Shown here piece after piece: positions 1-64,000 of a stretch of DNA of 64,000 nt. Location of the stretch: the IMG/VR virus record IMGVR_UViG_3300009079_000020, positions 1-64,000 of that record; one strand, given 5' to 3'. Every line of letters begins with the position of its first letter. The first letter of the stretch is position 1. This DNA is from a virus. A program made the translations under genes and the position numbers. A model generated the notes under the pieces. It worked only from the letters and a program-made list of their open reading frames with translations. It was not told the DNA's origin and searched no databases.

Positions 1-1
1 A

Positions 2-64
2 ATCGGATTTAAGCCTGAAATGTCAGCCGCTAATTTAGTTTATAATATGGAGGAAGTAGCGTAA
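2..64 (+). CDS. C-terminal fragment of a protein cut by the window edge
   Basis: An open frame runs from the window edge to a TAA at 62-64. It encodes about 20 residues ending MEEVA. The stop overlaps the next start codon (TAATG), an arrangement typical of co-translated phage genes. Too little remains to name a family. Confidence 0.55.
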   Translation: MGFKPEMSAANLVYNMEEVA

Positions 65-294
65 TGATTATTGTAAATGATATTCAAGATGCATTGATGA
101 TGAGAAAGAAATTGATGAGCATTGTTCGTCGTTCTCATAATTTTGGCCATAGTCGTGCCACTGTTTTAATTGAACTGCTTGATATTGTTGACGATCTTCA
201 GCAAAACATTGAAAGGATGGAAGCTGAGATGGAACTTCAACATGATCTCTGGAGGACTGAACTTACAATGGAGGAACCTTCTAATGCAGCGTAA
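64..294 (+). CDS. Small hypothetical protein (76 aa), probably helical
   Basis: This short protein is rich in hydrophobic heptads, charged residues and methionine (LLDIVDDLQQNIERMEAEME), which suggests a coiled coil. A GGAGGAAG ribosome-binding site lies just upstream, and the start overlaps the previous stop. The next gene begins inside its last codons. I do not recognise the family. Position in a tight plus-strand run of small genes suggests it is real. Confidence 0.6.
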   Translation: MIIVNDIQDALMMRKKLMSIVRRSHNFGHSRATVLIELLDIVDDLQQNIERMEAEMELQHDLWRTELTMEEPSNAA

Positions 295-499
295 AGGTAA
301 ATCACATAAAGCGGCCATGGGAAACGATGGCCGTGTTGCTCTGCGTGAAGTTATTGATTTCATGAGTGAATGCGCCGGAGTTTTAGAACTTGAAGGCGAG
401 GAAAAATCTGCGTTTTATTTCGAGCAGATTGCAGAGTTTTTAACTGAAAATCCCTATAAGGGTTTAAAAGAGCACGCAGGTCGTGTTCTAGGACTGTAA
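284..499 (+). CDS. Small hypothetical protein (71 aa)
   Basis: The ATG at 284 is preferred because a GAGGAACC ribosome-binding site lies about 6 nt upstream. An open frame continues further 5-prime but would overlap the preceding gene heavily. The product starts MQRKGKSHKAAMGNDGR and ends in a mixed, probably helical domain (FYFEQIAEFLTENP). It overlaps the preceding gene by 11 nt. No family recognised. Confidence 0.6.
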   Translation: MQRKGKSHKAAMGNDGRVALREVIDFMSECAGVLELEGEEKSAFYFEQIAEFLTENPYKGLKEHAGRVLGL

Positions 500-503
500 G
501 GTT

Positions 504-511
504 TATAAATA
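504..511 (+). promoter_or_regulatory. T4-type late promoter before the cell-wall hydrolase
   Basis: Exact TATAAATA, the consensus for T4-family late promoters read by the gp55/gp33/clamp-modified polymerase. It ends only 4 nt before the first ATG (516) of the downstream gene, so a transcript from it may start at or inside that codon. Confidence 0.7.
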
Positions 512-515
512 TCCT

Positions 516-1001
516 ATGTCAAGAACTTTAAACATAACAAGCGGATTATTAACTATGTCAGTACTAACTGGGGCACTTGTCATAACTCTTTCTATGGGTG
601 GTCAACCCGATATAGATCCTAAAAGCCAAAATTGTTTGGCGATGAATATATATCACGAGGCTCGCGGCGAGGTCATTGAAGGCCAAATCGCTGTTGCCCA
701 TGTTACCATGAATAGAGTAGAGCATAAGGAATGGCCTAATAGCATATGTGATGTAGTCTACCAACCAAAGCAGTTTAGTTGGACGTTTATGATTAAAGAT
801 CAGACGCCCAAAGAAAACAAATCGTGGAAGCAAGCTCGGGCTATTGCCAGAGATGTGATGATAGGAAACGTAGATGATCCTACAAAGGGAGCTACATTTT
901 ATCACGCTACGTATGTGAATCCGGTGTGGGCAGATCAAATGGAAGTAAGTAAAATAATTGATAAACACGTGTTTTATGTGTGGGACGGCACTTGGGATTA
1001 G
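516..1001 (+). CDS. SleB/CwlJ-type cell-wall hydrolase, candidate endolysin
   Basis: The protein matches the SleB/CwlJ hydrolase family (Hydrolase_2): N-C-LAMNIYHEARGE, then VAHVTMNRV, QFSWT and GATFYHA blocks. The conserved Glu in YHEARGE is the expected catalytic residue. Family members cleave peptidoglycan. A hydrophobic N-terminal segment (about residues 9-28) could be a signal-anchor that exports the enzyme. With no other free endolysin in the window, this is the best lysis-enzyme candidate. The ATG at 555 (MSVLTGAL) is an alternative start and fits the late promoter better, because 516 lies almost on the expected transcription start. Confidence 0.85.
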   Translation: MSRTLNITSGLLTMSVLTGALVITLSMGGQPDIDPKSQNCLAMNIYHEARGEVIEGQIAVAHVTMNRVEHKEWPNSICDVVYQPKQFSWTFMIKDQTPKENKSWKQARAIARDVMIGNVDDPTKGATFYHATYVNPVWADQMEVSKIIDKHVFYVWDGTWD

Positions 1002-1165
1002 TAAAAGCATCTAGTCCTTGTACTCAGATATGTAAAATTGATGCATTTACTGGTACGTGCATAGGGTGTAAACGCACTTCTCAGGAGATCACTGAGTGGT
1101 CTTCTTATAGTGAAGAACAAAGAATAAATATAATGGAGAAGCTTGAATTATGGCAAAAGAAATAA
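980..1165 (+). CDS. DUF1289-like small cysteine protein
   Basis: The sequence SSPCTQICKIDAFTGTCIGC followed by a KRTSQEI-x-W segment matches the DUF1289 pattern (C-x3-C-x9-C-x2-C). The four cysteines suggest a metal or Fe-S site; the family function is unknown. The GTG at 980 overlaps the preceding gene by 22 nt; a TTG at 992 is an alternative. The 3-prime end overlaps the next gene by 16 nt. Confidence 0.7.
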   Translation: MGRHLGLVKASSPCTQICKIDAFTGTCIGCKRTSQEITEWSSYSEEQRINIMEKLELWQKK

Positions 1166-1446
1166 GTAATGTAGAATATAAATTTAACGAAGGCGCATTG
1201 ATTAATGAGTTTCAAGCGTATATCGATGCTACATATGATGGGCATTACGCCACAAATAAATTTCAATCAACAGAAGTAATCATTGAACGTGGTCATGGCA
1301 CAGGTTTTTGCATGGGAAATGTCGACAAGTATTCAAATCGTTATGGGAAAAAAGGTAGTCGTGATGACGCCCGTAAAGATTTAATGAAAGTTCTCCACTA
1401 TGCCCTCATCCAACTCTATATCCACGATAGTGAAAAGGAAGAATAA
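1150..1446 (+). CDS. DUF3310-like phage protein
   Basis: The C-terminal half has the DUF3310 signature GFCMGNVDKYSNRYGKKG followed by DDARKDLMKVLHYA. That family is common in phages and is often labelled a nucleotide-kinase-like protein without firm biochemistry. The first 50 residues are less conserved. The gene overlaps its upstream neighbour by 16 nt, consistent with translational coupling. Confidence 0.7.
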   Translation: MAKEISNVEYKFNEGALINEFQAYIDATYDGHYATNKFQSTEVIIERGHGTGFCMGNVDKYSNRYGKKGSRDDARKDLMKVLHYALIQLYIHDSEKEE

Positions 1447-1555
1447 GTATTACGCTTATACCGAGAACGGAAGTGTAATAATTATATCACAGGACAGATA
1501 CATTGTTGAAAGCTATGTACAAAGTATTGGCTATAAAGTAATATATAAGATGTAA
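1430..1555 (+). CDS. Possible 41-aa protein ending at the tmRNA start
   Basis: A GTG-initiated frame overlaps the 3-prime end of the DUF3310 gene and encodes 41 residues with a natural composition (KYYAYTENGSVIIISQDRYI). Its TAA at 1553-1555 lies on the first bases of the tmRNA, and the tmRNA promoter sits inside it. There is no clear ribosome-binding site, so this is a modest call. It may be translated by reinitiation. Confidence 0.35.
   Translation: MKRKNKYYAYTENGSVIIISQDRYIVESYVQSIGYKVIYKM
1516..1544 (+). promoter_or_regulatory. TGTACA-N17-TAATAT promoter for the tmRNA
   Basis: TGTACA at 1516-1521, a 17-bp spacer and TAATAT at 1539-1544. The expected start of transcription, about 7 nt further on, coincides with the first paired base of the tmRNA acceptor piece near 1551. 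The same promoter pattern recurs across the window with the same spacer. Confidence 0.75.
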
Positions 1556-1776
1556 GCGTTAATAACGGATGTATGGACCTCGGGGCAGTACCGAGCAGCT
1601 CCACCATAAACACATTTAGATAAGTGTGTTTCTTATGGGGCTGAACTAGGATCGACATGTATTCAAGTTTACAAACACAAATGCAAACGACAATTTTGCA
1701 CCATCTGGATTTGCCTTAGCGGCATGATCACAGGGGGTTGGCCACTTACCTAGCAACAGAAAAGTGGCAACTTTTA
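1551..1776 (+). ncRNA. ssrA: Circularly permuted (two-piece) tmRNA
   Basis: The 3-prime acceptor half comes first: T stem CTCGG (1579-1583) / CCGAG (1591-1595), then CAGCTCC and ACCA (1603-1606). An intervening 10-bp hairpin (1608-1631) separates it from the 5-prime half GGGGCTGAACTAGGAT, starting at 1637. GGGGCTG (1637-1643) pairs with CAGCTCC (1596-1602) to form the acceptor stem. GTTTAC (1667-1672) can pair with GTAAGC (1552-1557) as part of P2. The resume codon GCA at 1683 opens a frame for ANDNFAPSGFALAA followed by TGA (1725-1727), a classic proteolysis tag. A bulged stem at 1737-1771 followed by TTTT may be the terminator or a pseudoknot. The T loop is GGCAGTA, not TTC-like. The host-type role is rescue of stalled ribosomes. 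Confidence 0.9.
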
Positions 1777-1807
1777 TAATGTTTAATTTAATCTAGGAAA
1801 AAAGAAA

Positions 1808-2200
1808 ATGAAAATCGCAGCAATCGCAGCAGCCGCTTTAGTAACGGCAACATCAGTCTCAGCCAATGAGATCGGTGGAACAGGCATCACTTGGGGTGTA
1901 ACATCAGAAGCAGCATACACAATTAACGATGCTGCAGGTAACGCAGTAGATGATTTCGGTGTAAAGGTAACTCCTGAAATCGGTTATTCAATGTTCGGTA
2001 TTGGCTTGTCAGCTGATATGGACTTGCCAGTTTATAACAATGAAGAGTTTCAATTGAGCAACGCGTTTGACGACCCAAAAGTCAATCTTGGTGCCACATA
2101 TGAAGTGTTTGGCGGCTTTGAGTTGTTCGGTGAAACAACTTGGGATTTTGACGCATCAGACAATGTAGCTACTAAAGTAGGTGCTACTTTCGCCTTCTGA
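1808..2200 (+). CDS. Secreted outer-membrane-like beta-barrel protein
   Basis: A clean signal peptide (MKIAAIAAAALVTATSVSA, cleavage before NE) is followed by about 110 residues of alternating polar and aromatic strands and a C-terminal phenylalanine (KVGATFAF). A terminal Phe on the last strand is the hallmark recognised by the BAM outer-membrane assembly machinery. The protein resembles a small porin or OmpW/OmpX-type barrel and is short for that class. AGGAAA lies upstream of the ATG. A strong terminator follows. It could alter the host surface, for example in receptor masking; this role is inferred. Confidence 0.6.
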   Translation: MKIAAIAAAALVTATSVSANEIGGTGITWGVTSEAAYTINDAAGNAVDDFGVKVTPEIGYSMFGIGLSADMDLPVYNNEEFQLSNAFDDPKVNLGATYEVFGGFELFGETTWDFDASDNVATKVGATFAF

Positions 2201-2208
2201 TATAAATA
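2201..2208 (+). promoter_or_regulatory. TATAAATA late-promoter match before a terminator
   Basis: Exact TATAAATA directly after the stop codon of the beta-barrel gene. A strong terminator follows only about 30 nt later, so a transcript from here would be about 50 nt long unless polymerase reads through to the gene at 2286. Confidence 0.45.
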
Positions 2209-2237
2209 CCATAGGGTCACTTACTTAATAAGTGCGC

Positions 2238-2267
2238 GGGGGGCCATGGTGAGCCCCCCTTTTTTTT
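2238..2267 (+). terminator. Strong Rho-independent terminator
   Basis: GGGGGGC (2238-2244) pairs perfectly with GCCCCCC (2253-2259) around an 8-nt loop, followed by a run of eight T (2260-2267). It ends the tmRNA/beta-barrel transcription unit. Confidence 0.9.
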
Positions 2268-2285
2268 ATGAGAAAGGACTATACT

Positions 2286-2642
2286 ATGAAAAAACTATTA
2301 TTGGCCTTAGGATTCATCACTGCTTGTGCTCCAGCGCACGCTGATATGTTACAAATAAATGTGCCATGCGATCCATCGCCCGAAGTAATGAGAATAATGA
2401 TACAGTATAAGAACTCTTTATTGCTTAGTGGAACAGGTACAATATCTGCTAAAAATGGAAAGACATTTACTTCCGAAGCTGGAATATTCTTAAACCAAGA
2501 CACTGGTACTTTAGCTGTTGTCTTATCTTTTCCCAATGGAGACAAGCCTCCAATGTCATGCTTAATTATTGCTGGAGCAGAGTGGGAGCCATATGCTGGA
2601 CCTCAGCCGTGGGATAAAATAAAAACAAAAGAAGATCTATAA
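2286..2642 (+). CDS. Secreted protein of unknown function (118 aa)
   Basis: The ATG at 2286 is chosen because AGAAAGGA lies 7 nt upstream; an in-frame ATG at 2268 falls in the terminator tail. The N-terminus is a signal peptide (MKKLLLALGFITACAPAHA). The mature part has two cysteines (VPCDPSPEVM and MSCLIIAG) that could form a disulfide, and looks like a small beta-rich domain. It is the first of a run of exported proteins. No family recognised. Confidence 0.65.
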   Translation: MKKLLLALGFITACAPAHADMLQINVPCDPSPEVMRIMIQYKNSLLLSGTGTISAKNGKTFTSEAGIFLNQDTGTLAVVLSFPNGDKPPMSCLIIAGAEWEPYAGPQPWDKIKTKEDL

Positions 2643-2646
2643 GGTA

Positions 2647-2654
2647 TATAAATA
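2647..2654 (+). promoter_or_regulatory. Late promoter for the exported-protein operon
   Basis: Exact TATAAATA 32 bp upstream of the ATG at 2687. The genes from 2687 to 6360 are tightly packed on the same strand with no other promoter visible, so this site probably drives all of them late in infection. Confidence 0.75.
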
Positions 2655-2686
2655 CTGTATGACTTACAATGATTGGTGGTATTTAA

Positions 2687-3277
2687 ATGTATAAAAAGTT
2701 GCATAGATTATTTTTGTTAATGGCATTAAGTTTGTTTACGCTATTGATAGTTGCTATTCAGGTTAAAGCCCAAGATGCAGCAGAATGTCCTGTCGGGTAT
2801 GTCTGCACATTATCAGGGACTGATTCCAATATAACAACTGATGGTCAAATGACCACAACCATAAAACAACCTCCTCCTTCTGCGATTGCGCCACAATTTA
2901 GTGCAGGTAATAATTCTGATCTGTGTACTATCGGAGCTTCTGCTTCAGTACAAACTCAGATTTTAGGCATATCTGCAGGAGGCACTTATACTGAAGAGAA
3001 TTGTAAAAGATTAAAAAATGCAAAAGTCTTATATGATATGGGAATGAAAGTGGCTGCGGTATCAACTATGTGTCAAGATGAAAACGTGTTTAAGGCAATG
3101 ATGAATGCTGGTACGCCATGCCCGTATAATGGTTTAATCGGTGATGCTGCTAAGTTGGGTTGGGAAACTCACGTTGAAGAAACTGAAAAAGAACTTAATT
3201 TGATGGGACCTATAGATGCTGAAAAAGCTGCTCCTGCCGTTAGCGCTGGTATTATCGCCCTCTTACTCTTACTCTGA
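2687..3277 (+). CDS. Secreted cysteine-containing protein with C-terminal hydrophobic tail
   Basis: A signal peptide (about residues 1-28, ending VKAQ) precedes a cysteine-containing mature region (ECPVGYVC, DLCTIG, ENCKRL, TMCQDE, TPCPYNG). The last residues form a hydrophobic stretch (AGIIALLLLL) that could anchor the C-terminus in a membrane. The final 62 nt overlap the signal-peptide region of the next gene in another frame, and that overlap may itself create the hydrophobic tail. No family recognised. Periplasmic or outer-membrane location is inferred. Confidence 0.65.
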   Translation: MYKKLHRLFLLMALSLFTLLIVAIQVKAQDAAECPVGYVCTLSGTDSNITTDGQMTTTIKQPPPSAIAPQFSAGNNSDLCTIGASASVQTQILGISAGGTYTEENCKRLKNAKVLYDMGMKVAAVSTMCQDENVFKAMMNAGTPCPYNGLIGDAAKLGWETHVEETEKELNLMGPIDAEKAAPAVSAGIIALLLLL

Positions 3278-4124
3278 AAGTATTGCTCCGTACTTTGGGT
3301 ATACTGGAAATGCTATAACGGACCAATCTCTCGCTTGGTCTATGCCAAACATATTGCCTGATCCATCTGGATTAGATATACAGAATGTAATATACAGTTA
3401 TAAGATACAGAAAGAAACTGGTGAATGGGTAACAGTACATGTGCAGAATGAAAATGCTAATGCCACTGGTTATATTTTTAGAGAGACTGACGAGTGGAAA
3501 CCAGGATCAGTAGCCGGTACTGGAATTAGTAAAGCAGTTCCAGTAGGCAATTTACCCAGAGCATTATGGGGAGAGGGAAGCATAGATGTAGATGGCAACG
3601 GATCAGTATACGATGCAAGTATAGTATATACGTATAGAGTCGATCCTTGTTTTAATCCGCAGTTTAATACTAACTGCCCAGGATATGTAGAGCCAATCCC
3701 TGACATACCAGAAGTTGGCTTAGAAGATGTTTATGATGTATTCGATGACGATAATGTTAACATGGAACGAAATAAAACAATCGAACAAGATAAGATAAAT
3801 AAGGCTAAAGCAAAAGAAGAAGATGAAGAAGAAGAGGAAGAGCGTAAAAGAAGGTACAGACTTGAAAAGGTTTTGTCAGATCTGCAAGCTTCTCAACTTC
3901 TAGCTGAGAATTCTATAATAGAACAAATGAATAACAATATGCAAAACGAGATAAATAAGACATATCTAGTAATGAAAATACCAGGCGGAGAATATAAAGA
4001 TAGCGTGGTACTGGCAGATTCAAAGTTGCCAGACTCAAAGAATGGATTACGTAATGGACTAGCCCAACAGTTATTGCACAACCAGATGGTTGAGATGCAA
4101 TATCAAATAAACGAAGAGAACTAA
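3216..4124 (+). CDS. Secreted protein with acidic/basic coiled-coil C-terminal half
   Basis: The signal peptide (MLKKLLLPLALVLSPSYSYS) is followed by a beta-rich domain of about 140 residues with a cysteine pair (DPCFNPQFNTNCPGY). A linker then leads to a highly charged segment (KEEDEEEEEERKRRYRLE) and a long predicted coiled coil. The globular part plus helical stalk resembles a secreted fibre or adhesion component, but no family is recognised. The start overlaps the preceding gene by 62 nt, which is unusually long even for phages. Confidence 0.65.
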   Translation: MLKKLLLPLALVLSPSYSYSESIAPYFGYTGNAITDQSLAWSMPNILPDPSGLDIQNVIYSYKIQKETGEWVTVHVQNENANATGYIFRETDEWKPGSVAGTGISKAVPVGNLPRALWGEGSIDVDGNGSVYDASIVYTYRVDPCFNPQFNTNCPGYVEPIPDIPEVGLEDVYDVFDDDNVNMERNKTIEQDKINKAKAKEEDEEEEEERKRRYRLEKVLSDLQASQLLAENSIIEQMNNNMQNEINKTYLVMKIPGGEYKDSVVLADSKLPDSKNGLRNGLAQQLLHNQMVEMQYQINEEN

Positions 4125-4135
4125 GGAAACATAAT

Positions 4136-4660
4136 ATGAATATGTTTAAAATTAAGACTAGTCTGTTTGCACTATCTACTATGGTTGTGGCAAGTCAGGC
4201 TTTAGCACAACAAGAAGGATCAGTTCCTATTAACGGCACTGTTCAATCGCGTTGTGTAATTCAAGCAGATACCGCAGGAACATACGGCAACCCTAATGCG
4301 TATGAATTAAATACAGCCGCAACAGCTGGTGGGAACAACGCTGTAATTCGCGTTGATGTAACACTGGCCGATTCATATTATGTTAATATTACTGCACCAT
4401 CGTCATTTTCAAACAGCCCAACTTTACCTGACACTGTAACTTGGACTGGAGATACAACTGTTAAAACGCTATCAGATGCGACAGGAATGAGTGGGTACGA
4501 AACTGGTAAGCAGGAACTAGGAATGGTAGATAAGTATGACCTAACTGTTGTTGGTTCTACATGGTTTGAAACAGAGTCAAAAGCTACTCTTGGAGGTTCA
4601 AGAGCATTTCCCGGCGGAAACTACACTGCATTAGTAGAAGCTGAGTGTATTGCAAAGTAG
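4136..4660 (+). CDS. Secreted pilin-like beta-sandwich protein
   Basis: The signal peptide ends at residue 24 (SQALA/QQEG). The mature sequence begins with VPINGTVQSRCVIQAD and ends GGNYTALVEAECIAK, with alternating hydrophobic strands between. A cysteine near each end and the terminal G-x-Y-T-A-x-V-x-A strand resemble chaperone-usher pilins and spore-coat-U-like proteins. The next gene looks like a small pilus chaperone. No usher is present in the window, so export across the outer membrane would need a host partner. Similarity is by pattern only. Confidence 0.5.
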   Translation: MNMFKIKTSLFALSTMVVASQALAQQEGSVPINGTVQSRCVIQADTAGTYGNPNAYELNTAATAGGNNAVIRVDVTLADSYYVNITAPSSFSNSPTLPDTVTWTGDTTVKTLSDATGMSGYETGKQELGMVDKYDLTVVGSTWFETESKATLGGSRAFPGGNYTALVEAECIAK

Positions 4661-4663
4661 GAA

Positions 4664-5071
4664 ATGACTATGCTACGTTATGGTTTATTCTCAGTCTTTA
4701 TAGCTATTTTTTTAACATGCGCTTTAAGTGTTAAGGCCCATGAGATGGTTCCAACATACCCAAAATTGGAACCATCTCATATACAAGGGCTATATAAAAC
4801 AAAGGTAACAATATTCAATAAAAGACCAGAAGTTGAGTATTATGAAATTGGGGTATTTACAGAAGATTGGGAATCAATACCGTTTGTTTCTACATACAAA
4901 ATCTTTCCAGTCCCCTTTTTAAGCACAGTAACAAACGAGCTGTTTATACGTAATATTGATAGAAAAAAAGTAAGGTATATATGCTCTAAATCGAAACTGC
5001 GTAGGTCATATGAAACGCGAACTATAGTGTCTTCTAGGATTTGCTCAAAGATAAAAAGGCTAGGTGAATGA
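4664..5071 (+). CDS. Secreted Ig-like protein, possible pilus-type chaperone
   Basis: A signal peptide (to about residue 26, VKAHE) precedes one Ig-like stretch of strands: TKVTIFNKRPEVEYYEIGVF, then FVSTYKIFPVPF and NELFIRNID. This layout resembles the N-terminal domain of PapD-like periplasmic chaperones, where I-x-N and a basic patch hold the subunit C-terminus. The protein is half the usual length and lacks a second domain. Being next to the pilin-like gene supports, but does not prove, a chaperone role. Confidence 0.4.
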   Translation: MTMLRYGLFSVFIAIFLTCALSVKAHEMVPTYPKLEPSHIQGLYKTKVTIFNKRPEVEYYEIGVFTEDWESIPFVSTYKIFPVPFLSTVTNELFIRNIDRKKVRYICSKSKLRRSYETRTIVSSRICSKIKRLGE

Positions 5072-5493
5072 AAAAGTGTATTATATTATTAACCTTATCA
5101 ATGTTTCCTATTACAGCATTAGCAGATAACAGTGGGATTGGACTAACACTACCTGGAGCTTCTGTCTCATATGGTAGTGATAGCATCAAAGCTGGAGACT
5201 TAAACTGCTCAAATTCTATTGGCGGCGCCACAAATTTTGAGTTTGGTATAACAGGCGTTATCGATAACTATAGTAGTCCATTCAACTCTCCAGATTACGG
5301 TAACACTGAAAAGGATGTTGGAGTATATGCTAGAATAGTTATACCACTCGATAAGCCTAAAGAAAGAATTAATTGTAACAGCTTGTATCAATTAGAGCTG
5401 AGAAAAAAAAGATTAGAAGTGCTAAAGCTGCAACAAGAACTGGAAGCGTTAAGACGTTTAAACAATTCTGAAGCAAGCACATTTGAGAACTAG
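5068..5493 (+). CDS. Secreted protein with C-terminal coiled coil
   Basis: The ATGA overlap at 5068 couples it to the upstream gene. A signal peptide (MKKCIILLTLSMFPITALA) is followed by a glycine/serine-rich beta domain (LTLPGASVSYGSD, DLNCSNSIGG, FEFGITGVID). The last 40 residues form a charged helix (LELRKKRLEVLKLQQELEAL). Globular head plus helix suggests an oligomeric periplasmic or surface component. No family recognised. Confidence 0.6.
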   Translation: MKKCIILLTLSMFPITALADNSGIGLTLPGASVSYGSDSIKAGDLNCSNSIGGATNFEFGITGVIDNYSSPFNSPDYGNTEKDVGVYARIVIPLDKPKERINCNSLYQLELRKKRLEVLKLQQELEALRRLNNSEASTFEN

Positions 5494-5503
5494 GAGTTAA
5501 TAA

Positions 5504-6082
5504 ATGTCAGAGCTAGAATTTGGAGGAGTTAAGTTTAAAGGCGGCAAGATGTTTGCTGTTCTTACGGCGCTATCAACGTTAGGTGGCGCAGCTTGGGGAG
5601 GCTTTGAGTTCTACAATGATTATAGAAATATGAAAGAGATTGTAGAAAATATTGATGTAGATTCTATTGCAGCCGAAAACGAAAAAGTTATTCTTAGAAT
5701 GGAAGAAAATATGGTTCGTATTAACGAGGCCATTGAATATACTCGTGATATTAAAACTGGTCTTAGAGATGATATACTTGGTATTGAAAAGCAAGTGGAT
5801 CGCACAGAAGATGAGTTGCGGGAAAGCGAGCAAACGACAAGAGAGATTGTACAGAATGCAGAAGAGCGCTTTGAAAACAAGCGAGACGCATTATCTAATG
5901 ATTATGACACAAAGGCGAATAGTTTAAGAAACTCAAATAACAGTCGTATGAACGATCTAGAAACTAAAGTAGAACGCGACTTAGAATCACTGCGAGCGAT
6001 GATCGAGAGAGACATGAGAGAGCTTGATACTCTATTAAATGATAAATTACAAAGAGCCCTAAATAATCCACTAGCAAACTAA
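5504..6082 (+). CDS. Membrane-anchored long coiled-coil protein
   Basis: A hydrophobic segment at about residues 16-34 (MFAVLTALSTLGGAAWGGFEF) is followed by about 150 residues of almost uninterrupted coiled coil rich in E, R, N and D. The arrangement resembles membrane-tethered stalks or spanin-like proteins, but a separate spanin pair exists at 18.8-19.5 kb. It probably works with the exported proteins upstream or in envelope disruption. This is inference from topology. Confidence 0.6.
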   Translation: MSELEFGGVKFKGGKMFAVLTALSTLGGAAWGGFEFYNDYRNMKEIVENIDVDSIAAENEKVILRMEENMVRINEAIEYTRDIKTGLRDDILGIEKQVDRTEDELRESEQTTREIVQNAEERFENKRDALSNDYDTKANSLRNSNNSRMNDLETKVERDLESLRAMIERDMRELDTLLNDKLQRALNNPLAN

Positions 6083-6093
6083 CGGAGATCTAA

Positions 6094-6360
6094 ATGGCCG
6101 AAGAAGAAAAAGTTAAAGCTAAACTAGTAGCTAAAGCGCCGCATGCAATTAGAGATGAAGATACACCAGAAGGTAAAATGGAACTTCAATTCCGAGTTTT
6201 AGGTAATGAAATGATCGGCATTAAGATGATAGTCGATGACATGAAAATGAAATGGGTTTTTATTGGATTACTTGCTATTTTAGTAATGACATGGGCCGCT
6301 GCAGAATTCGGCAATGCTATTACTGGAACAAGTCCTGGAGAAGAATGGTCGGAAGGCTAG
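6094..6360 (+). CDS. Small single-span membrane protein
   Basis: GGAGA precedes the ATG by about 7 nt. A charged N-terminal half is followed by one transmembrane helix (WVFIGLLAILVMTWAAAEFG, about residues 51-70) and a short tail. It is the last gene of the exported-protein operon and ends convergently with the minus-strand gene next to it (4-bp overlap of stops). A holin-like or anchoring role is possible. No family recognised. Confidence 0.55.
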   Translation: MAEEEKVKAKLVAKAPHAIRDEDTPEGKMELQFRVLGNEMIGIKMIVDDMKMKWVFIGLLAILVMTWAAAEFGNAITGTSPGEEWSEG

Positions 6361-6608
6361 TCGTAGTGTCCACCTAATACAGCAACCTTAGTTATTTCTC
6401 TATTATATACTTCTACTTCTCGTTGCTTGTAAGCTGTTTCAAATCCGATCGAACCGTATTCGCTTCTTTCAGTGTTATTCCAAAGTCTTTTAAAATATGA
6501 ATCGTATAACTGTTCGACAGTGGCGTCTGATTCGTTTATGTTGATTAGTTGCCCCTTAACTAGCCAGTTAAGTCGATTGGCTTCTTTACGAACGAATGGC
6601 GTACACAT
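6357..6608 (-). CDS. Isolated minus-strand small protein (83 aa)
   Basis: An AAAGGAG ribosome-binding site lies 5 nt before the ATG on the minus strand, and the composition is that of a soluble helical protein (DATVEQLYDSYFKRLW). It is the only minus-strand gene in the first 35 kb, set between the late operon and early genes. The intergenic region upstream is shared with a plus-strand early promoter. Function unknown. Confidence 0.6.
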   Translation of the reverse strand: MCTPFVRKEANRLNWLVKGQLININESDATVEQLYDSYFKRLWNNTERSEYGSIGFETAYKQREVEVYNREITKVAVLGGHYD

Positions 6609-6682
6609 AGCTACTCCTTTACATAAGATAACTTATCTATAAAATGGTAGTGCTAACTTTTGCGCTATTAAAAAAATAAACG

Positions 6683-6711
6683 TGTACATATGGTTTGTAA
6701 CAGTGTAGAGT
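6683..6711 (+). promoter_or_regulatory. TGTACA-N17-TAGAGT early/middle promoter
   Basis: TGTACA at 6683-6688, 17-bp spacer, TAGAGT at 6706-6711, preceded by an A-rich AAATAAACG. It lies 24 bp before the gene at 6735, which has an AGGAGA ribosome-binding site. Confidence 0.75.
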
Positions 6712-6734
6712 ATACTTATCAATAGGAGATAAAC

Positions 6735-6950
6735 ATGACTTACACTATACAAACCGATATCGCACATACCGCAACACAATCCGAAATTAAACAATTCGCT
6801 TCCGAACACAATTGTATTCTATCAAAATTCCAACCTCTCGGCCCTGCCGGCGGAAATCACTTATGCGATTTCACATCTAATTCTCTCGATTCTATTCAAA
6901 AATTGTGCGACCAACTTTCATATCCCCATAAAAACATCGAAAAAATTTAA
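6735..6950 (+). CDS. Small hypothetical early protein (71 aa)
   Basis: It stands alone between two copies of the early/middle promoter and has a good AGGAGA site. The sequence (FASEHNCILSKFQPLGPAGG) looks like a small alpha/beta fold. No family recognised. Expression early in infection is inferred from the promoter class. Confidence 0.6.
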   Translation: MTYTIQTDIAHTATQSEIKQFASEHNCILSKFQPLGPAGGNHLCDFTSNSLDSIQKLCDQLSYPHKNIEKI

Positions 6951-6969
6951 AAAAAAGTGAAATTAACTG

Positions 6970-6998
6970 TGTACAAACAGTTTGTAATGTAGTAAGAT
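6970..6998 (+). promoter_or_regulatory. TGTACA-N17-TAAGAT early/middle promoter
   Basis: TGTACA at 6970-6975, 17-bp spacer, TAAGAT at 6993-6998. It lies 28 bp before the DUF932 gene. Confidence 0.75.
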
Positions 6999-7026
6999 AT
7001 ACTTATCAAATGATGGAGATTATATA

Positions 7027-7983
7027 ATGGCACACGAAGTAGAAATGATTAACGGTCAAGCTCAACTAGCATACGTTGGTGATGTACCTTGGCACGGTCT
7101 TGGTGTTGAAGTTCGGAACGATATGACACCTGAGCAGATTATGGTAAAAGCTGGCCTTGATTGGACAGTTGAAAAAGAAGAAGTACAAACAGTATCAGGT
7201 GTAAAAATTCCTGGTAAAAAAGCTTTGGTTCGTTCTTCTGACGGTTCAGTTTTAGATATGGTCGGTGACGACTGGAATCCTGTACAAAATACACAAGCTT
7301 TCGAATTCTTCTCAGATTTCGTAATGGCAGGTGATATGGAAATGAATGTGGCAGGATCTTTAAAGGATGGAAAAAATGTATTCGCTCTCGCAAAAGTCAA
7401 AGAGTCTTTCACTATTCTCGGCGAAGACCAAGTTGACTCCTATCTTTTGTTTAGCAATCCTCACCAATATGGTAAAGCTGTTGATATTCGCTTTACTCCC
7501 ATTCGTGTTGTATGCAATAACACGCTCACATTTTCTTTAAATTCAAAGTCTAAAAACTTTGTAAAAGTTGGCCATCGTTCAGTCTTCGATGCTGATATGG
7601 TTAAAGAGCAAATGGGACTTGCTTCTGAAAAGTTTGCACAGTATAAAGAGATGGCAGAATTCTTGTCAACTCGTCGTTATAACGCAGAATCGCTGATTCA
7701 ATACTATAACGAAGTATTCCCACATCGTGAGCAGCGTACTGTTTCAGCGTTCGATGATTTATCACGTACAGCTCAGTTAGCAGCTTCCAACATCGAAACT
7801 CAGCCTGGTGCAGAGTTTGGTCAAGGAACTTGGTGGCAGGCATTTAACTCTGTTACATATATGACTGACCACATTCAAGGTCGTAGTGCAGAGAGTCGTT
7901 TGAATAACCAATGGTTTGGTTACAATCAAGGACGAAAAATTAATGCTGCTAACAAAGCAGTAGAATTTGCGACAGCAGCATGA
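7027..7983 (+). CDS. DUF932 (phage/plasmid-like TIGR03299) protein
   Basis: The sequence matches the DUF932 family: YVGDVPWHGLGVEV near the N-terminus, then GVKIPGKKALVRSSDG, VGDDWNPVQNTQAFEF and FTPIRVVCNNTLTFSL. At 318 aa it is of usual length. The family is common on plasmids and phages and has no established function. It is expressed alone from its own early/middle promoter. A small gene overlaps its stop (ATGA). Confidence 0.85.
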   Translation: MAHEVEMINGQAQLAYVGDVPWHGLGVEVRNDMTPEQIMVKAGLDWTVEKEEVQTVSGVKIPGKKALVRSSDGSVLDMVGDDWNPVQNTQAFEFFSDFVMAGDMEMNVAGSLKDGKNVFALAKVKESFTILGEDQVDSYLLFSNPHQYGKAVDIRFTPIRVVCNNTLTFSLNSKSKNFVKVGHRSVFDADMVKEQMGLASEKFAQYKEMAEFLSTRRYNAESLIQYYNEVFPHREQRTVSAFDDLSRTAQLAASNIETQPGAEFGQGTWWQAFNSVTYMTDHIQGRSAESRLNNQWFGYNQGRKINAANKAVEFATAA

Positions 7984-8162
7984 AAATTATAAATGATAAA
8001 AAGAACCCCTCGTTGTTAGGGGTTCTTGAACCTGCTGATCGCATTGATGAATACGAAAAATGGGTAGATAATCTTAATCAAGATCTAAAAGATTCTGGTT
8101 ACGATCAATATGAGTACAAAGTTGTAAAAAAGAGAGATAAGCTTTACATCAACCGTTTGTAG
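7980..8162 (+). CDS. Small hypothetical protein (60 aa)
   Basis: It is translationally coupled to the DUF932 gene by ATGA overlap. The product is charged and helical with a C-terminal basic strand (YKVVKKRDKLYINRL). A perfect 10-bp hairpin lies in its first codons, which may modulate its expression. A Rho-independent terminator follows. No family recognised. Confidence 0.5.
   Translation: MKIINDKKNPSLLGVLEPADRIDEYEKWVDNLNQDLKDSGYDQYEYKVVKKRDKLYINRL
8001..8027 (+). other. Perfect 10-bp hairpin inside a small gene
   Basis: AAGAACCCCT (8001-8010) and AGGGGTTCTT (8018-8027) pair without mismatch around a 7-nt loop. No T run follows, so it is not an ordinary terminator. It falls on codons 8-16 of the 60-aa gene. 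Confidence 0.6.
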
Positions 8163-8171
8163 ACTAAATTT

Positions 8172-8194
8172 AGAGGCTTTTGCCTCTTTTTTTT
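8172..8194 (+). terminator. Rho-independent terminator
   Basis: AGAGGC (8172-8177), TTTT loop, GCCTCT (8182-8187), then T run to 8194. It separates the early DUF932 unit from the late cluster that starts at 8230. Confidence 0.85.
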
Positions 8195-8196
8195 AT

Positions 8197-8204
8197 TATA
8201 AATA
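8197..8204 (+). promoter_or_regulatory. Late promoter for the head-associated cluster
   Basis: Exact TATAAATA directly after a terminator and 25 bp before the ATG at 8230. It probably drives the run of genes from 8230 onward. Confidence 0.75.
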
Positions 8205-8229
8205 CACTATATACTTTAGAGGTTCTAAC

Positions 8230-9225
8230 ATGCATTCTTTTATAAAATTTTTATCAGAAGGCTTTGGTAATAACGAAGCTGGTGTCTATCATGAAATACT
8301 GGTGGGTAAGCATTTATCGAACGGTAAACATATGCACGATCCAAAGGGACGGCCAGGTGAATCATCTAAGGATGCACATGATAAATTAGAAAAAGCAGCT
8401 AAAGCACATGGCGGTGATGCACTGGTAAAAGATCATCAGGAAAAAGCTAAAGTAGCAGCTGAAGATATAAAAAGGCAGGTTAAAAAAGCAGGCCATACCA
8501 TAAAACATGTACATTGGACTTCAAAACCAGGGGACGTAGAGAGAGTAACTGGAGTTAAGTCTTCTCAAAAAGAAGATCCTTCTGATATTATGGTTACAAC
8601 CCATAAAGGTAAACAGATAGGGATATCTTTGAAGGTATCTAAAAAAACATCTAAGGTTCCTGCTTCGAGTTTAGGGCAGACTTCAGGCGGACGTAAGGCC
8701 GCAAGATTAGGAACTGCGCATAAGAAAGCTATTGCAGATAGACATAAAGGTTTAGCAACTACGTCTAATAAACAGAGTAGAAAAGATTGGGCAAAAGAAA
8801 ATCCTAAAGCTCATGCTGATATCAAAGCCTCTAATAAAAAGTTTCTAGGAGACGTTGCTAAAAAGCAAGCGAGAGAGCTTAATGCTAGGATTCGTGTTGG
8901 CCATGTAGACCACGTTATAGATCATATGCGTCAAGTTATGCATGCAAAATCTACTCCGATGCAATCAAAAGGACACGACCATATTAAGCACACGACGTGG
9001 CGTTCTTCTAAAGGTGTTCAGACCAAATCAGCAAATCCAGGAAAAGATCATGAACATATATTTGCGGCCATTCGCAAAGAACCTCATAAGCTAAAGATTA
9101 CTCACACTGCAGGAGGTTCAGTCAACTTTCATCATAACGGTAAAAAGGTAGTAACGCAATCGCACAAATTTGATTCGCAATCAGATCCCTTATCCACGTT
9201 AAAAAGTGCTGGACACATAGCTTAA
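8230..9225 (+). CDS. Basic His/Lys-rich protein with capsid-targeting-like N-terminus
   Basis: The protein starts MHSFIKFLSEGF. This F-x-x-F-L-x-E leader is shared with several neighbours and resembles the T4 capsid-targeting propeptide cut after L/I-x-E by the gp21 prohead protease. The rest is strongly basic and rich in H and K (GHTIKHVHWTSKPGD, KGLATTSNKQSRKDW), as expected of a DNA-compatible internal head protein. Residues about 95-140 include an EDPSDIMVTTHKGKQIGIS-LK strand pair reminiscent of PD-(D/E)xK nuclease cores. That reading is weak. Related proteins occur in marine T4-like phages without assigned function. Confidence 0.6.
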   Translation: MHSFIKFLSEGFGNNEAGVYHEILVGKHLSNGKHMHDPKGRPGESSKDAHDKLEKAAKAHGGDALVKDHQEKAKVAAEDIKRQVKKAGHTIKHVHWTSKPGDVERVTGVKSSQKEDPSDIMVTTHKGKQIGISLKVSKKTSKVPASSLGQTSGGRKAARLGTAHKKAIADRHKGLATTSNKQSRKDWAKENPKAHADIKASNKKFLGDVAKKQARELNARIRVGHVDHVIDHMRQVMHAKSTPMQSKGHDHIKHTTWRSSKGVQTKSANPGKDHEHIFAAIRKEPHKLKITHTAGGSVNFHHNGKKVVTQSHKFDSQSDPLSTLKSAGHIA

Positions 9226-9926
9226 TGGCACGCAATCAATACTTAGAACTCATAACACTACAAATAGCAGCCGGCCAAGTACTTAAAACTTCTTCAATAG
9301 ATAAGTTTGGATACAACAGTGCGCTTGGTAATACTTACGAAACTATTTGGAGTGGCAACAACCGTTACACTTATATAACTACTCCAGGAACAGCTATTGT
9401 AACAAGTGGAGATTCAGATGATAATGGTGGAACAGTTCTTATCCAAGGATTAGATGCAGAATATAATGAAATTTCAGAAACTCTTACTGTAGGTGGGCCT
9501 GCAGGTTCTGCTGTATTTCACAGAGTGCATAGAGCATCGCTTGCGACAGCAAACACTGGTGATACAAACCAAGGGGCCATCACGGTAACTGTTGATTCAA
9601 AGTCAGTGGCAATCATACCAATTGGTTATGGTCAGACACTGATGTGTTTATACACTATCCCGAGAAGAAAAAGAGGTTATCTATTTCAACTAGATATTGG
9701 TTGTTCAAAGGATCAGGAGCTAGAAGCTAAAATAGTTGAAAGAAATGGTACAACTAATGTTTGGCAAACAAAGGCGTTTATTACAACCCGTGGTGGGTTT
9801 TTAGAAAAGAACTTTAATATTCCTATTGAGATAGATGAGAAACACGACGTCGAAGTTAGAGCAAAGGCAAGTGCCGGATCGGCTGCAGTTAGCGCAGGAT
9901 TTGAACTTGTATTGGTGGACAAATGA
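9225..9926 (+). CDS. Beta-rich virion structural protein
   Basis: A 233-aa protein composed largely of beta strands and rich in T, G and A (TPGTAIVTSGDSDDNGGTV, AVFHRVHRASLATANTGDT). This pattern is typical of decoration or neck/fibre proteins of T4-like marine phages. It lacks the capsid-leader motif of its neighbours. Start (ATGG overlapping TAATGG of the gene before) and stop (overlapping ATG of the gene after) show tight coupling. Exact virion location is unknown. Confidence 0.55.
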   Translation: MARNQYLELITLQIAAGQVLKTSSIDKFGYNSALGNTYETIWSGNNRYTYITTPGTAIVTSGDSDDNGGTVLIQGLDAEYNEISETLTVGGPAGSAVFHRVHRASLATANTGDTNQGAITVTVDSKSVAIIPIGYGQTLMCLYTIPRRKRGYLFQLDIGCSKDQELEAKIVERNGTTNVWQTKAFITTRGGFLEKNFNIPIEIDEKHDVEVRAKASAGSAAVSAGFELVLVDK

Positions 9927-11149
9927 GTTTTAAAGAATACATAACTGAACAAAAGAATACGCATATGACCCACATAGAAGACAAAGTCATCTATGGCGGA
10001 GTTAAAGGTACGAGACAAGCAATTATGGCTTTACGTGAATTGAGAGATATGCTAAAAGGAGAACATAATGGATCTGTCAGTGTTAAGTGGGACGGAGCAC
10101 CTGCCATCTTTGCTGGCGTTGATCCCCGCGATGGCAATTTCTTTATTGCTAAGAAGGGAATCTTCAATAAGAATCCTAAGGTTTATAAGTCTGATGCTGA
10201 CGTGGACGCTGACACTTCTGGTGATCTTGCAGTTAAACTTAAGCTGGCTCTTAAGCACCTTCCGTCTTTAGGAATTAAAGGTGTAATACAAGGTGACTTC
10301 TTATTTAGCCCAGGAGACGTAAAAACCAAAAAGATTAAAGGGCAAGCATACGTTACATTTCATCCTAATACTATAGTCTATGCTTTACCAGCCGATTCTG
10401 CAGGTGCAAAAGCTGTTAAGTCTTCTAAAATCGGAATTGTGTGGCATACAACTTATACTGGTAGAACTTTTGAAGCAATGAAAGCTTCTTATGGAGTTGA
10501 TGTTTCGAAGCTTAATTCATCTAAAACGGTGTGGTCACAAGACGCAATGCTTAGAGATCTAACAAAAGCCACAATGAGTAAGAAAGATACTGAATTGGTA
10601 AATGAGTACCTTTCTCAGGCTGGATTTATTTTTAACAAAATTGCGGGATCCACTTTACGTCAGCTGGAGTCTAATCAACAGCTAGCACAACTTGTAGAAC
10701 AATTTAATAATACTTATGTTAGAGATGGTAAAGTTATCACTGATACCAATAAGCATGTAGCACTTCTTATTTCTTGGATTAATAAGAGGTATAAAAAAGA
10801 GATAGATAAGAGGAAGTCAGTTAAAGGTAAAGCAACTCAACAAGATAAATTAGATAGTATTCTATCGTTTTTCTCAGAAAAAAATAGAAATAGTTTAAAA
10901 TATATGTTCGATTTGCAAAAAGTCTTGGTTTTAGCGAAATTAAAACTTATAAATAACCTTAACAAACTTGGTAATATTGATACCTTCGTAAAAACAAGTA
11001 AAGGTTATAAAGTAACCGGAGCTGAAGGTTATGTAGCAATTGACAAAATAGGCGGTGATGCAGTGAAAATTGTTGATCGTATGGAATTTTCATACAACAA
11101 CTTTTCACCAGATATATTAAAAGGATGGGATAAGCCAGCAAGGAACTAA
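9923..11149 (+). CDS. KxDG nucleotidyltransferase (ligase-like) protein, probably packaged
   Basis: After the leader MSFKEYITEQ comes VSVKWDGAPAIFAGVDPRDG, which matches motif I of the covalent nucleotidyltransferase superfamily (ATP-dependent DNA/RNA ligases, KxDG with the Lys as AMP acceptor). GVIQGDFLF and VWHTTYTG could be later core motifs. The length (408 aa) and T4-phage context fit the DUF6267-type family of marine phages. The N-terminal F-x-x-Y-I-T-E leader suggests delivery into the capsid, which would put a strand-joining or RNA-sealing enzyme into the host with the DNA. Activity is inferred, not shown. Confidence 0.6.
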   Translation: MSFKEYITEQKNTHMTHIEDKVIYGGVKGTRQAIMALRELRDMLKGEHNGSVSVKWDGAPAIFAGVDPRDGNFFIAKKGIFNKNPKVYKSDADVDADTSGDLAVKLKLALKHLPSLGIKGVIQGDFLFSPGDVKTKKIKGQAYVTFHPNTIVYALPADSAGAKAVKSSKIGIVWHTTYTGRTFEAMKASYGVDVSKLNSSKTVWSQDAMLRDLTKATMSKKDTELVNEYLSQAGFIFNKIAGSTLRQLESNQQLAQLVEQFNNTYVRDGKVITDTNKHVALLISWINKRYKKEIDKRKSVKGKATQQDKLDSILSFFSEKNRNSLKYMFDLQKVLVLAKLKLINNLNKLGNIDTFVKTSKGYKVTGAEGYVAIDKIGGDAVKIVDRMEFSYNNFSPDILKGWDKPARN

Positions 11150-11150
11150 A

Positions 11151-11600
11151 ATGGCAGTAGGATTTAAAGATTTTCTAACAGTTGATTATACGCAAACTGG
11201 CGATGGGCAACTAGCACGTAATGCTAAAAAGCGTAAAATGGATACACCAACAGGTAATACAGCTGAAACTGTAGAGCCAGCTGATGAAGCATTGAATATG
11301 CAGCAAAGGCGAAAAAGAGCTATTCAAATGAAGAAGTTTGCAGCACGACTTAAAATAGGTCGTAAAAAAGCTTCTATGAAAATAGCAACAGGCCCGGTTC
11401 TTGCAAGAAGAGCGCGTAAGGCTGCTAGAAATGCTATGGCCAAAAAGATGACTAAAGGTATAGCTAAAGTAGATCTTACCCCCGCAAGAAAGCAAGAGAT
11501 TGAAAAAAGGTTGGATAAAATGCAGCCTAGAGTCAATCGTTTAGCCAAACGCTTGCTCCCAAAAATACGTAAAGCAGAAATATCTAAAAAGCGCGGGTGA
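11151..11600 (+). CDS. Highly basic small protein, probable internal head protein
   Basis: It starts MAVGFKDFLTVDYT, a variant of the leader of its neighbours that lacks the Glu. The body is dominated by K and R (QQRRKRAIQMKKFAARLKI, RRARKAARNAMAKKM) and is probably helical. Such composition is typical of nucleoid-like internal proteins that balance DNA charge in capsids. It lies 1 nt after the ligase-like gene. No enzymatic motif. Confidence 0.6.
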   Translation: MAVGFKDFLTVDYTQTGDGQLARNAKKRKMDTPTGNTAETVEPADEALNMQQRRKRAIQMKKFAARLKIGRKKASMKIATGPVLARRARKAARNAMAKKMTKGIAKVDLTPARKQEIEKRLDKMQPRVNRLAKRLLPKIRKAEISKKRG

Positions 11601-11607
11601 CATCTAT

Positions 11608-13077
11608 ATGATTAATAAGTTTAGCCAATTTCTTGTTGAAGAAGAAAAGTCTATTTATTTTACGTTTGGTAGAATGAATCCTCCTACTATTGGCCATGGA
11701 AAATTACTAGATGCTCTTGCCTCGAAAGCAGGACGTAGTCCTTATCGTGTGTATGTATCTCAATCGCAAGATAAGAAAAAAAACCCATTACAATATAAAG
11801 ATAAAATAAAACATGCTAGAAAAATGTTTCCTAAGCATGCTAGATCTATTGTATCAAATAAAAAAGTAAAAACTATTATTGATGTTTTGGCAACACTTTA
11901 TGATGAAGGCTACCGTAATGTTTCTGTCGTCGTTGGCGCAGATAGACTTTCAGAATTTGATATACTATTAAATAAGTATAACGGTAAAAAGGGTAGGCAT
12001 GGTTTTTATAACTTCAATAAAATTGATATAGTATCGGCCGGACAAAGAGATCCAGACGCTGAAGGGGCAGAAGGCGCTTCTGCTACTAAGCAAAGGCATG
12101 CAGCAAGTGAAGATGATTTTGTTTCATTTGCGCAAGGTCTTCCAAAGGCTATGTCTAATCCAGAAGCTAAAAAGTTATTTAATGATGTACGTAAAGGGAT
12201 GGGCTTAAAAGAGGCCAAAGAGTTTAAAAACCATATTCAGTTAGATCCTGTATCAGACATAAGAGAAGCATATCTTAGAGATGATATATTCAAAACTGGC
12301 GAAGAAGTGGTAATGACAAGAAACGGTATTGTTGGAAATATTAAGTATCTTGGCACTAATTATTTAATCATCGAATCGAAGGGTGAGACCTGGAGATGTT
12401 GGTTAAATGACGTATCTAAAGTTAACCCGAACGATATTCCCCCTAAACACGCTACTGCAGATTTTGGCGCGACACCCGAAGATGGTCCGTACAGAAATAT
12501 GATTAGTGAAGAACGTCAGCCAGATTGGGGGACACCCGAGTCTGTAACCAAAGCAAAAGCAATGACTCCAGGCCAAGCCGACGAAGCTTGTTGGGATACT
12601 CATAAACAAATTGGTACGAAGAAGAAGGGAAACAAGATGGTTCCTAATTGCGTACCAAAAGAGTCTCAAGACCAAGATATAAAAGATCGGCCAGGTTCTC
12701 AGCCTAAAAAATATCATGTAGGTTTGAGTAAAGCTCAAAAAATATCTAGAGACAGGCAGTTTAAAAAACAAGCTAATATGTCTGATAAAGATCCAGGTGC
12801 ATACAAACCTGCAGCAGGTGACGCCACAGCTAAAACAAAAACTTCAAAACACACTCTAAAATTTAGAAAAATGTTTGGTGAATCTTTAGCCACTACAGCA
12901 GCTAAAGATAAGATAAGTAGAGAAAAAGAAGCTGATAAAAAGAAACACGATAGAATGCTAGACCGTGCACGCTTAAAAGATGTAAAGGTAGCTAATATGA
13001 AAGAATATGGCGGGCCTCCGATCTCTAGAGCAGAATACTTAAAGCAAAAGCCAATGAAAGGGCCTAAGAATGGTTAG
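11608..13077 (+). CDS. Cytidylyltransferase-like nucleotidyltransferase with capsid leader
   Basis: The leader MINKFSQFLVEE is followed by YFTFGRMNPPTIGHGKLLDAL, the (H/T)xGH signature of the cytidylyltransferase/NMN-adenylyltransferase superfamily. VVVGADRLSEF and GASATKQR correspond to the second substrate loop and the ISSTxxR-like motif. A central SH3-like segment (about residues 232-270, EEVVMTRNGIVGNIKYLG) and a long basic tail follow. Similar proteins occur in marine T4-like phages. The substrate is unknown; NAD or CDP-sugar chemistry are both possible. The 3-prime end overlaps the next gene by 8 nt. Confidence 0.65.
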   Translation: MINKFSQFLVEEEKSIYFTFGRMNPPTIGHGKLLDALASKAGRSPYRVYVSQSQDKKKNPLQYKDKIKHARKMFPKHARSIVSNKKVKTIIDVLATLYDEGYRNVSVVVGADRLSEFDILLNKYNGKKGRHGFYNFNKIDIVSAGQRDPDAEGAEGASATKQRHAASEDDFVSFAQGLPKAMSNPEAKKLFNDVRKGMGLKEAKEFKNHIQLDPVSDIREAYLRDDIFKTGEEVVMTRNGIVGNIKYLGTNYLIIESKGETWRCWLNDVSKVNPNDIPPKHATADFGATPEDGPYRNMISEERQPDWGTPESVTKAKAMTPGQADEACWDTHKQIGTKKKGNKMVPNCVPKESQDQDIKDRPGSQPKKYHVGLSKAQKISRDRQFKKQANMSDKDPGAYKPAAGDATAKTKTSKHTLKFRKMFGESLATTAAKDKISREKEADKKKHDRMLDRARLKDVKVANMKEYGGPPISRAEYLKQKPMKGPKNG

Positions 13078-13324
13078 ATTCGGCGCATACATTGCAGAAG
13101 ATGCAACGGCTGGTTTAAAGAAAAAAGCCGAGAAATCAGGAATGCCATTGAGCGTTCTTCGTTCAGTTTATAATAGAGGTGTGGCCGCATGGAAAACCGG
13201 TCATAGACCTGGTACGACTCCACAGCAATGGGGTTTTGCAAGAGTAAATTCATTTGTTACCAAATCATCTGGTACATGGGGAAAAGCAGACAAAGATCTA
13301 GCAGCGAAAGTAAGAGGCAAGTAA
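13070..13324 (+). CDS. DUF5824-like protein with capsid leader
   Basis: The leader MVRFGAYIAED is followed by GLKKKAEKSGMPLSVLRSVY, AAWKTGHRPGTTPQQWGFAR and VNSFV, which I recognise as the conserved core of the DUF5824 family of phage proteins. Function is unknown. At 84 aa it is essentially only this domain. It is basic and sits among other candidate internal head proteins. Confidence 0.65.
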   Translation: MVRFGAYIAEDATAGLKKKAEKSGMPLSVLRSVYNRGVAAWKTGHRPGTTPQQWGFARVNSFVTKSSGTWGKADKDLAAKVRGK

Positions 13325-14911
13325 ATGACCGTAAAATCAGCAGATAAAAAACCTGAAAAATATGTAGGACCTGATGGAAAACCAAAGATTCGTATGGTTT
13401 CTGTAGATAAAGAAGTTGTGAAGAATGAAGCATACGATGAGCCACAAGGCCAAGCAAAACGTATAGCGTCTCCATTACAAAAGGCTCGCATGGATAAAGA
13501 AAAAGCTGATCGCGATCGGGAGGGTAAACTAAAATCAGAAGGTAAAACTTTTGACCAAATTCGCAATGAAGCTTATTCTATGAAAGAAATGGTATGCGAA
13601 TCTTGCGGTGATACATATGGTAAACCTACAAACGAAACCTGCATGTATGATGCTTATGATATGGCCGGAGAAAATTGGTGCAGCAGAAAAGAATATATTG
13701 CGGCTCAAAAGAAAAATGAAGCTAACACATATGTAGGTCAACGTGACAAAATGAAAATCATCGATCGTAAGCCTCACCCCGATGGTGGTCATATTGTGAC
13801 TCTGCAAACACAAGCTGGTAAAACTATTAAGCGCCATTTAAAGAATGGTAAAGTCAAAGACATGAACGAAGCAAAACTGATGTCGGATGAAGATGTTGCC
13901 AAAATGGTTGCTAAAAGATTAGATAATAGGAGAAATGCGGACAGCTATGACCAAATTGCAGTGATTAAAGATATTATGAATAAATCACCAAAGCAAAAAA
14001 GTCTTGCTACCGATAGAGAATTTATTGATGACGTCTTAGACATTCTATTCAAGAAATATAGATTCAGATCAAACCAGAGAAGAGAATCTGTTGAACTTGA
14101 TGAAGCAAAGTTTTCGCCTAAACACGTCAAAATGGCAATAGGTATTGCATCCGATAAAAGATATAAGGGCGGCAATATGACTGGCGCTGTAAAAGCAATG
14201 GACAAAATGAAACCTGGCATTTCGAATCATCCACAAGTTTCTGCTGTTTTGAAAAGACAAAATGAAGATATGAATGAAGAAACTCTCGATGAGTTAACAG
14301 CAGCCGAAAAGAAACTTGTCAATCAAATGTATGACAAAAAAGGTAACCTTACTCCACTAGGTAAAAGGGTTATGGATCATGGCAAAAAAGCAGCAGGCAT
14401 CAAAGAAACATTTGGTCGTGCACGGTTTGCTCAACAGCTAAAGAAAAAGGGCGTTGATGTAAGTAAGTTGCATAATCAAAATGTTAAAGATGCTGCAGCG
14501 GCAAAAGAACGCCAAAAAGCAGCACAAACAGACTATGATAACTTTAAGAATAAAAAAGAATCGGTTGATGAAGTATTAGATACACCAAAAGCAATGGATA
14601 GTTATCATAACAAAGCTAAAGCTCAAAGTGATCGTGCACGTAACTCTGCAACTGCAAAGATTGTAAGAGGAAATAAAGACATCTCAAAAGAAAAAGATGT
14701 TATTCGCAAGCGCGAAAAAGGTATGGACATGGCTACGAACGTGAGAGCCAAGCAGTTTCGTAAATCAATTGGCAGAGGTTATAGCGGAGAAGCTACTATC
14801 CCTGATGGTCAGACAGCGCTTACTAAAAGAGACCCTATCAAGAAAAATGATATGGATAAACTATCTGCAATTCGTAAAATGCTAGACAGAGAAAAGGCTA
14901 TTAAGAAATAA
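13325..14911 (+). CDS. Long basic protein with repeated Asn/Asp-Glu-Ala sites, possible head-core polyprotein
   Basis: This 528-aa protein is rich in K, E, D and A, with little hydrophobic core. A short motif recurs: VKNEAYDE (about residue 33), IRNEAYSM (80), KNEANTYV (130), DMNEAKLM (179), LDEAKFSP, MNEETLDE and VDEVLD. A cysteine cluster (CESCGDTYG, then C in NETCMYD) could bind metal. Spaced repeats separating basic segments suggest a precursor cut at several sites by the prohead protease, or a scaffold-like core. It lacks the N-terminal leader itself. No enzymatic motif is visible. Confidence 0.55.
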   Translation: MTVKSADKKPEKYVGPDGKPKIRMVSVDKEVVKNEAYDEPQGQAKRIASPLQKARMDKEKADRDREGKLKSEGKTFDQIRNEAYSMKEMVCESCGDTYGKPTNETCMYDAYDMAGENWCSRKEYIAAQKKNEANTYVGQRDKMKIIDRKPHPDGGHIVTLQTQAGKTIKRHLKNGKVKDMNEAKLMSDEDVAKMVAKRLDNRRNADSYDQIAVIKDIMNKSPKQKSLATDREFIDDVLDILFKKYRFRSNQRRESVELDEAKFSPKHVKMAIGIASDKRYKGGNMTGAVKAMDKMKPGISNHPQVSAVLKRQNEDMNEETLDELTAAEKKLVNQMYDKKGNLTPLGKRVMDHGKKAAGIKETFGRARFAQQLKKKGVDVSKLHNQNVKDAAAAKERQKAAQTDYDNFKNKKESVDEVLDTPKAMDSYHNKAKAQSDRARNSATAKIVRGNKDISKEKDVIRKREKGMDMATNVRAKQFRKSIGRGYSGEATIPDGQTALTKRDPIKKNDMDKLSAIRKMLDREKAIKK

Positions 14912-14912
14912 A

Positions 14913-15110
14913 ATGATTAGTAAGAAATGTAAACTGCATCTAGAAGAAGCAAATATGACAAGATGGCAGCACTTTAAGCATGCTTGTCATATTAGTTGGA
15001 GACTTGAAAAAGCAGCATGGGCTGTATTTTTGCATGCCTTTGTTCCTAGATGGTTTACATCTACTGCTACAGATACTTGCAAAGATATAGTTAAGAGTGC
15101 TAAAAAATGA
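14913..15110 (+). CDS. DUF6356-like small protein
   Basis: The core TRWQHFKHACHISWRLEKAA plus VFLHAFVPRWFTSTATDT matches the small DUF6356 phage family (HF...S...K......HAFVP..). An internal ATG at 14955 (MTRWQHF) is the usual family start, while the ATG at 14913 gives a 14-residue extension; neither has a strong ribosome-binding site. A hydrophobic central helix may touch the membrane. Function unknown. Confidence 0.55.
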   Translation: MISKKCKLHLEEANMTRWQHFKHACHISWRLEKAAWAVFLHAFVPRWFTSTATDTCKDIVKSAKK

Positions 15111-15340
15111 TAGGTTTTAAGAGGTTCGTATCAGAAAAAAAATCTGAGACTTGGGAAGCCGGCTATAAGCGCCGTGTTATTAAGACTACAGATGCCGACC
15201 ATAAAGCTGACGGGTATAATTGGAGAATCAAAGGTAAGGAACGTCCTGAGATTTCTATCAAGTTATATAAGTCTAAGCCTGATCAGGCAGAATTTAATAA
15301 GCAGATGCAAAGAGTAGCGGGGCACGAGTTCGGTGGATAA
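15107..15340 (+). CDS. Small basic protein with capsid-type leader
   Basis: It begins MIGFKRFVSEKKS, another example of the F-x-x-F-[LIV]-x-E leader. The rest (77 aa in all) is basic and compact (WRIKGKERPEISIKLYKS). ATGA overlap with the upstream gene, and overlap with the downstream GTG start, indicate coupling. Probably a head-packaged small protein. No family recognised. Confidence 0.55.
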   Translation: MIGFKRFVSEKKSETWEAGYKRRVIKTTDADHKADGYNWRIKGKERPEISIKLYKSKPDQAEFNKQMQRVAGHEFGG

Positions 15341-15641
15341 ATTTAAGACATTCTACGAGAAAAAAGATCCTAGACTAGCAAAGGCTGGTGTATCAGGTTT
15401 TAATAAAGCAAAGGGAACACCTAGCCATCCAACTAAATCTCATATTGTAGTAGCTAAAGATGGTGATAAAGTAAAAACAATTAGGTTTGGCCAACAGGGC
15501 GCTAGTACTGCAGGTGATCCAAAGGCTGGTGAATCGGCAAAAATGAAGGCAAAAAGAAAATCGTTTAAAGCACGTCATGGTAAAAACATTGCTAAAGGTA
15601 AAATGTCAGCAGCTTATTGGGCTGATAAAGTAAAGTGGTAA
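15333..15641 (+). CDS. Conserved basic phage protein (DUF5872-like)
   Basis: The sequence GTPSHPTKSHIVVAKDGDKV, IRFGQQGAS, RKSFKARHGKNIAKGKM and SAAYWADKVKW is a well-conserved phage core that I associate with DUF5872. The start is a GTG giving MDKFKTFYEK, a leader-like opening. Basic composition and position suggest an internal or structural role. A late promoter for the next gene follows directly. Confidence 0.6.
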   Translation: MDKFKTFYEKKDPRLAKAGVSGFNKAKGTPSHPTKSHIVVAKDGDKVKTIRFGQQGASTAGDPKAGESAKMKAKRKSFKARHGKNIAKGKMSAAYWADKVKW

Positions 15642-15645
15642 ATAG

Positions 15646-15653
15646 TATAAATA
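15646..15653 (+). promoter_or_regulatory. Late promoter
   Basis: Exact TATAAATA 28 bp before the ATG at 15682. Confidence 0.75.
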
Positions 15654-15681
15654 GTGTAAATAAAAGAATTGGAGCGGGCTG

Positions 15682-15975
15682 ATGCCTACTACAAAAAATA
15701 CAGACGTCTCAGACGCGCGGCTCGAACGAATAGAGGATAAAATGGATAAGATGGCCGAAGCTTTGGTTAGTCTAGCCAGATTTGAAGAAAAGATGGAAGC
15801 GTATAATAAGTATCGCGAAGATTCTTGGGATAGAATGAATAAGTTCAGTGAAAAGCTTGATAGAATAGAAGATCAAGTAAAAGATAATGCACACACTGTG
15901 CACGTAATTAACAAGTTGTTCTGGATAGCTATAGCTGTAGGCGCCAGTGCAATCGCAGCCCAGATATGGATGTAA
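15682..15975 (+). CDS. Coiled-coil protein with C-terminal membrane anchor
   Basis: Heptad-rich helices (ARLERIEDKMDKMAEALVSL, SEKLDRIEDQVKDN) precede a single C-terminal transmembrane helix (KLFWIAIAVGASAIAAQIWM). Tail-anchored small coiled-coil proteins of this type are common in phage lysis or tail modules and are often unassigned. It has its own late promoter. Function unknown. Confidence 0.6.
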   Translation: MPTTKNTDVSDARLERIEDKMDKMAEALVSLARFEEKMEAYNKYREDSWDRMNKFSEKLDRIEDQVKDNAHTVHVINKLFWIAIAVGASAIAAQIWM

Positions 15976-15984
15976 GGAAACACA

Positions 15985-16953
15985 ATGAATAAACACACAA
16001 TTAGCAAAATGGCTGCGGCGTTGCAACAAGTCGCAGAAAGTAAACTTAACGAATTTGAGATCCCGGAAACTATTCAAGCTGCAGAACGCACTGCGTTTCA
16101 CGGCGCGGCCGCTGGTGCTCATAAAGCTGGTAAATCTCATTTTAATTTTTCTGGTAAAAAATACCCAGTTACTATGAAAAAAGATACAGCAAATGCTATT
16201 GCTGACCAAAAAGAAAACAAGGGCGAAGAAGAAGTGGTAATGAATCCTAAAAAGGATAAGAAAGATAAAAAAGATCCCAATGTAGAAGCTGAAATGGCTA
16301 CTGAAGAAACAGTAAACGAGCTTGATAAAAAGACTCTAGGCTCTTATATTAAAAAAGCAGGAGTTGATAGAGAAGTCCAGAAAGCCAAAGCTGCTCGTCA
16401 TGCGGATGCTGGTGATATGGCTGATAAAGATAAAGACATGTATAAGCATTATGCTAAGTCTCAACGTGCTACGGATAAATCTAACAATCGTGTAAAGGGT
16501 ATTAACAAAGCTGTGGATAAGCTTACTGCTAGCTATAAGAGTGAAAATAGTAAGGCGTCTTTAATGAAGAAGATTGCAAAAGCAGCTGCCACTACAGAAA
16601 AGGGTAAAGCTGCAGTAACACTTCCAAAGGCTCCTTTTGAAATTCCGAAAAAGGAATCAGTAGAATGGCCAGTATATTCTCGTATTATGGAAAAGCGTGC
16701 TGATCACTATAAGAGCGCCACAGCTCCTGAAGATTGGAACGAAAAAGAAAAAAATAATGCCGGTTCTATGAAAATGAAAGCTGATATGAAAGCGAATAGT
16801 CCAGACGTTATTGATATAGAAAAAGATGGACATGATGATGCATCTAAAGCAGCAAGATCAGGGCCTGCTACAAAGGCTAGATCTAATGATAATAAAGCTG
16901 GTGATAAAAAAATAATCAATCCAGCTAAAGGTGTAGTAACTAAAGAAACCTAA
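15985..16953 (+). CDS. Lys/Ala-rich protein, possible prohead core or internal protein
   Basis: A 322-aa low-complexity protein dominated by K, A, D and E, largely helical (KKDKKDKKDPNVEAEMATEE, KNNAGSMKMKADMKANSPD). It has recurring short acidic sites (LNEFEIPE, VNELDKK, KESVEWP) like those in the 528-aa neighbour. No catalytic motif. It resembles internal or core proteins by composition only. AAGGAAAC precedes the start. Confidence 0.5.
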   Translation: MNKHTISKMAAALQQVAESKLNEFEIPETIQAAERTAFHGAAAGAHKAGKSHFNFSGKKYPVTMKKDTANAIADQKENKGEEEVVMNPKKDKKDKKDPNVEAEMATEETVNELDKKTLGSYIKKAGVDREVQKAKAARHADAGDMADKDKDMYKHYAKSQRATDKSNNRVKGINKAVDKLTASYKSENSKASLMKKIAKAAATTEKGKAAVTLPKAPFEIPKKESVEWPVYSRIMEKRADHYKSATAPEDWNEKEKNNAGSMKMKADMKANSPDVIDIEKDGHDDASKAARSGPATKARSNDNKAGDKKIINPAKGVVTKET

Positions 16954-16965
16954 GGAGATTTATAT

Positions 16966-17346
16966 ATGGCTATGATTAAACCACCTGCATGGTGTGCTGA
17001 CGCGATTCCAGGTAAAAACGGTTGGACTGATGCCAAAACTGGAGAAGTTTATCAGTCTAATCGTTTTACTAAAGCTCAGATTGATGAATTTATGGGAGTA
17101 TCTACACCTCCTGCTAAAGTTCAAAAGCCTGTACTAGAAGATTTAACAGATCTTATTACTGAAGGCAAAATTCGTGCAGCTGAAATTGAAATGGAAAAAG
17201 ACTTAGAGTATACTAAGGATCCAGATGATATATCTAATATGAATAAAAAAGAACTAGAAAAACTAGCTCGTGAGCATGGAGTTGAACTCGATCGTCGTAA
17301 ATCTAAAAAAGCACTACTTACACAGCTTCGATCTATTCTAAAATAA
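16966..17346 (+). CDS. Phage protein with C-terminal SAP/Rho-N-like helical domain
   Basis: The N-terminal part (PPAWCADAIPGKNGWTDAKT, GEVYQSNRFTKAQIDEFMGV) is a small conserved phage module. The C-terminus (MNKKELEKLAREHGVELDRR, KSKKALLTQLRSIL) has the helix-extended-helix pattern of SAP or Rho N-terminal domains, which bind nucleic acid. AAGGAGA lies 9 nt upstream. A role in head assembly or genome handling is inferred. Confidence 0.55.
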   Translation: MAMIKPPAWCADAIPGKNGWTDAKTGEVYQSNRFTKAQIDEFMGVSTPPAKVQKPVLEDLTDLITEGKIRAAEIEMEKDLEYTKDPDDISNMNKKELEKLAREHGVELDRRKSKKALLTQLRSILK

Positions 17347-17352
17347 AGATTA

Positions 17353-17721
17353 ATGAAATTATTTGATAAACTGAGTGAGGACAATTTTGTCTTGTACGCA
17401 GCAAGACATTATTATAAACCCAATGTCATTGACGCTGAAGAATTCTATGATGATTTAAAAAGATTTATTTATCTTAGAAGATTGCTTAAAAAATATTATG
17501 GAGGCGGCGAGCTATCAGAAAGATTGATACTAAATCATATAATAGTTATTTTTAACTTATTTGATGTTGAGGCCTCGCTGAAAATGTTAGACTATCAAAT
17601 AGAAAATAAGTATTGGCCTATAGTAAAACCGTTTTTAGTATATTTAAGGCATATCCATAATAATCAGTATACGCAAATTGATATGGATAAAGAAGTAATA
17701 GAGAGACTAAGGAAAATATAA
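17353..17721 (+). CDS. Conserved T4-like phage protein (122 aa)
   Basis: A compact helical protein (ENFVLYAARHYYKP, DAEEFYDDLKRFIYLRRLLK) that I recognise as a family conserved among marine T4-like phages, with no assigned function. Its N-terminus (MKLFDKLSED) also contains an L-S-E site, though spacing differs from the head leader. Its stop overlaps the next start (TAATG). Confidence 0.6.
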   Translation: MKLFDKLSEDNFVLYAARHYYKPNVIDAEEFYDDLKRFIYLRRLLKKYYGGGELSERLILNHIIVIFNLFDVEASLKMLDYQIENKYWPIVKPFLVYLRHIHNNQYTQIDMDKEVIERLRKI

Positions 17722-18320
17722 TGGGTATTATAAAAAGAGCTGGTGACTTAGTTTACACCTTTAGATTTCTTAGATTGCTGACAACTGCCTTCGAAGATAC
17801 AGAAGCTTATAAGCTTGGTATTATAGATAAGGATGGTAAAAGAATTAAAAGCTATGATCTCGATAATATGGAAAAACGAGATGACTATAGAAACTACTTT
17901 ACGCCGTTCCATCGATTAGTTTTTAATATTAAAAAGTTAATGGCCAAAGTACCAGGCGGAAAAACCAAGTTTGCATCATATGCAGCTGCTCTTTTTTTAT
18001 TGAAAGAAAAGTATAGTATAACTGATAAACAAATTAAAGAGGGAATGCTTCATTTTGGTATCGACACTCTAGATTTTTTAGACGAGCAAAGTGACTGGTT
18101 TGTTCTGGAGGATACAAGTCTATCTCCTGGAATTTACAAAGTTTTAAACTCTAAAGTTTTAAATGATACTATGTCTGAAATGGTTATGCCACGAGATAAA
18201 ATACGAGTTAACGATAAATGCTATCCTATAGGTGAAATGTTTGGAATAAATATATACGAAGCTACTCATATAAGAACTAATTCTAAAATATATGTTTCAG
18301 TTGGTGAATTAGCCAGATGA
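17721..18320 (+). CDS. Conserved T4-like phage protein (199 aa)
   Basis: A soluble alpha/beta protein (FRLLRLLTTAFEDTEAYK-like opening, TKFASYAAALFLLKEKYSIT, SDWFVLEDTSLSPGIYKVLN) ending in a beta-rich region (YEATHIRTNSKIYVSVGEL). The pair with the preceding gene is kept in related phages, as far as I recall. No catalytic motif; function unknown. Confidence 0.6.
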   Translation: MGIIKRAGDLVYTFRFLRLLTTAFEDTEAYKLGIIDKDGKRIKSYDLDNMEKRDDYRNYFTPFHRLVFNIKKLMAKVPGGKTKFASYAAALFLLKEKYSITDKQIKEGMLHFGIDTLDFLDEQSDWFVLEDTSLSPGIYKVLNSKVLNDTMSEMVMPRDKIRVNDKCYPIGEMFGINIYEATHIRTNSKIYVSVGELAR

Positions 18321-18784
18321 CACCTAAATGGAAAAAAGCTGGGCCCAACGGTGAACAAGAAATAAAATTTCCTACCGGTCGTAAATTCCTTGTTGAAAAA
18401 CAGTTGGACGCAAATTTGCGACATAGGGGAGAGTGGAAAGTAATGGAGTGGGATGCTCGTACTAATGATTGGGAATGGGGCGACACGTATAGTCCTAAAG
18501 GATATGCCAAAGAAATGGTAATGAAAATGGGTCAATACGATAAAAGAGGTAAAAAGGTGGCAGACTATTCAAAAACATTTAAGTTCGAATCTGTAGATGA
18601 AGAAGTCACTACTACAGCTGATGCTGGCATACCTCACGATACAAAGGATATGGGCCCAAGTAGATTACCTACGAATATATTGCGTAGGGATATTGGGCGG
18701 CCTATTAACGTTACTGATAGGCGGCGGAGAAAGGATAAGACTCCTAGAATATTAAAAAAGTTTAGGAAATATATAGATGGCTAA
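18317..18784 (+). CDS. Hypothetical basic protein (155 aa)
   Basis: It is coupled to the upstream gene by ATGA overlap. The first half has a small beta domain (KKAGPNGEQEIKFPTGRKFL, WKVMEWDARTNDWEWGD); the C-terminus is very basic (DRRRRKDKTPRILKKFRKY). It overlaps the inner-membrane spanin gene by 8 nt. No family recognised. Confidence 0.5.
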   Translation: MTPKWKKAGPNGEQEIKFPTGRKFLVEKQLDANLRHRGEWKVMEWDARTNDWEWGDTYSPKGYAKEMVMKMGQYDKRGKKVADYSKTFKFESVDEEVTTTADAGIPHDTKDMGPSRLPTNILRRDIGRPINVTDRRRRKDKTPRILKKFRKYIDG

Positions 18785-19196
18785 ATTATATTTAATTATT
18801 ATTGTAGTAAGCTTATTAAGCGGCGTCGGTTATGGCGGATATAACTATTATATCTGGTCAGAAGCTACAATAGGGACTTTAAGAGAGAATAATGTAAAAC
18901 TTAAAACTGCAACAGAAACGCTACAAGATACTATTGTACAGATTGAAGCTAATGCAGAAAAAAATGAAGAACTAAATAAAAATTTAACAAAACAACTGCA
19001 ACAATCTCAGCAACACTTAGATAAACTCAGAGGTGTATTTGCTAAGATAGATTTGACTATGGAGGCGTTAACAAATGCACAAGGACTTGAAGACAGAGTT
19101 GACCGGGCGGTCGGCAGATTACTCGAAAAAATTGAATCTGAAACTACTCCTGCCAGCGATGAGCCTGATGCTCCTGACGGGGTGTCTGGGAGGTAG
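18777..19196 (+). CDS. Inner-membrane spanin (Rz-like)
   Basis: One N-terminal transmembrane helix (LYLIIIVVSLLSGVGYGGY, about residues 4-22) is followed by a long periplasmic coiled coil (TLRENNVKLKTATETLQDT, KNLTKQLQQSQQHLDKLRG) and a flexible tail. The next gene encodes a lipoprotein starting inside this gene in the +1 frame. Embedded or overlapping i-/o-spanin pairs are the classic Rz/Rz1 layout. The pair is expected to fuse inner and outer membranes at the end of lysis. Confidence 0.75.
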   Translation: MAKLYLIIIVVSLLSGVGYGGYNYYIWSEATIGTLRENNVKLKTATETLQDTIVQIEANAEKNEELNKNLTKQLQQSQQHLDKLRGVFAKIDLTMEALTNAQGLEDRVDRAVGRLLEKIESETTPASDEPDAPDGVSGR

Positions 19197-19521
19197 AGCA
19201 CCCGAGACTGAAGTAGTACTTCAAACAGAATATTCTAAACAAAACGTTCCTATTCAAGAACGTCCTAAAGCTGTACAGTTTCCTCCTGTCGATTGGTATG
19301 TGGTAACTGAAGAAAATTTAGACGAAAAACTAGCAGAGCTTGAGGCCAAGACTGGCAATGTAGTATTCTTTGCAATTACTCCGAAGGGGTATGAAAACCT
19401 GGCGTTAGGTATTGCTGAAATGCGTAGATATATAAAAGATACTCAAGCTATTATTGGATATTATGAAGAAGCGCTGACTGAAGAAGCTCCAGAAGCACCT
19501 GTAAATCAAAATACAGAATAG
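19075..19521 (+). CDS. Outer-membrane spanin lipoprotein (Rz1-like)
   Basis: The lipobox LLTGC places the lipidated cysteine near residue 37, after a basic then hydrophobic stretch (KKLNLKLLLPAMSLMLLTGC). The first 122 nt overlap the i-spanin gene. The mature part is longer than a typical Rz1 (about 110 aa) and less proline-rich, with a small alpha/beta domain (NVVFFAITPKGYENLAL). That makes it an unusual, larger o-spanin. The pairing is well supported by position. Confidence 0.7.
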   Translation: MHKDLKTELTGRSADYSKKLNLKLLLPAMSLMLLTGCLGGRAPETEVVLQTEYSKQNVPIQERPKAVQFPPVDWYVVTEENLDEKLAELEAKTGNVVFFAITPKGYENLALGIAEMRRYIKDTQAIIGYYEEALTEEAPEAPVNQNTE

Positions 19522-19634
19522 ATCTATCCACTCCAAAAAACTCTTAATTTATTATACACGGATTTCCAGGTTTGTAAACCCATAAAACGCATAAAAAAAT
19601 AATATTTTTATTTTAAATATTACTCTTTTTGCCG

Positions 19635-19663
19635 TTTCCAATTCCGTGAAAATGATATATAAT
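19635..19663 (+). promoter_or_regulatory. Candidate sigma70-like promoter for nrdJ
   Basis: TTTCCA (19635-19640), 17-bp spacer, TATAAT (19658-19663), in the 227-nt gap before nrdJ. It does not have the TGTACA box. The leader also contains a small hairpin, GCAAAG (19696-19701) with CTTTGC (19707-19712). I see no B12-riboswitch core in this gap. Confidence 0.5.
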
Positions 19664-19748
19664 CCTACCAATAAAATAAATTATTACACACCCGTGCAAA
19701 GATACGCTTTGCGCGTACAATGTTTCTTTCCAAAACCGAGGTTATCAT

Positions 19749-21977
19749 ATGCTAAAAGTAGTTACTAATTCCCAAGATATTAATACCAGACATCTAATGT
19801 CACAAACAAAATTTTACGAAGGCTATAGTAGATGGAGTGATGATGAATCCAGATACGAAACTTGGGAAGAATCAGTATCGCGTGTTATGGACATGCATAG
19901 AGACACTTACAGCGATAAGATGTCAGAGGATTTAGAACTACTAATTAATGAAGCAGAAGCGTCTTATAAACTTAAGTACGCGTTAGGAGCTCAACGTGCT
20001 TTACAGTTCGGTGGAGAGCAGCTTAAAAAGCACCAGATGAGAATGTACAACTGTACTTCTTCTTATGCAGATAGAGCAGCTTTTTTCGGTGAGTTGTTTT
20101 ATATCTTGTTATGCGGCGCAGGTGCTGGTTTCTCAGTGCAAACTCACCACATTGATAAGCTGCCAAACGTTGCTGAAAGAAAGAAGCAAGCAAAAGGTTA
20201 TGTGGTAGAAGATTCTATTGAAGGTTGGGCAGATTCATTAGCTGTTCTTATGTCTTCGTTCTTTGCAGACAAAAGCACTCATCCTGAGTTTGCAGGTCGT
20301 AAAGTTTATTTTGATCTAAGTCATGTTCGCCCTAAAGGAGCTAAAATTAACGGTGGTTTTAAAGCGCCTGGTCCAGAGCCACTACGGCGTGCACTCGATA
20401 AAATCGAACACATGTTACAAGGTATAGTTCTTACAGGCCGTGACCGCTTAAAACCTATTGAAGTATATGACATTTGTATGCATGCTGCGGACGCTGTGTT
20501 AGCCGGTGGTGTACGTAGGTCTGCAACTATATGTTTGTTCTCATCTGATGATCAGGAGATGATTAATGCTAAAACAGGGAATTGGTTTATCGATAACCCT
20601 CAAAGGGGCAGAAGCAATAATTCAGCTGTTATCGTCAGATCCGAAATTACTCGTGAAGATTTTAAGAAAATCATGGGATCAATCAAAGAGTTCGGAGAGC
20701 CTGGATTCTACTTTGTCGAAAACAGAGACTTTACGACTAATCCGTGTGTTGAGATTGGTATGTATCCGCAAATTGATGGAGAGTCAGGTTGGCAGGGATG
20801 TAACCTCACAGAAATCAATGGAGGAAAATGCACATCGAAAGAGGAGTTCTTTAAAGCCTGCCGAGCAGGAGCAATTATGGGAACACTCCAAGCAGGATAT
20901 ACAAACTTTAAATATCTCGGAGAAACCAGCCAGCGTATCTTTGAAAGAGAAGCTTTACTTGGCGTCTCAGTCACAGGATGGATGAATAACCCTGAAGTTT
21001 TGCTTGATAGTGATATTCAGAAACAAGGCGCAGAGATAGTAAAAGCAGTTAATAAAGAAGTTGCTGATTTAATTGGTATTAATCCAGCAGCTAGAACAAC
21101 CTGTGTTAAGCCCTCAGGTAATGCTTCAGTGCTGCTGCAGACTGCCTCAGGCATCCACGCTGAGCATGCACCAATGTATCTGCGCCACATTCAGTTAAAT
21201 AAGGAATCCGAAGTTGCGCAGCTTATTGCTAAAACAAATCCATACATGGTTGAAGAGTCTGTATGGTCAGCTAGTAACACTGATTATTGTGTAGGTTTTC
21301 CTGTAATATCACCAGAAGGGTCTCTTTATAAAGAAGACTTGTACGGAACAGAGCTTCTCGAAAAAGTAAAAATGGTTCAGCAGAACTGGGTAGAAGCTGG
21401 AACAAATGAAGATCTATGTGCCGACTCTCGTATTAGGCATAACGTATCAAATACTGTAACCGTACTTCCGCACATGTGGCCGCAAGTAGAAGATTATGTT
21501 TTTGATAATAGAGACGCATTTGCTGGTATTAGCTTCTTGGCAGGGTCTGGCGATAAAGATTTTGCTCAAGCTCCTATGACAGAAGTATTATCGCAGGATC
21601 AGATCGTAGAAAAATACGGTAAGGCTGCGCTGTTTGCTTCTGGATTAATTGTAGATACTCGTAAGTGTGGATTTAGAGATTTGTGGGAAGCTACCTCAAC
21701 TGCTCAAATGCCAGAAGAGTACCTCGGTGAAGTATCAGATATTAGAGCGGAATGGATTCGGCGCTTTAATAAATTCGCTGATAACTATTTTATGGGAGAT
21801 CCTAAAGAAACTGAGTACTGCTTGAAAGATGTATTCCTTCTACACAAATGGACAAAAATTCAGCAGAACTTTGAAGGTGTTGATTTTGTAGCTCAGCTCA
21901 ATGAGAAGAGATTTACGGATATCGACACAATGGGTGCTATTGCCTGTCAAGGTGGCGCATGTGAAATTTCTTTCTAG
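19749..21977 (+). CDS. nrdJ: Class II (adenosylcobalamin-dependent) ribonucleotide reductase, monomeric type
   Basis: The 742-aa length and motifs match the monomeric B12-dependent enzyme typified by Lactobacillus leichmannii RTPR (739 aa). YNCTSSYADRAAF holds the first redox Cys, TNPCVEIGM the catalytic Cys and Glu, and GWQGCNLTEIN the second redox Cys. The C-terminal IACQGGACEISF carries the swinging C-x4-C pair. It reduces ribonucleoside triphosphates and needs coenzyme B12 but not oxygen. GAGG lies 8 nt before the ATG. It opens the nucleotide/replication module and would supply dNTPs. The host must make or import cobalamin. Confidence 0.92.
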   Translation: MLKVVTNSQDINTRHLMSQTKFYEGYSRWSDDESRYETWEESVSRVMDMHRDTYSDKMSEDLELLINEAEASYKLKYALGAQRALQFGGEQLKKHQMRMYNCTSSYADRAAFFGELFYILLCGAGAGFSVQTHHIDKLPNVAERKKQAKGYVVEDSIEGWADSLAVLMSSFFADKSTHPEFAGRKVYFDLSHVRPKGAKINGGFKAPGPEPLRRALDKIEHMLQGIVLTGRDRLKPIEVYDICMHAADAVLAGGVRRSATICLFSSDDQEMINAKTGNWFIDNPQRGRSNNSAVIVRSEITREDFKKIMGSIKEFGEPGFYFVENRDFTTNPCVEIGMYPQIDGESGWQGCNLTEINGGKCTSKEEFFKACRAGAIMGTLQAGYTNFKYLGETSQRIFEREALLGVSVTGWMNNPEVLLDSDIQKQGAEIVKAVNKEVADLIGINPAARTTCVKPSGNASVLLQTASGIHAEHAPMYLRHIQLNKESEVAQLIAKTNPYMVEESVWSASNTDYCVGFPVISPEGSLYKEDLYGTELLEKVKMVQQNWVEAGTNEDLCADSRIRHNVSNTVTVLPHMWPQVEDYVFDNRDAFAGISFLAGSGDKDFAQAPMTEVLSQDQIVEKYGKAALFASGLIVDTRKCGFRDLWEATSTAQMPEEYLGEVSDIRAEWIRRFNKFADNYFMGDPKETEYCLKDVFLLHKWTKIQQNFEGVDFVAQLNEKRFTDIDTMGAIACQGGACEISF

Positions 21978-22007
21978 TATAGATACTATCGACTATAAGG
22001 AGAAAAA

Positions 22008-22145
22008 ATGGAAGAAGAGTATTGGACAGAATGTATAGCCTGCGACACTGAGTCCCAGGTCTTAGTAATCGATAGCGAGGAAACACCTCAGTATTGTCCT
22101 CTTTGCGGTTCTCCAATGGATTTTGAAACAGTTGAAGATGATTAA
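22008..22145 (+). CDS. Small zinc-ribbon-like protein (45 aa)
   Basis: An AAGGAGA site lies 6 nt before ATG 22008. The 45-aa product has two cysteine pairs, ECIACD and YCPLCGSPM, in the spacing of a short zinc ribbon, plus an acidic tail (FETVEDD). Similar tiny zinc-ribbon proteins sit beside nrd genes in marine phages. Function unknown; DNA, RNA or protein binding are all possible. Confidence 0.65.
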   Translation: MEEEYWTECIACDTESQVLVIDSEETPQYCPLCGSPMDFETVEDD

Positions 22146-22159
22146 GCGGAGACAACGCA

Positions 22160-22591
22160 ATCTGGTACTATAAAGAAAATGAATTTAACGAAACCCCTGA
22201 GGAATATCAGGGGTTCGTTTACCAAATAACAGAAAAAGATACCGGTATGAAATATATTGGAAAAAAGTTTTTCTGGAAACCTAAAACTTTACCTAAAAAC
22301 TCAAAGAGAAAACGCCGTGTTAGAACAAGAGTAGAATCTGACTGGCGTAAGTATTATGGATCGAGCAAAGAAGTAAAGCTTTTAGTAGAAGAAAAAGGAC
22401 CTGATAATTACCACAGAGAAATATTAAAACTGTGTAAAACCAAGGGCCAGTGTAATTACTATGAGATGAGATACCAATTTAGATATGACGTTCTTCTTAA
22501 GCCAGAAGAATATTATAACGCTTTTATTGGAGGAAAAATTCATAGAAAGCATATTTTAAGTGTACATTGTGCAGAAGACGTGTTAGAATAG
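22160..22591 (+). CDS. SegE-like GIY-YIG homing endonuclease family protein, unusual start
   Basis: The frame reads WYYKENEFNETPEEYQGFVY, then QITEKDTGMKYIGKKFFW and SDWRKYYGSS, which is the GIY-YIG-type core found in T4 SegE-like proteins (Y-x-I-x12-YIGKK, then DW-x-YYGSS). The conserved N-terminal WYY and GFVY parts lie upstream of the first ATG (22247) and in frame, but no ATG, GTG or TTG precedes them after the stop at 22139. An ATC at 22160, 8 nt after GGAG, is the best-placed initiator. The conservative alternative is a product starting at 22247 that lacks the first GIY strand. Confidence 0.6.
   Translation: MWYYKENEFNETPEEYQGFVYQITEKDTGMKYIGKKFFWKPKTLPKNSKRKRRVRTRVESDWRKYYGSSKEVKLLVEEKGPDNYHREILKLCKTKGQCNYYEMRYQFRYDVLLKPEEYYNAFIGGKIHRKHILSVHCAEDVLE
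22561..22589 (+). promoter_or_regulatory. TGTACA-N17-TAGAAT promoter for rnh
   Basis: TGTACA at 22561-22566, 17-bp spacer, TAGAAT at 22584-22589. It lies inside the last codons of the SegE-like gene and 24 bp before the RNase H gene. Confidence 0.75.
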
Positions 22592-22613
22592 TTTTATGTA
22601 ACCGGAGATTATT

Positions 22614-23456
22614 ATGATTATTATTGATTATTCTGCAATTGCTATCAGCAACATTGTAACACAGAAATTAGACATTCAGGAGGATATGATTCGTCATATG
22701 ATCCTTAATTCAATCCGCATGTATCGTGCAAAGTTTAAAGATAAATTTGGTGAAGTTATTATGACTGGTGATGCTGGTAATAACTGGAGATACAATGAGT
22801 TTCCTCAGTATAAAGCTGCACGTAAGAAAAATCGTAAAGAATCTAAAATGGATTGGCAAGAAGCCTTTCGGATTATCAATCTGGTTTGGGAAGAACTTGG
22901 TGAGCATTTCCCATATAAAACTATTAAGATTGATGGCTGTGAAGCTGATGATGTGATTGGAGTTCTTGTAGAACAGACACAAGAATTTGGCCAACACGAA
23001 GAGGTAATGATTATTTCTGCTGATAAAGATTTCGCTCAGCTTCAGAAATATGGAAACGTTTCTCAGTTTTCTCCAATGACAAAAAAGTTTATTAAAGAAG
23101 ACCATCCAAGAAAGCAGTTGCTTGAGCTTATACTAAAGGGCGATACGTCTGACGGCGTTCCAAATGTATTAAGCGATGACAACGTGTTCGTAAACGGTGT
23201 ACGCCAGACCCCATTACGAAAACCTATTATTGAGGCACTTATGCAGGATCCAAATTCTCAAGGTGAAAATGTATTACGTAATATACAGCGTAATAGAATT
23301 CTTATTGATCTTGAATCTACACCTCAAGTACTAAAAGAAAAAATTATATATAGTTATGACAACCAAAATAAAGCAAACAATAGAGGAAAGGTATTCCCCT
23401 ATCTTGTTGACAAACGATGTCGTAGATTATTAGAAGACGTAAAGGACTTCATTTGA
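22614..23456 (+). CDS. rnh: RNase H / 5-prime-3-prime exonuclease, T4 Rnh type (FEN family)
   Basis: The 280-aa protein has the FEN-family acidic motifs: MIIIDYSAIA at the N-terminus, VIMTGDAGNNWRYNEFPQYK, KIDGCEADDVIGVL, IISADKDFAQLQ, and LKGDTSDGVPNVL for the helix-hairpin-helix metal region. T4 Rnh removes RNA primers and flaps from lagging-strand fragments together with gp32. CCGGAGA precedes the ATG. It has its own early/middle promoter, which matches a replication role. The length is close to T4 Rnh (305 aa). Confidence 0.92.
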   Translation: MIIIDYSAIAISNIVTQKLDIQEDMIRHMILNSIRMYRAKFKDKFGEVIMTGDAGNNWRYNEFPQYKAARKKNRKESKMDWQEAFRIINLVWEELGEHFPYKTIKIDGCEADDVIGVLVEQTQEFGQHEEVMIISADKDFAQLQKYGNVSQFSPMTKKFIKEDHPRKQLLELILKGDTSDGVPNVLSDDNVFVNGVRQTPLRKPIIEALMQDPNSQGENVLRNIQRNRILIDLESTPQVLKEKIIYSYDNQNKANNRGKVFPYLVDKRCRRLLEDVKDFI

Positions 23457-23457
23457 T

Positions 23458-23895
23458 ATGGTAAATAAACCACGCGTACCTTATTGCTTTGAAATTTTAG
23501 AAAAAGTTTCGAAAGCAAAATCTAAAATAGATAAAATTGCTATATTGCAAGAACAGCGAAACAACTGGCCTCTTCAAGATATTTTAAGAGGAACTTTTGA
23601 TGATACTGTCCAATGGCTTCTGCCTTCTGGATCTGTACCATACGAACCAGCTGAAACTCTATCGCACGCATCTGATTGGACCTCAAATAATAAGAAGCTG
23701 GCTTACTTTGTAAAAGGTGGCCCAGGCGAAAAAGTCATGCGGGCAAAAAGAGAAAAAATGTTTTTAGATATTCTCGAGACTATCCACCCTCGAGATGCAG
23801 AATTATTAGTCGGTATGATTAATAAGAAGATACCCTTAAAGGGTATAACTAAGAAATTAATACAGGAGGCATATCCGAAGTTAATTCTTAAATAA
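23458..23895 (+). CDS. DUF6433-like conserved phage protein
   Basis: It starts 1 nt after the rnh stop. The helical 145-aa sequence (VPYCFEILEKVSKAKSKIDK, LQDILRGTFDDTVQWLLP, FLDILETIHPRDAELLVGMI) matches a family conserved next to rnh in marine T4-like phages (I recall DUF6433). No catalytic residues stand out. Linkage to rnh suggests a replication-associated role. Confidence 0.6.
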   Translation: MVNKPRVPYCFEILEKVSKAKSKIDKIAILQEQRNNWPLQDILRGTFDDTVQWLLPSGSVPYEPAETLSHASDWTSNNKKLAYFVKGGPGEKVMRAKREKMFLDILETIHPRDAELLVGMINKKIPLKGITKKLIQEAYPKLILK

Positions 23896-23918
23896 CTAAA
23901 CAGGAGAATTTAGAATTT

Positions 23919-24071
23919 ATGAGTAAAATCCAACTTGATAGACTACAAAACGATTTACTAGAATTAAATAACTATATAGAAAGGGTTAAAATGAAGAACA
24001 ATGAGGACCTATTATCTAAGTTAAAACGAAAACGTGAATTCTTAAAATCAAGATTGGAACCAGTTTCATAA
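23919..24071 (+). CDS. Small coiled-coil protein (50 aa)
   Basis: CAGGAGA precedes the ATG by about 13 nt. The 50-aa product is one amphipathic helix rich in L, K and E (LDRLQNDLLELNNYIERVKM, LLSKLKRKREFLKSRLEP). It probably forms a dimeric coiled coil. No family recognised. Confidence 0.55.
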   Translation: MSKIQLDRLQNDLLELNNYIERVKMKNNEDLLSKLKRKREFLKSRLEPVS

Positions 24072-24080
24072 AAGAAAGGA

Positions 24081-24098
24081 TGGGGGCGAAAGCCCCCA
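24081..24098 (+). other. GNRA-capped hairpin between two genes
   Basis: TGGGGGC (24081-24087), GAAA tetraloop, GCCCCCA (24092-24098). There is no T run, so it is not a standard terminator. It lies 10 nt before the ATG at 24108, where it could act on translation or mRNA processing. Confidence 0.6.
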
Positions 24099-24107
24099 AT
24101 ATCTAAG

Positions 24108-24335
24108 ATGCCATCATATACAATGATCAATAAAGAAACGGGTGAGGAACATGATATGGTTCTATCGCTCGCAGAACGAGAAGAGTTTCTAGCTGATGAT
24201 AAGTGGGAGCAAAAGTTATCTACAGCAAAATTTGTAGCAGATACTACTAGCACTCTACGCAGAGCTGGAAGCGAATGGAACAACATGCTGGGTCGTATTA
24301 AATCAAACAATCCGAACAGCACAATTAATAATTAG
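24108..24335 (+). CDS. Conserved small phage protein (75 aa)
   Basis: The opening MPSYTMINKETGEEHDMVLS resembles the small MPTYxFxxxETGE family of marine phages, which look like zinc-ribbon FmdB relatives that lost their cysteines. The remainder is helical and polar. There is no clear ribosome-binding site: the start lies just after a GC-rich hairpin. Function unknown. Confidence 0.55.
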   Translation: MPSYTMINKETGEEHDMVLSLAEREEFLADDKWEQKLSTAKFVADTTSTLRRAGSEWNNMLGRIKSNNPNSTINN

Positions 24336-24338
24336 GTT

Positions 24339-25034
24339 ATGCATCGTAAAAAAACAACAAATAATTCTATGACGGTCAGACTGGATGATCTTCTTCAGTT
24401 TGACCCTCTCACGCTAAATCAAGAAAAAACTTACAAATCATGGGACGACGGAGATAATTTAGTTCTTACTGGTTCTGCAGGAACTGGTAAAACTTTCATG
24501 GCTCTTTATCTGGCATTAGAAGATGTCCTAGATAAAGAAACAGAGCATGACAAACTTGTAGTAATACGTTCTATGGTTCCTACCAGAGATATGGGGTTTT
24601 TGCCTGGAACTAAACAAGAAAAAGAAGATGCTTTTACGTTGCCCTATAAAAATATATGTCACGAGTTATTTGGTGACAAATCTTCGTATAATAAAATGAT
24701 TAGCGCTAATCAAATGCAGTTTGATTCTACATCGTTTATAAGAGGAACTACATACGACAATACTGTTATTGTGGTTGATGAAATGCAAAACTTAAATTTT
24801 CATGAACTAGACTCTGTGATTACTCGAGTAGGTAGACACAGCAAGATTATTTTCTGCGGAGACTATAAACAGAGCGATTTTAAATATGATGATGAAAAAG
24901 CAGGAATTGTCAAGTTCTTACAAATTGTAGAACAACTCAAGAATTTCACTATAGTTAATTTTGGGTGGGAAGATATCGTAAGATCTGATTTTGTAAGAGA
25001 CTACATAATGACAAAAGAAATGCTAGGTTATTGA
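24339..25034 (+). CDS. phoH: PhoH-like P-loop ATPase
   Basis: Walker A (LTGSAGTGKTFMALYLAL, about residues 44-61) and Walker B (TVIVVDEMQNL, about residues 143-153) are clear, with PhoH-specific VIRSMVPTRDMGFLPGT between them and KIIFCGDYKQSD after. At 231 aa it is the short phage form. PhoH is common in marine phages and belongs to the pho regulon in bacteria. It may act as an RNA helicase or ATPase, but its phage role is unproven. Confidence 0.92.
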   Translation: MHRKKTTNNSMTVRLDDLLQFDPLTLNQEKTYKSWDDGDNLVLTGSAGTGKTFMALYLALEDVLDKETEHDKLVVIRSMVPTRDMGFLPGTKQEKEDAFTLPYKNICHELFGDKSSYNKMISANQMQFDSTSFIRGTTYDNTVIVVDEMQNLNFHELDSVITRVGRHSKIIFCGDYKQSDFKYDDEKAGIVKFLQIVEQLKNFTIVNFGWEDIVRSDFVRDYIMTKEMLGY

Positions 25035-25054
25035 TTTTAAACAAAACTTAAACG

Positions 25055-25083
25055 TGTACATTCCATTAGTTATAGTGTAGAAT
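25055..25083 (+). promoter_or_regulatory. TGTACA-N17-TAGAAT early/middle promoter
   Basis: TGTACA at 25055-25060, 17-bp spacer, TAGAAT at 25078-25083, preceded by AACTTAAACG. It lies 24 bp before the HAD gene. Confidence 0.75.
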
Positions 25084-25107
25084 AGCATTGTAATTAAGGA
25101 GAAATAT

Positions 25108-25692
25108 ATGATTGATAATTTGAATAAAGTAATCCTCACAGATTGTGATGGAGTCCTAATGAATTGGGAATATGCATTTAATACGTGGATGCAAGCTCAT
25201 GGTTATGAAATGACTGCAAGCGGTCCAGGCCATTATGATATGGGTGATCGTTACGGACTAACTAACACTGAAAAGAAAGGACTAGTTAAGTTTTTTAATG
25301 AATCAGCTGCTATCGGTTTTCTTCCTCCGCTGCGTGATGCTATGTACTATGTCGACTTATTGCATCGTAAGCATGGATATGTCTTTCATATGATTACTTC
25401 TCTATCGCTTGATCATAATGCTCAGGCTCTTCGTATTCAAAATACCAAGAAGTTATTTGGAGAAACAGTATTCGAGAAGTTTATATTCTGTGATACCGGT
25501 GCTGATAAAGACGAGGTTCTAGAACCTTACAGGGACTCTGGCCTTTTGTGGATAGAAGATAAATTAGAGAACGCTGAGCTAGGTGATAGCCTTGGTTTAG
25601 AAAGCATTTTGGTCGAGCATGGCCATAACATGAATAACGAGAAGTTTCCGTTAATGAAAAACTGGAAAGATATATACCATTATATAACTTAA
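25108..25692 (+). CDS. HAD-superfamily phosphatase, 5-prime-nucleotidase-like
   Basis: HAD motif I is DCDGVLMNW near residue 12. HMITSL (about residue 93) is motif II, and LLWIEDKLENAELGDSLG provides the acidic motif IV region. The fold and length (194 aa) resemble phage 5-prime-deoxynucleotidases or similar small HAD enzymes. The substrate is not determined. AAGGAGA lies 8 nt upstream, and the gene is the first after an early/middle promoter. Confidence 0.75.
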   Translation: MIDNLNKVILTDCDGVLMNWEYAFNTWMQAHGYEMTASGPGHYDMGDRYGLTNTEKKGLVKFFNESAAIGFLPPLRDAMYYVDLLHRKHGYVFHMITSLSLDHNAQALRIQNTKKLFGETVFEKFIFCDTGADKDEVLEPYRDSGLLWIEDKLENAELGDSLGLESILVEHGHNMNNEKFPLMKNWKDIYHYIT

Positions 25693-25703
25693 GGAAAGGC
25701 AAG

Positions 25704-25889
25704 ATGGCAAAATATTCTAGATATGATCCTCGCAATAAAAAAAATGGTAGACACAAATCAATGTCTCTACAGAAAGATCCTCGAATAAAAGAATTTAGCG
25801 AAGGACCAAGCCGACACATGATTAATGAAGTAATGTTCGATAATGAAAGCGATAATGACGAGTATGAAAACCAAGATCTCAAAGGCTGA
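25704..25889 (+). CDS. Small basic-then-acidic protein (61 aa)
   Basis: AAGGAAAGG precedes the ATG. The N-terminal half is basic (KYSRYDPRNKKNGRHKSM), the C-terminal half acidic (FDNESDNDEYENQDLKG). Small proteins of this type occur beside HAD/PhoH genes in marine phages. Function unknown. Its end overlaps the next gene. Confidence 0.5.
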   Translation: MAKYSRYDPRNKKNGRHKSMSLQKDPRIKEFSEGPSRHMINEVMFDNESDNDEYENQDLKG

Positions 25890-26136
25890 TATTTTTACTA
25901 TTTTAAATCTTAGAACCCAGTGGGAAGCTATTGTTTATCAAAAAAACTATAGTATGCCAAGTTGCGATAGCGATGTACGTAGTTTAGAGAATTTCGTGAA
26001 AGACGGCCATAAAAGTAATAGATTCAAAGAAGGCTTTAGTGAGGCTATGAGTCTAGCCAAAAAAATTTTAGAGAGTTATGAAAATGAAAAAACTAATTTA
26101 TCAAGTCTACATCGGAAAGCGCTCGAAACTCTATGA
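25843..26136 (+). CDS. Hypothetical helical protein (up to 97 aa)
   Basis: The frame has three candidate ATGs (25843, 25855, 25864) with no strong ribosome-binding site. The body is helical (ADIFTILNLRTQWEAIVYQK, FKEGFSEAMSLAKKILESYE). It overlaps its neighbours by 47 and 59 nt. No family recognised. The composition from residue 8 onward looks genuine. Confidence 0.45.
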   Translation: MKAIMTSMKTKISKADIFTILNLRTQWEAIVYQKNYSMPSCDSDVRSLENFVKDGHKSNRFKEGFSEAMSLAKKILESYENEKTNLSSLHRKALETL

Positions 26137-26863
26137 TCATTGTGTTCAGTCAGTAGCAGAATACTGTAAGGCGCATGGTATTGCACATGAAGTGCAAAGA
26201 AACCCCATACTTATGATTAAGCCTGACGTGTTTTCTACGAATCGTAGTCGTGAGTCATATGAAAAATATGGTGGGTACCTACCGATTTATGAAAAAGAAA
26301 ATGCATTTTCATATCTTAAGACTTATGACCAGGTGGCAATAGTAGATGCTGACGTGTGGATTCGTCCTGGTGCACCAAATATCTTTGATGACTTAGAACC
26401 ACAGTACGATTTTGGTGGCGTGGTTGAACGTGAGATGCCTATTACAAAACAGTACCAAGGTAAAATCACAAACTACTCACGCATGCAGTATCAAACAATT
26501 AAGAAAGTAGATTGGAAGTGGAACAATCTTGGTGCCGAGTTCATGAACATGGGCATTATGGTTATGAATCAAAAAATCCAAGAATACCTAAGGGGTCAAA
26601 CGCCGGCTCAGTTTCTTCGTCGTTCTGAGTTTAAACCTTTCGTTGATGGTATGGGCGCTTGGAAATGGTCTACTGACCAGACACTTTTAAATACGTGGAT
26701 CCGTGAAGAAAACATGAAGATTAAAAATATGGATTGGAAGTGGAACGGTTTGTTTACTGCAAATACACGTATTAAAGAATGTCACTTTGTTCACTTCTTT
26801 CTTAAGGATAAACTCCCAAATAGGGGTGAAGATGTGAATGAACTTATGAAAGCAATAGAATGA
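26078..26863 (+). CDS. Glycosyltransferase, GT-A fold (DxD)
   Basis: TYDQVAIVDADVWIRPGAPN gives the DxD motif that binds the nucleotide-sugar diphosphate through a metal. MNMGIMVMNQKI and STDQTLLNTWIR match the later conserved blocks of GT8-like enzymes, and the C-terminal HFVHFF supplies the metal-binding His region. The first gene of the sugar-modification island. Start at 26078 or 26084 (MKKLIYQ). The acceptor could be virion protein, DNA or host polysaccharide. Confidence 0.7.
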   Translation: MKMKKLIYQVYIGKRSKLYDHCVQSVAEYCKAHGIAHEVQRNPILMIKPDVFSTNRSRESYEKYGGYLPIYEKENAFSYLKTYDQVAIVDADVWIRPGAPNIFDDLEPQYDFGGVVEREMPITKQYQGKITNYSRMQYQTIKKVDWKWNNLGAEFMNMGIMVMNQKIQEYLRGQTPAQFLRRSEFKPFVDGMGAWKWSTDQTLLNTWIREENMKIKNMDWKWNGLFTANTRIKECHFVHFFLKDKLPNRGEDVNELMKAIE

Positions 26864-27615
26864 ATGTCATTTTCCAATATTGGTTAGATAAAAATGACAT
26901 GCATGTTGGTAAAAACCATGATTTTTATAATTATGTTGATAAAGTTGTTGATATAAGTAAAAACTATTTTAAAGAGTATGCTGATGTACATAATGCAGAA
27001 TATTTTTTTTCTAATGAAAGAACAGTAAAAACCAAATCTAATTACTTTGAAGCTTGTAGAATTTACTTAGACCCATATTTTGATAAATTTGACAAATTGT
27101 TATTTGTTGATATCGATGTTATACCTAAAAATATGAAAGAAAATATTTTTAATTTAGATGTTAAAGATGTGGCAGGTTGGCCTGAACACAATCACCCTGC
27201 CAGAAAAGATCCAAACGGATGGAGACTTTCCGTTCCATTAGAAAACCGTTTTAAAAAGTTTGGTGCTCCTATTATAAAACCTAAAACTGTAGAAAATAGT
27301 ATTAGAATTATTAATACAGGCGTTATGATATGGTCTAGAGATGCCAGAATAAAAGCTAGAAAATTATTTGATAGTCATGAAGACTATTTTAATTATAATA
27401 ATCCATTTTTAGATAAAACTCTTAAAAATGTAGGACATTCTTCACATTGCTATGACCAACCATTCTTAAATGTAATGTTTAATAAGTATAATTTTGATGT
27501 TAAAGAACTAGGAATAGAATGGAATAGAACACCAACAAGGGATGAAGATTATCCTTGTAATTTTGCTCATTATACGGGCAATAATAAGAAAAAAATTATA
27601 GAATTATACGGGTAA
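26860..27615 (+). CDS. Glycosyltransferase, GT-A fold (DxD)
   Basis: KFDKLLFVDIDVIPKNMKEN contains DxD; INTGVMIWSRDAR and CYDQPFLNVMF are the matching later blocks, and NFAHYTG ends the core. It is a distant paralogue of the upstream enzyme and overlaps it by ATGA. The gene is visibly more A+T-rich than the replication genes, with many AAA/AAT/TTT codons, which suggests separate acquisition. Confidence 0.65.
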   Translation: MNVIFQYWLDKNDMHVGKNHDFYNYVDKVVDISKNYFKEYADVHNAEYFFSNERTVKTKSNYFEACRIYLDPYFDKFDKLLFVDIDVIPKNMKENIFNLDVKDVAGWPEHNHPARKDPNGWRLSVPLENRFKKFGAPIIKPKTVENSIRIINTGVMIWSRDARIKARKLFDSHEDYFNYNNPFLDKTLKNVGHSSHCYDQPFLNVMFNKYNFDVKELGIEWNRTPTRDEDYPCNFAHYTGNNKKKIIELYG

Positions 27616-27621
27616 TTAATT

Positions 27622-28407
27622 ATGAATCATGCAATAGTTTGTGTATCAATTGGTAAAAGACCTTGGACAAAATATACCTTTAGTGCAATGGAAAGATATG
27701 CTAAAAATATTAATAGCGATTTTATTGTAGAAAGTGAATGTAATTATGAATCTATAAATAATTTTGAAAATAAATTTATAAATGTGGGAAGACCAAATAA
27801 AAAAGGTTATATTGCTAAAGCTTTAGTTGTAGAAAAATACTTAAAAAAATATGATAGAATAGCTGTTATAGATGATTCATATATAATTAAGTCTAAAGCA
27901 GATAATCTATTTCAATTAATACCAGAAGGTTACTTAGGATTTAATCCAGAATTACATATGAATCTAAAAAAAGGAATGCCAACGCCATCCAGTAATGTTT
28001 CATTTGAATCTATAAAAAAATATATAAAAGAAAATAATCTAATGGAGGTATATTATGATTGGACCAAATACGCGAATAGCAGTTTAGTTTTATATGATAG
28101 ATCACATATAGAATATTTTTCACAAGATCATATTTTTAATAATTTAAATCTTTTTAATTGTAGACAGCCACACCAAAGTTTTTTATATTATACGTGTGCA
28201 AAATTTAATATAAAACAAAAAGAAATACCTCAAAGCTTTCACGTTATACCCGGAATATGGGAAAAATTGCAAAGAGAAAGAAGTGGTTTTACCTCAGGCA
28301 AATCTTATATAAATTTAGATGGAGTGAATGGTGTTCATTATACAGGAACTTATAGACATAGAGAATCATTACTTAAGGAGGCTCATGATTTATGGATAAA
28401 CAATTAA
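27622..28407 (+). CDS. Glycosyltransferase-like protein with altered DxD
   Basis: The fold pattern matches the two preceding enzymes: ERYAKNINSDFIVESE, then KYDRIAVIDDSYIIKSKADN in the DxD position (here D-D-S), and a closing GVHYTGTYRHRESLL. The DxD variant may weaken or change metal use. The gene lies in the most A+T-rich part of the island and overlaps the methyltransferase-like gene that follows. Confidence 0.55.
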   Translation: MNHAIVCVSIGKRPWTKYTFSAMERYAKNINSDFIVESECNYESINNFENKFINVGRPNKKGYIAKALVVEKYLKKYDRIAVIDDSYIIKSKADNLFQLIPEGYLGFNPELHMNLKKGMPTPSSNVSFESIKKYIKENNLMEVYYDWTKYANSSLVLYDRSHIEYFSQDHIFNNLNLFNCRQPHQSFLYYTCAKFNIKQKEIPQSFHVIPGIWEKLQRERSGFTSGKSYINLDGVNGVHYTGTYRHRESLLKEAHDLWINN

Positions 28408-28934
28408 TCTTAGATGCTATATCAAATAATAAGCAAATGGAAAGACACGAATACGAATTTATAGCTTCTCATTTAGGAAGTAAAAGTTTTCTTGTTTTTG
28501 GAACAGGCAAAGATACAGACTATTGGAGAATTTGTAATAATAGTGGAATAACTTACTTTCTTGAAGATGACGATAGATGGATGCAAAATGAAAAAGATGT
28601 AATTAAAGTAAATTATAAAACTAAAAGATTTGAATATCAACAGCTGTTGGATGAGTTTAAAGAGCATAACTATAAAAATTTAGAAATGATTCTTCCTAAT
28701 AAAATAACTAAAACTGCATGGGATGTTATATTAGTAGATGCTCCACAAGGTTCTAAGGATAGCGCGCCAGGAAGAATGCAAAGTATATTCACTGCTTGGA
28801 AATTAGCAGATAAATCTACTACTGTCTTTATACACGATTGTAATAGAGAAGTTGAAAAATTGTACACTAATGAATTATTTTCAGAATCTAAGTTCGTGAA
28901 AAATTCTAAAACATTGAAAGTTGCTAAAAAATGA
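28392..28934 (+). CDS. Glucuronoxylan 4-O-methyltransferase-like (DUF579/IRX15-GXM) protein
   Basis: SKSFLVFGTGKDTDYW is a methyltransferase-like glycine loop. WDVILVDAPQGSKDSAPGRM, then QSIFTAWKLA and VFIHDCNREVEKLY closely follow the signature of plant glucuronoxylan 4-O-methyltransferases (VDAPxGxxxxAPGRM...I.(S/T)A...(L/M)A ... (V/T)F(L/I/V)HDxxRxVE). Those enzymes methylate O4 of glucuronic acid. AAGGAGG is placed 9 nt upstream. At 180 aa it is a minimal form. The likely role is methyl-capping of a sugar built by the adjacent glycosyltransferases. Confidence 0.65.
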   Translation: MDKQLILDAISNNKQMERHEYEFIASHLGSKSFLVFGTGKDTDYWRICNNSGITYFLEDDDRWMQNEKDVIKVNYKTKRFEYQQLLDEFKEHNYKNLEMILPNKITKTAWDVILVDAPQGSKDSAPGRMQSIFTAWKLADKSTTVFIHDCNREVEKLYTNELFSESKFVKNSKTLKVAKK

Positions 28935-28964
28935 TATTTTCAGAAATATTTTTAGAGTAAAAAA

Positions 28965-29657
28965 ATGAAAACATATGCTATAGTAATTAAAGACCACGAT
29001 ATTTCTGAATATGGGTTTAATGGATTGCTCGCAAGCTCTTTTAAAGTCGACAACAACTTTGAAATTAATAGGTTTGATGCTATTATTCCAAGCCAAGTTG
29101 ATGCTCTTTTATTAAAACAAAAGTTACGGTGGAACTATCCTTGGAAAGGTGAAGTAACTGATTTCGCAACAGGTCTAACTAAAAGAGCATATGTAACGGC
29201 CAGACCTAAAGCCAGGATAGCTACAGCGCTAAGTCACTACTCCTTATGGTTAGAAGCAGCCACGCTTAATGAAACAATACTAGTATTAGAGCATGACTCT
29301 TGTTTTATAAACAAATTAGATATTGATCCAAATGCATGTAAAGGTCAGATCATAGGAATTAATAATCCTCTTGGATGTACAAGAAAATCCAGAGTATATC
29401 ATCATAAAATTACTAGTAACCAAAATATATTTCAGCTTGCTCCTAAAGTAGATAACGAGAATGTACCTCAGGGATTAGCTGGAAATAGTGCATATATAAT
29501 TAAACCAAGTGGAGCTATAAAGATGCTTAAGCTTGTAGAAGAATTTGGACTGTGGCCCAATGATGCTATAATGTGTAAACAGCTATTTCCTAATTTATAC
29601 GTTACGCAGAAATTCTATACTACTATTCAAAATTTAAAGAGTACTACTACACAATGA
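28965..29657 (+). CDS. Glycosyltransferase family 25-like (LPS type)
   Basis: ARIATALSHYSLWLEAATLN followed by ETILVLEHDSCFI is the GT25 signature (SH..LW......L.lEhD). AYIIKPSGAIKMLKLVEEFG fits the later block. GT25 enzymes transfer galactose or glucose to lipooligosaccharide or protein. A paralogue follows at once. Possible targets are host LPS or phage proteins. Confidence 0.65.
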   Translation: MKTYAIVIKDHDISEYGFNGLLASSFKVDNNFEINRFDAIIPSQVDALLLKQKLRWNYPWKGEVTDFATGLTKRAYVTARPKARIATALSHYSLWLEAATLNETILVLEHDSCFINKLDIDPNACKGQIIGINNPLGCTRKSRVYHHKITSNQNIFQLAPKVDNENVPQGLAGNSAYIIKPSGAIKMLKLVEEFGLWPNDAIMCKQLFPNLYVTQKFYTTIQNLKSTTTQ

Positions 29658-30295
29658 AAAATTATGTTATTACAATACTTACGAATCGTAAATCTGTTGA
29701 ATCGGCTGAAAGATGTATAGAATCCGGTAAAAAAAGAGGAATCTCGATTACCAAATGGGGTGCTACTGTTCCTAATACTCTTTTGCCTAGTTTACTTGAA
29801 GCATCTGGCATTAAAGAAGAAGGCTTTAAAGAAAAATATTCTAGACTTGAAAATTGTATGGCAGCATTTCACTCTCATTGGTCTTTGTGGAAACACTGCA
29901 CAGAGATAAAAGAAGAAATTACAATCTTTGAACACGATGCTGTAGTGGTTGATTACATTCCCAATATGGCATTTAATGGATGTATAAGTTTGGGCAAGCC
30001 TTCATACGGCAAATTTAATATTCCGCCTCTACTGGGTAAAAACAAGCTAGTTTCTAAAAGATACTTTCCTGGTGCTCACGCATACAGAATTAATCCTTGG
30101 GGAGCTCAGCAGCTTATAAATCAAGCTCAAAAGTATGCAAGACCTACCGATGTCTTTCTACACATAGACACCTTTCCCTGGCTTGAAGAATATTATCCCT
30201 GGCCTGTAGAAGCAAGAGATACCTTTACTACTATTCAAAAAGAACAAGGTTGCTACGCTAAACATTCATGGAATGAAAATTATGAAATTATATAA
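29654..30295 (+). CDS. Second glycosyltransferase family 25-like protein
   Basis: RLENCMAAFHSHWSLWKHCT and ITIFEHDAVVVDYI repeat the GT25 pattern of the preceding gene, and AHAYRINPWGAQQLINQAQ matches its later block. ATGA overlap with the upstream gene indicates a tandem pair that arose by duplication and diverged. Substrates unknown. Confidence 0.65.
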   Translation: MKNYVITILTNRKSVESAERCIESGKKRGISITKWGATVPNTLLPSLLEASGIKEEGFKEKYSRLENCMAAFHSHWSLWKHCTEIKEEITIFEHDAVVVDYIPNMAFNGCISLGKPSYGKFNIPPLLGKNKLVSKRYFPGAHAYRINPWGAQQLINQAQKYARPTDVFLHIDTFPWLEEYYPWPVEARDTFTTIQKEQGCYAKHSWNENYEII

Positions 30296-30914
30296 TAAAC
30301 TTTTTATAACTGGTTGCGATTCAAATACTAAGTGGATGCTACCATGGTTTAAAGAAAAATTCTATAAGCATATGCCAAATGCGCATCTCGAAGTGTTTGA
30401 TTTTGACACCAGGTTTTTAGGATGCCAGACATGGTTTAAAAAGCCTTCATCCATGATTGCAGCTTCTGGTATGGCTCGTAGTGTTTGCTGGCTAGATACT
30501 GACTGCGAAATCAGATCTAACATTGAAGATATTTTTAACTATGCAGAACATAATAAATTAAGCTTAGTAGAAGATGTTCCGTGGACAAAACGCAGAGGCG
30601 AAACGTGGCACAACAGCGGAGTGGTGGTATTTAAAGGACTACCTTCTATTTTAGCAAATTGGGCTAAAGTCTGTAAGATAAAAAGTAGTGAGTCGACTCA
30701 CCCAATGTATGGTGACCAAGATATACTTCACGAACTAGTTGGCCAAAATTTAAATAGAATTGTAAGCATAATAGATATCCCAAGAGGTTATAACGTACTA
30801 CGCCTAGATCTATTAGATAATACCAACCCTCCAAATATAAAGGTTATGCACTGGACTGGAGCTAAAGGTAAAGCAGAAATTAAAAAGCAAATGATTAGTG
30901 AGACAATTAAATGA
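30273..30914 (+). CDS. Glycosyltransferase, GT-A fold (GT8-like)
   Basis: ARSVCWLDTDCEIRSNIEDI carries DxD. WHNSGVVVFKGLPSI and YGDQDILHEL match the nucleotide-sugar site of GT8/GT32-like enzymes, and VMHWTGAKGK ends the core. The start could be 30273 or the ATG at 30282; it overlaps the gene before. It belongs to the same island. Confidence 0.65.
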   Translation: MKIMKLYNKLFITGCDSNTKWMLPWFKEKFYKHMPNAHLEVFDFDTRFLGCQTWFKKPSSMIAASGMARSVCWLDTDCEIRSNIEDIFNYAEHNKLSLVEDVPWTKRRGETWHNSGVVVFKGLPSILANWAKVCKIKSSESTHPMYGDQDILHELVGQNLNRIVSIIDIPRGYNVLRLDLLDNTNPPNIKVMHWTGAKGKAEIKKQMISETIK

Positions 30915-31510
30915 GTAAAGTAGCGCATCTTATAGGAAATGGTGATAATGCTTCAATGTATAAACCGGCCAAAGGAATAAAGATAACATGTAATTTGCCT
31001 CCGTTTACTGTGCGTAATACTTATGCCACTACAATTGTTGATTTTAAAATGTGTAAGGCTATTACTGAAGGTAGTGTTGTTATACCTGGAGATTGGATTA
31101 TGGGCTATAGGCCATCTATCTGGTATGATAAAAATGAAGGTAATTTTAAAATGAGATTTGGTTCTCAAATAAGAGAATTCTATAAGGTACTACCTGAGTA
31201 TGCTAAGAATTACACAAACCTAAATTGCGGCCATTTCGCAGCTCACTATATTGCAAATAAAATAAAAGCTACAGAGATCCATTTGTATGGTTTCGATTCG
31301 CTTTTTGATATGAACCTAAGAAGCAGTACAGATTTTGTTCTTAACTCAGACCGCGGTGCAACAAATAACGTCAGATTAAACGATAATTGGAGGCCAATCT
31401 GGCAAGGGATTTTTAATGAGTTTAGCGATACACAATTTGTTTTATATCACAAGCACAATAATATTAAATTTAGTGTTCCAAAAAATGTTGAAATAAGAAC
31501 AAAAAGTTAA
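30911..31510 (+). CDS. DUF115-like Rossmann protein, glycan-linked
   Basis: The opening KVAHLIGNGDNASMYKPAKG, then TIVDFKMCKAI, and LNCGHFAAHYIANKIKATEI followed by LYGFDSLFD resemble DUF115-like proteins, which include flagellin-modifying sugar transferases. ATGA overlap places it as the last gene of the island. The activity is inferred from weak pattern and context. Confidence 0.45.
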   Translation: MSKVAHLIGNGDNASMYKPAKGIKITCNLPPFTVRNTYATTIVDFKMCKAITEGSVVIPGDWIMGYRPSIWYDKNEGNFKMRFGSQIREFYKVLPEYAKNYTNLNCGHFAAHYIANKIKATEIHLYGFDSLFDMNLRSSTDFVLNSDRGATNNVRLNDNWRPIWQGIFNEFSDTQFVLYHKHNNIKFSVPKNVEIRTKS

Positions 31511-31519
31511 AATTAACTG

Positions 31520-31548
31520 TGTACATTATCTTTCAGATGCTGTAGGAT
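31520..31548 (+). promoter_or_regulatory. TGTACA-N17-TAGGAT promoter
   Basis: TGTACA at 31520-31525, 17-bp spacer, TAGGAT at 31543-31548. The start codon of the next gene is at 31555, 6 nt after the -10 box, so its transcript may have no leader. Confidence 0.7.
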
Positions 31549-31554
31549 CTGACT

Positions 31555-31923
31555 ATGATGATAGAGTTTGAAAATATACGATCCGTTAAGTTTCAAGATT
31601 TAATCTGTGACGTAATGGAGTTTGGACGTAAAAAATTATTTCCGCGCCATAAACACGTTTATATAAATATTATTGCAATGCGCAATAAAGGAGTATATGG
31701 CGACTGCATGTATGAAGACGATCGTGACTTCACGATCCGCTTTGATACAACCCTTTCCCAAAAAGAAATCGTAACCACACTTTTGCATGAACTCGTTCAT
31801 GTTAAACAGTATCTCTATAAAGAAGAGATGGATTATGATCTTCCGTATGAGAAAAGGCCGCATGAAATTGAAGCGCTTGTAAAGGAGAAACAATTAACGG
31901 AGGCTTACTATGGCCAAACGTAA
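31555..31923 (+). CDS. SprT-like zinc metalloprotease
   Basis: TLLHELVHVKQYLYK holds the HExxH zinc site (about residue 80), with a downstream acidic RPHEIEALVKE that could supply the third ligand. The short length (122 aa) fits phage SprT/WLM-like minimal proteases. Host SprT/Spartan proteins cut DNA-protein crosslinks. Two ATGs (31555, 31558) sit at the expected transcription start, so initiation is probably leaderless. Its end overlaps the next gene. Confidence 0.7.
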   Translation: MMIEFENIRSVKFQDLICDVMEFGRKKLFPRHKHVYINIIAMRNKGVYGDCMYEDDRDFTIRFDTTLSQKEIVTTLLHELVHVKQYLYKEEMDYDLPYEKRPHEIEALVKEKQLTEAYYGQT

Positions 31924-32218
31924 AGAAGATCGAATATTTGACAAAGACTGTGGAGATCTAATTGACGACAATATTAATATGACAGTACCATGGTATCTTA
32001 TGGCTTCATATGCATATTATGAAGAAGATCGTCCTATACTGTCGGATAGCTATTTTGACAGACTAACAAAGAAAATGTTAGAATATTGGGATAATATTGA
32101 TCATTTCCATAAGGATTGTATAAGTAAAGATATGCTACAAGCTGGTACATTTTTAGGTGAGTACCCAAGTAGAGTAAAATATGGACTTCAAGCATTAAGA
32201 GGTAAAGATGGCAGATAG
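31910..32218 (+). CDS. Small protein resembling the Ia domain of NAD-dependent DNA ligase
   Basis: VPWYLMASYAYYEEDRPILS then DSYFDRLTKKMLEY resembles the LigA N-terminal Ia domain (YYxxDxPxxSDxxYDxL), which binds the nicotinamide mononucleotide half of NAD. No adenylation domain follows, so it cannot be a ligase alone. It may bind NAD or be a remnant. GGAGG precedes the ATG. The end overlaps the next small gene. Confidence 0.5.
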   Translation: MAKRKEDRIFDKDCGDLIDDNINMTVPWYLMASYAYYEEDRPILSDSYFDRLTKKMLEYWDNIDHFHKDCISKDMLQAGTFLGEYPSRVKYGLQALRGKDGR

Positions 32219-32348
32219 CGATGATCCTTGTGATGACGTAACTGATAGTCCAGCAGAATGGTTAGGTTGGGTAAAAATTAACAAAGAATATAAAAAAGAA
32301 GAAGTGGAAACAGTACCGCCTTCATATGCTCGTTTTGAACACGGATAA
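32208..32348 (+). CDS. Small acidic protein (46 aa)
   Basis: ATG 32208 overlaps the preceding gene. The product MADSDDPCDDVTDSPAEWLG then WVKINKEYKKEE is acidic with a single amphipathic helix. No family recognised. The frame is supported by coupling and composition. Confidence 0.45.
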   Translation: MADSDDPCDDVTDSPAEWLGWVKINKEYKKEEVETVPPSYARFEHG

Positions 32349-32350
32349 AA

Positions 32351-32442
32351 AAATTATAAGCCGTTGTTTCTAAACTAAACAAAAACGCATAAAAGCGAAA
32401 ATAAACGTGTACATTGCTTTCAACATGCTGTATAAAGGTTAT
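32351..32442 (+). repeat. Promoter-containing direct repeat, copy 1
   Basis: A 92-bp block that aligns without gaps to 39827-39918 with about nine differences. It starts AAATTATAAGCCGTTGTTT, contains AAAAACGCATAAAA, and ends with a complete early/middle promoter. Both copies lie directly before an early gene. Confidence 0.8.
32408..32436 (+). promoter_or_regulatory. TGTACA-N17-TATAAA early/middle promoter
   Basis: TGTACA at 32408-32413, 17-bp spacer, TATAAA at 32431-32436. It lies inside repeat copy 1 and 24 bp before the gene at 32460. Confidence 0.75.
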
Positions 32443-32459
32443 ATCAAAAGGAGAAAACA

Positions 32460-32717
32460 ATGTCAAAATTCGGAATCAACTTTGTAAATGCTTGTAACGC
32501 TGGTCTTAGCTTTCGTATTCAAACCGCTGAAGGTGAAATCGAACGTCGTGCAGATGATACTGCTGATGGTGTATATTTGGTAGAGCGTTACGGCATTGCT
32601 TCTGATTGCTATCTTTCTTCAGATATGGATTTCGCATCTGAAGAAGGTTTTGCTGATGACGATGGAGCTAAAAAGTTTTTTAACCGTATCATGAACAACG
32701 TATGTGAGGCAGCTTAA
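32460..32717 (+). CDS. Small hypothetical early protein (85 aa)
   Basis: AAAGGAG lies 7 nt upstream. The acidic alpha/beta product (GLSFRIQTAEGEIERRADDT, DDDGAKKFFNRIMNNVCEAA) heads a run of five coupled small genes. No family recognised. Early expression is inferred from the promoter. Confidence 0.6.
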   Translation: MSKFGINFVNACNAGLSFRIQTAEGEIERRADDTADGVYLVERYGIASDCYLSSDMDFASEEGFADDDGAKKFFNRIMNNVCEAA

Positions 32718-32917
32718 TGTTTGATTCTGAATTCGTAACCGCCTTTGAAAAAGCGTGCAATAACTATGTTAACCAAACTCCTGATGGCACAGTCATATGG
32801 AACTATGTTGAGTCTGATTTGGCTCTTGACGGTTGGATAGAAAAATTAGGTGAAAGCTTTAATTCGTTCTTTGACGATATGGCAGATCAATTCTTAGCTG
32901 CTAAGAGGGCTGTGTAA
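32717..32917 (+). CDS. Small acidic protein (66 aa)
   Basis: Start overlaps the previous stop (TAATG). An acidic helical protein (EFVTAFEKACNNYVNQTPDG, FNSFFDDMADQFLAAKRAV). No family recognised. Its stop overlaps the next start. Confidence 0.55.
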   Translation: MFDSEFVTAFEKACNNYVNQTPDGTVIWNYVESDLALDGWIEKLGESFNSFFDDMADQFLAAKRAV

Positions 32918-33156
32918 TGAAGCCTTGGATTCAATCAACTCGTAATGGATTTGAAATGTCTGTAGATGAAATCGAACGCATATATGCTGAGACTGTTCAA
33001 GGTGAACAATCTATTATGGTTCAAAAAGACATGAAGCAGTGGGCTCTTAAAGAAGGTATGTGGCCTCATAGTCATTATGATAATATCAAAAGCGGGCATG
33101 CTGATGCTCGTGGCTGGACTCAAGAAGGATTCACCGGAATGGAGATATGCGAATGA
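32917..33156 (+). CDS. Small hypothetical protein (79 aa)
   Basis: Coupled by TAATG overlap. Soluble sequence with a helical first half (FEMSVDEIERIYAETVQGEQ) and aromatic second half (WPHSHYDNIKSGHADARGW). No family recognised. Confidence 0.55.
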   Translation: MKPWIQSTRNGFEMSVDEIERIYAETVQGEQSIMVQKDMKQWALKEGMWPHSHYDNIKSGHADARGWTQEGFTGMEICE

Positions 33157-33368
33157 AAATAACTGATTATTCAAGTATGGCCATGAATATTATATCGAAT
33201 GGTTGGCATTTGCCTTTAGTTAATGGCAAAGTTAACAGTAGTAATATTGAAGATAAAATTGTAATAGGCATATATAATAAAGATCTTGGCCCGATACTTG
33301 CTGAAGAGGCTGATTTAGTAATTCAGCTAGTGGAAGAATTAGTAGCCGAGTATGGAGAAAAAACATGA
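33153..33368 (+). CDS. Small hypothetical protein (71 aa)
   Basis: The ATG at 33153 overlaps the previous TGA (ATGA) and has GGAG about 9 nt upstream, so it is preferred to the ATG at 33147. The product (KITDYSSMAMNIISNGWHLP) is a small alpha/beta protein ending in an acidic helix. No family recognised. Its end overlaps the next gene. Confidence 0.5.
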   Translation: MKITDYSSMAMNIISNGWHLPLVNGKVNSSNIEDKIVIGIYNKDLGPILAEEADLVIQLVEELVAEYGEKT

Positions 33369-33805
33369 AACTAATATTAGCCAGTGCGGCACTGTTTGCC
33401 GCCACTTCTGTTTCTGCAGAAGTAACTAAGATCAAAATTTATGATCACACTAAAACCGTGACACAATCCGTGCCGGTATCCGAACGGAGATGTCAAGACA
33501 TTAAGGTTCCTATCTACCAACAAGGTGGCCAAGCATCTGGTGGTGACGTACTACTTGGTGCTATCCTCGGCGGTTTACTTGGCGGAGGAGTATCTGGTAA
33601 AGACGAAGGTGCTGCTATTGGTGCTTTAGGTGGCGCAATCATTGCGAATGAATCTGCTAAAGGTCCTAAGGTAACTGGATATGAAATTCAGCGGCAATGC
33701 AGTGATGTAGTTGTATATCAGAATTCTAATGTAGAAATATATAGTCATTCTACCATCCGCTTCTTCGTAGACGGAAAACGGTATGTAGTACCGTTTCAGA
33801 AATAA
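33365..33805 (+). CDS. Secreted glycine-zipper (17-kDa-antigen-like) protein
   Basis: The signal peptide (MKLILASAALFAATSVSA) is followed by two short beta regions around a glycine-zipper membrane segment (DVLLGAILGGLLGGGVSG, then AAIGALGGAIIA, about residues 60-97). This matches Gly-zipper/17-kDa surface-antigen family proteins of alphaproteobacteria, found in some marine phages. Two cysteines (ERRCQD and RQCSDV) flank the zipper. Envelope location is likely; the role in infection is unknown. ATGA overlap couples it to the upstream gene. Confidence 0.7.
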   Translation: MKLILASAALFAATSVSAEVTKIKIYDHTKTVTQSVPVSERRCQDIKVPIYQQGGQASGGDVLLGAILGGLLGGGVSGKDEGAAIGALGGAIIANESAKGPKVTGYEIQRQCSDVVVYQNSNVEIYSHSTIRFFVDGKRYVVPFQK

Positions 33806-33813
33806 TTGAATAA

Positions 33814-33890
33814 GCTCCGATAGCTCAATTGGTTAGAGCGCCCCGCTCATAACGGGTCGGTTGCAGGTTCGAGTCCTGCTGGGAGCACCA
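33814..33890 (+). tRNA. tRNA with anticodon CAU (Met, or Ile2 if modified)
   Basis: Acceptor GCTCCGA/TGGGAGC (one G-G mismatch at 6:67), D stem GCTC/GAGC, anticodon loop CTCATAA (anticodon 33848-33850), T stem GCAGG/CCTGC with TTCGAGT loop, encoded CCA. Anticodon stem is closed by four strong pairs plus a C-T mismatch. Sequence alone cannot separate elongator Met from lysidine-modified Ile. Confidence 0.9.
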
Positions 33891-33895
33891 TAAAT

Positions 33896-33972
33896 GAATA
33901 CGTAGCTCAGCTGGATAGAGCAAGTGCCTTCTAAGCACTAGGTCGAGGGTTCGAATCCTTCCGTGTTCGCCA
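33896..33972 (+). tRNA. tRNA-Arg (anticodon UCU)
   Basis: Acceptor GAATACG/CGTGTTC, D stem GCTC/GAGC, anticodon stem AGTGC/GCACT with loop CTTCTAA, T stem GAGGG/CCTTC with TTCGAAT loop, encoded GCCA. It reads AGA/AGG, codons frequent in this A+T-rich genome. Confidence 0.93.
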
Positions 33973-33978
33973 AATAAA

Positions 33979-34055
33979 CTCGGTGTAGCGCAGTCTGGTA
34001 GCGCGCCTGCTTTGGGAGCAGGATGTCAGAGGTTCGAATCCTTTCATCGAGACCA
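33979..34055 (+). tRNA. tRNA-Pro (anticodon UGG)
   Basis: Acceptor CTCGGTG/CATCGAG, D stem GCGC/GCGC, anticodon stem CCTGC/GCAGG with loop TTTGGGA (anticodon 34013-34015), T stem AGAGG/CCTTT with TTCGAAT loop, encoded ACCA. It reads CCA and wobble Pro codons. Confidence 0.93.
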
Positions 34056-34076
34056 ATCACAAACAGGAGAAATAAA

Positions 34077-34352
34077 TTGGAAATAATTGTAGTATGGTTC
34101 TTGTCAATGGCGGCAATGAACACAGAAATAGAAAAAAATAAAAGTAGTATTGAGAACTTAAATGCAGAGATAGTAATGCTTCAAGTTGAAAATACCATTA
34201 TTAATGAACAACTTGCTGATCACGAACAAACTATTATTAATACTGCTGCATCGCACTCTGCGTTCTATGCTCGTCAGCAAATTGATAATGATGTGTTTGA
34301 GGATTCTATTGAAATCCTTAATCAAAGGTTAAATATGCTAGAAAAGCCCTAA
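34077..34352 (+). CDS. Coiled-coil protein with TTG start
   Basis: AGGAGA lies 6 nt before TTG 34077, just after the tRNA cluster; the frame also extends upstream but would run into tRNA-Pro. The product has a short hydrophobic N-terminus (EIIVVWFLSMAAM) and a coiled coil (SIENLNAEIVMLQVENTII). Possibly membrane-associated. No family recognised. Confidence 0.55.
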   Translation: MEIIVVWFLSMAAMNTEIEKNKSSIENLNAEIVMLQVENTIINEQLADHEQTIINTAASHSAFYARQQIDNDVFEDSIEILNQRLNMLEKP

Positions 34353-34353
34353 T

Positions 34354-34956
34354 ATGAATTATTTTGAGCTATATGGATTACAGAGGTCTGGTACAACTTG
34401 GTTGAAATCTCTTCTTGAACTAAACTTTGATTGTTCCGAACTTAATTCATATCACAAGCATACGCTAGATCCTAAATCATTTTCTTATCCGACTTGCGTG
34501 ATATTTAAATCCCCATATACTTGGGTAGAGTCTATAGTTTATAGGGAACCAGCAGATCTTCCTGTTCGGTTCCCTAAAATTTTAGAGCCAGGTAATTTCA
34601 TGATTGATAATTCTTATGGCGAATGTAATATCAACTTAGAAAATTTGGTGGATCTCTATTGTTCTTTTTATGATAATCATTCTTCAGTTGCTGATTATAC
34701 ATTTATATATGAAACGTTACTAGATGACATAGATCTACAGATTAAAGCTGGTGAGAATTTAGATTTGATAAGAAAAGATCAAGAGTGGCTAGAACCTCCA
34801 CTAGGAGGATTTATGCAAGAAGCATTTACTAAAGATATGTACCCGTATTATAAAGCGCAAAAGCCTGAAAAACTTAGTAATTGCCATATTGAGATTATTA
34901 ACAATTTAATACCTAAAGATTTTTGGCTACAAACTAATCTTAAATATTGTAGTTAA
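34354..34956 (+). CDS. Sulfotransferase-like P-loop protein
   Basis: The N-terminal ELYGLQRSGTTWLKSLLELN matches the 5-prime-phosphosulfate binding loop of PAPS-dependent sulfotransferases (RSGTTWL). A later VIFKSPYTWVESIVYR could be the 3-prime-phosphate region (usually K-x-P and R.P...vS). At 200 aa it is short for the family. It could sulfate a glycan made by the island enzymes or another small molecule. It starts 1 nt after its neighbour. Confidence 0.6.
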   Translation: MNYFELYGLQRSGTTWLKSLLELNFDCSELNSYHKHTLDPKSFSYPTCVIFKSPYTWVESIVYREPADLPVRFPKILEPGNFMIDNSYGECNINLENLVDLYCSFYDNHSSVADYTFIYETLLDDIDLQIKAGENLDLIRKDQEWLEPPLGGFMQEAFTKDMYPYYKAQKPEKLSNCHIEIINNLIPKDFWLQTNLKYCS

Positions 34957-34960
34957 AACC

Positions 34961-34968
34961 TATAAATA
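34961..34968 (+). promoter_or_regulatory. Late promoter
   Basis: Exact TATAAATA 34 bp before the nuclease gene at 35003. Confidence 0.7.
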
Positions 34969-35002
34969 TAGTTTAATCATAATAATAAAGATAGGTTAAA
35001 CT

Positions 35003-35497
35003 ATGTCAATGAATCAAAATAAGTACGATGTAATTGTAATAAAAGTAGTAGATGGCGATACTGTCGATGTAGATATCGATTTGGGTTTTGGCATATGTTT
35101 GAAAGACGAACGTGTAAGAGTGATGGGTATCGATACTCCAGAATCTCGAACGTCTGATAGAGTTGAAGACTTATTTGGCGAAGCTGCAAAAGCCCGTTTA
35201 AAGGAACTTATGAAACACGGTGGGAAACTTATCACCACAGAAAATAAGCATGGCGAAGATATGAAGGGTAAATTCGGACGTATTCTTGGAGATTTTGAAG
35301 TAGATTACCACGGTGAAATGAAAAGAGTCACTGAAATTATGACTCTTGAAGGTCACTGTGTACCATATTTCGGTGGTAGTAAAGAAGAAACCCAAGCAGC
35401 TCATATGGTAAACAGAGCACGCCTCATTGCTGAAGGCATAGTCTCTCAAGACGATGTTGATGCTGCTCAGGCTAAAATGGATAAAAAGAAGAAATAA
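35003..35497 (+). CDS. Staphylococcal-nuclease-like (thermonuclease) protein
   Basis: KYDVIVIKVVDGDTVDVDID with RVRVMGIDTPESR is the SNase core (V-DGDT...R..GIDtPE), followed by FGEAAKARLKELM and GKFGRILGDF. The conserved Asp pair and Arg residues of the active site appear present. There is no signal peptide, so it probably acts in the cytoplasm, for instance in host DNA or RNA breakdown. It has its own late promoter and ends tail-to-tail with the minus-strand gene. Confidence 0.8.
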   Translation: MSMNQNKYDVIVIKVVDGDTVDVDIDLGFGICLKDERVRVMGIDTPESRTSDRVEDLFGEAAKARLKELMKHGGKLITTENKHGEDMKGKFGRILGDFEVDYHGEMKRVTEIMTLEGHCVPYFGGSKEETQAAHMVNRARLIAEGIVSQDDVDAAQAKMDKKKK

Positions 35498-35872
35498 TTA
35501 CTTCTTATCTTCTTTAGGACTTTTTCCCTTTGAATAGGCTTGGGCTCCAAAGAATGCTGCTACTAGGCCGGCGATTGCTACAAAGTATGTAGGAGCAATA
35601 TCACCTACTATTTTAGCAGCGCTGTCTACGCCTAATATACTAGTAAGTAGAATAAGTACAGGATAAAGAAGCATGCCCCATAGAGCAAACCATGCCATAG
35701 ACCTTATCTGGTCTTCCTTAGCATCTTCGTTCTCTTGCATTTTCTTTTTATGTTCCCATTCTGCTATTTCTTTAGCGCGGGACATTTCTTCGTCAGTAAT
35801 AATTCCGTCGCCATCAGTATCGAGGTGGGCGTAGATGGAATCAGCTTCCATTACTTTAGCTTTTTTAGCCAT
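35498..35872 (-). CDS. EF-hand membrane protein, possible holin-like
   Basis: An N-terminal EF-hand loop (DTDGDGIITDEEM) is followed by a charged helix and two hydrophobic segments (AWFALWGMLLYPVLILLTSI and IAPTYFVAIAGLVAAFFGA). A Ca-binding loop joined to two transmembrane helices is unusual. Related EF-hand membrane proteins occur in marine T4-like phages. Two spans and a late promoter make a holin possible, with calcium control as speculation. AGGAGA is placed 5 nt before the start. Confidence 0.65.
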   Translation of the reverse strand: MAKKAKVMEADSIYAHLDTDGDGIITDEEMSRAKEIAEWEHKKKMQENEDAKEDQIRSMAWFALWGMLLYPVLILLTSILGVDSAAKIVGDIAPTYFVAIAGLVAAFFGAQAYSKGKSPKEDKK

Positions 35873-35898
35873 ATTATTCTCCTATTCCTTTTCAATTG

Positions 35899-35906
35899 TA
35901 TTTATA
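35899..35906 (-). promoter_or_regulatory. Late promoter, minus strand
   Basis: TATTTATA on the plus strand, read as TATAAATA on the minus strand, 26 bp before the start of the EF-hand membrane gene. Confidence 0.7.
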
Positions 35907-35935
35907 AGAAAGTAACATTATGCAGGAAAGATACC

Positions 35936-36157
35936 ATGAGTATATCAAAAGAAAATTCAAAGAAGAGCGTGAAAGATTGGAACTGGCTGCAGATAGATCG
36001 TTATCTGTGGGAGCTGATATCGAAGTGGAACGGGAAACCTACTACCAAAAAGAAGATACTTGAAGTAGTAATGAAGAAATTTTCGTGGACAGAAAAACAA
36101 ACAAAAATAGCATGCGCTATGCATTTTAAGGTGTACAATAGTCGTAAAACAAAGTAG
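35936..36157 (+). CDS. Small basic protein (73 aa)
   Basis: The ATG at 35936 has AGGAAAG 6 nt upstream. The product is basic with a winged-helix-like helical pattern (KKSVKDWNWLQIDRYLWELI, KKKILEVVMKKFSWTEKQTK). It could bind DNA. The next early promoter overlaps its last codons. No family recognised. Confidence 0.5.
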   Translation: MSISKENSKKSVKDWNWLQIDRYLWELISKWNGKPTTKKKILEVVMKKFSWTEKQTKIACAMHFKVYNSRKTK

Positions 36158-36160
36158 AAT
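36132..36160 (+). promoter_or_regulatory. TGTACA-N17-TAGAAT early/middle promoter
   Basis: TGTACA at 36132-36137, 17-bp spacer, TAGAAT at 36155-36160, 23 bp before the gene at 36184. Confidence 0.7.
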
Positions 36161-36183
36161 AATCCCAGTGAAAAGGAGTTATC

Positions 36184-36753
36184 ATGAATATATTTGTACT
36201 ACACGAAGACCCAAGAATTGCTGCCGAATTACAGTGTGATAAACACGTAGTAAAGATGATCGTAGAATCTGCTCAGATGTTATCCACGGCGCACCGTATG
36301 CTTGATGGCTATATGGAAATGCGACCATCTAAATCTGGTAAGCGCATGGTCAAATACTGGGTTCATAAAAATAGTAATCTTGAAAACGTGTTATATCGAG
36401 CTGTTCATCATGGGCATCCTTGTACCGTATGGACAATGAAAACAAATGCTAACTATGAATGGCATTACAAACACTTTGTATCCTTATGTGACGAATATCA
36501 GCATCGCTATAATAAAGTGCATTCAACTGATACTCTTCTTCGAGAAGTATTACGTCGAGCACCTACAAATACTAATTGGTCAAATCAATACACGCCATTT
36601 GCTCTTGCTATGCAACACGAACCACAATGCATTCACGAAGATGATCCGGTTCGTTCATATCAAGAGTATTATCAAACCAAACAAGATCGATTCAAAATGG
36701 TTTGGACAAATCGCAACGTACCTAAATGGTTTAATTTTGCTGTAAGTGCTTGA
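36184..36753 (+). CDS. Conserved phage protein with His-rich motifs
   Basis: The opening MNIFVLHEDPRIAAELQCDK, HVVKMIVESAQMLSTAHRML and HHGHPCTVWTMKTNANYEW blocks are a well-conserved marine-phage family that I recognise but cannot name functionally. Abundant His and Cys suggest metal binding. AAAGGAG lies 6 nt upstream, after an early/middle promoter. Its end lies 22 nt before the phosphomannomutase gene. Confidence 0.6.
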   Translation: MNIFVLHEDPRIAAELQCDKHVVKMIVESAQMLSTAHRMLDGYMEMRPSKSGKRMVKYWVHKNSNLENVLYRAVHHGHPCTVWTMKTNANYEWHYKHFVSLCDEYQHRYNKVHSTDTLLREVLRRAPTNTNWSNQYTPFALAMQHEPQCIHEDDPVRSYQEYYQTKQDRFKMVWTNRNVPKWFNFAVSA

Positions 36754-36775
36754 AAACAAACGAGGAGGAGAGTTT

Positions 36776-37474
36776 GTGAATAAATTTGTATTTGATGTAG
36801 ACGGTACACTTACACCAAGCAGACAATCTATTGATCCAAAGTTTAGTGAATTCTTTCTTGAATTCTGTAATACACATGATGTATACTTAGTTACGGGTTC
36901 TGATAAAGATAAAACTGTCGAACAGTTAGGAGAAGAGTTATACAATATAGTAAAGGTTGCGTATAACTGTTCCGGTAATGATGTTTACAGTCACGGCGTT
37001 AATATACGCTCTAATAACTGGACTGCACCAGAAAGTTTAATAACATTTTTGCAAGGTCGGTTGCAAACTAGTAGCTTTCCATTAAGGACAGGCAACCATA
37101 TCGAACAACGTCCTGGATGTTTGAATTTTAGTATTATAGGACGTAACTGTACATTAGAACAACGAAAAGATTATATTAAGCATGACTTATCATACAAAGA
37201 ACGTGAAAGTATTGCATTTCAAGTTAATTTTGATTATGAAGACTTAACAGCAGCAGTCGGAGGCGAGACTGGTATTGATATCTATCCTACCGGATTTGAT
37301 AAATCGCAAATTATAAAAGATTTTAATTCTTTCGATCGAATCATATTCTTTGGTGATAAAATAGAACAAGGCGGAAATGATTATCCGCTGGCTAAAATAT
37401 TAAAGCACCCAAGTAGGTCGCACACTGTAAAGGACTGGCAAGATACGTGGAGGATTTTAAAAGAAAATTACTAA
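36776..37474 (+). CDS. Eukaryote-type phosphomannomutase (HAD family)
   Basis: KFVFDVDGTLTPSRQSID is the alpha-PMM nucleophile motif. VTGSDKDKTVEQLGEE, EQRPGCLNFSIIGRNC, GGETGIDIYPTGFDKSQIIK and FFGDKIEQGGNDYPLA follow the PMM1/PMM2/Sec53 family in order. The enzyme interconverts mannose-6-P and mannose-1-P and needs Mg2+ and a sugar bisphosphate. GAGGAGG is 6-8 nt before GTG 36776; an upstream GTG at 36746 lacks one. Such an enzyme is rare in bacteria and would feed GDP-mannose for the sugar-modification genes. Confidence 0.85.
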   Translation: MNKFVFDVDGTLTPSRQSIDPKFSEFFLEFCNTHDVYLVTGSDKDKTVEQLGEELYNIVKVAYNCSGNDVYSHGVNIRSNNWTAPESLITFLQGRLQTSSFPLRTGNHIEQRPGCLNFSIIGRNCTLEQRKDYIKHDLSYKERESIAFQVNFDYEDLTAAVGGETGIDIYPTGFDKSQIIKDFNSFDRIIFFGDKIEQGGNDYPLAKILKHPSRSHTVKDWQDTWRILKENY

Positions 37475-37490
37475 GTTCGGCGCTTTTTTG

Positions 37491-37519
37491 TGTACATTCA
37501 CTTCGTAATAGTGTAAGAT
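37491..37519 (+). promoter_or_regulatory. TGTACA-N17-TAAGAT early/middle promoter
   Basis: TGTACA at 37491-37496, 17-bp spacer, TAAGAT at 37514-37519, 24 bp before the gene at 37544. Confidence 0.75.
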
Positions 37520-37543
37520 GTATATATGAAAAGGAGAAATACT

Positions 37544-37951
37544 ATGGAATTTACTTACTCAGATGATCTTTGGTCAGACCTTCACAAAGACGTTCATGGC
37601 TTCCGGCCTTCTGAAATTTTCATGAAAAACCTTTTAGCGTTTGACGATGAAACAAAGCAAAATCTTTGGGATGCTCTGTGTGAGCAACTCGAAGAAAATA
37701 CTAAAGCTAAGAAAGCAGCTGAAGTAGTTGCTGTCGAGAAGTTCGAAGCTCGTATCCAAGATATTATTAAGCTTGGTGCTGGTAATCGTACTAACGCTCT
37801 TTTGTGGATGTCTGGTACGGAGACTTTCTATCACATTCAAGATGTAGAGCATTTTGTCTGGGAACAAGGTATCTTGTTTACTAATTATGGTAAGCAGCTA
37901 GTTAAAGATCTTGCAGCGATCGTAGATTATAAGGAGTATGACTATGCGTGA
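37544..37951 (+). CDS. Hypothetical early protein (135 aa)
   Basis: The ATG at 37544 has AAAGGAGA 8 nt upstream; the ATG at 37526 lies before that site and is not used here. The product is acidic and helical (FDDETKQNLWDALCEQLEEN, YKQ-free) with aromatic C-terminal part (FVWEQGILFTNYGKQLVKDL). No family recognised. First gene of a coupled run of small early genes. Confidence 0.55.
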   Translation: MEFTYSDDLWSDLHKDVHGFRPSEIFMKNLLAFDDETKQNLWDALCEQLEENTKAKKAAEVVAVEKFEARIQDIIKLGAGNRTNALLWMSGTETFYHIQDVEHFVWEQGILFTNYGKQLVKDLAAIVDYKEYDYA

Positions 37952-38129
37952 TAAGAATGAGAATAAGTACTGGACTGTAAAGGCTTTCTTTTTCAAAAAC
38001 GGAAAGTATGAATTACAAGAGTTCGCAGCTGGTCTTGCTCATAAGCAGGCTGGTGATTACTTTCGTAGGCTGCATGATACTAATGAGTATGCTAAGCTTA
38101 CTATGAGACCTACAGGAGGGGTAGCGTAA
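37944..38129 (+). CDS. Small hypothetical protein (61 aa)
   Basis: ATG 37944 is preferred because AAGGAG lies 8 nt upstream; the ATG at 37938 is too close to it. The product (YWTVKAFFFKNGKYELQEFA) is a small basic alpha/beta protein. Overlaps its upstream neighbour by 8 nt. No family recognised. Confidence 0.5.
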   Translation: MRDKNENKYWTVKAFFFKNGKYELQEFAAGLAHKQAGDYFRRLHDTNEYAKLTMRPTGGVA

Positions 38130-38130
38130 T

Positions 38131-38292
38131 ATGCAAATTAAAGGTGCAATGACTGTTTTAAATAAACAGTGCAATTTTCTAGGAATGGACTTTGATCAAC
38201 TCATCGAGTTCATTCAACGTGCCCCTTTGGCACAAACTGATTTAACTATCAGGGCTTATAAAGTTTGGAGAATTAATAATGGCAGATCCTGA
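38131..38292 (+). CDS. Small hypothetical protein (53 aa)
   Basis: ATG 38131 lies 1 nt after the previous stop, with AGGAGGGG about 10 nt upstream. The product MQIKGAMTVLNKQCNFLGMD is followed by an amphipathic helix (FDQLIEFIQRAPLAQTDLTI). It overlaps the next gene by 14 nt. No family recognised. Confidence 0.5.
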   Translation: MQIKGAMTVLNKQCNFLGMDFDQLIEFIQRAPLAQTDLTIRAYKVWRINNGRS

Positions 38293-38548
38293 ATACTTCG
38301 AATATCAAGGTAAAACATATGATGTTACCTTTAATGAATCAGAAACGGTCCGCCATGGTGGTCCATTCGATCGTGGATCTGCTGACAGTTATTACGGTCG
38401 TGAGATATGCCCTCATTATTTCGTTGGCGATACATTTAGATCTCATCGTATAGAAAAAAGTGAGATGACTAAGCGAGAATTGGGTGAGTATTATGCTGGA
38501 TACGAGTATAATGAAACTGTTAACAAAGATTTTAAGGATTGGGGATGA
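38279..38548 (+). CDS. Small hypothetical protein (89 aa)
   Basis: GGAG lies about 7 nt upstream. A soluble, Asp/Glu/Tyr-rich protein (EYFEYQGKTYDVTFNESETV, HYFVGDTFRSHRIEKSEMTK) with possible beta-hairpin start. Coupled on both sides by overlaps. No family recognised. Confidence 0.5.
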   Translation: MADPEYFEYQGKTYDVTFNESETVRHGGPFDRGSADSYYGREICPHYFVGDTFRSHRIEKSEMTKRELGEYYAGYEYNETVNKDFKDWG

Positions 38549-38652
38549 TAGAAGTCAACGGAGTAAGATTTGAATGTGTGTTTGACGCTATAGAATTTAG
38601 AGATATTCTTGATGCGCATTATATAAAAGTGACATGGAAATGTTTACAGTAG
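38545..38652 (+). CDS. Very small hypothetical protein (35 aa)
   Basis: ATGA overlap with the preceding stop. The product MIEVNGVRFECVFDAIEFRD then ILDAHYIKVTW has natural composition and resembles a beta-hairpin plus helix. It overlaps the next gene by 19 nt. Length makes the call modest. Confidence 0.4.
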   Translation: MIEVNGVRFECVFDAIEFRDILDAHYIKVTWKCLQ

Positions 38653-38876
38653 AGTTTGAAGAAGATGAGACGTGTATTACTGTACTAGATAACACAGGAG
38701 AATTAGAAGATGTTGTAGCTCTTCTTTACGATGATTACTGTCATTTTAGACAGTGGAATGCAAAAGCAAACAAATTCGAAGTGATAACTCTAAAACCAGA
38801 AATGTATTTAAAGTTAATGAAAGCGTGGGACCTACAGGAAGGAGCCTACGATATTGTAACAGTGGAGAGAAACTAA
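38634..38876 (+). CDS. Small acidic protein (80 aa)
   Basis: Starts at ATG 38634 or 38640. An acidic alpha/beta product (MFTVEFEEDETCITVLDNTG, VVALLYDDYCHFRQWNAKAN). No family recognised. It is separated by 2 nt from the oxygenase gene. Confidence 0.5.
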   Translation: MEMFTVEFEEDETCITVLDNTGELEDVVALLYDDYCHFRQWNAKANKFEVITLKPEMYLKLMKAWDLQEGAYDIVTVERN

Positions 38877-38878
38877 AT

Positions 38879-39520
38879 ATGATACAATTACAGCCGCTAT
38901 TTCCTAACGCAATTGGGTTCGAAAGCGCACCAGACTTGGTAACTTATGATCTGGTTAATGATGTTAAATCTTTATCCCAAGGTCAAAATACTCACAACAG
39001 GGTAAGCATTGAAAACAGGATTTTAACTACCGATCAAAACGAATTTAAAACTAAGCATTCTCAGCTAGTTAAGTTTTTAGAAGATTCTCTCGAAAACTTC
39101 TACTATCATGCTTTAGGAGTTCCATTTGAAGATGGCAACATCAAATCAGTAATAACACAAAGCTGGTTTACTTATTCTGTTAAGGGAGAAAGTATGCATG
39201 GGCATAAGCATCCCAATAGTATTGTTAGTGGTGTTTTTTATATTAATGCTAAAAATGAAGATCAAATTATTTTTACGAAACAGCATGAATATAAGAACCT
39301 TGAGTGGTATGCAAAAGAAAGAAATGAATACACAGGTAAAGAGTTTATAGTCCCAGTTAAAACCGGAGATTTAATTTTATTTAACTCTAATCAACATCAC
39401 CATTTTAATGATATAGAGCACGATGAGGAAAGAATTAGCTTGGCCTTTAATTCGTGGCTTGGTGGAGAATTTGGTACAAAAGATGCACTAACGCATCTTG
39501 TTAGTAATAACACATATTAA
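38879..39520 (+). CDS. 2OG-Fe(II) oxygenase (phage 2OG-FeII_5 type)
   Basis: ATG 38879 has GGAGAG about 8 nt upstream. ITQSWFTYSVKGESMHGHKH, PNSIVSGVFYI and later TGDLILFNSNQHHHFNDIEH, EERISLAFN match the phage 2OG-FeII_5 family: first ligand region H-x-H (HGHKHPNS), second His in HHHF, and Arg in ERISLAFN for 2-oxoglutarate. Such enzymes hydroxylate proteins, nucleobases or small molecules. The substrate here is unknown. They are common in marine T4-like phages. Confidence 0.8.
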   Translation: MIQLQPLFPNAIGFESAPDLVTYDLVNDVKSLSQGQNTHNRVSIENRILTTDQNEFKTKHSQLVKFLEDSLENFYYHALGVPFEDGNIKSVITQSWFTYSVKGESMHGHKHPNSIVSGVFYINAKNEDQIIFTKQHEYKNLEWYAKERNEYTGKEFIVPVKTGDLILFNSNQHHHFNDIEHDEERISLAFNSWLGGEFGTKDALTHLVSNNTY

Positions 39521-39529
39521 GGAAGTAAA

Positions 39530-39835
39530 ATGTTTAATAAAGATGATATCGTTTCTGCAGTAACTCCTGTAGGCGAATTTGTAGGTAAATTTGTAAGTTT
39601 TGAAAATAATATTCTTACACTAGCAAAGCCAAAAGGAGTAGGGCAATCACAAGAAGGTATTGGATTAATGGATGGAGTATGCATCTCTGGTACACGTAAT
39701 CCGGAAGAAGTAAAGATACTAAATGTTGTTTTAGTGGCTGAAACAAATCTTGAACTAGCTAATGGGTATAGACAGGCTATTGGTTCAGTACTAGCTCCTA
39801 TGACAAATATCGACATGTCTAAATTTAAATTATAA
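39530..39835 (+). CDS. Conserved hypothetical phage protein (101 aa)
   Basis: AAGGAAG lies about 6 nt upstream. The product is beta-rich with a small barrel-like pattern (DIVSAVTPVGEFVGKFVSFE, NNILTLAKPKGVG) typical of Hfq/SH3-like phage proteins. Function unknown. Its last codons run into repeat copy 2. Confidence 0.55.
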   Translation: MFNKDDIVSAVTPVGEFVGKFVSFENNILTLAKPKGVGQSQEGIGLMDGVCISGTRNPEEVKILNVVLVAETNLELANGYRQAIGSVLAPMTNIDMSKFKL

Positions 39836-39918
39836 GCCGTTGTTTTTAAACAAAACAAAAACGCATAAAAATGAAATTAAACGTGTACATTGCTTTCTAC
39901 ATGCTGTAGGATGGTTAT
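39827..39918 (+). repeat. Promoter-containing direct repeat, copy 2
   Basis: The 92-bp partner of 32351-32442, about 90% identical without gaps. Here the repeat begins inside the last codons of the preceding gene, so the repeat supplies its stop codon (TTATAA). Confidence 0.8.
39884..39912 (+). promoter_or_regulatory. TGTACA-N17-TAGGAT early/middle promoter
   Basis: TGTACA at 39884-39889, 17-bp spacer, TAGGAT at 39907-39912, inside repeat copy 2 and 30 bp before the gene at 39943. Confidence 0.75.
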
Positions 39919-39942
39919 AGAAACAAAGAGAAAGATTATATT

Positions 39943-40197
39943 ATGACACCTTCACAAAAAGCTGACCGTTTAGCTCTTATCAAAGAAATCGCTGAGCGCA
40001 AGAAGAAAATGTCTAAGATCCGTAAACGGACTGCATCGGTTATCTCTCGTGCTAAGACTGCTTCACGTAAAGCCAAAGAAATTAAAATTCCTAAGGAGTC
40101 TAATATCTATCAGTGGACTGATGCTTCTAAATATGCTCAAGAGTATTATGGCGAAACGCTCCACTATACAACGAAATTCGATAACGATTGGGATTAA
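39943..40197 (+). CDS. Small basic protein (84 aa)
   Basis: A Lys/Arg-rich helical first half (RLALIKEIAERKKKMSKIRK, VISRAKTASRKAKEIKIPKE) is followed by an aromatic tail (IYQWTDASKYAQEYYGETL). The charge suggests nucleic-acid binding. It precedes the structured RNA. A hairpin CGATAAC (40179-40185) / GTTATCG (40205-40211) spans its stop codon. No family recognised. Confidence 0.55.
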   Translation: MTPSQKADRLALIKEIAERKKKMSKIRKRTASVISRAKTASRKAKEIKIPKESNIYQWTDASKYAQEYYGETLHYTTKFDNDWD

Positions 40198-40249
40198 TCT
40201 TAGTTGTTATCGAAAAACCCTGTTTGCTTTAAACCCTCGAGGTGCATTA

Positions 40250-40466
40250 CAGGTCGGTATAGGCACTGGTACCGAATTAAACCCAGTCGGTTGCTGCATA
40301 CGTGAAATGCAGATAAGGGGAGAGCCACTGCAGAAAGGCTCTCCCACGAAAACTTCTTAATACTGCATAGTACGAGCAAAGAAACGTAACAGGTAGGTAG
40401 GTGCTAGCAACCGAACCCGTAAAATCCTGGTGAGGGACTAAGTTAAGACTACTATTCAGTATTAAG
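40250..40466 (+). ncRNA. Structured RNA of unknown class (possible cis-regulatory or free ncRNA)
   Basis: A 285-nt gap without a gene holds several paired elements: TCGGTA (40254-40259)/TACCGA (40270-40275); CTGCAT (40294-40299)/ATGCAG (40307-40312); a perfect 9-bp stem GGGAGAGCC (40318-40326)/GGCTCTCCC (40337-40345); and a long closing helix TTAATACTG (40357-40365)/CAGTATTAA (40457-40465), continued by ATAGTA (40367-40372)/TACTAT (40450-40455). CGGTTGCT (40288-40295) can also pair with AGCAACCG (40406-40413), which would create a pseudoknot. It ends 17 nt before the next ATG. It is probably transcribed from the promoter at 39884. I do not recognise the class. Confidence 0.7.
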
Positions 40467-40482
40467 GAGTTTGGAGGATGTT

Positions 40483-40692
40483 ATGAGGACTGTACACTAT
40501 GTAGGATTTAGAGGCGACGAGTACGTCCGCGCTCATAGGATCTTCGGTGGACCGGTTTATATCCACCGCGATTATGATGATCGTGTGTTTAGTGAAGTTG
40601 GCGATGATGATGTCGTTATCTTTGGACCAAAGTATAAGAAGCTGCCATATGTGTGGGATGCATCTGCAGTTGATAGGAGATACACAGAATGA
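40483..40692 (+). CDS. Small hypothetical protein (69 aa) downstream of the structured RNA
   Basis: ATG 40483 has GGAGG 6 nt upstream; an in-frame TTG at 40471 lies before that site. The product (MRTVHYVGFRGDEYVRAHRI, DDDVVIFGPKYKKLPYVWD) is a small alpha/beta protein. If the RNA upstream is a regulator, this gene and the coupled genes after it are its targets. No family recognised. Confidence 0.55.
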   Translation: MRTVHYVGFRGDEYVRAHRIFGGPVYIHRDYDDRVFSEVGDDDVVIFGPKYKKLPYVWDASAVDRRYTE

Positions 40693-40895
40693 TTTTTAGT
40701 ACCAGTCTCATCGATACTAAGGGCCATTGGATGGTAGGCACCGAGTGGCAATATGCCAAAGGTATTGTCACCATGCATCCTGAAGGTTTCAGCTGTTCTT
40801 GTAAAAAAGCACCGCGCAAACCATGTAACCATATTCGTAATGTTAAGTTACGTATCTATGGCACATTTGATCAGTATTATAAGGATGCAGCGTAA
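40689..40895 (+). CDS. SWIM-type zinc-finger-like small protein
   Basis: ATGA overlap couples it to the upstream gene. FSCSCKKAPRKPCNHIRNVK fits the SWIM zinc-finger pattern C-x-C-x(n)-C-x-H, which binds DNA or protein in larger enzymes. The preceding strands (KGHWMVGTEWQYAKGIVTMH) are typical of SWIM domains too. As a stand-alone 68-aa domain it may act as an adaptor. Confidence 0.6.
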   Translation: MIFSTSLIDTKGHWMVGTEWQYAKGIVTMHPEGFSCSCKKAPRKPCNHIRNVKLRIYGTFDQYYKDAA

Positions 40896-41236
40896 TGTCT
40901 ATGCATATGATTAGAGGAGTTCAGGTCCATGGTGTAGGGAAACGCCGTAAGGCGAAACGAAAATCGAATAAATTATTGAAGGCGGAAGCCGAACATCAAA
41001 AGTTTTTAGATAAACTTATTTCAGGTAAGTCAAATTATAGACCTGACTTACCTGACTATAATTGCGGTCCTAGTATGACGAGTGATCGTATAGCAGGCAA
41101 TGGTCTTGCAAAAGAACGTAAGCAATATACTGGTACCGAGATTGCTGGAATTGTTACTACACACAAATCAAACCTTATGCCAGTACGTAGAGATAACAAA
41201 CAAGCAGCTATAGATGCTGCATCAATGAGGAGATAA
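40895..41236 (+). CDS. Conserved basic phage protein (113 aa)
   Basis: TAATG overlap with the preceding gene. The C-terminal half (YNCGPSMTSDRIAGNGLAKE, YTGTEIAGIVTTHKSNLMPV) is a conserved block found in several phage groups; the N-terminal half is basic and helical. Function unknown. Confidence 0.55.
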   Translation: MSMHMIRGVQVHGVGKRRKAKRKSNKLLKAEAEHQKFLDKLISGKSNYRPDLPDYNCGPSMTSDRIAGNGLAKERKQYTGTEIAGIVTTHKSNLMPVRRDNKQAAIDAASMRR

Positions 41237-41238
41237 TA

Positions 41239-41373
41239 ATGTGGGCACTTAAATTAAATGCACAGGGTCAGCCAGGGCCTGCAGTTGCTCGTAGGCTTAA
41301 ACAAGTCAAGATCGAGCTAGACTCTCACTCGTCTCGGTTAGAGTTCGGCTATTGCTATCTGGAAATGGTGTAA
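41239..41373 (+). CDS. Very small hypothetical protein (44 aa)
   Basis: GGAG lies about 8 nt upstream of ATG 41239. MWALKLNAQGQPGPAVARRL then KQVKIELDSHSSRLEFGYC is a plausible small folded protein. Its stop overlaps the next start (TAATG). Confidence 0.45.
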   Translation: MWALKLNAQGQPGPAVARRLKQVKIELDSHSSRLEFGYCYLEMV

Positions 41374-41531
41374 TGGCTAAAAGAATCCCCATGAAGGGAG
41401 GAGATGAATACGATGCTCTAACTAAACGTTCACGTAAATTTTTTATGTGGAGCAGAGGGCAAATTAAAAAAATTAAACGCGGATATAATAAACGATTCCG
41501 CAAAGCAGGAAAGATTATAGATAATGAATGA
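41373..41531 (+). CDS. Very small basic protein (52 aa)
   Basis: Coupled by TAATG overlap. The product is strongly basic (AKRIPMKGGDEYDALTKRSR, KFFMWSRGQIKKIKRGYNKR), suggesting nucleic-acid or polymerase binding. No family recognised. Overlaps the next gene by 8 nt. Confidence 0.45.
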   Translation: MAKRIPMKGGDEYDALTKRSRKFFMWSRGQIKKIKRGYNKRFRKAGKIIDNE

Positions 41532-41790
41532 AATTGATTCAAGTTCTCGTGAATACATGGTTGCTCAGCTCAAAGAGCGAGTTTGCCGTGTCATATTTAA
41601 AAAAGTAAACGGTGAAGAGCGTGATATGACTTGCACTCTTATGGCAGATGTTTTGCCAGATGCTAAGAAAGATGAGCCACTTACTCAGAAAAAAGTTAGA
41701 GCTATTAATGAAGAAGTAATAGTAGCATTTGATCAAGAAAAATCTGAGTATCGCTCTTTCCGTGTGGCAAATGTTATCTCTTTTACCTAG
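41524..41790 (+). CDS. SH3-like beta-barrel phage protein
   Basis: The sequence VAQLKERVCRVIFKKVNGEE, RDMTCTLMADVLPD and EEVIVAFDQEKSEYRSFRVA then NVISF matches the small SH3-barrel fold family widespread in T4-like phages. No function is established. A late promoter follows its stop. Confidence 0.65.
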   Translation: MNEIDSSSREYMVAQLKERVCRVIFKKVNGEERDMTCTLMADVLPDAKKDEPLTQKKVRAINEEVIVAFDQEKSEYRSFRVANVISFT

Positions 41791-41798
41791 TATAAATA
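41791..41798 (+). promoter_or_regulatory. Late promoter
   Basis: Exact TATAAATA immediately after the preceding stop and 20 bp before ATG 41819. Confidence 0.7.
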
Positions 41799-41818
41799 TA
41801 CCGTACAAAGGAGTTTTT

Positions 41819-42040
41819 ATGTATCAAGATTATATTTCCTCTGAAACTGGCCTATGGCTAACACTACTCGGGTCTTGCATATGCTGGTACGCTATAGGTA
41901 AGATAAGAGGAAGTAAGTCTCAAGAAGAAGTAATAGACAGTACTATAACTTATCTTATACACGAAAACTTCATTCGATGGAAGCGTGACGAAAACGGTGA
42001 TATAGAAATATTGACCATCGATGAAAAAAATCATAACTAA
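41819..42040 (+). CDS. Small N-terminal membrane-anchored protein (73 aa)
   Basis: AAAGGAG lies 6 nt upstream of ATG 41819. A transmembrane segment (GLWLTLLGSCICWYAIGKI, about residues 9-27) precedes a charged cytoplasmic or periplasmic tail (FIRWKRDENGDIEILTIDEK). Expressed from its own late promoter. No family recognised. Confidence 0.55.
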   Translation: MYQDYISSETGLWLTLLGSCICWYAIGKIRGSKSQEEVIDSTITYLIHENFIRWKRDENGDIEILTIDEKNHN

Positions 42041-42064
42041 TTGATATCTAACAAAAAGAAAACG

Positions 42065-42093
42065 TGTACATTACTATCACGATGTGGTAGAAT
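42065..42093 (+). promoter_or_regulatory. TGTACA-N17-TAGAAT early/middle promoter
   Basis: TGTACA at 42065-42070, 17-bp spacer, TAGAAT at 42088-42093, 26 bp before GTG 42120. Confidence 0.75.
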
Positions 42094-42119
42094 AGTAGTA
42101 TATTATGAAGGAGATCAAT

Positions 42120-42722
42120 GTGGCCCGTAAATCTAAACTGAATCAAATGCGCGAAGAATTCTCTAAAACCTCAACTGTCAAGCCGGTTAAAAAAACGCGT
42201 AAAAAGCGTACTCTTACACCAGAGCAAAAAGCAGTATTAGTTGATCGTATGGCTAAAGCAAGAGAAGCTCGTGGTCCTGCTAAGCACCTTTCGATACACG
42301 AATCAATCCGCAACTTGCCAGATAGTGACAAGTTATCACCTACTAAAGTTAAAGAGTGGCTAAAAGAACAAAAGGATATGCTGAGGTCTATAAAGCCCCA
42401 GAAAGACAGTAAAGATTCTGCTCTACGACAGCAGTATTGGGATACTGAGGCATATGTTTTTAACTTGCAAAAGTATCTCAATGATGGGATATACCGCGAT
42501 CATCGCTTTGGCAATGAAAAACAAGGCAAAATCCGTTACCGTTCTGTAGCTATGGCATACCACGCAGACGGCACACCTAAACGAACAGTTGGAGTATTTT
42601 ATGCTGATATTGGAGAAGAGTATACAAACGAAATGGCAGATCAAGACTATGGAACAGCAAAAGCAACCAGCCCAATTCCTAACAAAAAGCGAGTTCGGAA
42701 GACTAATAGAAAAGACAGTTAA
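42120..42722 (+). CDS. Basic conserved phage protein upstream of gp33
   Basis: GTG 42120 has AAGGAG 6 nt upstream; the ATG at 42105 lies before that site. The N-terminal part is very basic (KPVKKTRKKRTLTPEQKAVL, DRMAKAREARGPAKHLSIHE), the middle helical, and the C-terminal part conserved (YRSVAMAYHADGTPKRTVGV). This family precedes gp33/gp32 in related phages. A nucleic-acid-binding role is likely from charge; function unknown. It overlaps gp33 by 74 nt. Confidence 0.55.
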   Translation: MARKSKLNQMREEFSKTSTVKPVKKTRKKRTLTPEQKAVLVDRMAKAREARGPAKHLSIHESIRNLPDSDKLSPTKVKEWLKEQKDMLRSIKPQKDSKDSALRQQYWDTEAYVFNLQKYLNDGIYRDHRFGNEKQGKIRYRSVAMAYHADGTPKRTVGVFYADIGEEYTNEMADQDYGTAKATSPIPNKKRVRKTNRKDS

Positions 42723-42891
42723 GTCTCATAAGTCTTCCTACATGGACGCAATCATTTGGTTGTGTGACAAAAACGATGTCGATTTAGAGGACGTGAAGAA
42801 ATTCATATCTCCTATCATAAAGACAAAGTTAGAGGCAGAAGCAATGAATTTAAACTACTTGCCTCGACAAAACAGTTTACCTTTTGAGTAA
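42649..42891 (+). CDS. 33: gp33-like late-transcription coactivator
   Basis: ATG 42649 gives an 80-aa product. TKSEFGRLIEKTVKSHKSSY, MDAIIWLCDKNDVDLEDVKK, FISPIIKTKLEAEAMNLNYL and the C-terminal LPRQNSLPFE match the gp33 family of T4-like marine phages. gp33 links RNA polymerase to the sliding clamp and, with gp55, fires late promoters; the C-terminal hydrophobic/acidic tail is the clamp-binding region. It lies upstream of gp32 and overlaps its neighbour by 74 nt. The TATAAATA sites here are its expected targets. Confidence 0.7.
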   Translation: MEQQKQPAQFLTKSEFGRLIEKTVKSHKSSYMDAIIWLCDKNDVDLEDVKKFISPIIKTKLEAEAMNLNYLPRQNSLPFE

Positions 42892-42904
42892 ATTGTGGTA
42901 GAAT
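42876..42904 (+). promoter_or_regulatory. Variant early/middle promoter before gp32
   Basis: TTTACC (42876-42881), 17-bp spacer, TAGAAT (42899-42904). The -35 matches TGTACA at four of six positions; the -10 and spacer are as in the other members. A short 24-codon frame starting at 42911 (overlapping the gp32 start) lies between it and gp32. Confidence 0.5.
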
Positions 42905-42959
42905 ATTATTATGAATACAGTGGATAAAAAATACATATTAACATATAAGGAAAATACAT

Positions 42960-43880
42960 ATGTCGTTCGCAGCACTAAAACGTAACCGTACAGATCTCAG
43001 CAGCTTGATTAGTCAGGCCCAAGAGAATAATACCCAACAAAGCACAAAAATGTCAGAGGATCCTCGGTTCTGGACACCTACTCGTGATAAGGCTGGTAAT
43101 GGTTATGCTGTAATTCGTTTCCTACCAGGAGACGCAGAAGCCCCAACACCATGGGTTCGGTATTGGGATCACTTCTTCAAAGGCCCAACAGGTCAATGGT
43201 ACATTGAGAAATCTCTTACATCTATTGGTCAACAGGATCCACTATCCGAAAGTAATAGCAAGCTATGGAATGAAGATGGCTCTGACGAAGCCAAACGTAC
43301 CGTACGTGAGCGTAAGCGTAATCTACGTTATATTGCAAACGTACTTGTTATTGCAGATCCTGCAAATCCGGAGAATGAAGGTCAAGTTAAACTTTATCGC
43401 TTTGGTAAGAAAATCTTTGATAAGATTATGGATAGCATGCAACCTCAGTTTCCTGACGAAGCACCAGTCAACCCATTCGATATGTGGGAAGGTGCAGACT
43501 TTACATTAAAGATTCGTAAGGTTGAAGGTTATCCAAACTATGATGCTTCATCTTTTAAACCATCAACAGAACTATGTGCTGGAGATGATAAAAAGAAAGA
43601 AACCATCTATGAGAAGCAACACGAAATGACTGAATGGACTGATGCTAAAAACTTTAAATCGTATGACGAACTTAAGTCACGTCTCGCTTTGGTTCTTGGC
43701 GAGTCTTCAATGCCTATGAATGCAAAGGTAATGGAGTCTCTTGATAATAGTATGCCAATCAGTGATTTTAAATCTCATACTCCGCCTAGTGCTCCTAGCG
43801 CGCCACCTCCTTCTGCAGCTGAAGTTGCTGAAAGTGATGATACTTTATCGTATTTCGCTAAGCTTGCAGCAGAAGATTAA
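42960..43880 (+). CDS. 32: Single-stranded DNA-binding protein gp32
   Basis: The 306-aa protein has the gp32 layout: basic N-terminal B domain (SFAALKRNRTDLSSLISQAQ) for cooperativity, an OB-fold core (GYAVIRFLPGDAEAPTPWVR, RYIANVLVIADPANPENEG, VKLYRFGKKIFDKIMDSM) and an acidic Pro/Ser-rich tail (PPSAPSAPPPSAAEVAESDD) for partner binding. Unlike T4 gp32, the core shows no Cys-x2-Cys zinc site, as is usual in marine relatives. AAGGAAA precedes the ATG. A strong terminator follows, so it can be made in large amounts. Confidence 0.9.
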   Translation: MSFAALKRNRTDLSSLISQAQENNTQQSTKMSEDPRFWTPTRDKAGNGYAVIRFLPGDAEAPTPWVRYWDHFFKGPTGQWYIEKSLTSIGQQDPLSESNSKLWNEDGSDEAKRTVRERKRNLRYIANVLVIADPANPENEGQVKLYRFGKKIFDKIMDSMQPQFPDEAPVNPFDMWEGADFTLKIRKVEGYPNYDASSFKPSTELCAGDDKKKETIYEKQHEMTEWTDAKNFKSYDELKSRLALVLGESSMPMNAKVMESLDNSMPISDFKSHTPPSAPSAPPPSAAEVAESDDTLSYFAKLAAED

Positions 43881-43887
43881 CTAATAA

Positions 43888-43922
43888 CTGAGGGCGGCTA
43901 ATGCTGCCCTCAGCCACTTTTT
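43888..43922 (+). terminator. Rho-independent terminator after gp32
   Basis: CTGAGGGCGGC (43888-43898) pairs with GCTGCCCTCAG (43903-43913) around TAAT with one G-T pair; TTTTT follows at 43918-43922. It ends the early/replication side before the convergent tail operon. Confidence 0.9.
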
Positions 43923-43923
43923 A

Positions 43924-45783
43924 TTATTGTATAAGACCGTTGCCTACAATAAAATCACGCATCGTAAGTTTTTTAGCACTATGTTCATCAATAGAGCCAG
44001 TGGCCTCAACAGAAAAGGGCGCTGCTTGTGCTGTAGCTGGAGCAGTTTGTATACTAGAGTTATCAACATTGTTTATTGTCAGCGAGTAACCTTGCATTAG
44101 ATTTCCGGCCTGCCCGATCGTTCCGCCTCTCAGTTTATCTAATTCATTTATATTCTTAGCAAGTTCAGAGTTTTTTCCCATTCCAAACTTGTCAAAACTT
44201 AAAGCTTCTTTTTTTGTTAATATCCCATCACCATTTGCATCTGCTTTTAATATAGCTTGTATTAGGTCGCTTTCTCTCGTAGATTTTTTATTAGCGGCCG
44301 CAGCTATTTCTTCTACAGATGCATTTGACCTTGCAAGACCTAAACTTTCTACCAGCCAATCAGGTAACAAGCCAGTAATAGATGCAGTTAAATCTGATGC
44401 TAGCTTTGAAATATTTGGTAAAAAGCCTCCTAACCAATTAAAGAAATCACTCACCCAACCTGTGATTGTTTCTCTTAAGTTAAACTCCTCCAATTCTTTA
44501 TCATCCCAACCAAACATTTTACTGGCCCATCGCACAACTGCGTTGATTGGAAAAAACAAAATATCTAAGTAAGTTTTTCCAGCAAAACCTAACGCGGATA
44601 GCAAATTAGTGAAAGCAGTTGTAAGAGCCTCTTTTGGATCTGAGAATAAAAGTTTAACCCACTCTATGGCACCTTCAACAACACCAAATATTCCGCTGGT
44701 TATCTTTTTTATAGTTTCTTCAAAGCTAAATGATTCGAGTTGTTTTACGACCCAACCAGCCATACCCTGACCTTCTTTCACCTTACCATCAGCATCAGTT
44801 TCTACACCAAATAGCTTTTTGATTACCCATGAGATCCCCTTCTTGAGCAAATCGAATGGAGCACCAATCAATGAACCTAAGAAACCGCCAACACCATCTC
44901 CAAGTTTTCCTATAAGGCCATCCGCATCTGATTCTTGGTAAGCTTTTACGCCATCAAATAAACTTACGATAAATCCAATAGGCCATAGGATCTTTGCGAA
45001 TAATGCGCCAAACTTTCCGCCAAATGATGTTATTGTTTTTAAGAAAGCCCCTGCCTTACTAGTAGCAAACTTCGCCACGCCCTCTGAAACGGCAACAAGT
45101 GGTCTTAAGATTCTGCCAATTTGAAATGTTACTCTACCAATTATATTCTTTTTAAATAGGCCATCACCGCCTTTAATTGCTAGTAACTTCCCATCCGCAC
45201 CAATACCAAACATTCTTAATGCCCTAATTCTTAGAGCATTCATTCTCATTCCAATTTGAGTTGTTATAGGTGCGGCTTTTTGAAACCTTCCCTTTGCATC
45301 GCGTGTTAAAAGACCTTCAGGAGTCAGCCCAAACATGGCAAAAGCTGCATTCCTCATTCTTATGAGGCCATTACTCATAGTTAATGGTACTTTTACCATG
45401 CTATTTATTTTTTTAATGGCAGAGAGTTCCCATCCTCTAAGACCAGCAAAAGCTGCCGCTACTGCCGCAATTCCTGCAGTGAGAGGAAGGAGCATTGCTC
45501 CTATGCCTTTCATTCCTCCAAAAAGACCTAATAAGCCAATCTTACTATTATTGTTTGTAACGCTTCCACCAGCCTGCTGCTGTTGCTGATTTTTAGCTTT
45601 ACTAGTCTCTAGCTTTTCTTCTCGTTTATCTTTCTCTTGCCGTTTAAGATATTCGAAATGATTTGCCATAGTAGCGTTAAGCTTTTCTATAGCATCAGTC
45701 GTTTCTTCTTGCGCTAAAAGCAAATCTCTATTACCGGCCAAAGCCTTAATAATCTTTTGGAAATCTTTAAAATCATCTGCCAT
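43924..45783 (-). CDS. Tail tape-measure/baseplate hub protein (gp29-like role) with EF-hand
   Basis: A 619-aa protein with an N-terminal coiled coil and glutamine-rich linker, then hydrophobic stretches (IGLLGLFGGMKGIGAMLLPL, LTAGIAAVAAAFAGL; later LFAKILWPIGFIVSLFDGV, FLGSLIGAPFDLLKKGISWV) typical of tape-measure proteins. It is the longest product of the minus-strand tail operon and follows gp26 and gp51, as gp29 sits in the T4 hub cluster. Near residue 513 is a DANGDGILTKKEA EF-hand-like calcium loop. The exact equivalence to gp29 is inferred from position. Confidence 0.65.
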   Translation of the reverse strand: MADDFKDFQKIIKALAGNRDLLLAQEETTDAIEKLNATMANHFEYLKRQEKDKREEKLETSKAKNQQQQQAGGSVTNNNSKIGLLGLFGGMKGIGAMLLPLTAGIAAVAAAFAGLRGWELSAIKKINSMVKVPLTMSNGLIRMRNAAFAMFGLTPEGLLTRDAKGRFQKAAPITTQIGMRMNALRIRALRMFGIGADGKLLAIKGGDGLFKKNIIGRVTFQIGRILRPLVAVSEGVAKFATSKAGAFLKTITSFGGKFGALFAKILWPIGFIVSLFDGVKAYQESDADGLIGKLGDGVGGFLGSLIGAPFDLLKKGISWVIKKLFGVETDADGKVKEGQGMAGWVVKQLESFSFEETIKKITSGIFGVVEGAIEWVKLLFSDPKEALTTAFTNLLSALGFAGKTYLDILFFPINAVVRWASKMFGWDDKELEEFNLRETITGWVSDFFNWLGGFLPNISKLASDLTASITGLLPDWLVESLGLARSNASVEEIAAAANKKSTRESDLIQAILKADANGDGILTKKEALSFDKFGMGKNSELAKNINELDKLRGGTIGQAGNLMQGYSLTINNVDNSSIQTAPATAQAAPFSVEATGSIDEHSAKKLTMRDFIVGNGLIQ

Positions 45784-45967
45784 TTGACATCTTTTGCCTT
45801 TCAGCTTCTTTTTGTTGTTCTTTTATCTGATCCAGTAACATAGATAAGTATATTTCTCTCTCCCACGGTATCATATTTTCAACTTCAGCTAAAGAATAAT
45901 TATGGTTTTGTATCAGCTGAAAATTCACTTGGTAATAATTAACGAGTGTATCATGAGAAAGAGACAC
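45773..45967 (-). CDS. 51: gp51-like baseplate hub assembly protein
   Basis: The 64-aa product VNYYQVNFQLIQNHNYSLAE then VENMIPWEREIYLSMLLDQI matches the short gp51/tail-assembly family of marine T4-like phages. In T4, gp51 catalyses hub assembly. Position between gp26 and the tape-measure gene fits. Overlaps its downstream gene by 11 nt. Confidence 0.65.
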   Translation of the reverse strand: MSLSHDTLVNYYQVNFQLIQNHNYSLAEVENMIPWEREIYLSMLLDQIKEQQKEAERQKMSNGR

Positions 45968-46674
45968 TAAAAAAAATCAGACATGCCTTTTAGTAATAAA
46001 TCATTTTTGTGGCCACAGCTCTTACAGGTGTAAGAAGCATCATGTGATATTTGAGGCATAGATTCAATGAACTTACGAATCGAATCAAATTGTTCTGAGC
46101 TTAATGATTCAATAAACTCCATTTGTGATTCGCGAGTCTCATCTTTAAATGCCATATTTTCGTCTTCGGTCATTACACTTTCAATGCACTTTAAAATCAT
46201 AGCAAATGTCTGGTGAGTAGTAGACTTAGATTCTAAGATATCCTTATCTAACATACTAAGGTATGACGGATATTTCATTTGAATACTAATATCTTCATTC
46301 AATTCAATGATGCTAGCTGCATCTGGTTTTTTTACATCTAGTGTATCTAGACTTATTTTTAATTCATTTCTTTCTTCACACTGGTTGCATTCTGGAGAAA
46401 TAGTTATACTTTCTCCTACAGACTTTGATCTAATCTTAACGAACATATATTCTACGTCAAAACTAGCGAGAGCTTGCTTGTTGATATCTCCATCAACACA
46501 AGCCTCGATTGTGTCAACAATGGCAGAGAACATAGATACCTGATCTTCGCTTTCCATTGCCATCATTAGTACCTTTTCTTCTTTTACAAGATAAGGCCTA
46601 AATCTTACGGTCTGTCCTGTTGAAGGTATTACAAGTTCATATTTTGGTTTATCATTTAGTTTAGGTAGTGCCAT
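45967..46674 (-). CDS. 26: gp26 baseplate hub protein
   Basis: The N-terminus (PKLNDKPKYELVIPSTGQTV, RFRPYLVKEEKVLMMAMES) is the conserved T4 baseplate hub gp26 signature. A zinc-finger-like pair of cysteine motifs (CNQCEE near residue 96, CKSCGHKN near the C-terminus) is present, as in many relatives. It assembles the central hub on which the baseplate wedges join. TAG/ATG overlap with the gp51-like gene. Confidence 0.85.
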   Translation of the reverse strand: MALPKLNDKPKYELVIPSTGQTVRFRPYLVKEEKVLMMAMESEDQVSMFSAIVDTIEACVDGDINKQALASFDVEYMFVKIRSKSVGESITISPECNQCEERNELKISLDTLDVKKPDAASIIELNEDISIQMKYPSYLSMLDKDILESKSTTHQTFAMILKCIESVMTEDENMAFKDETRESQMEFIESLSSEQFDSIRKFIESMPQISHDASYTCKSCGHKNDLLLKGMSDFF

Positions 46675-46687
46675 TTCAATTCATCCT

Positions 46688-47407
46688 TTAATTAAATATT
46701 TTTCCTAAGGCTGTTCCAATTTGCGTTTGAACGAATCTATCTGCATTACTAGTAGCTTCGGCCTCGTTTGCAACCCATTTTGTATACGACATCTGTACGT
46801 TTAGTTCTACAGTACCGTTTTGTTCGTTATTAAGGCTTATATCATTCATCGTAGTAGGAAATGCATCTTGAAGTGTGCACGAATAAACAACATCAGCGCT
46901 CGTAATAAAATCTAAGTCTAGTTGACCTTGAGCAAAATCAAATGGACCTAGTTTAGGTAAGCGACTCTGAATCTCCGCTGGTAAAGTAGGAATACCAAGA
47001 GGAGTAGAATATACAGGAAGCCCTATTCCCTTTCTAAGTTGTTCTATTACAATTTGCTTTCCATACCCCGATTGACCTCTTAAATAACCACTTGATTGAC
47101 CATTTTGGTCTATGGCTAATCTTTGCCAAGTATCAAAATATTTTCTAATACCATAATCGTTAAGAACGTGGAATGTCATAGAAATATCTGTAACAGCATA
47201 GCCGTACGGAACTTTCTGTATTTGCATTCCTATTCTTCTTTCAGTAGTAAGAATCTGCTTTCCAGGAAGAACTATATCCTTGCACAGTAAATTTACATCA
47301 GATGAAGAAGCACCAGGTATAGATGGCATCTTTACTCTAAAGATGTTATTTCTGGCAGCACCACCTTTTTGTGAAACTAAGCTTTTAAATTGGTCGAGAC
47401 TAGCCAT
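46688..47407 (-). CDS. Tail-tube-fold protein (gp54/gp19 family)
   Basis: The sequence NNIFRVKMPSIPGASSSDVN, LLCKDIVLPGKQILTTERRI, VPYGYAVTDISMTFHVLNDY and YSCTLQDAFPTTMNDISLNN has the T4 tail-tube fold layout. The 239-aa length and position beside hub genes favour gp54, the baseplate-tube initiator, over the major tube gp19, which is normally near the sheath gene. The N-terminal part of T4 gp54 is itself gp19-like. The choice between the two is inferred. Confidence 0.6.
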   Translation of the reverse strand: MASLDQFKSLVSQKGGAARNNIFRVKMPSIPGASSSDVNLLCKDIVLPGKQILTTERRIGMQIQKVPYGYAVTDISMTFHVLNDYGIRKYFDTWQRLAIDQNGQSSGYLRGQSGYGKQIVIEQLRKGIGLPVYSTPLGIPTLPAEIQSRLPKLGPFDFAQGQLDLDFITSADVVYSCTLQDAFPTTMNDISLNNEQNGTVELNVQMSYTKWVANEAEATSNADRFVQTQIGTALGKIFN

Positions 47408-47991
47408 TAAATCATTCCTCTAGAGTCTTTATATACTTGAGTACCATTACCCTTTTGCCAGCTAGCCGTAGGTAGAAACGTTGCAATTTCCCATTCCGGT
47501 GCTGGCACTCTTGCGAATCTACTTCTTACTTGCTGTGATAGGTAATGTTTTACACAAGGCTTAAAATACTTATATTTTGCAGCTCTTTTTAAAGTGTTAT
47601 ATGTTACACTAAATCTTGTTGAGTCATCATATTTTTTATTATTTGTAATGTCCATTAGCGCATCTAAAAACTTAGCTCTAAGAGCAGGAGGCAAATAATG
47701 TAGGTTTAATCCTAAGAATCCTCCTTCTGCCGGACCTATAACAATTGTCAAAGGAAACGCGTCATAGTACGGCAAAGTTTTTTTGTTCTTAGCGTCGTAG
47801 AAAAACATCTGCATAGATCCTACTAATTGACGGTTAGCCAAATTAAGAGAATCATCTTTCAATATTTCATTACGATTAACCCTACGAATACGCGTAAGTT
47901 TTTTACGGAACCACTCTCTAGACTCTTGCGTTCTAGGTGTAATTCCAGCTCTAAAAGCTTCTATTTCTAAATTCTTAAATAAATCTGCCAT
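47407..47991 (-). CDS. Conserved T4-like virion-associated protein (194 aa)
   Basis: The block MFFYDAKNKKTLPYYDAFPL, GGFLGLNLHYLPPALRAKF and LDALMDITNNKKYDDSTRFS is conserved in marine T4-like phages next to gp4. I know it as a structural or assembly protein but cannot assign a T4 gene number. The region before is basic (RKKLTRIRRVNRNE). A late promoter ends only 5 nt before its ATG. Its stop shares a base with the next ATG. Confidence 0.55.
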   Translation of the reverse strand: MADLFKNLEIEAFRAGITPRTQESREWFRKKLTRIRRVNRNEILKDDSLNLANRQLVGSMQMFFYDAKNKKTLPYYDAFPLTIVIGPAEGGFLGLNLHYLPPALRAKFLDALMDITNNKKYDDSTRFSVTYNTLKRAAKYKYFKPCVKHYLSQQVRSRFARVPAPEWEIATFLPTASWQKGNGTQVYKDSRGMI

Positions 47992-47995
47992 ATCG

Positions 47996-48493
47996 TTATT
48001 TATATGTGTTTTTGGGCTTCCGAAGTGGCTTTAACGGTTTAATCTTTTTCTTAGGCTGAGGTAGTATGCCCATAGCTCCTAATTCATTTTCAGTCCATAT
48101 CTGAAATGCCCAACCTCTATCAGCAGCATAGCTTTGCGCTGCTTTCCACTTATTTACGTTTTTAACATACGTCATGCCTTCATTGATATATCTCTTGGTT
48201 TTTCGTCCACTAAACTTAGGAGGAGCTGTTTCTTTATTTGGTTTTATTTCAACCAGCACAGTCTTACCGTTGTTATAGGTCAATTTAAGGTCCATAAAGT
48301 ATCTATGGTACTTTTTATCAACTTCATAGAAATACGGTATTACAACCTCTTCACTTGACCAATACTTTATATCACGCGAATCATCGCACCATTTAAAGGC
48401 ATTTCTTTCCCATAATGACCTAAATACTACACCATCGGGGTTACCTTTGTATTTAGATCTGTTTTTAACCTTATACTTACCTGAATATGCCAT
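47996..48493 (-). CDS. 4: gp4 head-completion protein
   Basis: GVVFRSLWERNAFKWCDDSR, WSSEEVVIPYFYEVDKKYHR, YFMDLKLTYNNGKTVLVEIK and GWAFQIWTENELGAMGI match T4 gp4, a head-completion protein with an endonuclease-like (PD-(D/E)xK: Y-FMDLKL... VEIK) core. It acts at the portal after packaging, preparing the head for tail joining. First gene of the minus-strand tail operon; divergent from gp48. Confidence 0.85.
   Translation of the reverse strand: MAYSGKYKVKNRSKYKGNPDGVVFRSLWERNAFKWCDDSRDIKYWSSEEVVIPYFYEVDKKYHRYFMDLKLTYNNGKTVLVEIKPNKETAPPKFSGRKTKRYINEGMTYVKNVNKWKAAQSYAADRGWAFQIWTENELGAMGILPQPKKKIKPLKPLRKPKNTYK
47997..48004 (-). promoter_or_regulatory. Late promoter, minus strand
   Basis: TATTTATA on the plus strand, read as TATAAATA on the minus strand. 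It overlaps the end of gp4 and leaves only 5 nt before the ATG of the 194-aa gene. Confidence 0.6.
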
Positions 48494-48502
48494 AGATACC
48501 TT

Positions 48503-48510
48503 TATAAATA
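48503..48510 (+). promoter_or_regulatory. Late promoter for gp48 operon
   Basis: Exact TATAAATA 33 bp before the gp48 ATG, in the 50-bp region between divergent gp4 and gp48. Confidence 0.75.
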
Positions 48511-48543
48511 ATGTAAACTTTATATATTTATCAAGGACTCCTT

Positions 48544-49578
48544 ATGTCATATAAAAATAAAAGAAACTTTAAGTTTCCCATCGAGGACGAAGGCTATCAG
48601 GGTAGAATAGTTTTTGAAGCCTTCGGTGAAAACTACAAGACTTTACCTCAAACGGCCTTTAACGCATTCGTCGATGGTACGTCAGCAGCAGCTAAGATTA
48701 TTAGTGATAATAGCAATGGAGTAGTAGAAGACGCAGCGGGTTTACTTAGTGGTTTAATAGGAAATGACGGTTCTAATAAAGCCAAAGAGGCTAAGGAAGC
48801 TCTTGTAAATTTTAGAGGAACGAACGAACCGAGACGCGGGTCTGCTGCTGCTAGAGTGGCAAGCGGAAGAAAGGCTACGCTATATCTTCCTTCTGCCTTA
48901 CAGTTTCAAGATAATATAGAATATACAAACGTAGATTTAGGGGCTCTTGGTTCAGGCGCCGCAAGGTTAATAAGCGATCCGAATGCTGCTATGAAAGACA
49001 CTATTTCTCAAGCTACTGGTCTTGGTGGTTTGTCAGATTTAGCGGGTAGAGGTCTTAGATCAGAAGCTGCTCAAATTGCATCCTTAAGACTTGCAAAAGG
49101 ACTGAGCCCAGAGCTTCAAGGCGCTGTTGAAACATCGACAGGAATTTCGATGAATCCCAACAGAAGATCATCTCTACGAGGGGTTGGAGTTAGACAATTT
49201 AGATTTGCTTTTAAAATGATTCCAACATCACAAAGAGAAGCCGAAGAAGTTAAAAGCATAGTTCAGTTTTTTAGAGAAGAAATGTATCCAGATACTTCAA
49301 ACGAAGGAATCGATTTAGCTCTAAGATTTCCTAGCAAGTTTAGAATTAAAATGTTTTATGCTAATAAGAGAATCGCAACAAAAATACTTCCTTCGTTTCT
49401 GGCTAATGTTGATGTTAGTTATAACTCTACTGGTATGTCATTTCACTCAGATGGTAATTTTCAAGAAACAGATATTTCTCTTTCCTTCATAGAAGAAAGA
49501 GCTCTTACTAAAAAGGATATTTTAAACGAAGTGGATGAGCTATCAAACGATTACCTAATATCAGCAGGAGCCGGATAA
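48544..49578 (+). CDS. 48: gp48 baseplate tail-tube cap
   Basis: The 344-aa protein has LPSALQFQDNIEYTNVDLGA, then FRFAFKMIPTSQREAEEVKS, IVQFFREEMYP and FLANVDVSYNSTGMSFHSDG, then FQETDISLSFIEERALTKKD. These are the conserved parts of T4 gp48, which sits on the hub dome and starts tube polymerisation together with gp54. Length matches T4 gp48 (364 aa). AAGGACTCC precedes the ATG. Confidence 0.85.
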   Translation: MSYKNKRNFKFPIEDEGYQGRIVFEAFGENYKTLPQTAFNAFVDGTSAAAKIISDNSNGVVEDAAGLLSGLIGNDGSNKAKEAKEALVNFRGTNEPRRGSAAARVASGRKATLYLPSALQFQDNIEYTNVDLGALGSGAARLISDPNAAMKDTISQATGLGGLSDLAGRGLRSEAAQIASLRLAKGLSPELQGAVETSTGISMNPNRRSSLRGVGVRQFRFAFKMIPTSQREAEEVKSIVQFFREEMYPDTSNEGIDLALRFPSKFRIKMFYANKRIATKILPSFLANVDVSYNSTGMSFHSDGNFQETDISLSFIEERALTKKDILNEVDELSNDYLISAGAG

Positions 49579-49579
49579 T

Positions 49580-50638
49580 ATGCCATTCTTTAGAAATTTT
49601 CCAATTACAAACTACCGATTCGGTGAAGAAAATGCTTCAGCTTTATTTCAGGATTTAACCACATACATAGATATCATCGATCAAATAGCTAACGACGGTT
49701 CTTTTTATGAAACGACTTTTATTCAAGACGGAGTAAGACCAGACGTCCTTTCATACGAACTATATCAAACAGCTAATTTGTATTGGACTTTCTTTCTACT
49801 TAATCATACTTTAAGATACCAAGGTTGGCCTATGAGTAGTGCTGAAGTATATGATTACGCTAAAGTATACTATCCCAACACAGTTATTAGATCAGACGCT
49901 ACTATGCACGGTGAATTTTATATTGGAGATATAGTAGCTGACCGAGTAAATTTTGATGAATTCGGAACGCTCTTTAAAGGTAGAATTCTAGAAAAAAGCT
50001 ATGACCTAGGTCAGATAGTTATAAAACCTATTATAGACGTAAAGGTTATTAATATAACAAATCCAGGTAGCGGATATACATCTCCGCCAACAATAACTAT
50101 TTCCGGTGGAGGAGGTAGCGGTGCAACTGGTCAGGCCGTAATGACTTACATTGATGGAACTGAAGTAGTTACTTCTGAATCATTGCAGTCTATAGCTGTT
50201 CTCACTGGCGGAGAAGGTTATACATCAGCACCAACTATAACTATTTCAGAGCCTAATATTCCTAATGGTGTTCAAGCTACTGCTACTTCTACACTTTCTA
50301 GCTTTAACGTCCCAATAAATACTACTATATATTCTCAGAAAGATCAACCGGATGTGAAGCAATGGGACGACGATTTAGTAAGATCGCTTATTACTCATAA
50401 TAATATTGTACAGTATAATGCGCCGCAAAGGTATATAGATGGTAGTGGTAGAGATATAGATTTAGTAATTAATGCTTCCGGTGGCGTAAAAAACAGACCA
50501 GATACAGAATCTGGAACTCCGGTTTCATATTTAGATAGGCTTATAGAAGAGAATAACAAATTAAGAAGTATAAAAATTCTTAAACCACAAGTGGCTAATC
50601 AAGTAAATAATGAATTCCAAAAACTACTGAGAACTTAA
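49580..50638 (+). CDS. 53: gp53 baseplate wedge protein
   Basis: The N-terminal MPFFRNFPITNYRFGEENAS, TTYIDIIDQIANDGSFYETT and DVLSYELYQTANLYWTFFLL then NHTLRYQGWPMS are clear T4 gp53 features. A glycine-rich insert follows (ITNPGSGYTSPPTITISGGG, twice repeated as GYTSAPTITIS), which looks like a duplicated beta module absent from T4 gp53 (196 aa). Here the protein is 352 aa. gp53 joins the wedges to the hub. Confidence 0.85.
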   Translation: MPFFRNFPITNYRFGEENASALFQDLTTYIDIIDQIANDGSFYETTFIQDGVRPDVLSYELYQTANLYWTFFLLNHTLRYQGWPMSSAEVYDYAKVYYPNTVIRSDATMHGEFYIGDIVADRVNFDEFGTLFKGRILEKSYDLGQIVIKPIIDVKVINITNPGSGYTSPPTITISGGGGSGATGQAVMTYIDGTEVVTSESLQSIAVLTGGEGYTSAPTITISEPNIPNGVQATATSTLSSFNVPINTTIYSQKDQPDVKQWDDDLVRSLITHNNIVQYNAPQRYIDGSGRDIDLVINASGGVKNRPDTESGTPVSYLDRLIEENNKLRSIKILKPQVANQVNNEFQKLLRT

Positions 50639-50639
50639 A

Positions 50640-52007
50640 ATGAGAGAAAATATTGAAAAAAAGCAAAAGCCTCCTATTACGTCTAGTGAGCAGCTCGATT
50701 TAATCGGTATAACTATGGATTCAGAAAGGTTCAACAAGCCTTTGTCTATAGCTGGTATTGTTGCAGAAATTAATGTTTATGAAGATCTTTCAAAGGGATA
50801 CTTGACTGCTGATATGGTACTACAAGACGATCAAGATTTCTATAGAATGGTCGATATAGTAGGAACTGAAAAAGTTACTTTAGAATTTACATGTCCGGAC
50901 GAAGAATCAGCCGGATCTATAGAATTAAATTTTGTTGTAGAAGAAATTATTAGTAACGCAAGAAATTCTAATAATATTTCTATAATATCTTTTCATTTAA
51001 TAGAAGATATAAAGTTTTATAGTGATTTAACTAGATTCAGTAAAGCCTATACTGGCACTGGAGAACAAATAATTGCTAGTATCGTAAAAGATAAGCTTGG
51101 TAGAGAACTTGTTATTGAAAGCGAATCTAGATCAACGCAATCGGTTTTTAGATATATTGTACCGTACCAAACTCCTCTTAACGCAATTAAGACGGTGTTA
51201 TCTAAAATGACAACTGAATCAGGTATGCCTTTCTTTTTTTATTCTTCAATTATTGATAATAAGTTTTATCTTACAGATCTAGAAACTATTTTAAAAACGG
51301 AATCTTTTAATGTTAATAGACCGTTTGTATATGATCAGTCTAATACAATAAGAGACGATTTAGAATCTCAGATAGTGAACATTGCAGCTATTAAGTCTAC
51401 ACTGTCAGAAAATACACATGAAATAGCACAAAATGGAGCTATAGGGTCAAATTACGAATCCGTTAATGCAACTACAGGACAAAACTTTGGTCCTTACCAC
51501 ATAGATATGCAGGAACACTTCGAACTTTTAAAAGATCTACAAATACTTCCTAAAGAACAAAATTTTGTTGCCATAGATAAAGAGTTCGTAGCAGACCCAG
51601 CAGGAATTGACCGATCTCCTATAACTAGTTATAATTCTAAAATAACTACAAAAATAATAACACAACCATATAAAGATGCATATGGCTTTAATCAAGAAGC
51701 ATTCCCTGGCCAGGAAAAATTGTCTGCGCTTCGGCAGTCAATTTTTAATCATCTTCTAAAGAACATGTACACTATTAATATGCCTGGACTTCTCTTTACT
51801 GTAAAAAATATAAAGTCCTGTGTAGGACATCAAGTTGCGATGGATATAAAAAGAAACGATACAGATTTTGGTGCTGTGACAATAGACGAAAAAAGGTCTG
51901 GACATTTTGTCATATTAAGTAAGAGACATAATTTTAATATTCCAAGTGAGACTCACAATATATCTTTAGGTTTAAGCAAATTGGCCAATCGGAGTAGTAT
52001 AGCATGA
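50640..52007 (+). CDS. 27: gp27-like baseplate hub protein
   Basis: GITMDSERFNKPLSIAGIVA, NVYEDLSKGYLTADMVLQDD, FRYIVPYQTPLNAIKTVLSK and MTTESGMPFFFYSSIIDNKF, then HFVILSKRHNFNIPSETHNI, follow the hub fold of T4 gp27 (VgrG-like). It forms the trimeric torus through which DNA passes, with gp5 attached below. Position directly before gp5 agrees. Length 455 aa versus 391 in T4. Confidence 0.7.
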   Translation: MRENIEKKQKPPITSSEQLDLIGITMDSERFNKPLSIAGIVAEINVYEDLSKGYLTADMVLQDDQDFYRMVDIVGTEKVTLEFTCPDEESAGSIELNFVVEEIISNARNSNNISIISFHLIEDIKFYSDLTRFSKAYTGTGEQIIASIVKDKLGRELVIESESRSTQSVFRYIVPYQTPLNAIKTVLSKMTTESGMPFFFYSSIIDNKFYLTDLETILKTESFNVNRPFVYDQSNTIRDDLESQIVNIAAIKSTLSENTHEIAQNGAIGSNYESVNATTGQNFGPYHIDMQEHFELLKDLQILPKEQNFVAIDKEFVADPAGIDRSPITSYNSKITTKIITQPYKDAYGFNQEAFPGQEKLSALRQSIFNHLLKNMYTINMPGLLFTVKNIKSCVGHQVAMDIKRNDTDFGAVTIDEKRSGHFVILSKRHNFNIPSETHNISLGLSKLANRSSIA

Positions 52008-52945
52008 ATGAGTATTATGGCGACAATATTAGATGGTTTGTTGGTAGAATTATTAGTGACTCGGATCCAGATGAAGCTGGTAGGTTTCAGGTAAGAATAT
52101 ACGGTATACATTCAAATGAGGTAAAAGACAAGTACCTTCCTTGGGCTGAAACAGTATTGCCTACAACTGAAGGTGGTGTTTCTGGAATAGGCAAAATACC
52201 TCAAATGAAAAAGAGCGCACTAGTATTTGGGTTTTTTATGGATGGAGCACTATCTCAAAATCCTATTATAGTCGGATCTATGAGTCATATTGAACAACCT
52301 TCTAGCACTCAAGTAACTGCAGCTGCACAAGCTGGCAGAATTAATCTCTTAGATAAAAGAAATATCGGTAAAGAAGGCGTTGTAATAAGCCAACAGCAAA
52401 GACAGATATATGAAAACGGTACTGAAGATATAGATCAGTTAAGAATCTTAGTTATGGACTTTTTAATTTCGAATGGCCTTCCAATTAAATCTGCTGCAGG
52501 TGTTTGCGGTAACCTCGAAATAGAAAGTAACTTTAATCCGAATGCTAAAAACCAAGATGGTATAGAAGATTCTAGAGGTATAGCTCAGTGGAACTCTAGG
52601 TGGGGAAGGTGGCAAAGAGTGGAAGCATATGCTTCAGAACTAAATGAAGATCCTTATGACATTTTCTTACAATTAAAATTTTTAGTGTATGATATGAAAA
52701 CAGGCGGTATTCACAAATGCTGGAATCATTTAAAAGAAGCATCTAATATAACTAACTTTGATGGTCCAAAAGATGATACTAACTCAACCTTTCATTTTTT
52801 TGACGTATTTGAAAAAGCAGATCCCTTATACTACACACACAACGGAAGGTCTCGTCCTGCTGCAGCACGAAAAGCATATGATACATATAAAGCATCTTTA
52901 GTGTTAAGCGCTGAAACCAATCTAATATCATCAGGAGCTAGATAA
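52004..52945 (+). CDS. 5: gp5-like baseplate protein: OB domain plus lysozyme-like domain
   Basis: The first 100 residues (IRWFVGRIISDSDPDEAGRF, QVRIYGIHSNEVKDKYLPWA) are the gp5 OB domain that docks on gp27. Residues about 145-300 (LPIKSAAGVCGNLEIESNFN, GIEDSRGIAQWNSRWGRWQR) match the phage tail lysozyme family (Phage_lysozyme2), with the Glu in GNLEIESNF as likely acid. T4 gp5 carries both plus a beta-helix on one chain; here the needle is on a separate gene (54446-56926). ATGA overlap with gp27. Confidence 0.8.
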   Translation: MNEYYGDNIRWFVGRIISDSDPDEAGRFQVRIYGIHSNEVKDKYLPWAETVLPTTEGGVSGIGKIPQMKKSALVFGFFMDGALSQNPIIVGSMSHIEQPSSTQVTAAAQAGRINLLDKRNIGKEGVVISQQQRQIYENGTEDIDQLRILVMDFLISNGLPIKSAAGVCGNLEIESNFNPNAKNQDGIEDSRGIAQWNSRWGRWQRVEAYASELNEDPYDIFLQLKFLVYDMKTGGIHKCWNHLKEASNITNFDGPKDDTNSTFHFFDVFEKADPLYYTHNGRSRPAAARKAYDTYKASLVLSAETNLISSGAR

Positions 52946-54444
52946 TGTCGGCAAAAGATCTTTTAGAAGGTAGCCTTAAGACTGTAGAGTCGTTTCTTAA
53001 TTTGTCAAAAGCTTCTTCTGATGTTAGCGATTTGGTAGAGTTACAGAGCGCAGCACTAAGTTTTAAGTATAAGTCTGATGCGGCTGTGTCAGGAGGATTT
53101 AAATCTGTTGCCAGTACTGATAGAGATATTATCTCAAATGCTACTGGTTCTGTTCCTGAACAAGTAACAAAACAATTAGGTCTAGTCCAATTAGATCCTT
53201 CTGCAAGCACACCAGATCTTGTTAAAGTTGTTGAAGCAGCTGATAAGATTGATTTAACTGCTATTGCTGGAGATGCTAGACTTGCGGCCGATGGTTTTTT
53301 GGATGTAGCCATTAGCGCACCGTTTCCTGAAGCGCTAGCCCAAGTTATAAAAGATACCACTGATATAAATTCTAGTGGAATAAAAGATATCGTAAATAAT
53401 AATGTTTCTTCTGAACTTTTTAAAGATAATATACTCGATACAGTACTTGGTGATGTTTTACAGAATACCGATTTATCTATTAGCAGCGTGTCAAATAATG
53501 CTATTAACGCGCAATTAAAATCCTTTAATAATATTTTAAATAAAGTTTCCTTTGGTTTTGATGATCTTATAGGCAATTTAGTTGAAGAATCTTTTAGATC
53601 AACTGAAAACACATTAGGCAAAGTAGCTATAAAGAATAATGTAGTTAGCAATGTTTCACCTGAAGATATTACTAGAATTGTAAATCTAAAGAAAGAAGGC
53701 AATATTGCAGAAGGCGTCAAAGTACTTAAAAAGTATTCTGATCGACCAGATGCTGAATTAGAAAATGCTATTAGGCAAATAGATAATAGAGCATCAAAAG
53801 CGCTAGAGCCTAAAGCAGCTGCTATAGATATACCTACAAAAAGAACTGACGATTATACAAATGTTTGGAGAGAAGCTAACACCAATCCTAATTCTAAAAT
53901 ATTTGATTCTATTGTGGACTATGCCGAAGTTAGTACTGAAATAGCTAATTTAAAAAGAGATGTCACGCAGGTAGTAATAGAAGCATGGAATGTATTTGCT
54001 TCTGATGGAAAAGGAAAGGTTGAAGAATATCACCAGGTATTTGTAGATGAATATAATCAAGGACTAGAACCACACCTATTCGTTGATCAATCCGGTGTTG
54101 TGCATAGAGGTAGACCATTAGAAATAAAGGGTACGGGTATTTATTATGATGGTCTTCCAGATCATTCTGAAAGAACTATATTGATTGCGCTTGAGCAACT
54201 TGAATGGAACGCTAGCGCAGCACAAATTAAAACTATGCGCAATCTTTTGCAAGCAATATATGAAGTTAAGCCTGGCATACAAGCATTGGCGCTGTATGAT
54301 ATTCTTGCTACTACAGAAGCACCATGGTGGGATGTTCAGAATACTGTAAAAGTCTGGTATGGTAAAGAAAATGTAAAAGGATATAATCCTCGAAAGTCAC
54401 TGCCATTAACGCAGAAACAAATAATAGATGGCGTAGGAAATTAA
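52945..54444 (+). CDS. Baseplate-associated protein with amidase-like C-terminal domain
   Basis: The first 300 residues are helical and Ser/Asp-rich, with no known domain. Residues about 315-480 resemble an N-acetylmuramoyl-L-alanine amidase (Amidase_2) fold: TQVVIEAWNVF in place of the first strand, EYHQVFV, then HLFVDQSGVVHRGRPLE, an ERTILIALEQLEWNASAAQ strand-helix, and TMRNLLQAIYEVKP. The first zinc His is not visible (E/W there), so activity is uncertain. The gene lies between the lysozyme-domain and needle-domain genes. Confidence 0.6.
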   Translation: MSAKDLLEGSLKTVESFLNLSKASSDVSDLVELQSAALSFKYKSDAAVSGGFKSVASTDRDIISNATGSVPEQVTKQLGLVQLDPSASTPDLVKVVEAADKIDLTAIAGDARLAADGFLDVAISAPFPEALAQVIKDTTDINSSGIKDIVNNNVSSELFKDNILDTVLGDVLQNTDLSISSVSNNAINAQLKSFNNILNKVSFGFDDLIGNLVEESFRSTENTLGKVAIKNNVVSNVSPEDITRIVNLKKEGNIAEGVKVLKKYSDRPDAELENAIRQIDNRASKALEPKAAAIDIPTKRTDDYTNVWREANTNPNSKIFDSIVDYAEVSTEIANLKRDVTQVVIEAWNVFASDGKGKVEEYHQVFVDEYNQGLEPHLFVDQSGVVHRGRPLEIKGTGIYYDGLPDHSERTILIALEQLEWNASAAQIKTMRNLLQAIYEVKPGIQALALYDILATTEAPWWDVQNTVKVWYGKENVKGYNPRKSLPLTQKQIIDGVGN

Positions 54445-54445
54445 T

Positions 54446-56926
54446 ATGGCCGAACAATATGAAAACAATCTATCATCACTTACGCAGCAAGCTATTGATT
54501 CAAGAGCATCTGATAAATCTAAAAATCTTCCAGAAGATCCCACTGGTGAGTATCCAAAAACAAGCTATTTCTTTTCAAGTAATATTGCAAAAGAAGCACG
54601 AGGCGTTGCGAGAAATGATCTAGAACTTTTCTCACAGTTTGAAGACATAGAATTATCTACTGGAGTTAAAGTTCCTTCACAGTATGGTAAAAATCAGGTA
54701 TCTAAATCTGAAAAGGGTCACGTGTGGGAAATAGATGATACTGATGGAAACGAGCGTATTCTTATAAAACATTCTGAAGGTAGCGGCATAGAATTAACTC
54801 CAGACGGAAGCATAGTAGTTAGCACTAAAAAGCGTAAAGTTGAAATAATCGGTGGTACTAATGATGTTATCGTTGAAGGTGATGCACAGCTAGTATATAA
54901 AGGCAACCTAAATATAAAGGTTGTAGGCGAGTTTAATGTCGATTGTTTAGATTACAATGTTACAGTGAATGGTAATAAAGTAGAGACTGTAAAGGGATCA
55001 GAAGAAAAGAATGTTGGCAACGGATTACAAACTTCTGTTACAGGTCCGATAACGACCTACTCAACTGGTTTAGTCACAGATATGTTCTTAGGTGGGCATC
55101 AACACAATGTCAAAGGTAATCTTGATTATAACGTTAACGGTAATGTTGGTTTATTCTCTAGTGGTGAAATGAACATCACCTCACAGGACTACATTAATAT
55201 TGCTTCAGATAACGTGACTGCTTCAGCACAAAATATGACTGTACAAGGTGGTAGTGGAGTCATAGGTGGCACTGCCGTTGACTTTGTGGGTAACGGCGCT
55301 GTGTTTGATAAAGGTATCACTGCCCCGACATTCCATGGAGACCTAGATGGAACTGCGACTACTTCAACAGTAACTCAGTCTCAAGACTATGGAGAAGCAG
55401 TTACAGGAACTGCAGGTAGTATTACTAATACTGCGACTCCTACTATCACTACGCCAACTTCGACAAATGTTCTTACATACTTGCTTAAGGCCGCAGGTGG
55501 TATTCGTAAGGTGATCATTGACAAGGGCGACTACTTAAAGAACTTTATCGACAAGTCACAGGGTTATGGTGGTATTTCTACAGGAGAGATGACTACAGGA
55601 AAGGCTAGATCAAAACTGAGAGATGCTGCTAATTCGGGAAACACACAGTTTGTAGCGCAGCTACTTAAAGAAAATATTATATGTTCTGAATATAATAATC
55701 CTACACCAAAAAGAATAGGTAGGACTATTAAGCAGGAATCGACTCCTGTCATTAGCAACGTGCCAGCAAACATATATTCGCCTCAAATTGCAGCTACTTA
55801 TATACCTAAAAATAAAGTGGTAAGTATTATTCCTGAGGATAAGTATAATCCTCTTAGACAGGATGATATTACAATTAAGACTAAATTGTCTGAAGATACT
55901 ACTATATCTAAGTTCTTGGGAACTGATGACGCCACTAATCTTAAATACATAAAAGCTTTAAGCGTTAAAAGAAACATAGCTAAAAATCTTTATATTCAAA
56001 ATCTTATTATTAAAAAGATCCAAGACAATACTGATAAGTTTAAAGGAGTAAATCTTATTGTTTCAGAGGGGATCTATAAACCTGGTCCTTCAGAAGTAAT
56101 AACTCCTGGAAGTATTAATGATTTAAAGTCAAGTGGTAGAGCAGTTATCTACAAATCTATTGATAAAACCGGCAAACCAAATAATTTAGATTTATTTGAT
56201 ATAGCCGAATATCTAAAAGATGTAGCATTTTTTGATAAGATGATTCTTTCATATGATACCTTAGAATGTACATCAGACAATCCTGTATTAAATTCCAGAC
56301 TCATAATGATCTTGCCACTAATCGATGATAATTGGAGCGGAACGTTTAGAAGAAAAGTATCTACCGAGTATAATAGACAGCTATTAGCAGAAGGAGAGTT
56401 AATAGAGTGTTTACTCGAAGATAATTCAGTTCTTGAGGAAAGAGCTATAGCTAAAAGAGCGGTTCCTCCAGCTGATGGAGCTGTAACTCACGAACGAGGT
56501 AGCAACAGAATATACTGGCCTAATCAAAATATTGTTGATGCGATTGCGGCTGCTGTTCGTGAACTTGGGCCAGAATATACCGCTCAAATTACATCAAACG
56601 GCGGTAGAGCTAGAAGAGCCACAGGAACTAAAAATCATCCAACTGGAGAAGCAGCTGATCATTATTTAATGCTAAATGGCGTCAGAATAATGCCGTCAGA
56701 AAACGCATCCCTCTACCAACGGTATATTCGTATTTTAGTTAAGAACGCAAAGGCACGTGGAGTTCGTCCCGGTATTGGCGGTTATTCTTCAGAAAGGACC
56801 GTTGAGGGAGTGACCGAGAGGACTGGGTTTATTCATTATGATGAGAGTGCATGGAGACAGGGCGGTGCAGGATCTGCTGGAACTTGGAGTAAAGGTTTTG
56901 ATGTTTCTTTTGCTAAAGCCTTATAA
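54446..56926 (+). CDS. Cell-puncturing needle (gp5C-like beta-helix) with C-terminal M15-type peptidase
   Basis: Residues about 85-300 contain the repetitive beta-helix of tail spikes (GSGIELTPDGSIVVSTKKRK, VEIIGGTNDVIVEGDAQLVY, GNLDYNVNGNVGLFSSGEMN), like gp5C or VgrG needles. A collagen-free linker and helical region follow. The last about 130 residues (ITSNGGRARRATGTKNHPTG, EAADHYLMLNG, FIHYDE) carry the HxxGxAxD and later His of M15 D-Ala-D-Ala peptidases. So a spike and a peptide-bond hydrolase are joined. Length 826 aa; it supplies the needle missing from the gp5 gene. Confidence 0.75.
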   Translation: MAEQYENNLSSLTQQAIDSRASDKSKNLPEDPTGEYPKTSYFFSSNIAKEARGVARNDLELFSQFEDIELSTGVKVPSQYGKNQVSKSEKGHVWEIDDTDGNERILIKHSEGSGIELTPDGSIVVSTKKRKVEIIGGTNDVIVEGDAQLVYKGNLNIKVVGEFNVDCLDYNVTVNGNKVETVKGSEEKNVGNGLQTSVTGPITTYSTGLVTDMFLGGHQHNVKGNLDYNVNGNVGLFSSGEMNITSQDYINIASDNVTASAQNMTVQGGSGVIGGTAVDFVGNGAVFDKGITAPTFHGDLDGTATTSTVTQSQDYGEAVTGTAGSITNTATPTITTPTSTNVLTYLLKAAGGIRKVIIDKGDYLKNFIDKSQGYGGISTGEMTTGKARSKLRDAANSGNTQFVAQLLKENIICSEYNNPTPKRIGRTIKQESTPVISNVPANIYSPQIAATYIPKNKVVSIIPEDKYNPLRQDDITIKTKLSEDTTISKFLGTDDATNLKYIKALSVKRNIAKNLYIQNLIIKKIQDNTDKFKGVNLIVSEGIYKPGPSEVITPGSINDLKSSGRAVIYKSIDKTGKPNNLDLFDIAEYLKDVAFFDKMILSYDTLECTSDNPVLNSRLIMILPLIDDNWSGTFRRKVSTEYNRQLLAEGELIECLLEDNSVLEERAIAKRAVPPADGAVTHERGSNRIYWPNQNIVDAIAAAVRELGPEYTAQITSNGGRARRATGTKNHPTGEAADHYLMLNGVRIMPSENASLYQRYIRILVKNAKARGVRPGIGGYSSERTVEGVTERTGFIHYDESAWRQGGAGSAGTWSKGFDVSFAKAL

Positions 56927-56929
56927 ATA
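56922..56929 (+). promoter_or_regulatory. Late promoter for gp25-gp6
   Basis: Exact TATAAATA overlapping the stop codon of the needle gene, 25 bp before the gp25 ATG. Confidence 0.75.
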
Positions 56930-56954
56930 ACACTAAATAAAACAGAGAACTTTT

Positions 56955-57401
56955 ATGGCTACTGCAAGAATATTATCAAGAGAAGACGGAGATCTTAGCA
57001 GGTCTACTATCAATGCAAGTAGAAGCGTAGAATATAGAGATATAGATCTTTCGTTTACTGCAAAGGCGAATGGTGAGATATTTGTTAAAAAAGAAGCTGC
57101 AGCCGTTAAACAGGCTGTAAAAAATCTTATTCTTACTAATTTCTATGAAAAACCCTTTGAGCTTTTTTATGGCGGTGATATTACAAGCCTCTTATTTGAA
57201 CTTGTAGATGAAGATGTTGAAGATGAAATAAAAGAAAATATATTTAATGCTATTCAAATATACGAGCCTAGAGCCATAGTTAGAGATGTACAGGTAAGTT
57301 ATAAAGAATCACAAAATTCTATAAACGTTATGATAGAATTTCAAATTATAAACTCAGAAGAAGTTGTGGTATTTACGACTTCGCTATCAAGGTTAAGGTA
57401 A
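56955..57401 (+). CDS. 25: gp25 baseplate wedge protein
   Basis: YRDIDLSFTAKANGEIFVKK, AVKQAVKNLILTNFYEKPFE and LFYGGDITSLLFELVDEDVE, then IYEPRAIVRDVQVSYKESQN match gp25 (GPW/gp25 family), the sheath-initiator wedge protein conserved in all contractile tails. 148 aa versus 132 in T4. Confidence 0.9.
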   Translation: MATARILSREDGDLSRSTINASRSVEYRDIDLSFTAKANGEIFVKKEAAAVKQAVKNLILTNFYEKPFELFYGGDITSLLFELVDEDVEDEIKENIFNAIQIYEPRAIVRDVQVSYKESQNSINVMIEFQIINSEEVVVFTTSLSRLR

Positions 57402-57402
57402 T

Positions 57403-59430
57403 ATGGCCACAACTATAAAATCATCAGCTTTAGACTTTAATAATATTAAAAGCAATTTAAAGGACTATCTTGCTAATAAAGATGAGTTTAGAGACTACAA
57501 TTTTGAGGCATCTGGCCTTTCTAATATTCTTGATGTATTAGCATATAATACTCATCTTAATGCTTTAATAGCAAATTTTGCTCTTAACGAATCTTACCTA
57601 CCAACAGCACAATTAAGAAGTTCAGTGGTATCATTATCTGAAGGAATCGGTTATGTTCCAGATACTGATACTGCTGCACAAGCGAAGGTAAGGTTAACAT
57701 TTAATTCGAGTGCTGCAGGAAGAGAAGAAACAGTATCCTTACCAGCCTATACTAAATTTACTACAAGCGTAGATGATACCTCTTATTCGTTTCAAACTGT
57801 ACAACCTTTTGAAGCTATTGATGACGGAACAGGGTTTTATGAGTTTAAAACTAATGATGGTTCTAATAGGATTTCTATTTTTGAAGGTTCTTTGAGAACT
57901 AAAACATTTTTAGTAGGTGAATATCAAGACAACCCAGTGTATGTTATACCTGATACAACTATTGATGCCGATACTGTCACCGTAAAGGTATATGCTTCTG
58001 GAGTATCTTCAGATTTTACTCAGTACCAAAATATTTCAGGCGCTACTTCGATTAGCGCTAACTCGACGATATATATTTTAAAAGAATCGCCAAATGGGTA
58101 TTTTGATCTATCGTTTGGTGATGGCGAAACGTTTGGTATCGCTCCAACTACAGGTAGCAGAATTGAAATTAGCTATCTTTCAGTAAAAGGCGCTACTGCA
58201 AATGGAGCCTCAGATTTTACTCCTGCATCTCAGTTTTCTCAGGGTAATATATCAGCAGACTTAAACGTAGTAACATACGTAAATTCTATAGGTGGTGATA
58301 ATAAAGAATCAATAGAGTCAATTAGGAAAAACGCTCCGTTTCAATACGCTACTCAGAATAGGATGGTTACTGCCGGAGACTATTCTTCACTTATCTTACA
58401 AAGCTATTCTACACTCATTGAAGATATAGCTTCATGGGGTGGCGAAGAAGCTGTTAATCCAGAATTTGGTGCGGTATATATTTCTATCCTGTTTGAAAAT
58501 GGAGTAACTGCAGATACTATCTCTACTACTAAACAGGCTATAAGAAATTTAGCTGCACAATTATCAATAGTTTCATTTAATATTAGATTCATAGATCCTA
58601 TTGAGACTTTTATTGAAACTGATACATTCTTTCAATTTAACCCTAAGCTTACCGACTTAACTTTAAATGCCGTACAAAATAATGTAAACAATATTATTGC
58701 GGGGTACTTTACAGACAACACTGGTGGCTTTAAGCAAGCATTTAGGAGATCAAACGTACTAACAGAAGTCGATGCTTCTTCTCCAGCTATTCTTTCATCT
58801 AGATCTAATATAAGAATGCAGCAAAGGTTTACTCCTACCTCACCAAACTTAATATTGGTCATTAATTCTCTTTTAATAGCTCCTGCGGCTAGATCTGTTT
58901 TAATAGGAAATAGAGTAGAATCATCGTTTGATACTATAGTTAATAATGTTGTTGAAGGCAGATATGAAGATGCTGCTAACCTAATGATCCAACTAGATAT
59001 TAGCAACGAGAATTTTGCATATATTGTTGATACATTAAAAGCCGTTGCAGTGAATAAGAGTGTAAACCTTCAATTTCCAGTTCCTATTGCTATACCAGAT
59101 GACAACGAATATATCATTACGAGTAATGCTTTTACTTATCAAGGTACAACATGCTTGCTACGAAATAAGTTGTCTACAAATATTATACAGATTGTAGCTT
59201 CTGCTGGTGACGATATACTAGTTGACAATATAGGTAACTTTAATGCAGTTGATGGAATAGTTACTATCAACAATTTTAATCCTACTAGTATATCGGCTGG
59301 ACTTAACCTTATAAAACTGGCGGCGGTACCATCTAACCAAAGTGCAATAGCTCCTACGCGAAATGAAATATTAAATTTTGATAAAGATAGGTCAACCACA
59401 ACTGCAGTAACAGTAAGTGCAATCAACTAA
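57403..59430 (+). CDS. 6: gp6 baseplate wedge protein
   Basis: The 675-aa protein (T4 gp6: 660 aa) has FNNIKSNLKDYLANKDEFRD, GLSNILDVLAYNTHLNALIA, NFALNESYLPTAQLRSSVVS and LSEGIGYVP at the N-terminus, matching gp6/Baseplate J-like. NGYFDLSFGDGETFGIAPTT, SIRKNAPFQYATQNRMVTAG and DYSSLI follow. gp6 forms the iris ring of the wedge. Starts 1 nt after gp25. Confidence 0.9.
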   Translation: MATTIKSSALDFNNIKSNLKDYLANKDEFRDYNFEASGLSNILDVLAYNTHLNALIANFALNESYLPTAQLRSSVVSLSEGIGYVPDTDTAAQAKVRLTFNSSAAGREETVSLPAYTKFTTSVDDTSYSFQTVQPFEAIDDGTGFYEFKTNDGSNRISIFEGSLRTKTFLVGEYQDNPVYVIPDTTIDADTVTVKVYASGVSSDFTQYQNISGATSISANSTIYILKESPNGYFDLSFGDGETFGIAPTTGSRIEISYLSVKGATANGASDFTPASQFSQGNISADLNVVTYVNSIGGDNKESIESIRKNAPFQYATQNRMVTAGDYSSLILQSYSTLIEDIASWGGEEAVNPEFGAVYISILFENGVTADTISTTKQAIRNLAAQLSIVSFNIRFIDPIETFIETDTFFQFNPKLTDLTLNAVQNNVNNIIAGYFTDNTGGFKQAFRRSNVLTEVDASSPAILSSRSNIRMQQRFTPTSPNLILVINSLLIAPAARSVLIGNRVESSFDTIVNNVVEGRYEDAANLMIQLDISNENFAYIVDTLKAVAVNKSVNLQFPVPIAIPDDNEYIITSNAFTYQGTTCLLRNKLSTNIIQIVASAGDDILVDNIGNFNAVDGIVTINNFNPTSISAGLNLIKLAAVPSNQSAIAPTRNEILNFDKDRSTTTAVTVSAIN

Positions 59431-60485
59431 TGTCTACTAATGATAAAACCCTTCTCGATAATAATCGAACAGACTTAAGCTTCTTAAGAAGTGATATTGG
59501 AAATGTTTTACCAGATCATTTTAAAACGGATTATCCAAACTTAATAAAGTTATTTGAAGCTTATTATGAATGGATGGAATCAGCTGATAACCCTTCTGGT
59601 AAAATTAAAAGACTAAACTCTTCTCGAGACGCTACTCAAGTACCAGTTGATTTATTACAGTATCTTGAAGACGAGCTTCTATTGGGTCAAGCGTATTTTG
59701 GCGGGTTCATTAATAAAAGAGAAGCTATAAAGTTTTCTAATACTCTGTACAGGTCAAAGGGTACTAAATATAGCATTGAGCAGTTCTTTAGAGGATTTTT
59801 TGGTGAAGACCCGCAAATTATATATCCAAAAGATAATGTATTTAAAGTTGGGCCAGCTATAGACTATGATCTAAGTGATGTTAATGGTAATGGCCAACAG
59901 ATAAAGACCCAGGCTTCTGTAATAGGCCCAGAGTCGCGTAAGTTTATTACAGATGATAAACTTTATCAAGTATTGTCTGTACTTATTCGAATAGGCATAC
60001 CTTTAAATGAGTGGGTAGATACCTATAAATTGTTTGTACATCCTGCAGGAGTTTTTCTTGGAGCTGAACTTTTATTAGAACTTGTTAATACTGATGGACT
60101 TCAGATACAGCAATCTGAAATTATAGATGAACCTGATGAGTTATTACTAGTTGAACTTGAAGCAGAGCTAGGTGTTACAGCAGATACTTCAGAAACACTG
60201 CTTTTACATGATAGCGATTTAGGTATAGTTAGAATTACAACAGAAGCTACAGTTTCTAATACTTCAGATATTCAAATCGGAAATATGGATGCAGATAGAT
60301 CTGTGTTTGATATTACTGGATTTGCAGGTACCTTGATGGATGATTCTGGAGATACTTCAGAACTTATACTTACAGTGGATCAAGACTCTGCCGAAACAGC
60401 CATATTTGCTACAATGGATATGGGCAAATTCTCAACCGTATTTGACGCTGTTAATAGTGCTGATTCAGCGGATTATCCACTTTAG
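59430..60485 (+). CDS. Baseplate/tail-associated structural protein (T4-like)
   Basis: The first 200 residues (LRSDIGNVLPDHFKTDYPNL, IKLFEAYYEWMESADNPSGK, SNTLYRSKGTKYSIEQFFRG) are a conserved block that follows gp6 in marine T4-like phages. The remainder is acidic and Ser/Thr-rich. It occupies the place of T4 gp7 but shows no clear similarity to it, and is much shorter. A wedge or fibre-attachment role is inferred from position. Starts on the overlap TAATG. Confidence 0.6.
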   Translation: MSTNDKTLLDNNRTDLSFLRSDIGNVLPDHFKTDYPNLIKLFEAYYEWMESADNPSGKIKRLNSSRDATQVPVDLLQYLEDELLLGQAYFGGFINKREAIKFSNTLYRSKGTKYSIEQFFRGFFGEDPQIIYPKDNVFKVGPAIDYDLSDVNGNGQQIKTQASVIGPESRKFITDDKLYQVLSVLIRIGIPLNEWVDTYKLFVHPAGVFLGAELLLELVNTDGLQIQQSEIIDEPDELLLVELEAELGVTADTSETLLLHDSDLGIVRITTEATVSNTSDIQIGNMDADRSVFDITGFAGTLMDDSGDTSELILTVDQDSAETAIFATMDMGKFSTVFDAVNSADSADYPL

Positions 60486-60489
60486 CATG

Positions 60490-60497
60490 TATAAATA
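60490..60497 (+). promoter_or_regulatory. Late promoter
   Basis: Exact TATAAATA 26 bp before ATG 60524. Confidence 0.75.
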
Positions 60498-60523
60498 CTA
60501 TAAACCAAATTAGAGAGTAAGTT

Positions 60524-61525
60524 ATGGCGAGACAGACAATCAATGTAGGCGCAGCGGCAAATGATAGGACCGGAGATACCTTACGTGCTGCAGGCTTAAA
60601 AATGAATGCCAATTTTACAGAATTATACAACATTTTAGGCGGTGAGGTAGTAGGTCCTAATACGACTTCTCTTACAGACAGTGGTTTTGATATAATTGGT
60701 GTTACTGCTAGAACTAAAATAGGAGCAGCAGATCCTACACAAGAAATTAGTATTGATTTTCCAGATTCGGCTGGTAACATAGTAGTTGATGTTGCGACAC
60801 AAACCTTAAGAAATAAAACCGTAGATAGTGCTGATTTAAATAATCCTTCTATACTTAATTTAAGTATAAAAGATAATGACCTCAGTCACGCTTACAATTT
60901 TGTTGCGGGTGCATTAACTGCAAATCAAGACGTTGGTATTCCATCTTTAACAGCAGATGATACTTTAGTTTTAAATGATGCTGCAGGTACTCTTACGAAT
61001 AAAACACTGTTTGATCCAATCATACAGCAAGCAAGAGTTCACCAATATTTAGCAGATTCTATTGGGAACTCAGTAATATCTTTTACTGATGACTTTACTT
61101 CTTCGAGAAATAACATTAAAGTATCAGATACAGCTACCGGTTCTTCTCCGATTATCGAAGCTATTGGGGCTGATAATAACGTAAACCTGATTTTAAGGCC
61201 TAAGGGAATTGGTGTTGTAGTAGCAGATAAAGTTGGTGTACAATCGGCTACTGCAGCAAATGGAACCGCAGCAGACCAAGAATACGGATATATAGTTCTT
61301 ACAGGAACATCTTCTGGCACAGTACAACTAGCAGATGGAACCTTTCAGGGCGAAACAAAAATATTCACGAGAGTCGCTGGAGGAACTGGAACAGTAAGTT
61401 TAACACCCGACACACTCGCTCACGGAACAAGCATAAATTTTGATCCTCTCGATTCAGTTCATCTTATATGGAATACTACAAGTGGATGGATTATAGTAGG
61501 TGGTTATGGATACGCAGTCGTATAG
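60524..61525 (+). CDS. Structural protein with fibre-like repeats
   Basis: The N-terminus (RQTINVGAAANDRTGDTLRA, AGLKMNANFTELYNILGG) is a conserved attachment module of marine T4-like tail structures. Repeated T-L-x-N-K-T turns (TQTLRNKTVDSADLNNPSIL and AAGTLTNKTLFDPIIQQARV) indicate a repetitive fibre-like stalk. The C-terminal GYIVLTGTSSGTVQLADGTF is a beta domain. Likely a short fibre or baseplate-plate protein. Confidence 0.6.
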   Translation: MARQTINVGAAANDRTGDTLRAAGLKMNANFTELYNILGGEVVGPNTTSLTDSGFDIIGVTARTKIGAADPTQEISIDFPDSAGNIVVDVATQTLRNKTVDSADLNNPSILNLSIKDNDLSHAYNFVAGALTANQDVGIPSLTADDTLVLNDAAGTLTNKTLFDPIIQQARVHQYLADSIGNSVISFTDDFTSSRNNIKVSDTATGSSPIIEAIGADNNVNLILRPKGIGVVVADKVGVQSATAANGTAADQEYGYIVLTGTSSGTVQLADGTFQGETKIFTRVAGGTGTVSLTPDTLAHGTSINFDPLDSVHLIWNTTSGWIIVGGYGYAVV

Positions 61526-61535
61526 GAAATAGACA

Positions 61536-62921
61536 ATGCCAGCAATTATTACAGACAGAATAAAAAGACAATTTACACAACAGGTATTCGATGAAAATGA
61601 GGGCATAAACCTTGGTGATTCCGATAACTATTTCTATATCGGCGTAGGGCACTCTCAAATTTGGCAGCCAGCACTGGGCACTGATGTCACGCCTGATCCC
61701 AGCAATACTGAAAGAGATAGAAGACTATTTAGATATAATATGCAATCTGTAAAAGCAGTTGAAGCTTTTTCTTTCGTTGTACCTTTAACTGATTGGACAA
61801 CCAATACCGTTTACCCTTCTTTTAATGACAACCAAGTTGGTCAGCCAACTCCTGGTTACTACGTTAAAACAGCTGATAACCATGTTTATGTTTGTATTCG
61901 TCAAGGTAAAAATAGTTTTGGATCTCCGGTCGTATCTAATTTCCTTCCAGACCATACAGATACTACTTTGCCGGTTGAAAATGATGGATATATATGGAAG
62001 TACATGTATACTATTACTACTGCTGATGCAAATAGATTTTTAACTTCTAACTTTATGCCTGTCAAGTTCGTAATTGATGCTGCGCCAACTGATCCTGAAG
62101 CTCCTCAAAAAGCTGTGCAGGATGCATCAATTGATGGACAAATTATAGGTTATAGAGTTAAAAGTAACAGCGGTGTTTACTCGGCAGCTCCTAGCCTTAC
62201 AGTAGTTGGTGACGGTACTGGAGCAAATGCACACGCTATTTTAGATAATACCGGAAAGCTTGCTGCAGTTCAAGTTGGAACAAGTTCGGCCGTTACTAAT
62301 ATTGTATCAGATTTAGGATCAGGGTATAATCAAGCCTCAATAACAGTAGATCAAACTAATTTAACAAGTGGAGCAAGTGCAGAGGTATTTCCCATTTTTG
62401 CTGTTGAAGGAGGAATTGGTGCAGATGCTAGATCGGATCTACGATCTACAAGCATAATGTTTAATATCAAACCCGAAGGCGACGTATCTGGTGATTGGAT
62501 AGTTGATAACGAGTATAGACAGATAGGCTTATTAAAAAATATTAAGCAACCTGGCGGTGCGTTATTTACTGAAACACAAGGTAGAGCAGTTAAGCAGATA
62601 GTATTAAGTGAAACCATATCTGAGCTTTCTTGGGCCAACGACGTAACAATTAATGGAGCGGGTAGTGCCAGCGGATATATAGACTATTTTGATGGTATTT
62701 CTACAATTTGGTATCATCAAAATGAAGAAACTGGATTTTCGAACTTTACTATCGGAGAAACCGTAACTATAACAGGTAAAGCTGGAACATTTACTATATC
62801 TGATATTGTCGCTGGAGAGATTGATATATATTCTGGAGAGTTACTCTTTTTAAATAACAGACAAAAACTCCCACGAGATGCAGCTCAAACTGAAGATATT
62901 AAAGTAGTTATTAAACTCTAA
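61536..62921 (+). CDS. 8: gp8-like baseplate wedge protein
   Basis: ITDRIKRQFTQQVFDENEGI, FYIGVGHSQIWQPALG and NDGYIWKYMYTITTADANRF, then LTSNFMPVKFV are the conserved part of T4 gp8 relatives. The C-terminal half (about residues 205-300) has repeating G-x-G beta turns. gp8 is a wedge protein beneath gp6/gp7. The length (461 aa) is larger than T4 gp8 (334 aa). Confidence 0.75.
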   Translation: MPAIITDRIKRQFTQQVFDENEGINLGDSDNYFYIGVGHSQIWQPALGTDVTPDPSNTERDRRLFRYNMQSVKAVEAFSFVVPLTDWTTNTVYPSFNDNQVGQPTPGYYVKTADNHVYVCIRQGKNSFGSPVVSNFLPDHTDTTLPVENDGYIWKYMYTITTADANRFLTSNFMPVKFVIDAAPTDPEAPQKAVQDASIDGQIIGYRVKSNSGVYSAAPSLTVVGDGTGANAHAILDNTGKLAAVQVGTSSAVTNIVSDLGSGYNQASITVDQTNLTSGASAEVFPIFAVEGGIGADARSDLRSTSIMFNIKPEGDVSGDWIVDNEYRQIGLLKNIKQPGGALFTETQGRAVKQIVLSETISELSWANDVTINGAGSASGYIDYFDGISTIWYHQNEETGFSNFTIGETVTITGKAGTFTISDIVAGEIDIYSGELLFLNNRQKLPRDAAQTEDIKVVIKL

Positions 62922-62930
62922 GGATAAACA

Positions 62931-64000
62931 ATGGCAACTAATCTTACTAACACCACGTTCTTGAGTGAATATAATGATGACTTCAGAGATAGTGATCACT
63001 ACCATCGTATTCTTTTTAATAACGGTCGTGCTCTTCAAGCTAGAGAGCTAACGCAATCACAATCTATTATACAAGCAGAACTAGCCAGGCTTTCACGGTT
63101 TATAGTAAATGAAGGCGCAATATTTAATAATTCAGCAAGCCTTGCTTCAGGTGTCAATGCCTTTTCTTACACGTACTTGAAAGTCAGTTCTTTACCTATA
63201 GGTTATGCAGCTTTAAAGGGTACTAAAATAAATGATGGTGATTTGTTTGCTATAGTAAAAGATGTCTTACCGGCTGCAAATGGAGATCCTGATACGCTAT
63301 TCGTAAAGATGTCAGAGGGTAAAGTTGGAGGAGCAGACGAAGCTGAAGTTACTACAGTTTCTAAGCCATTTGTTGCAGGAGCTACTCTTACAACTGATTT
63401 AGGTAATATTACCATTCAGTCAGTGAATGACGCGGTTGGAAAATGTTCTATTGTTGATATTCCTCAGTTTGATACGTATGCTGGAAACCATCTTGTAATG
63501 GTTGACGCTCAATCATTAGTTCTTTCTAAATACACTCCTACCTTTACAGGCACTGTTGGTTTTAAAGTAGTAGAAGAAATTATTACTACAGCTGATAATA
63601 TAGCTCTTTTTGATAATTCAGGTTCTACTCCCAACCTTACATCTCCAGGCGCTGATAGACTTAAAATTACATTAACTCTAACAACAAAAGATCAGATTGT
63701 TGCAAGCGATACATTTTATGAAGTCTATAAGGTAATCAACGGTCAAGTTTCGCTTACTAAAACTCCCGATAAGATTCTTTCTAAAATAGGTAGTATTATC
63801 GATTCAAGAACCTATTCTCAAACAGGTAATTTTATTGAGAGCAGACCAACCGGTGAATTTGACCTGTCAATAAATACTGATACTGACGACGACTTCTTAA
63901 ACTTTAAAGTTTCAGGAGGAACTGGTTTTGTAAATGGATCAAGAGTCGAAAGAGATTTTAATCTACCAATCAAAGTATCAAAGCCAAGAAATATTATAAA
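62931..64000 (+). CDS. DUF4815-like tail/baseplate protein (cut by window end)
   Basis: AAGGATAAACA precedes ATG 62931. The N-terminus FLSEYNDDFRDSDHYHRILF, NNGRALQARELTQSQSIIQA then ELARLSRFIVNEGAIFNNSA matches the DUF4815 family of marine phage baseplate or fibre proteins. At least 356 residues are present; the rest runs off the window. Repetitive beta structure suggests a large fibre-like protein. Location in the gp8 operon supports a baseplate or fibre role. Confidence 0.65.
   Translation, partial: MATNLTNTTFLSEYNDDFRDSDHYHRILFNNGRALQARELTQSQSIIQAELARLSRFIVNEGAIFNNSASLASGVNAFSYTYLKVSSLPIGYAALKGTKINDGDLFAIVKDVLPAANGDPDTLFVKMSEGKVGGADEAEVTTVSKPFVAGATLTTDLGNITIQSVNDAVGKCSIVDIPQFDTYAGNHLVMVDAQSLVLSKYTPTFTGTVGFKVVEEIITTADNIALFDNSGSTPNLTSPGADRLKITLTLTTKDQIVASDTFYEVYKVINGQVSLTKTPDKILSKIGSIIDSRTYSQTGNFIESRPTGEFDLSINTDTDDDFLNFKVSGGTGFVNGSRVERDFNLPIKVSKPRNII

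Follow-up and report, generated by a model that had tools for sequence, protein, structure and literature searches.

Chaperone-usher pili (the CFA/I and CS class, and the FGL class typified by Caf1/Caf1M) resemble the locus described here in having a pilin-like subunit with a free N-terminal strand and a Cys pair, and a PapD-like chaperone with a conserved Cys pair, the genes for subunit and chaperone being adjacent. The phage-borne curli (type VIII) genes of pelagiphages and Melnitz are alike in another way, in that they belong to marine phages and encode an exported envelope or surface system that is absent from the host. The curli secretion genes found in pelagiphages have been proposed to serve aggregation or exclusion (PMC7029224, PMC9599517). 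Rz/Rz1 spanins share with the locus overlapping genes and, in several phages, a position near endolysin or holin-like genes, and H may resemble them in its predicted N-in anchor and periplasmic coiled coil. The Mu releasin gp25 (DUF2730) is, like H, a small coiled-coil membrane protein encoded near an endolysin; its topology is N-out, C-in (PMC9239132).

The locus lies in a 64,000-nucleotide stretch (the window) from a marine T4-like phage. Its genes, called A to I, occupy positions 1808 to 6360 on the plus strand, and the ORF positions match those of the first-pass annotation, which had treated the whole region as one set. The conserved cassette is the smaller block C-D-E-F-G-H (2687-6082). 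Complete C-H sets, collinear and on the same strand, were found in 113 distinct IMG/VR sequence sets from ocean phage contigs, so that gene order is fixed in related genomes. In the same locus set A (1808-2200; exported OMP-like beta protein), B (2286-2642; small exported protein, phrog_25396, E = 5e-4) and I (6094-6360; small membrane protein) were represented by 16, 14 and 10 ORFs, respectively, compared to 163-184 for each of C to H. These low counts mark A, B and I as lineage-specific neighbours shared with close relatives only, and the larger extent is not upheld. The start of B is most likely 2286 and not 2268. A further neighbour on the plus strand (516-1001) encodes a probable endolysin, a cell-wall hydrolase (Hydrolase_2; PF07486, E = 8e-29; phrog_938 endolysin, E = 5e-30) with an N-terminal SAR-like hydrophobic segment.

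In each of the 167 pairs C and D overlap by 62 nt or more, and the C-D loci that lack E and F all end no more than 262 nt from D. In several phages the cassette sits between tail-fibre and packaging genes, and endolysin or terminase families were found near it in 20 of 34 well-flanked loci. Pfam and NCBIfam yielded no named family for C to G, which matched solely PHROGs of unknown function; profiles of the same five proteins gave nothing convincing against PDB chains, and searches with PADLOC, Pfam and NCBIfam returned nothing useful for the cassette. A relation to Melnitz at the DNA level was also considered, and the sole match was a TIGR03299-like protein outside the cassette.

Signal peptides were called by a rule that required a basic n-region, a hydrophobic core and small residues at -3 and -1. 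All of A to G (1808-5493) were positive, compared to 2 of 48 other genes in the window. Among relatives, a signal peptide was present at the called start in 22 of 23 C proteins, 56 of 64 D, 37 of 38 E, 64 of 65 F and 45 of 45 G. The proposed string of exported proteins is therefore real by this measure and is kept in relatives of C to G, and the two membrane proteins said to follow it are H (5504-6082) and I. Homologue families without signal peptides, or known virion or cytoplasmic folds, were looked for and were not what we found. The octamer TATAAATA at 2647-2654, a late-promoter-like site 40 nt 5' of C, had been taken to place most of the genes under late control. The octamer is not over-represented in the window (15 observed, 10.4 ± 3.2 expected), and its count by itself was set aside as promoter evidence. 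Its placement is informative: 8 of the 15 copies, that at 2647 included, lie 20-50 nt 5' of a gene start (binomial P ~1e-10). T4-type late promoters likewise lie 20-50 nt upstream of gene starts, and the late assignment is supported on this basis.

E (4136-4660) is predicted to be a beta-sandwich with a chaperone-usher pilin fold. The AF2 model has a pLDDT of 87 overall and ~97 in the core, and the best Foldseek matches include CfaB, CS17, FimA/F, the PapG pilin domain, CsuA/B and Caf1, with a probability of 0.99-1.00 for CS17 and CfaB. Foldseek E-values were ~1e-3 to 1e-2 and TM-scores 0.3-0.5, with MSCRAMM adhesins and AP2 mu intermixed, and a BFVD search gave no informative named match. E has a conserved Cys pair and an unpaired N-terminal segment, I-x-G-x-V-x3-C; the N-terminal motif occurs in 26 of 38 E proteins, compared to 1.2 expected from shuffling and 0-1 in families C, D, F and G. 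An HHalign likeness of E to E. coli pilins (93%) was rejected because it came from aligned signal peptides; with these removed it was no better than shuffles.

F (4664-5071) is supported by prediction as a PapD-like chaperone N-domain with an invariant Cys pair. Foldseek placed it in the PapD-like superfamily, with matches to the VAP-A MSP and CEP192 PapD-like domains. These matches were taken from a fused E-F-G chain (model pTM 0.58), and only single-domain matches were used; the fused search was otherwise swamped by antibody Fabs because the chain contains two Ig-like domains. HHalign of F against nine E. coli fimbrial chaperones gave E = 1.5e-5 over 107 columns, and E = 3.9e-4 without signal peptides, compared to 0.04 for the best of 40 column shuffles. 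The likeness covers the N-terminal domain of the fimbrial chaperones only and, at 135 aa (homologues reach ~150 aa), F is not a two-domain chaperone. Predicted structure and profile comparison thus agree on a pilin-like protein followed by a chaperone-like one, and the pilin-plus-chaperone reading is supported at the level of prediction.

G (5068-5493) has a signal peptide, a predicted hairpin of two 12-residue strands, a 28-residue C-terminal helix and a conserved Cys pair. In the AF2 model of the homologue from locus L057 the hairpin is of low confidence (pLDDT ~60). G is a candidate outer-membrane anchor or pore. C (2687-3277; phrog_20531, E = 3e-15) has pelagiphage and roseophage homologues and combines a signal peptide, a four-Cys domain and a C-terminal hydrophobic tail. 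D (3216-4124), which overlaps C by 62 nt, has a signal peptide, a beta domain, an acidic linker, a coiled coil and a conserved C-terminus; the protein in this position in pelagiphages is named carbohydrate-binding by the depositors. The secreted coiled-coil proteins expected of the region are borne out. H consists of an N-terminal membrane anchor and a long coiled coil, with an invariant NPL near the C-terminus. Its basic N-terminus predicts an N-in anchor, and its sequence and alignment fit an i-spanin topology, the orientation being read from charge only. Pfam gave only generic coiled-coil matches for H, and ATP-synt_B, apolipoprotein and ZorA were set aside as such. The depositors of S28C10 annotated its H homologue as DUF2730; for H this membership was rejected, as PF10805 was matched neither by H members nor by pelagiphage H homologues. 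Lipobox-like sequences in C to H are sporadic only, and the cassette contains no lipoprotein partner; the small lipoproteins of Vibrio phages are encoded separately.

The cassette looks like two joined parts, E-F-G and C-D-H, each of which also occurs alone. E-F-G is found in Vibrio phages (pVp-1, Morian and 1.205.O), at a further locus (L217) and, in bacteria, in Nitratireductor soli, a Mesorhizobium plasmid and a Hyphomicrobiales MAG. The bacterial units form chromosomal arrays with extra copies of E, with three tandem E-F-G copies in N. soli, and are rare (2 of 385 sampled alphaproteobacterial genomes). No usher (PF00577) was found in the N. soli genome; the Hyphomicrobiales MAG has one elsewhere in its genome. 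C-D-H alone occurs in pelagiphages and roseophages, where its usual neighbours are endolysin, holin-like or terminase genes. In HTVC033P an amidase and a phrog_2524 membrane protein lie upstream of C-D-H, in HTVC023P H abuts an M15 endolysin, and in S28C10 a small membrane protein gene is immediately 5' of C; no lysis gene was seen adjoining C-D-H in Mosig or HTVC115P. E-F-G of pVp-1 lies upstream of a holin and an M15 endolysin, and Vibrio phage 1.205.O has small o-spanin-type lipoprotein genes in addition to E-F-G.

These neighbourhoods, together with the stand-alone units, make a role at the lysis stage a serious option. We tentatively favour, at somewhat below an even chance, the reading that C-H (2687-6082) is a late envelope-assembly cassette built from two older units, whose likeliest use is as an envelope-bridging structure that helps to breach or clear the outer membrane at lysis. 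That no Rz-family match exceeded the cut-off in 14 phage records counts in favour of it. F would cap E in the periplasm, and the free N-terminal strand of E would complete a neighbouring subunit by donor-strand exchange. The beta-hairpin and coiled coil of G might oligomerise as an outer-membrane anchor or pore where an usher is absent, C, D and H would connect it with the wall and the inner membrane, and at the end of infection the structure would help to open the outer membrane. Late genes often cluster, so that little can be concluded about function from proximity to lysis genes. Bacterial chromosomal E-F-G has no adjacent lysis genes, which indicates that the triad is not inherently a lysis device, and the o-spanin-type lipoproteins of 1.205.O indicate that E-F-G need not replace a spanin. 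A close rival, perhaps one chance in three in our judgement, is that F and G assemble E on the surface of the infected cell as a thin fibre or coat in which D binds carbohydrate, for aggregation ("sibling capture") or to block superinfection. The pilin-like E and chaperone-like F, the bacterial arrays with extra E copies and the carbohydrate-binding name given to the D-position protein all suit such a fibre, as does the aggregation or exclusion already proposed for pelagiphage curli secretion genes (PMC7029224, PMC9599517). Against it, neither usher nor CsgG was found in the 14 phage records, C-D-H without E-F-G is located in lysis neighbourhoods, and a fibre made late would have little time before lysis.

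The actual pilus and the curli link raised by the first-pass annotation fared poorly. In 14 phage records, several of them fragmentary, no usher (PF00577) or Rz family (PF03245) match was above cut-off, and CsgG (PF03783) was absent from all 14 with positive controls. A divergent curli secretion module like those of HTVC008M and Melnitz would match the locus in habitat and host range and would likewise comprise several exported proteins (PMC9004378, PMC9599517), but the missing CsgG family and the non-curli folds predicted for E (pilin) and F (PapD-like) have largely refuted it, and we give it almost no credence. Exclusion proteins of phages are frequently located in the envelope, and a row of small exported proteins could mask or alter receptors without any fibre. 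We consider this improbable: the expression signal is late rather than early, six fixed genes including a chaperone are elaborate for masking, and matches to known systems are limited to the weak coiled-coil ones of H. Tail or capsid decorations, with incidental signal peptides, would account for where the cassette lies in several phages, namely between genes for tail fibres and for packaging; this is very improbable given that 87-100% of the proteins in each family C to G have a signal peptide at the called start, that Cys pairs are conserved, and that the chaperone and pilin folds belong to periplasmic systems.

A fixed six-gene cassette of exported proteins points to a selected envelope function in phages of abundant marine bacteria that current annotation has missed. 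A broader and rather doubtful possibility is that E-F-G is a minimal system for export and assembly that has not been described before: its one-domain chaperone would pass pilin subunits to G, which would act as a small outer-membrane oligomer instead of an usher. On this view the system occurs sporadically in bacteria and was captured by marine phages, which coupled it to their own lysis-region envelope proteins. If F and G do assemble E without an usher, this would be a new minimal route to pilin-type structures; if the cassette acts at lysis, it would help to explain how marine phages without a recognisable Rz-type spanin open the outer membrane. Since cultured Vibrio phages (pVp-1, Morian and 1.205.O) and N. 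soli carry E-F-G, the question can be tested outside SAR11.

Compared with the systems described at the outset, the cassette differs from phage-borne curli genes in that its proteins are unrelated and no CsgG family occurs in the 14 records. It differs from Rz/Rz1 in having no lipoprotein partner inside, no Rz match above cut-off and five further exported proteins, and H differs from Mu gp25 in its lack of a PF10805 match and its opposite predicted topology. Relative to chaperone-usher pili no usher was found and no protein-family match exists at the sequence level; the chaperone has one Ig domain (~110 aa) rather than two, and the system is phage-borne and includes a third partner, G.

The window covers 64 kb of an IMG/VR virus record that is 70.7 kb long, and a type II ribonucleotide reductase, large tail-like genes and T4-type late-promoter octamers suggest that the virus is a T4-like myophage. 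Signal peptides were present in all of seven consecutive plus-strand ORFs, A (1808-2200), B (2286-2642), C (2687-3277), D (3216-4124), E (4136-4660), F (4664-5071) and G (5068-5493); of 48 further genes tested in the window, 2 had one. H (5504-6082), a membrane-anchored coiled coil with an invariant terminal NPL in the alignment, and I (6094-6360) follow. The octamer TATAAATA at 2647 is one of eight copies located 20-50 nt upstream of a gene start, a zone that makes up 2% of the sequence; the octamer total in the window, taken alone, was not above chance. A further small protein with a signal peptide is encoded at 33365-33805, immediately upstream of three tRNA genes.

Scanning IMG/VR three times, with E, F and C as queries, yielded 192 loci. 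Per-protein profiles recovered 163-184 ORFs for each of C, D, E, F, G and H, compared with 16, 14 and 10 for A, B and I. Because C-H travel together and A, B and I are rarely present, we place the cassette at 2687-6082. All six genes were found in 113 sequence sets after duplicate removal, and in 113 of 113 they were in order on one strand, although deduplication was by sequence and related contigs among the sets are not fully independent. Every locus with C and D that lacked E and F ended within 262 nt of D. C and D always overlapped by at least 62 nt, while E, F and G abutted or overlapped. The signal peptide at the called start was kept in relatives (C, 22/23; D, 56/64; E, 37/38; F, 64/65; G, 45/45). 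Other loci repeatedly carry, close to the cassette, a small exported, OMP-like beta protein that resembles A in type (locus L020, 6145-6492).

None of C-G matched a named family. For E, AlphaFold2 confidently predicted a beta-sandwich (core about 97) whose first residues, including a conserved I-x-G-x-V-x3-C motif, lie outside the sheets up to the Cys. This motif resembles E. coli pilin N-termini; C, D and F lack it. The best solved Foldseek matches included CS17 and CFA/I CfaB (probability 0.99-1.00), Fim tip and rod subunits, the PapG pilin domain, CsuA/B and Caf1, interspersed with staphylococcal MSCRAMM adhesins and AP2 mu (E-values about 1e-3 to 1e-2; TM-scores 0.3-0.5). A pilin fold for E is thus supported by prediction, at moderate scores.

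In a fused E-F-G model from locus L057, F matched two domains of the PapD-like superfamily, the VAP-A MSP domain and the CEP192 PapD-like domain. A profile of phage and bacterial F aligned to the N-domain of nine E. coli fimbrial chaperones (E 1.5e-5; 3.9e-4 minus signal peptides; none of 40 column shuffles better than 0.04) and did not align to pilins. The predicted model and these moderate scores support a chaperone fold. By position, the two invariant Cys of F could form a bond between strands F1 and G1, a disulfide that is conserved in FGL chaperones (PMC3706281). G has a conserved Cys pair and is predicted to have two 12-residue strands, which form a hairpin modelled at low confidence, and a 28-residue C-terminal helix.

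The cassette separates into two units. E-F-G occurs without C-D-H in Vibrio phages, namely the T5-like pVp-1 and Morian and also 1.205.O; the deposited annotation of 1.205.O omits the F gene (L231, 4588-5001), which lies between NVP1205O_45 and _46. Vibrio phages carrying E-F-G have, overlapping the end of G, a gene for a small acidic lipoprotein (L231, 5242-5427; L199, 6344-6502). Among bacteria, Nitratireductor soli carries three tandem triads amid ordinary chromosomal genes (NZ_LFVY01000006.1; L212, 5292-10381), and no PF00577 usher was found in the genome sequence searched. Mesorhizobium plasmid pB2-1-8 has one triad and an extra E, and E-F-G is also present in a Hyphomicrobiales MAG and genome G229 (L217). 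In Photobacterium chitinilyticum, F-like and G genes lie behind a pilin-like gene and a 313-aa protein. Such triads are rare: a sample of 385 alphaproteobacterial genomes contained 2 that carry one.

C occurs without E-F-G, together with a coiled-coil protein in the D position and a short homologue of H, in pelagiphages HTVC023P, HTVC033P, HTVC115P, HTVC202P and Mosig, uncultured S28C10 and roseophages CRP-207 and CRP-810; the case for D homology here is made by position and architecture, plus a weak HTVC115P profile match, and not by strong similarity of sequence. The H homologues of CRP-810 (L198, 7219-7641) and CRP-207 (L228, 3292-3873), deposited as lysozymes, are membrane-anchored coiled coils ending in NPL. 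An EF-hand, two-helix membrane protein, possibly a holin, recurs directly downstream of H (L193, 6067-6387; L228, 3870-4226).

The cassette sits in late, lysis-adjacent territory, which falls short of proof that it functions in lysis. In HTVC033P, C-D-H is preceded, at a distance of a few genes, by an amidase (phrog_822, E 9e-55) and a phrog_2524 membrane protein, and an M15 endolysin (phrog_894) abuts H in HTVC023P. In S28C10 a small membrane protein directly precedes C, with the terminase large subunit downstream; in pVp-1 a phrog_860 holin and phrog_894 endolysin lie downstream of E-F-G. Full cassettes are flanked by tail-fibre relatives upstream and small membrane proteins downstream, with an endolysin or terminase family nearby in 20 of 34 well-flanked distinct loci. 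In the window, 1.7 kb separates C from an upstream Hydrolase_2 endolysin whose N-terminus is SAR-like.

The export signals, membrane anchor, fixed order and promoter placement are established features of the cassette. In the working we propose, F would cap E, the N-terminal strand of E would complete a neighbouring subunit, G may be an outer-membrane element substituting for the usher, and C, D and H would couple assembly to the wall and inner membrane. As its purpose we tentatively favour outer-membrane action at lysis, at somewhat under even chances, because of the C-D-H context, the predicted topology of H and the lack of any Rz family above cut-off in 14 phage records, several of them fragments, so that this absence is not proof. 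Bacterial E-F-G copies without lysis genes, and the retention by 1.205.O of its own small lipoproteins, argue against a lysis role for E-F-G specifically. A surface fibre, to which the folds of E and F and the stand-alone bacterial triads point, is a somewhat less likely but close alternative.

The cassette would work like a chaperone-pilin system. We do not file it with chaperone-usher systems because no usher was found in the 14 phage records, although with several of these being fragments its absence is not proof, and the F chaperone has one domain; it differs from curli in that CsgG was not found in those records. H is like spanins in predicted topology and in position, but the cassette departs from them in the Rz family and lipoprotein tests. 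In the literature searched, no usherless chaperone-pilin set carried by phages was described, and the nearest conceptual precedent is the published phage curli genes (PMC7029224, PMC9599517, PMC9004378).
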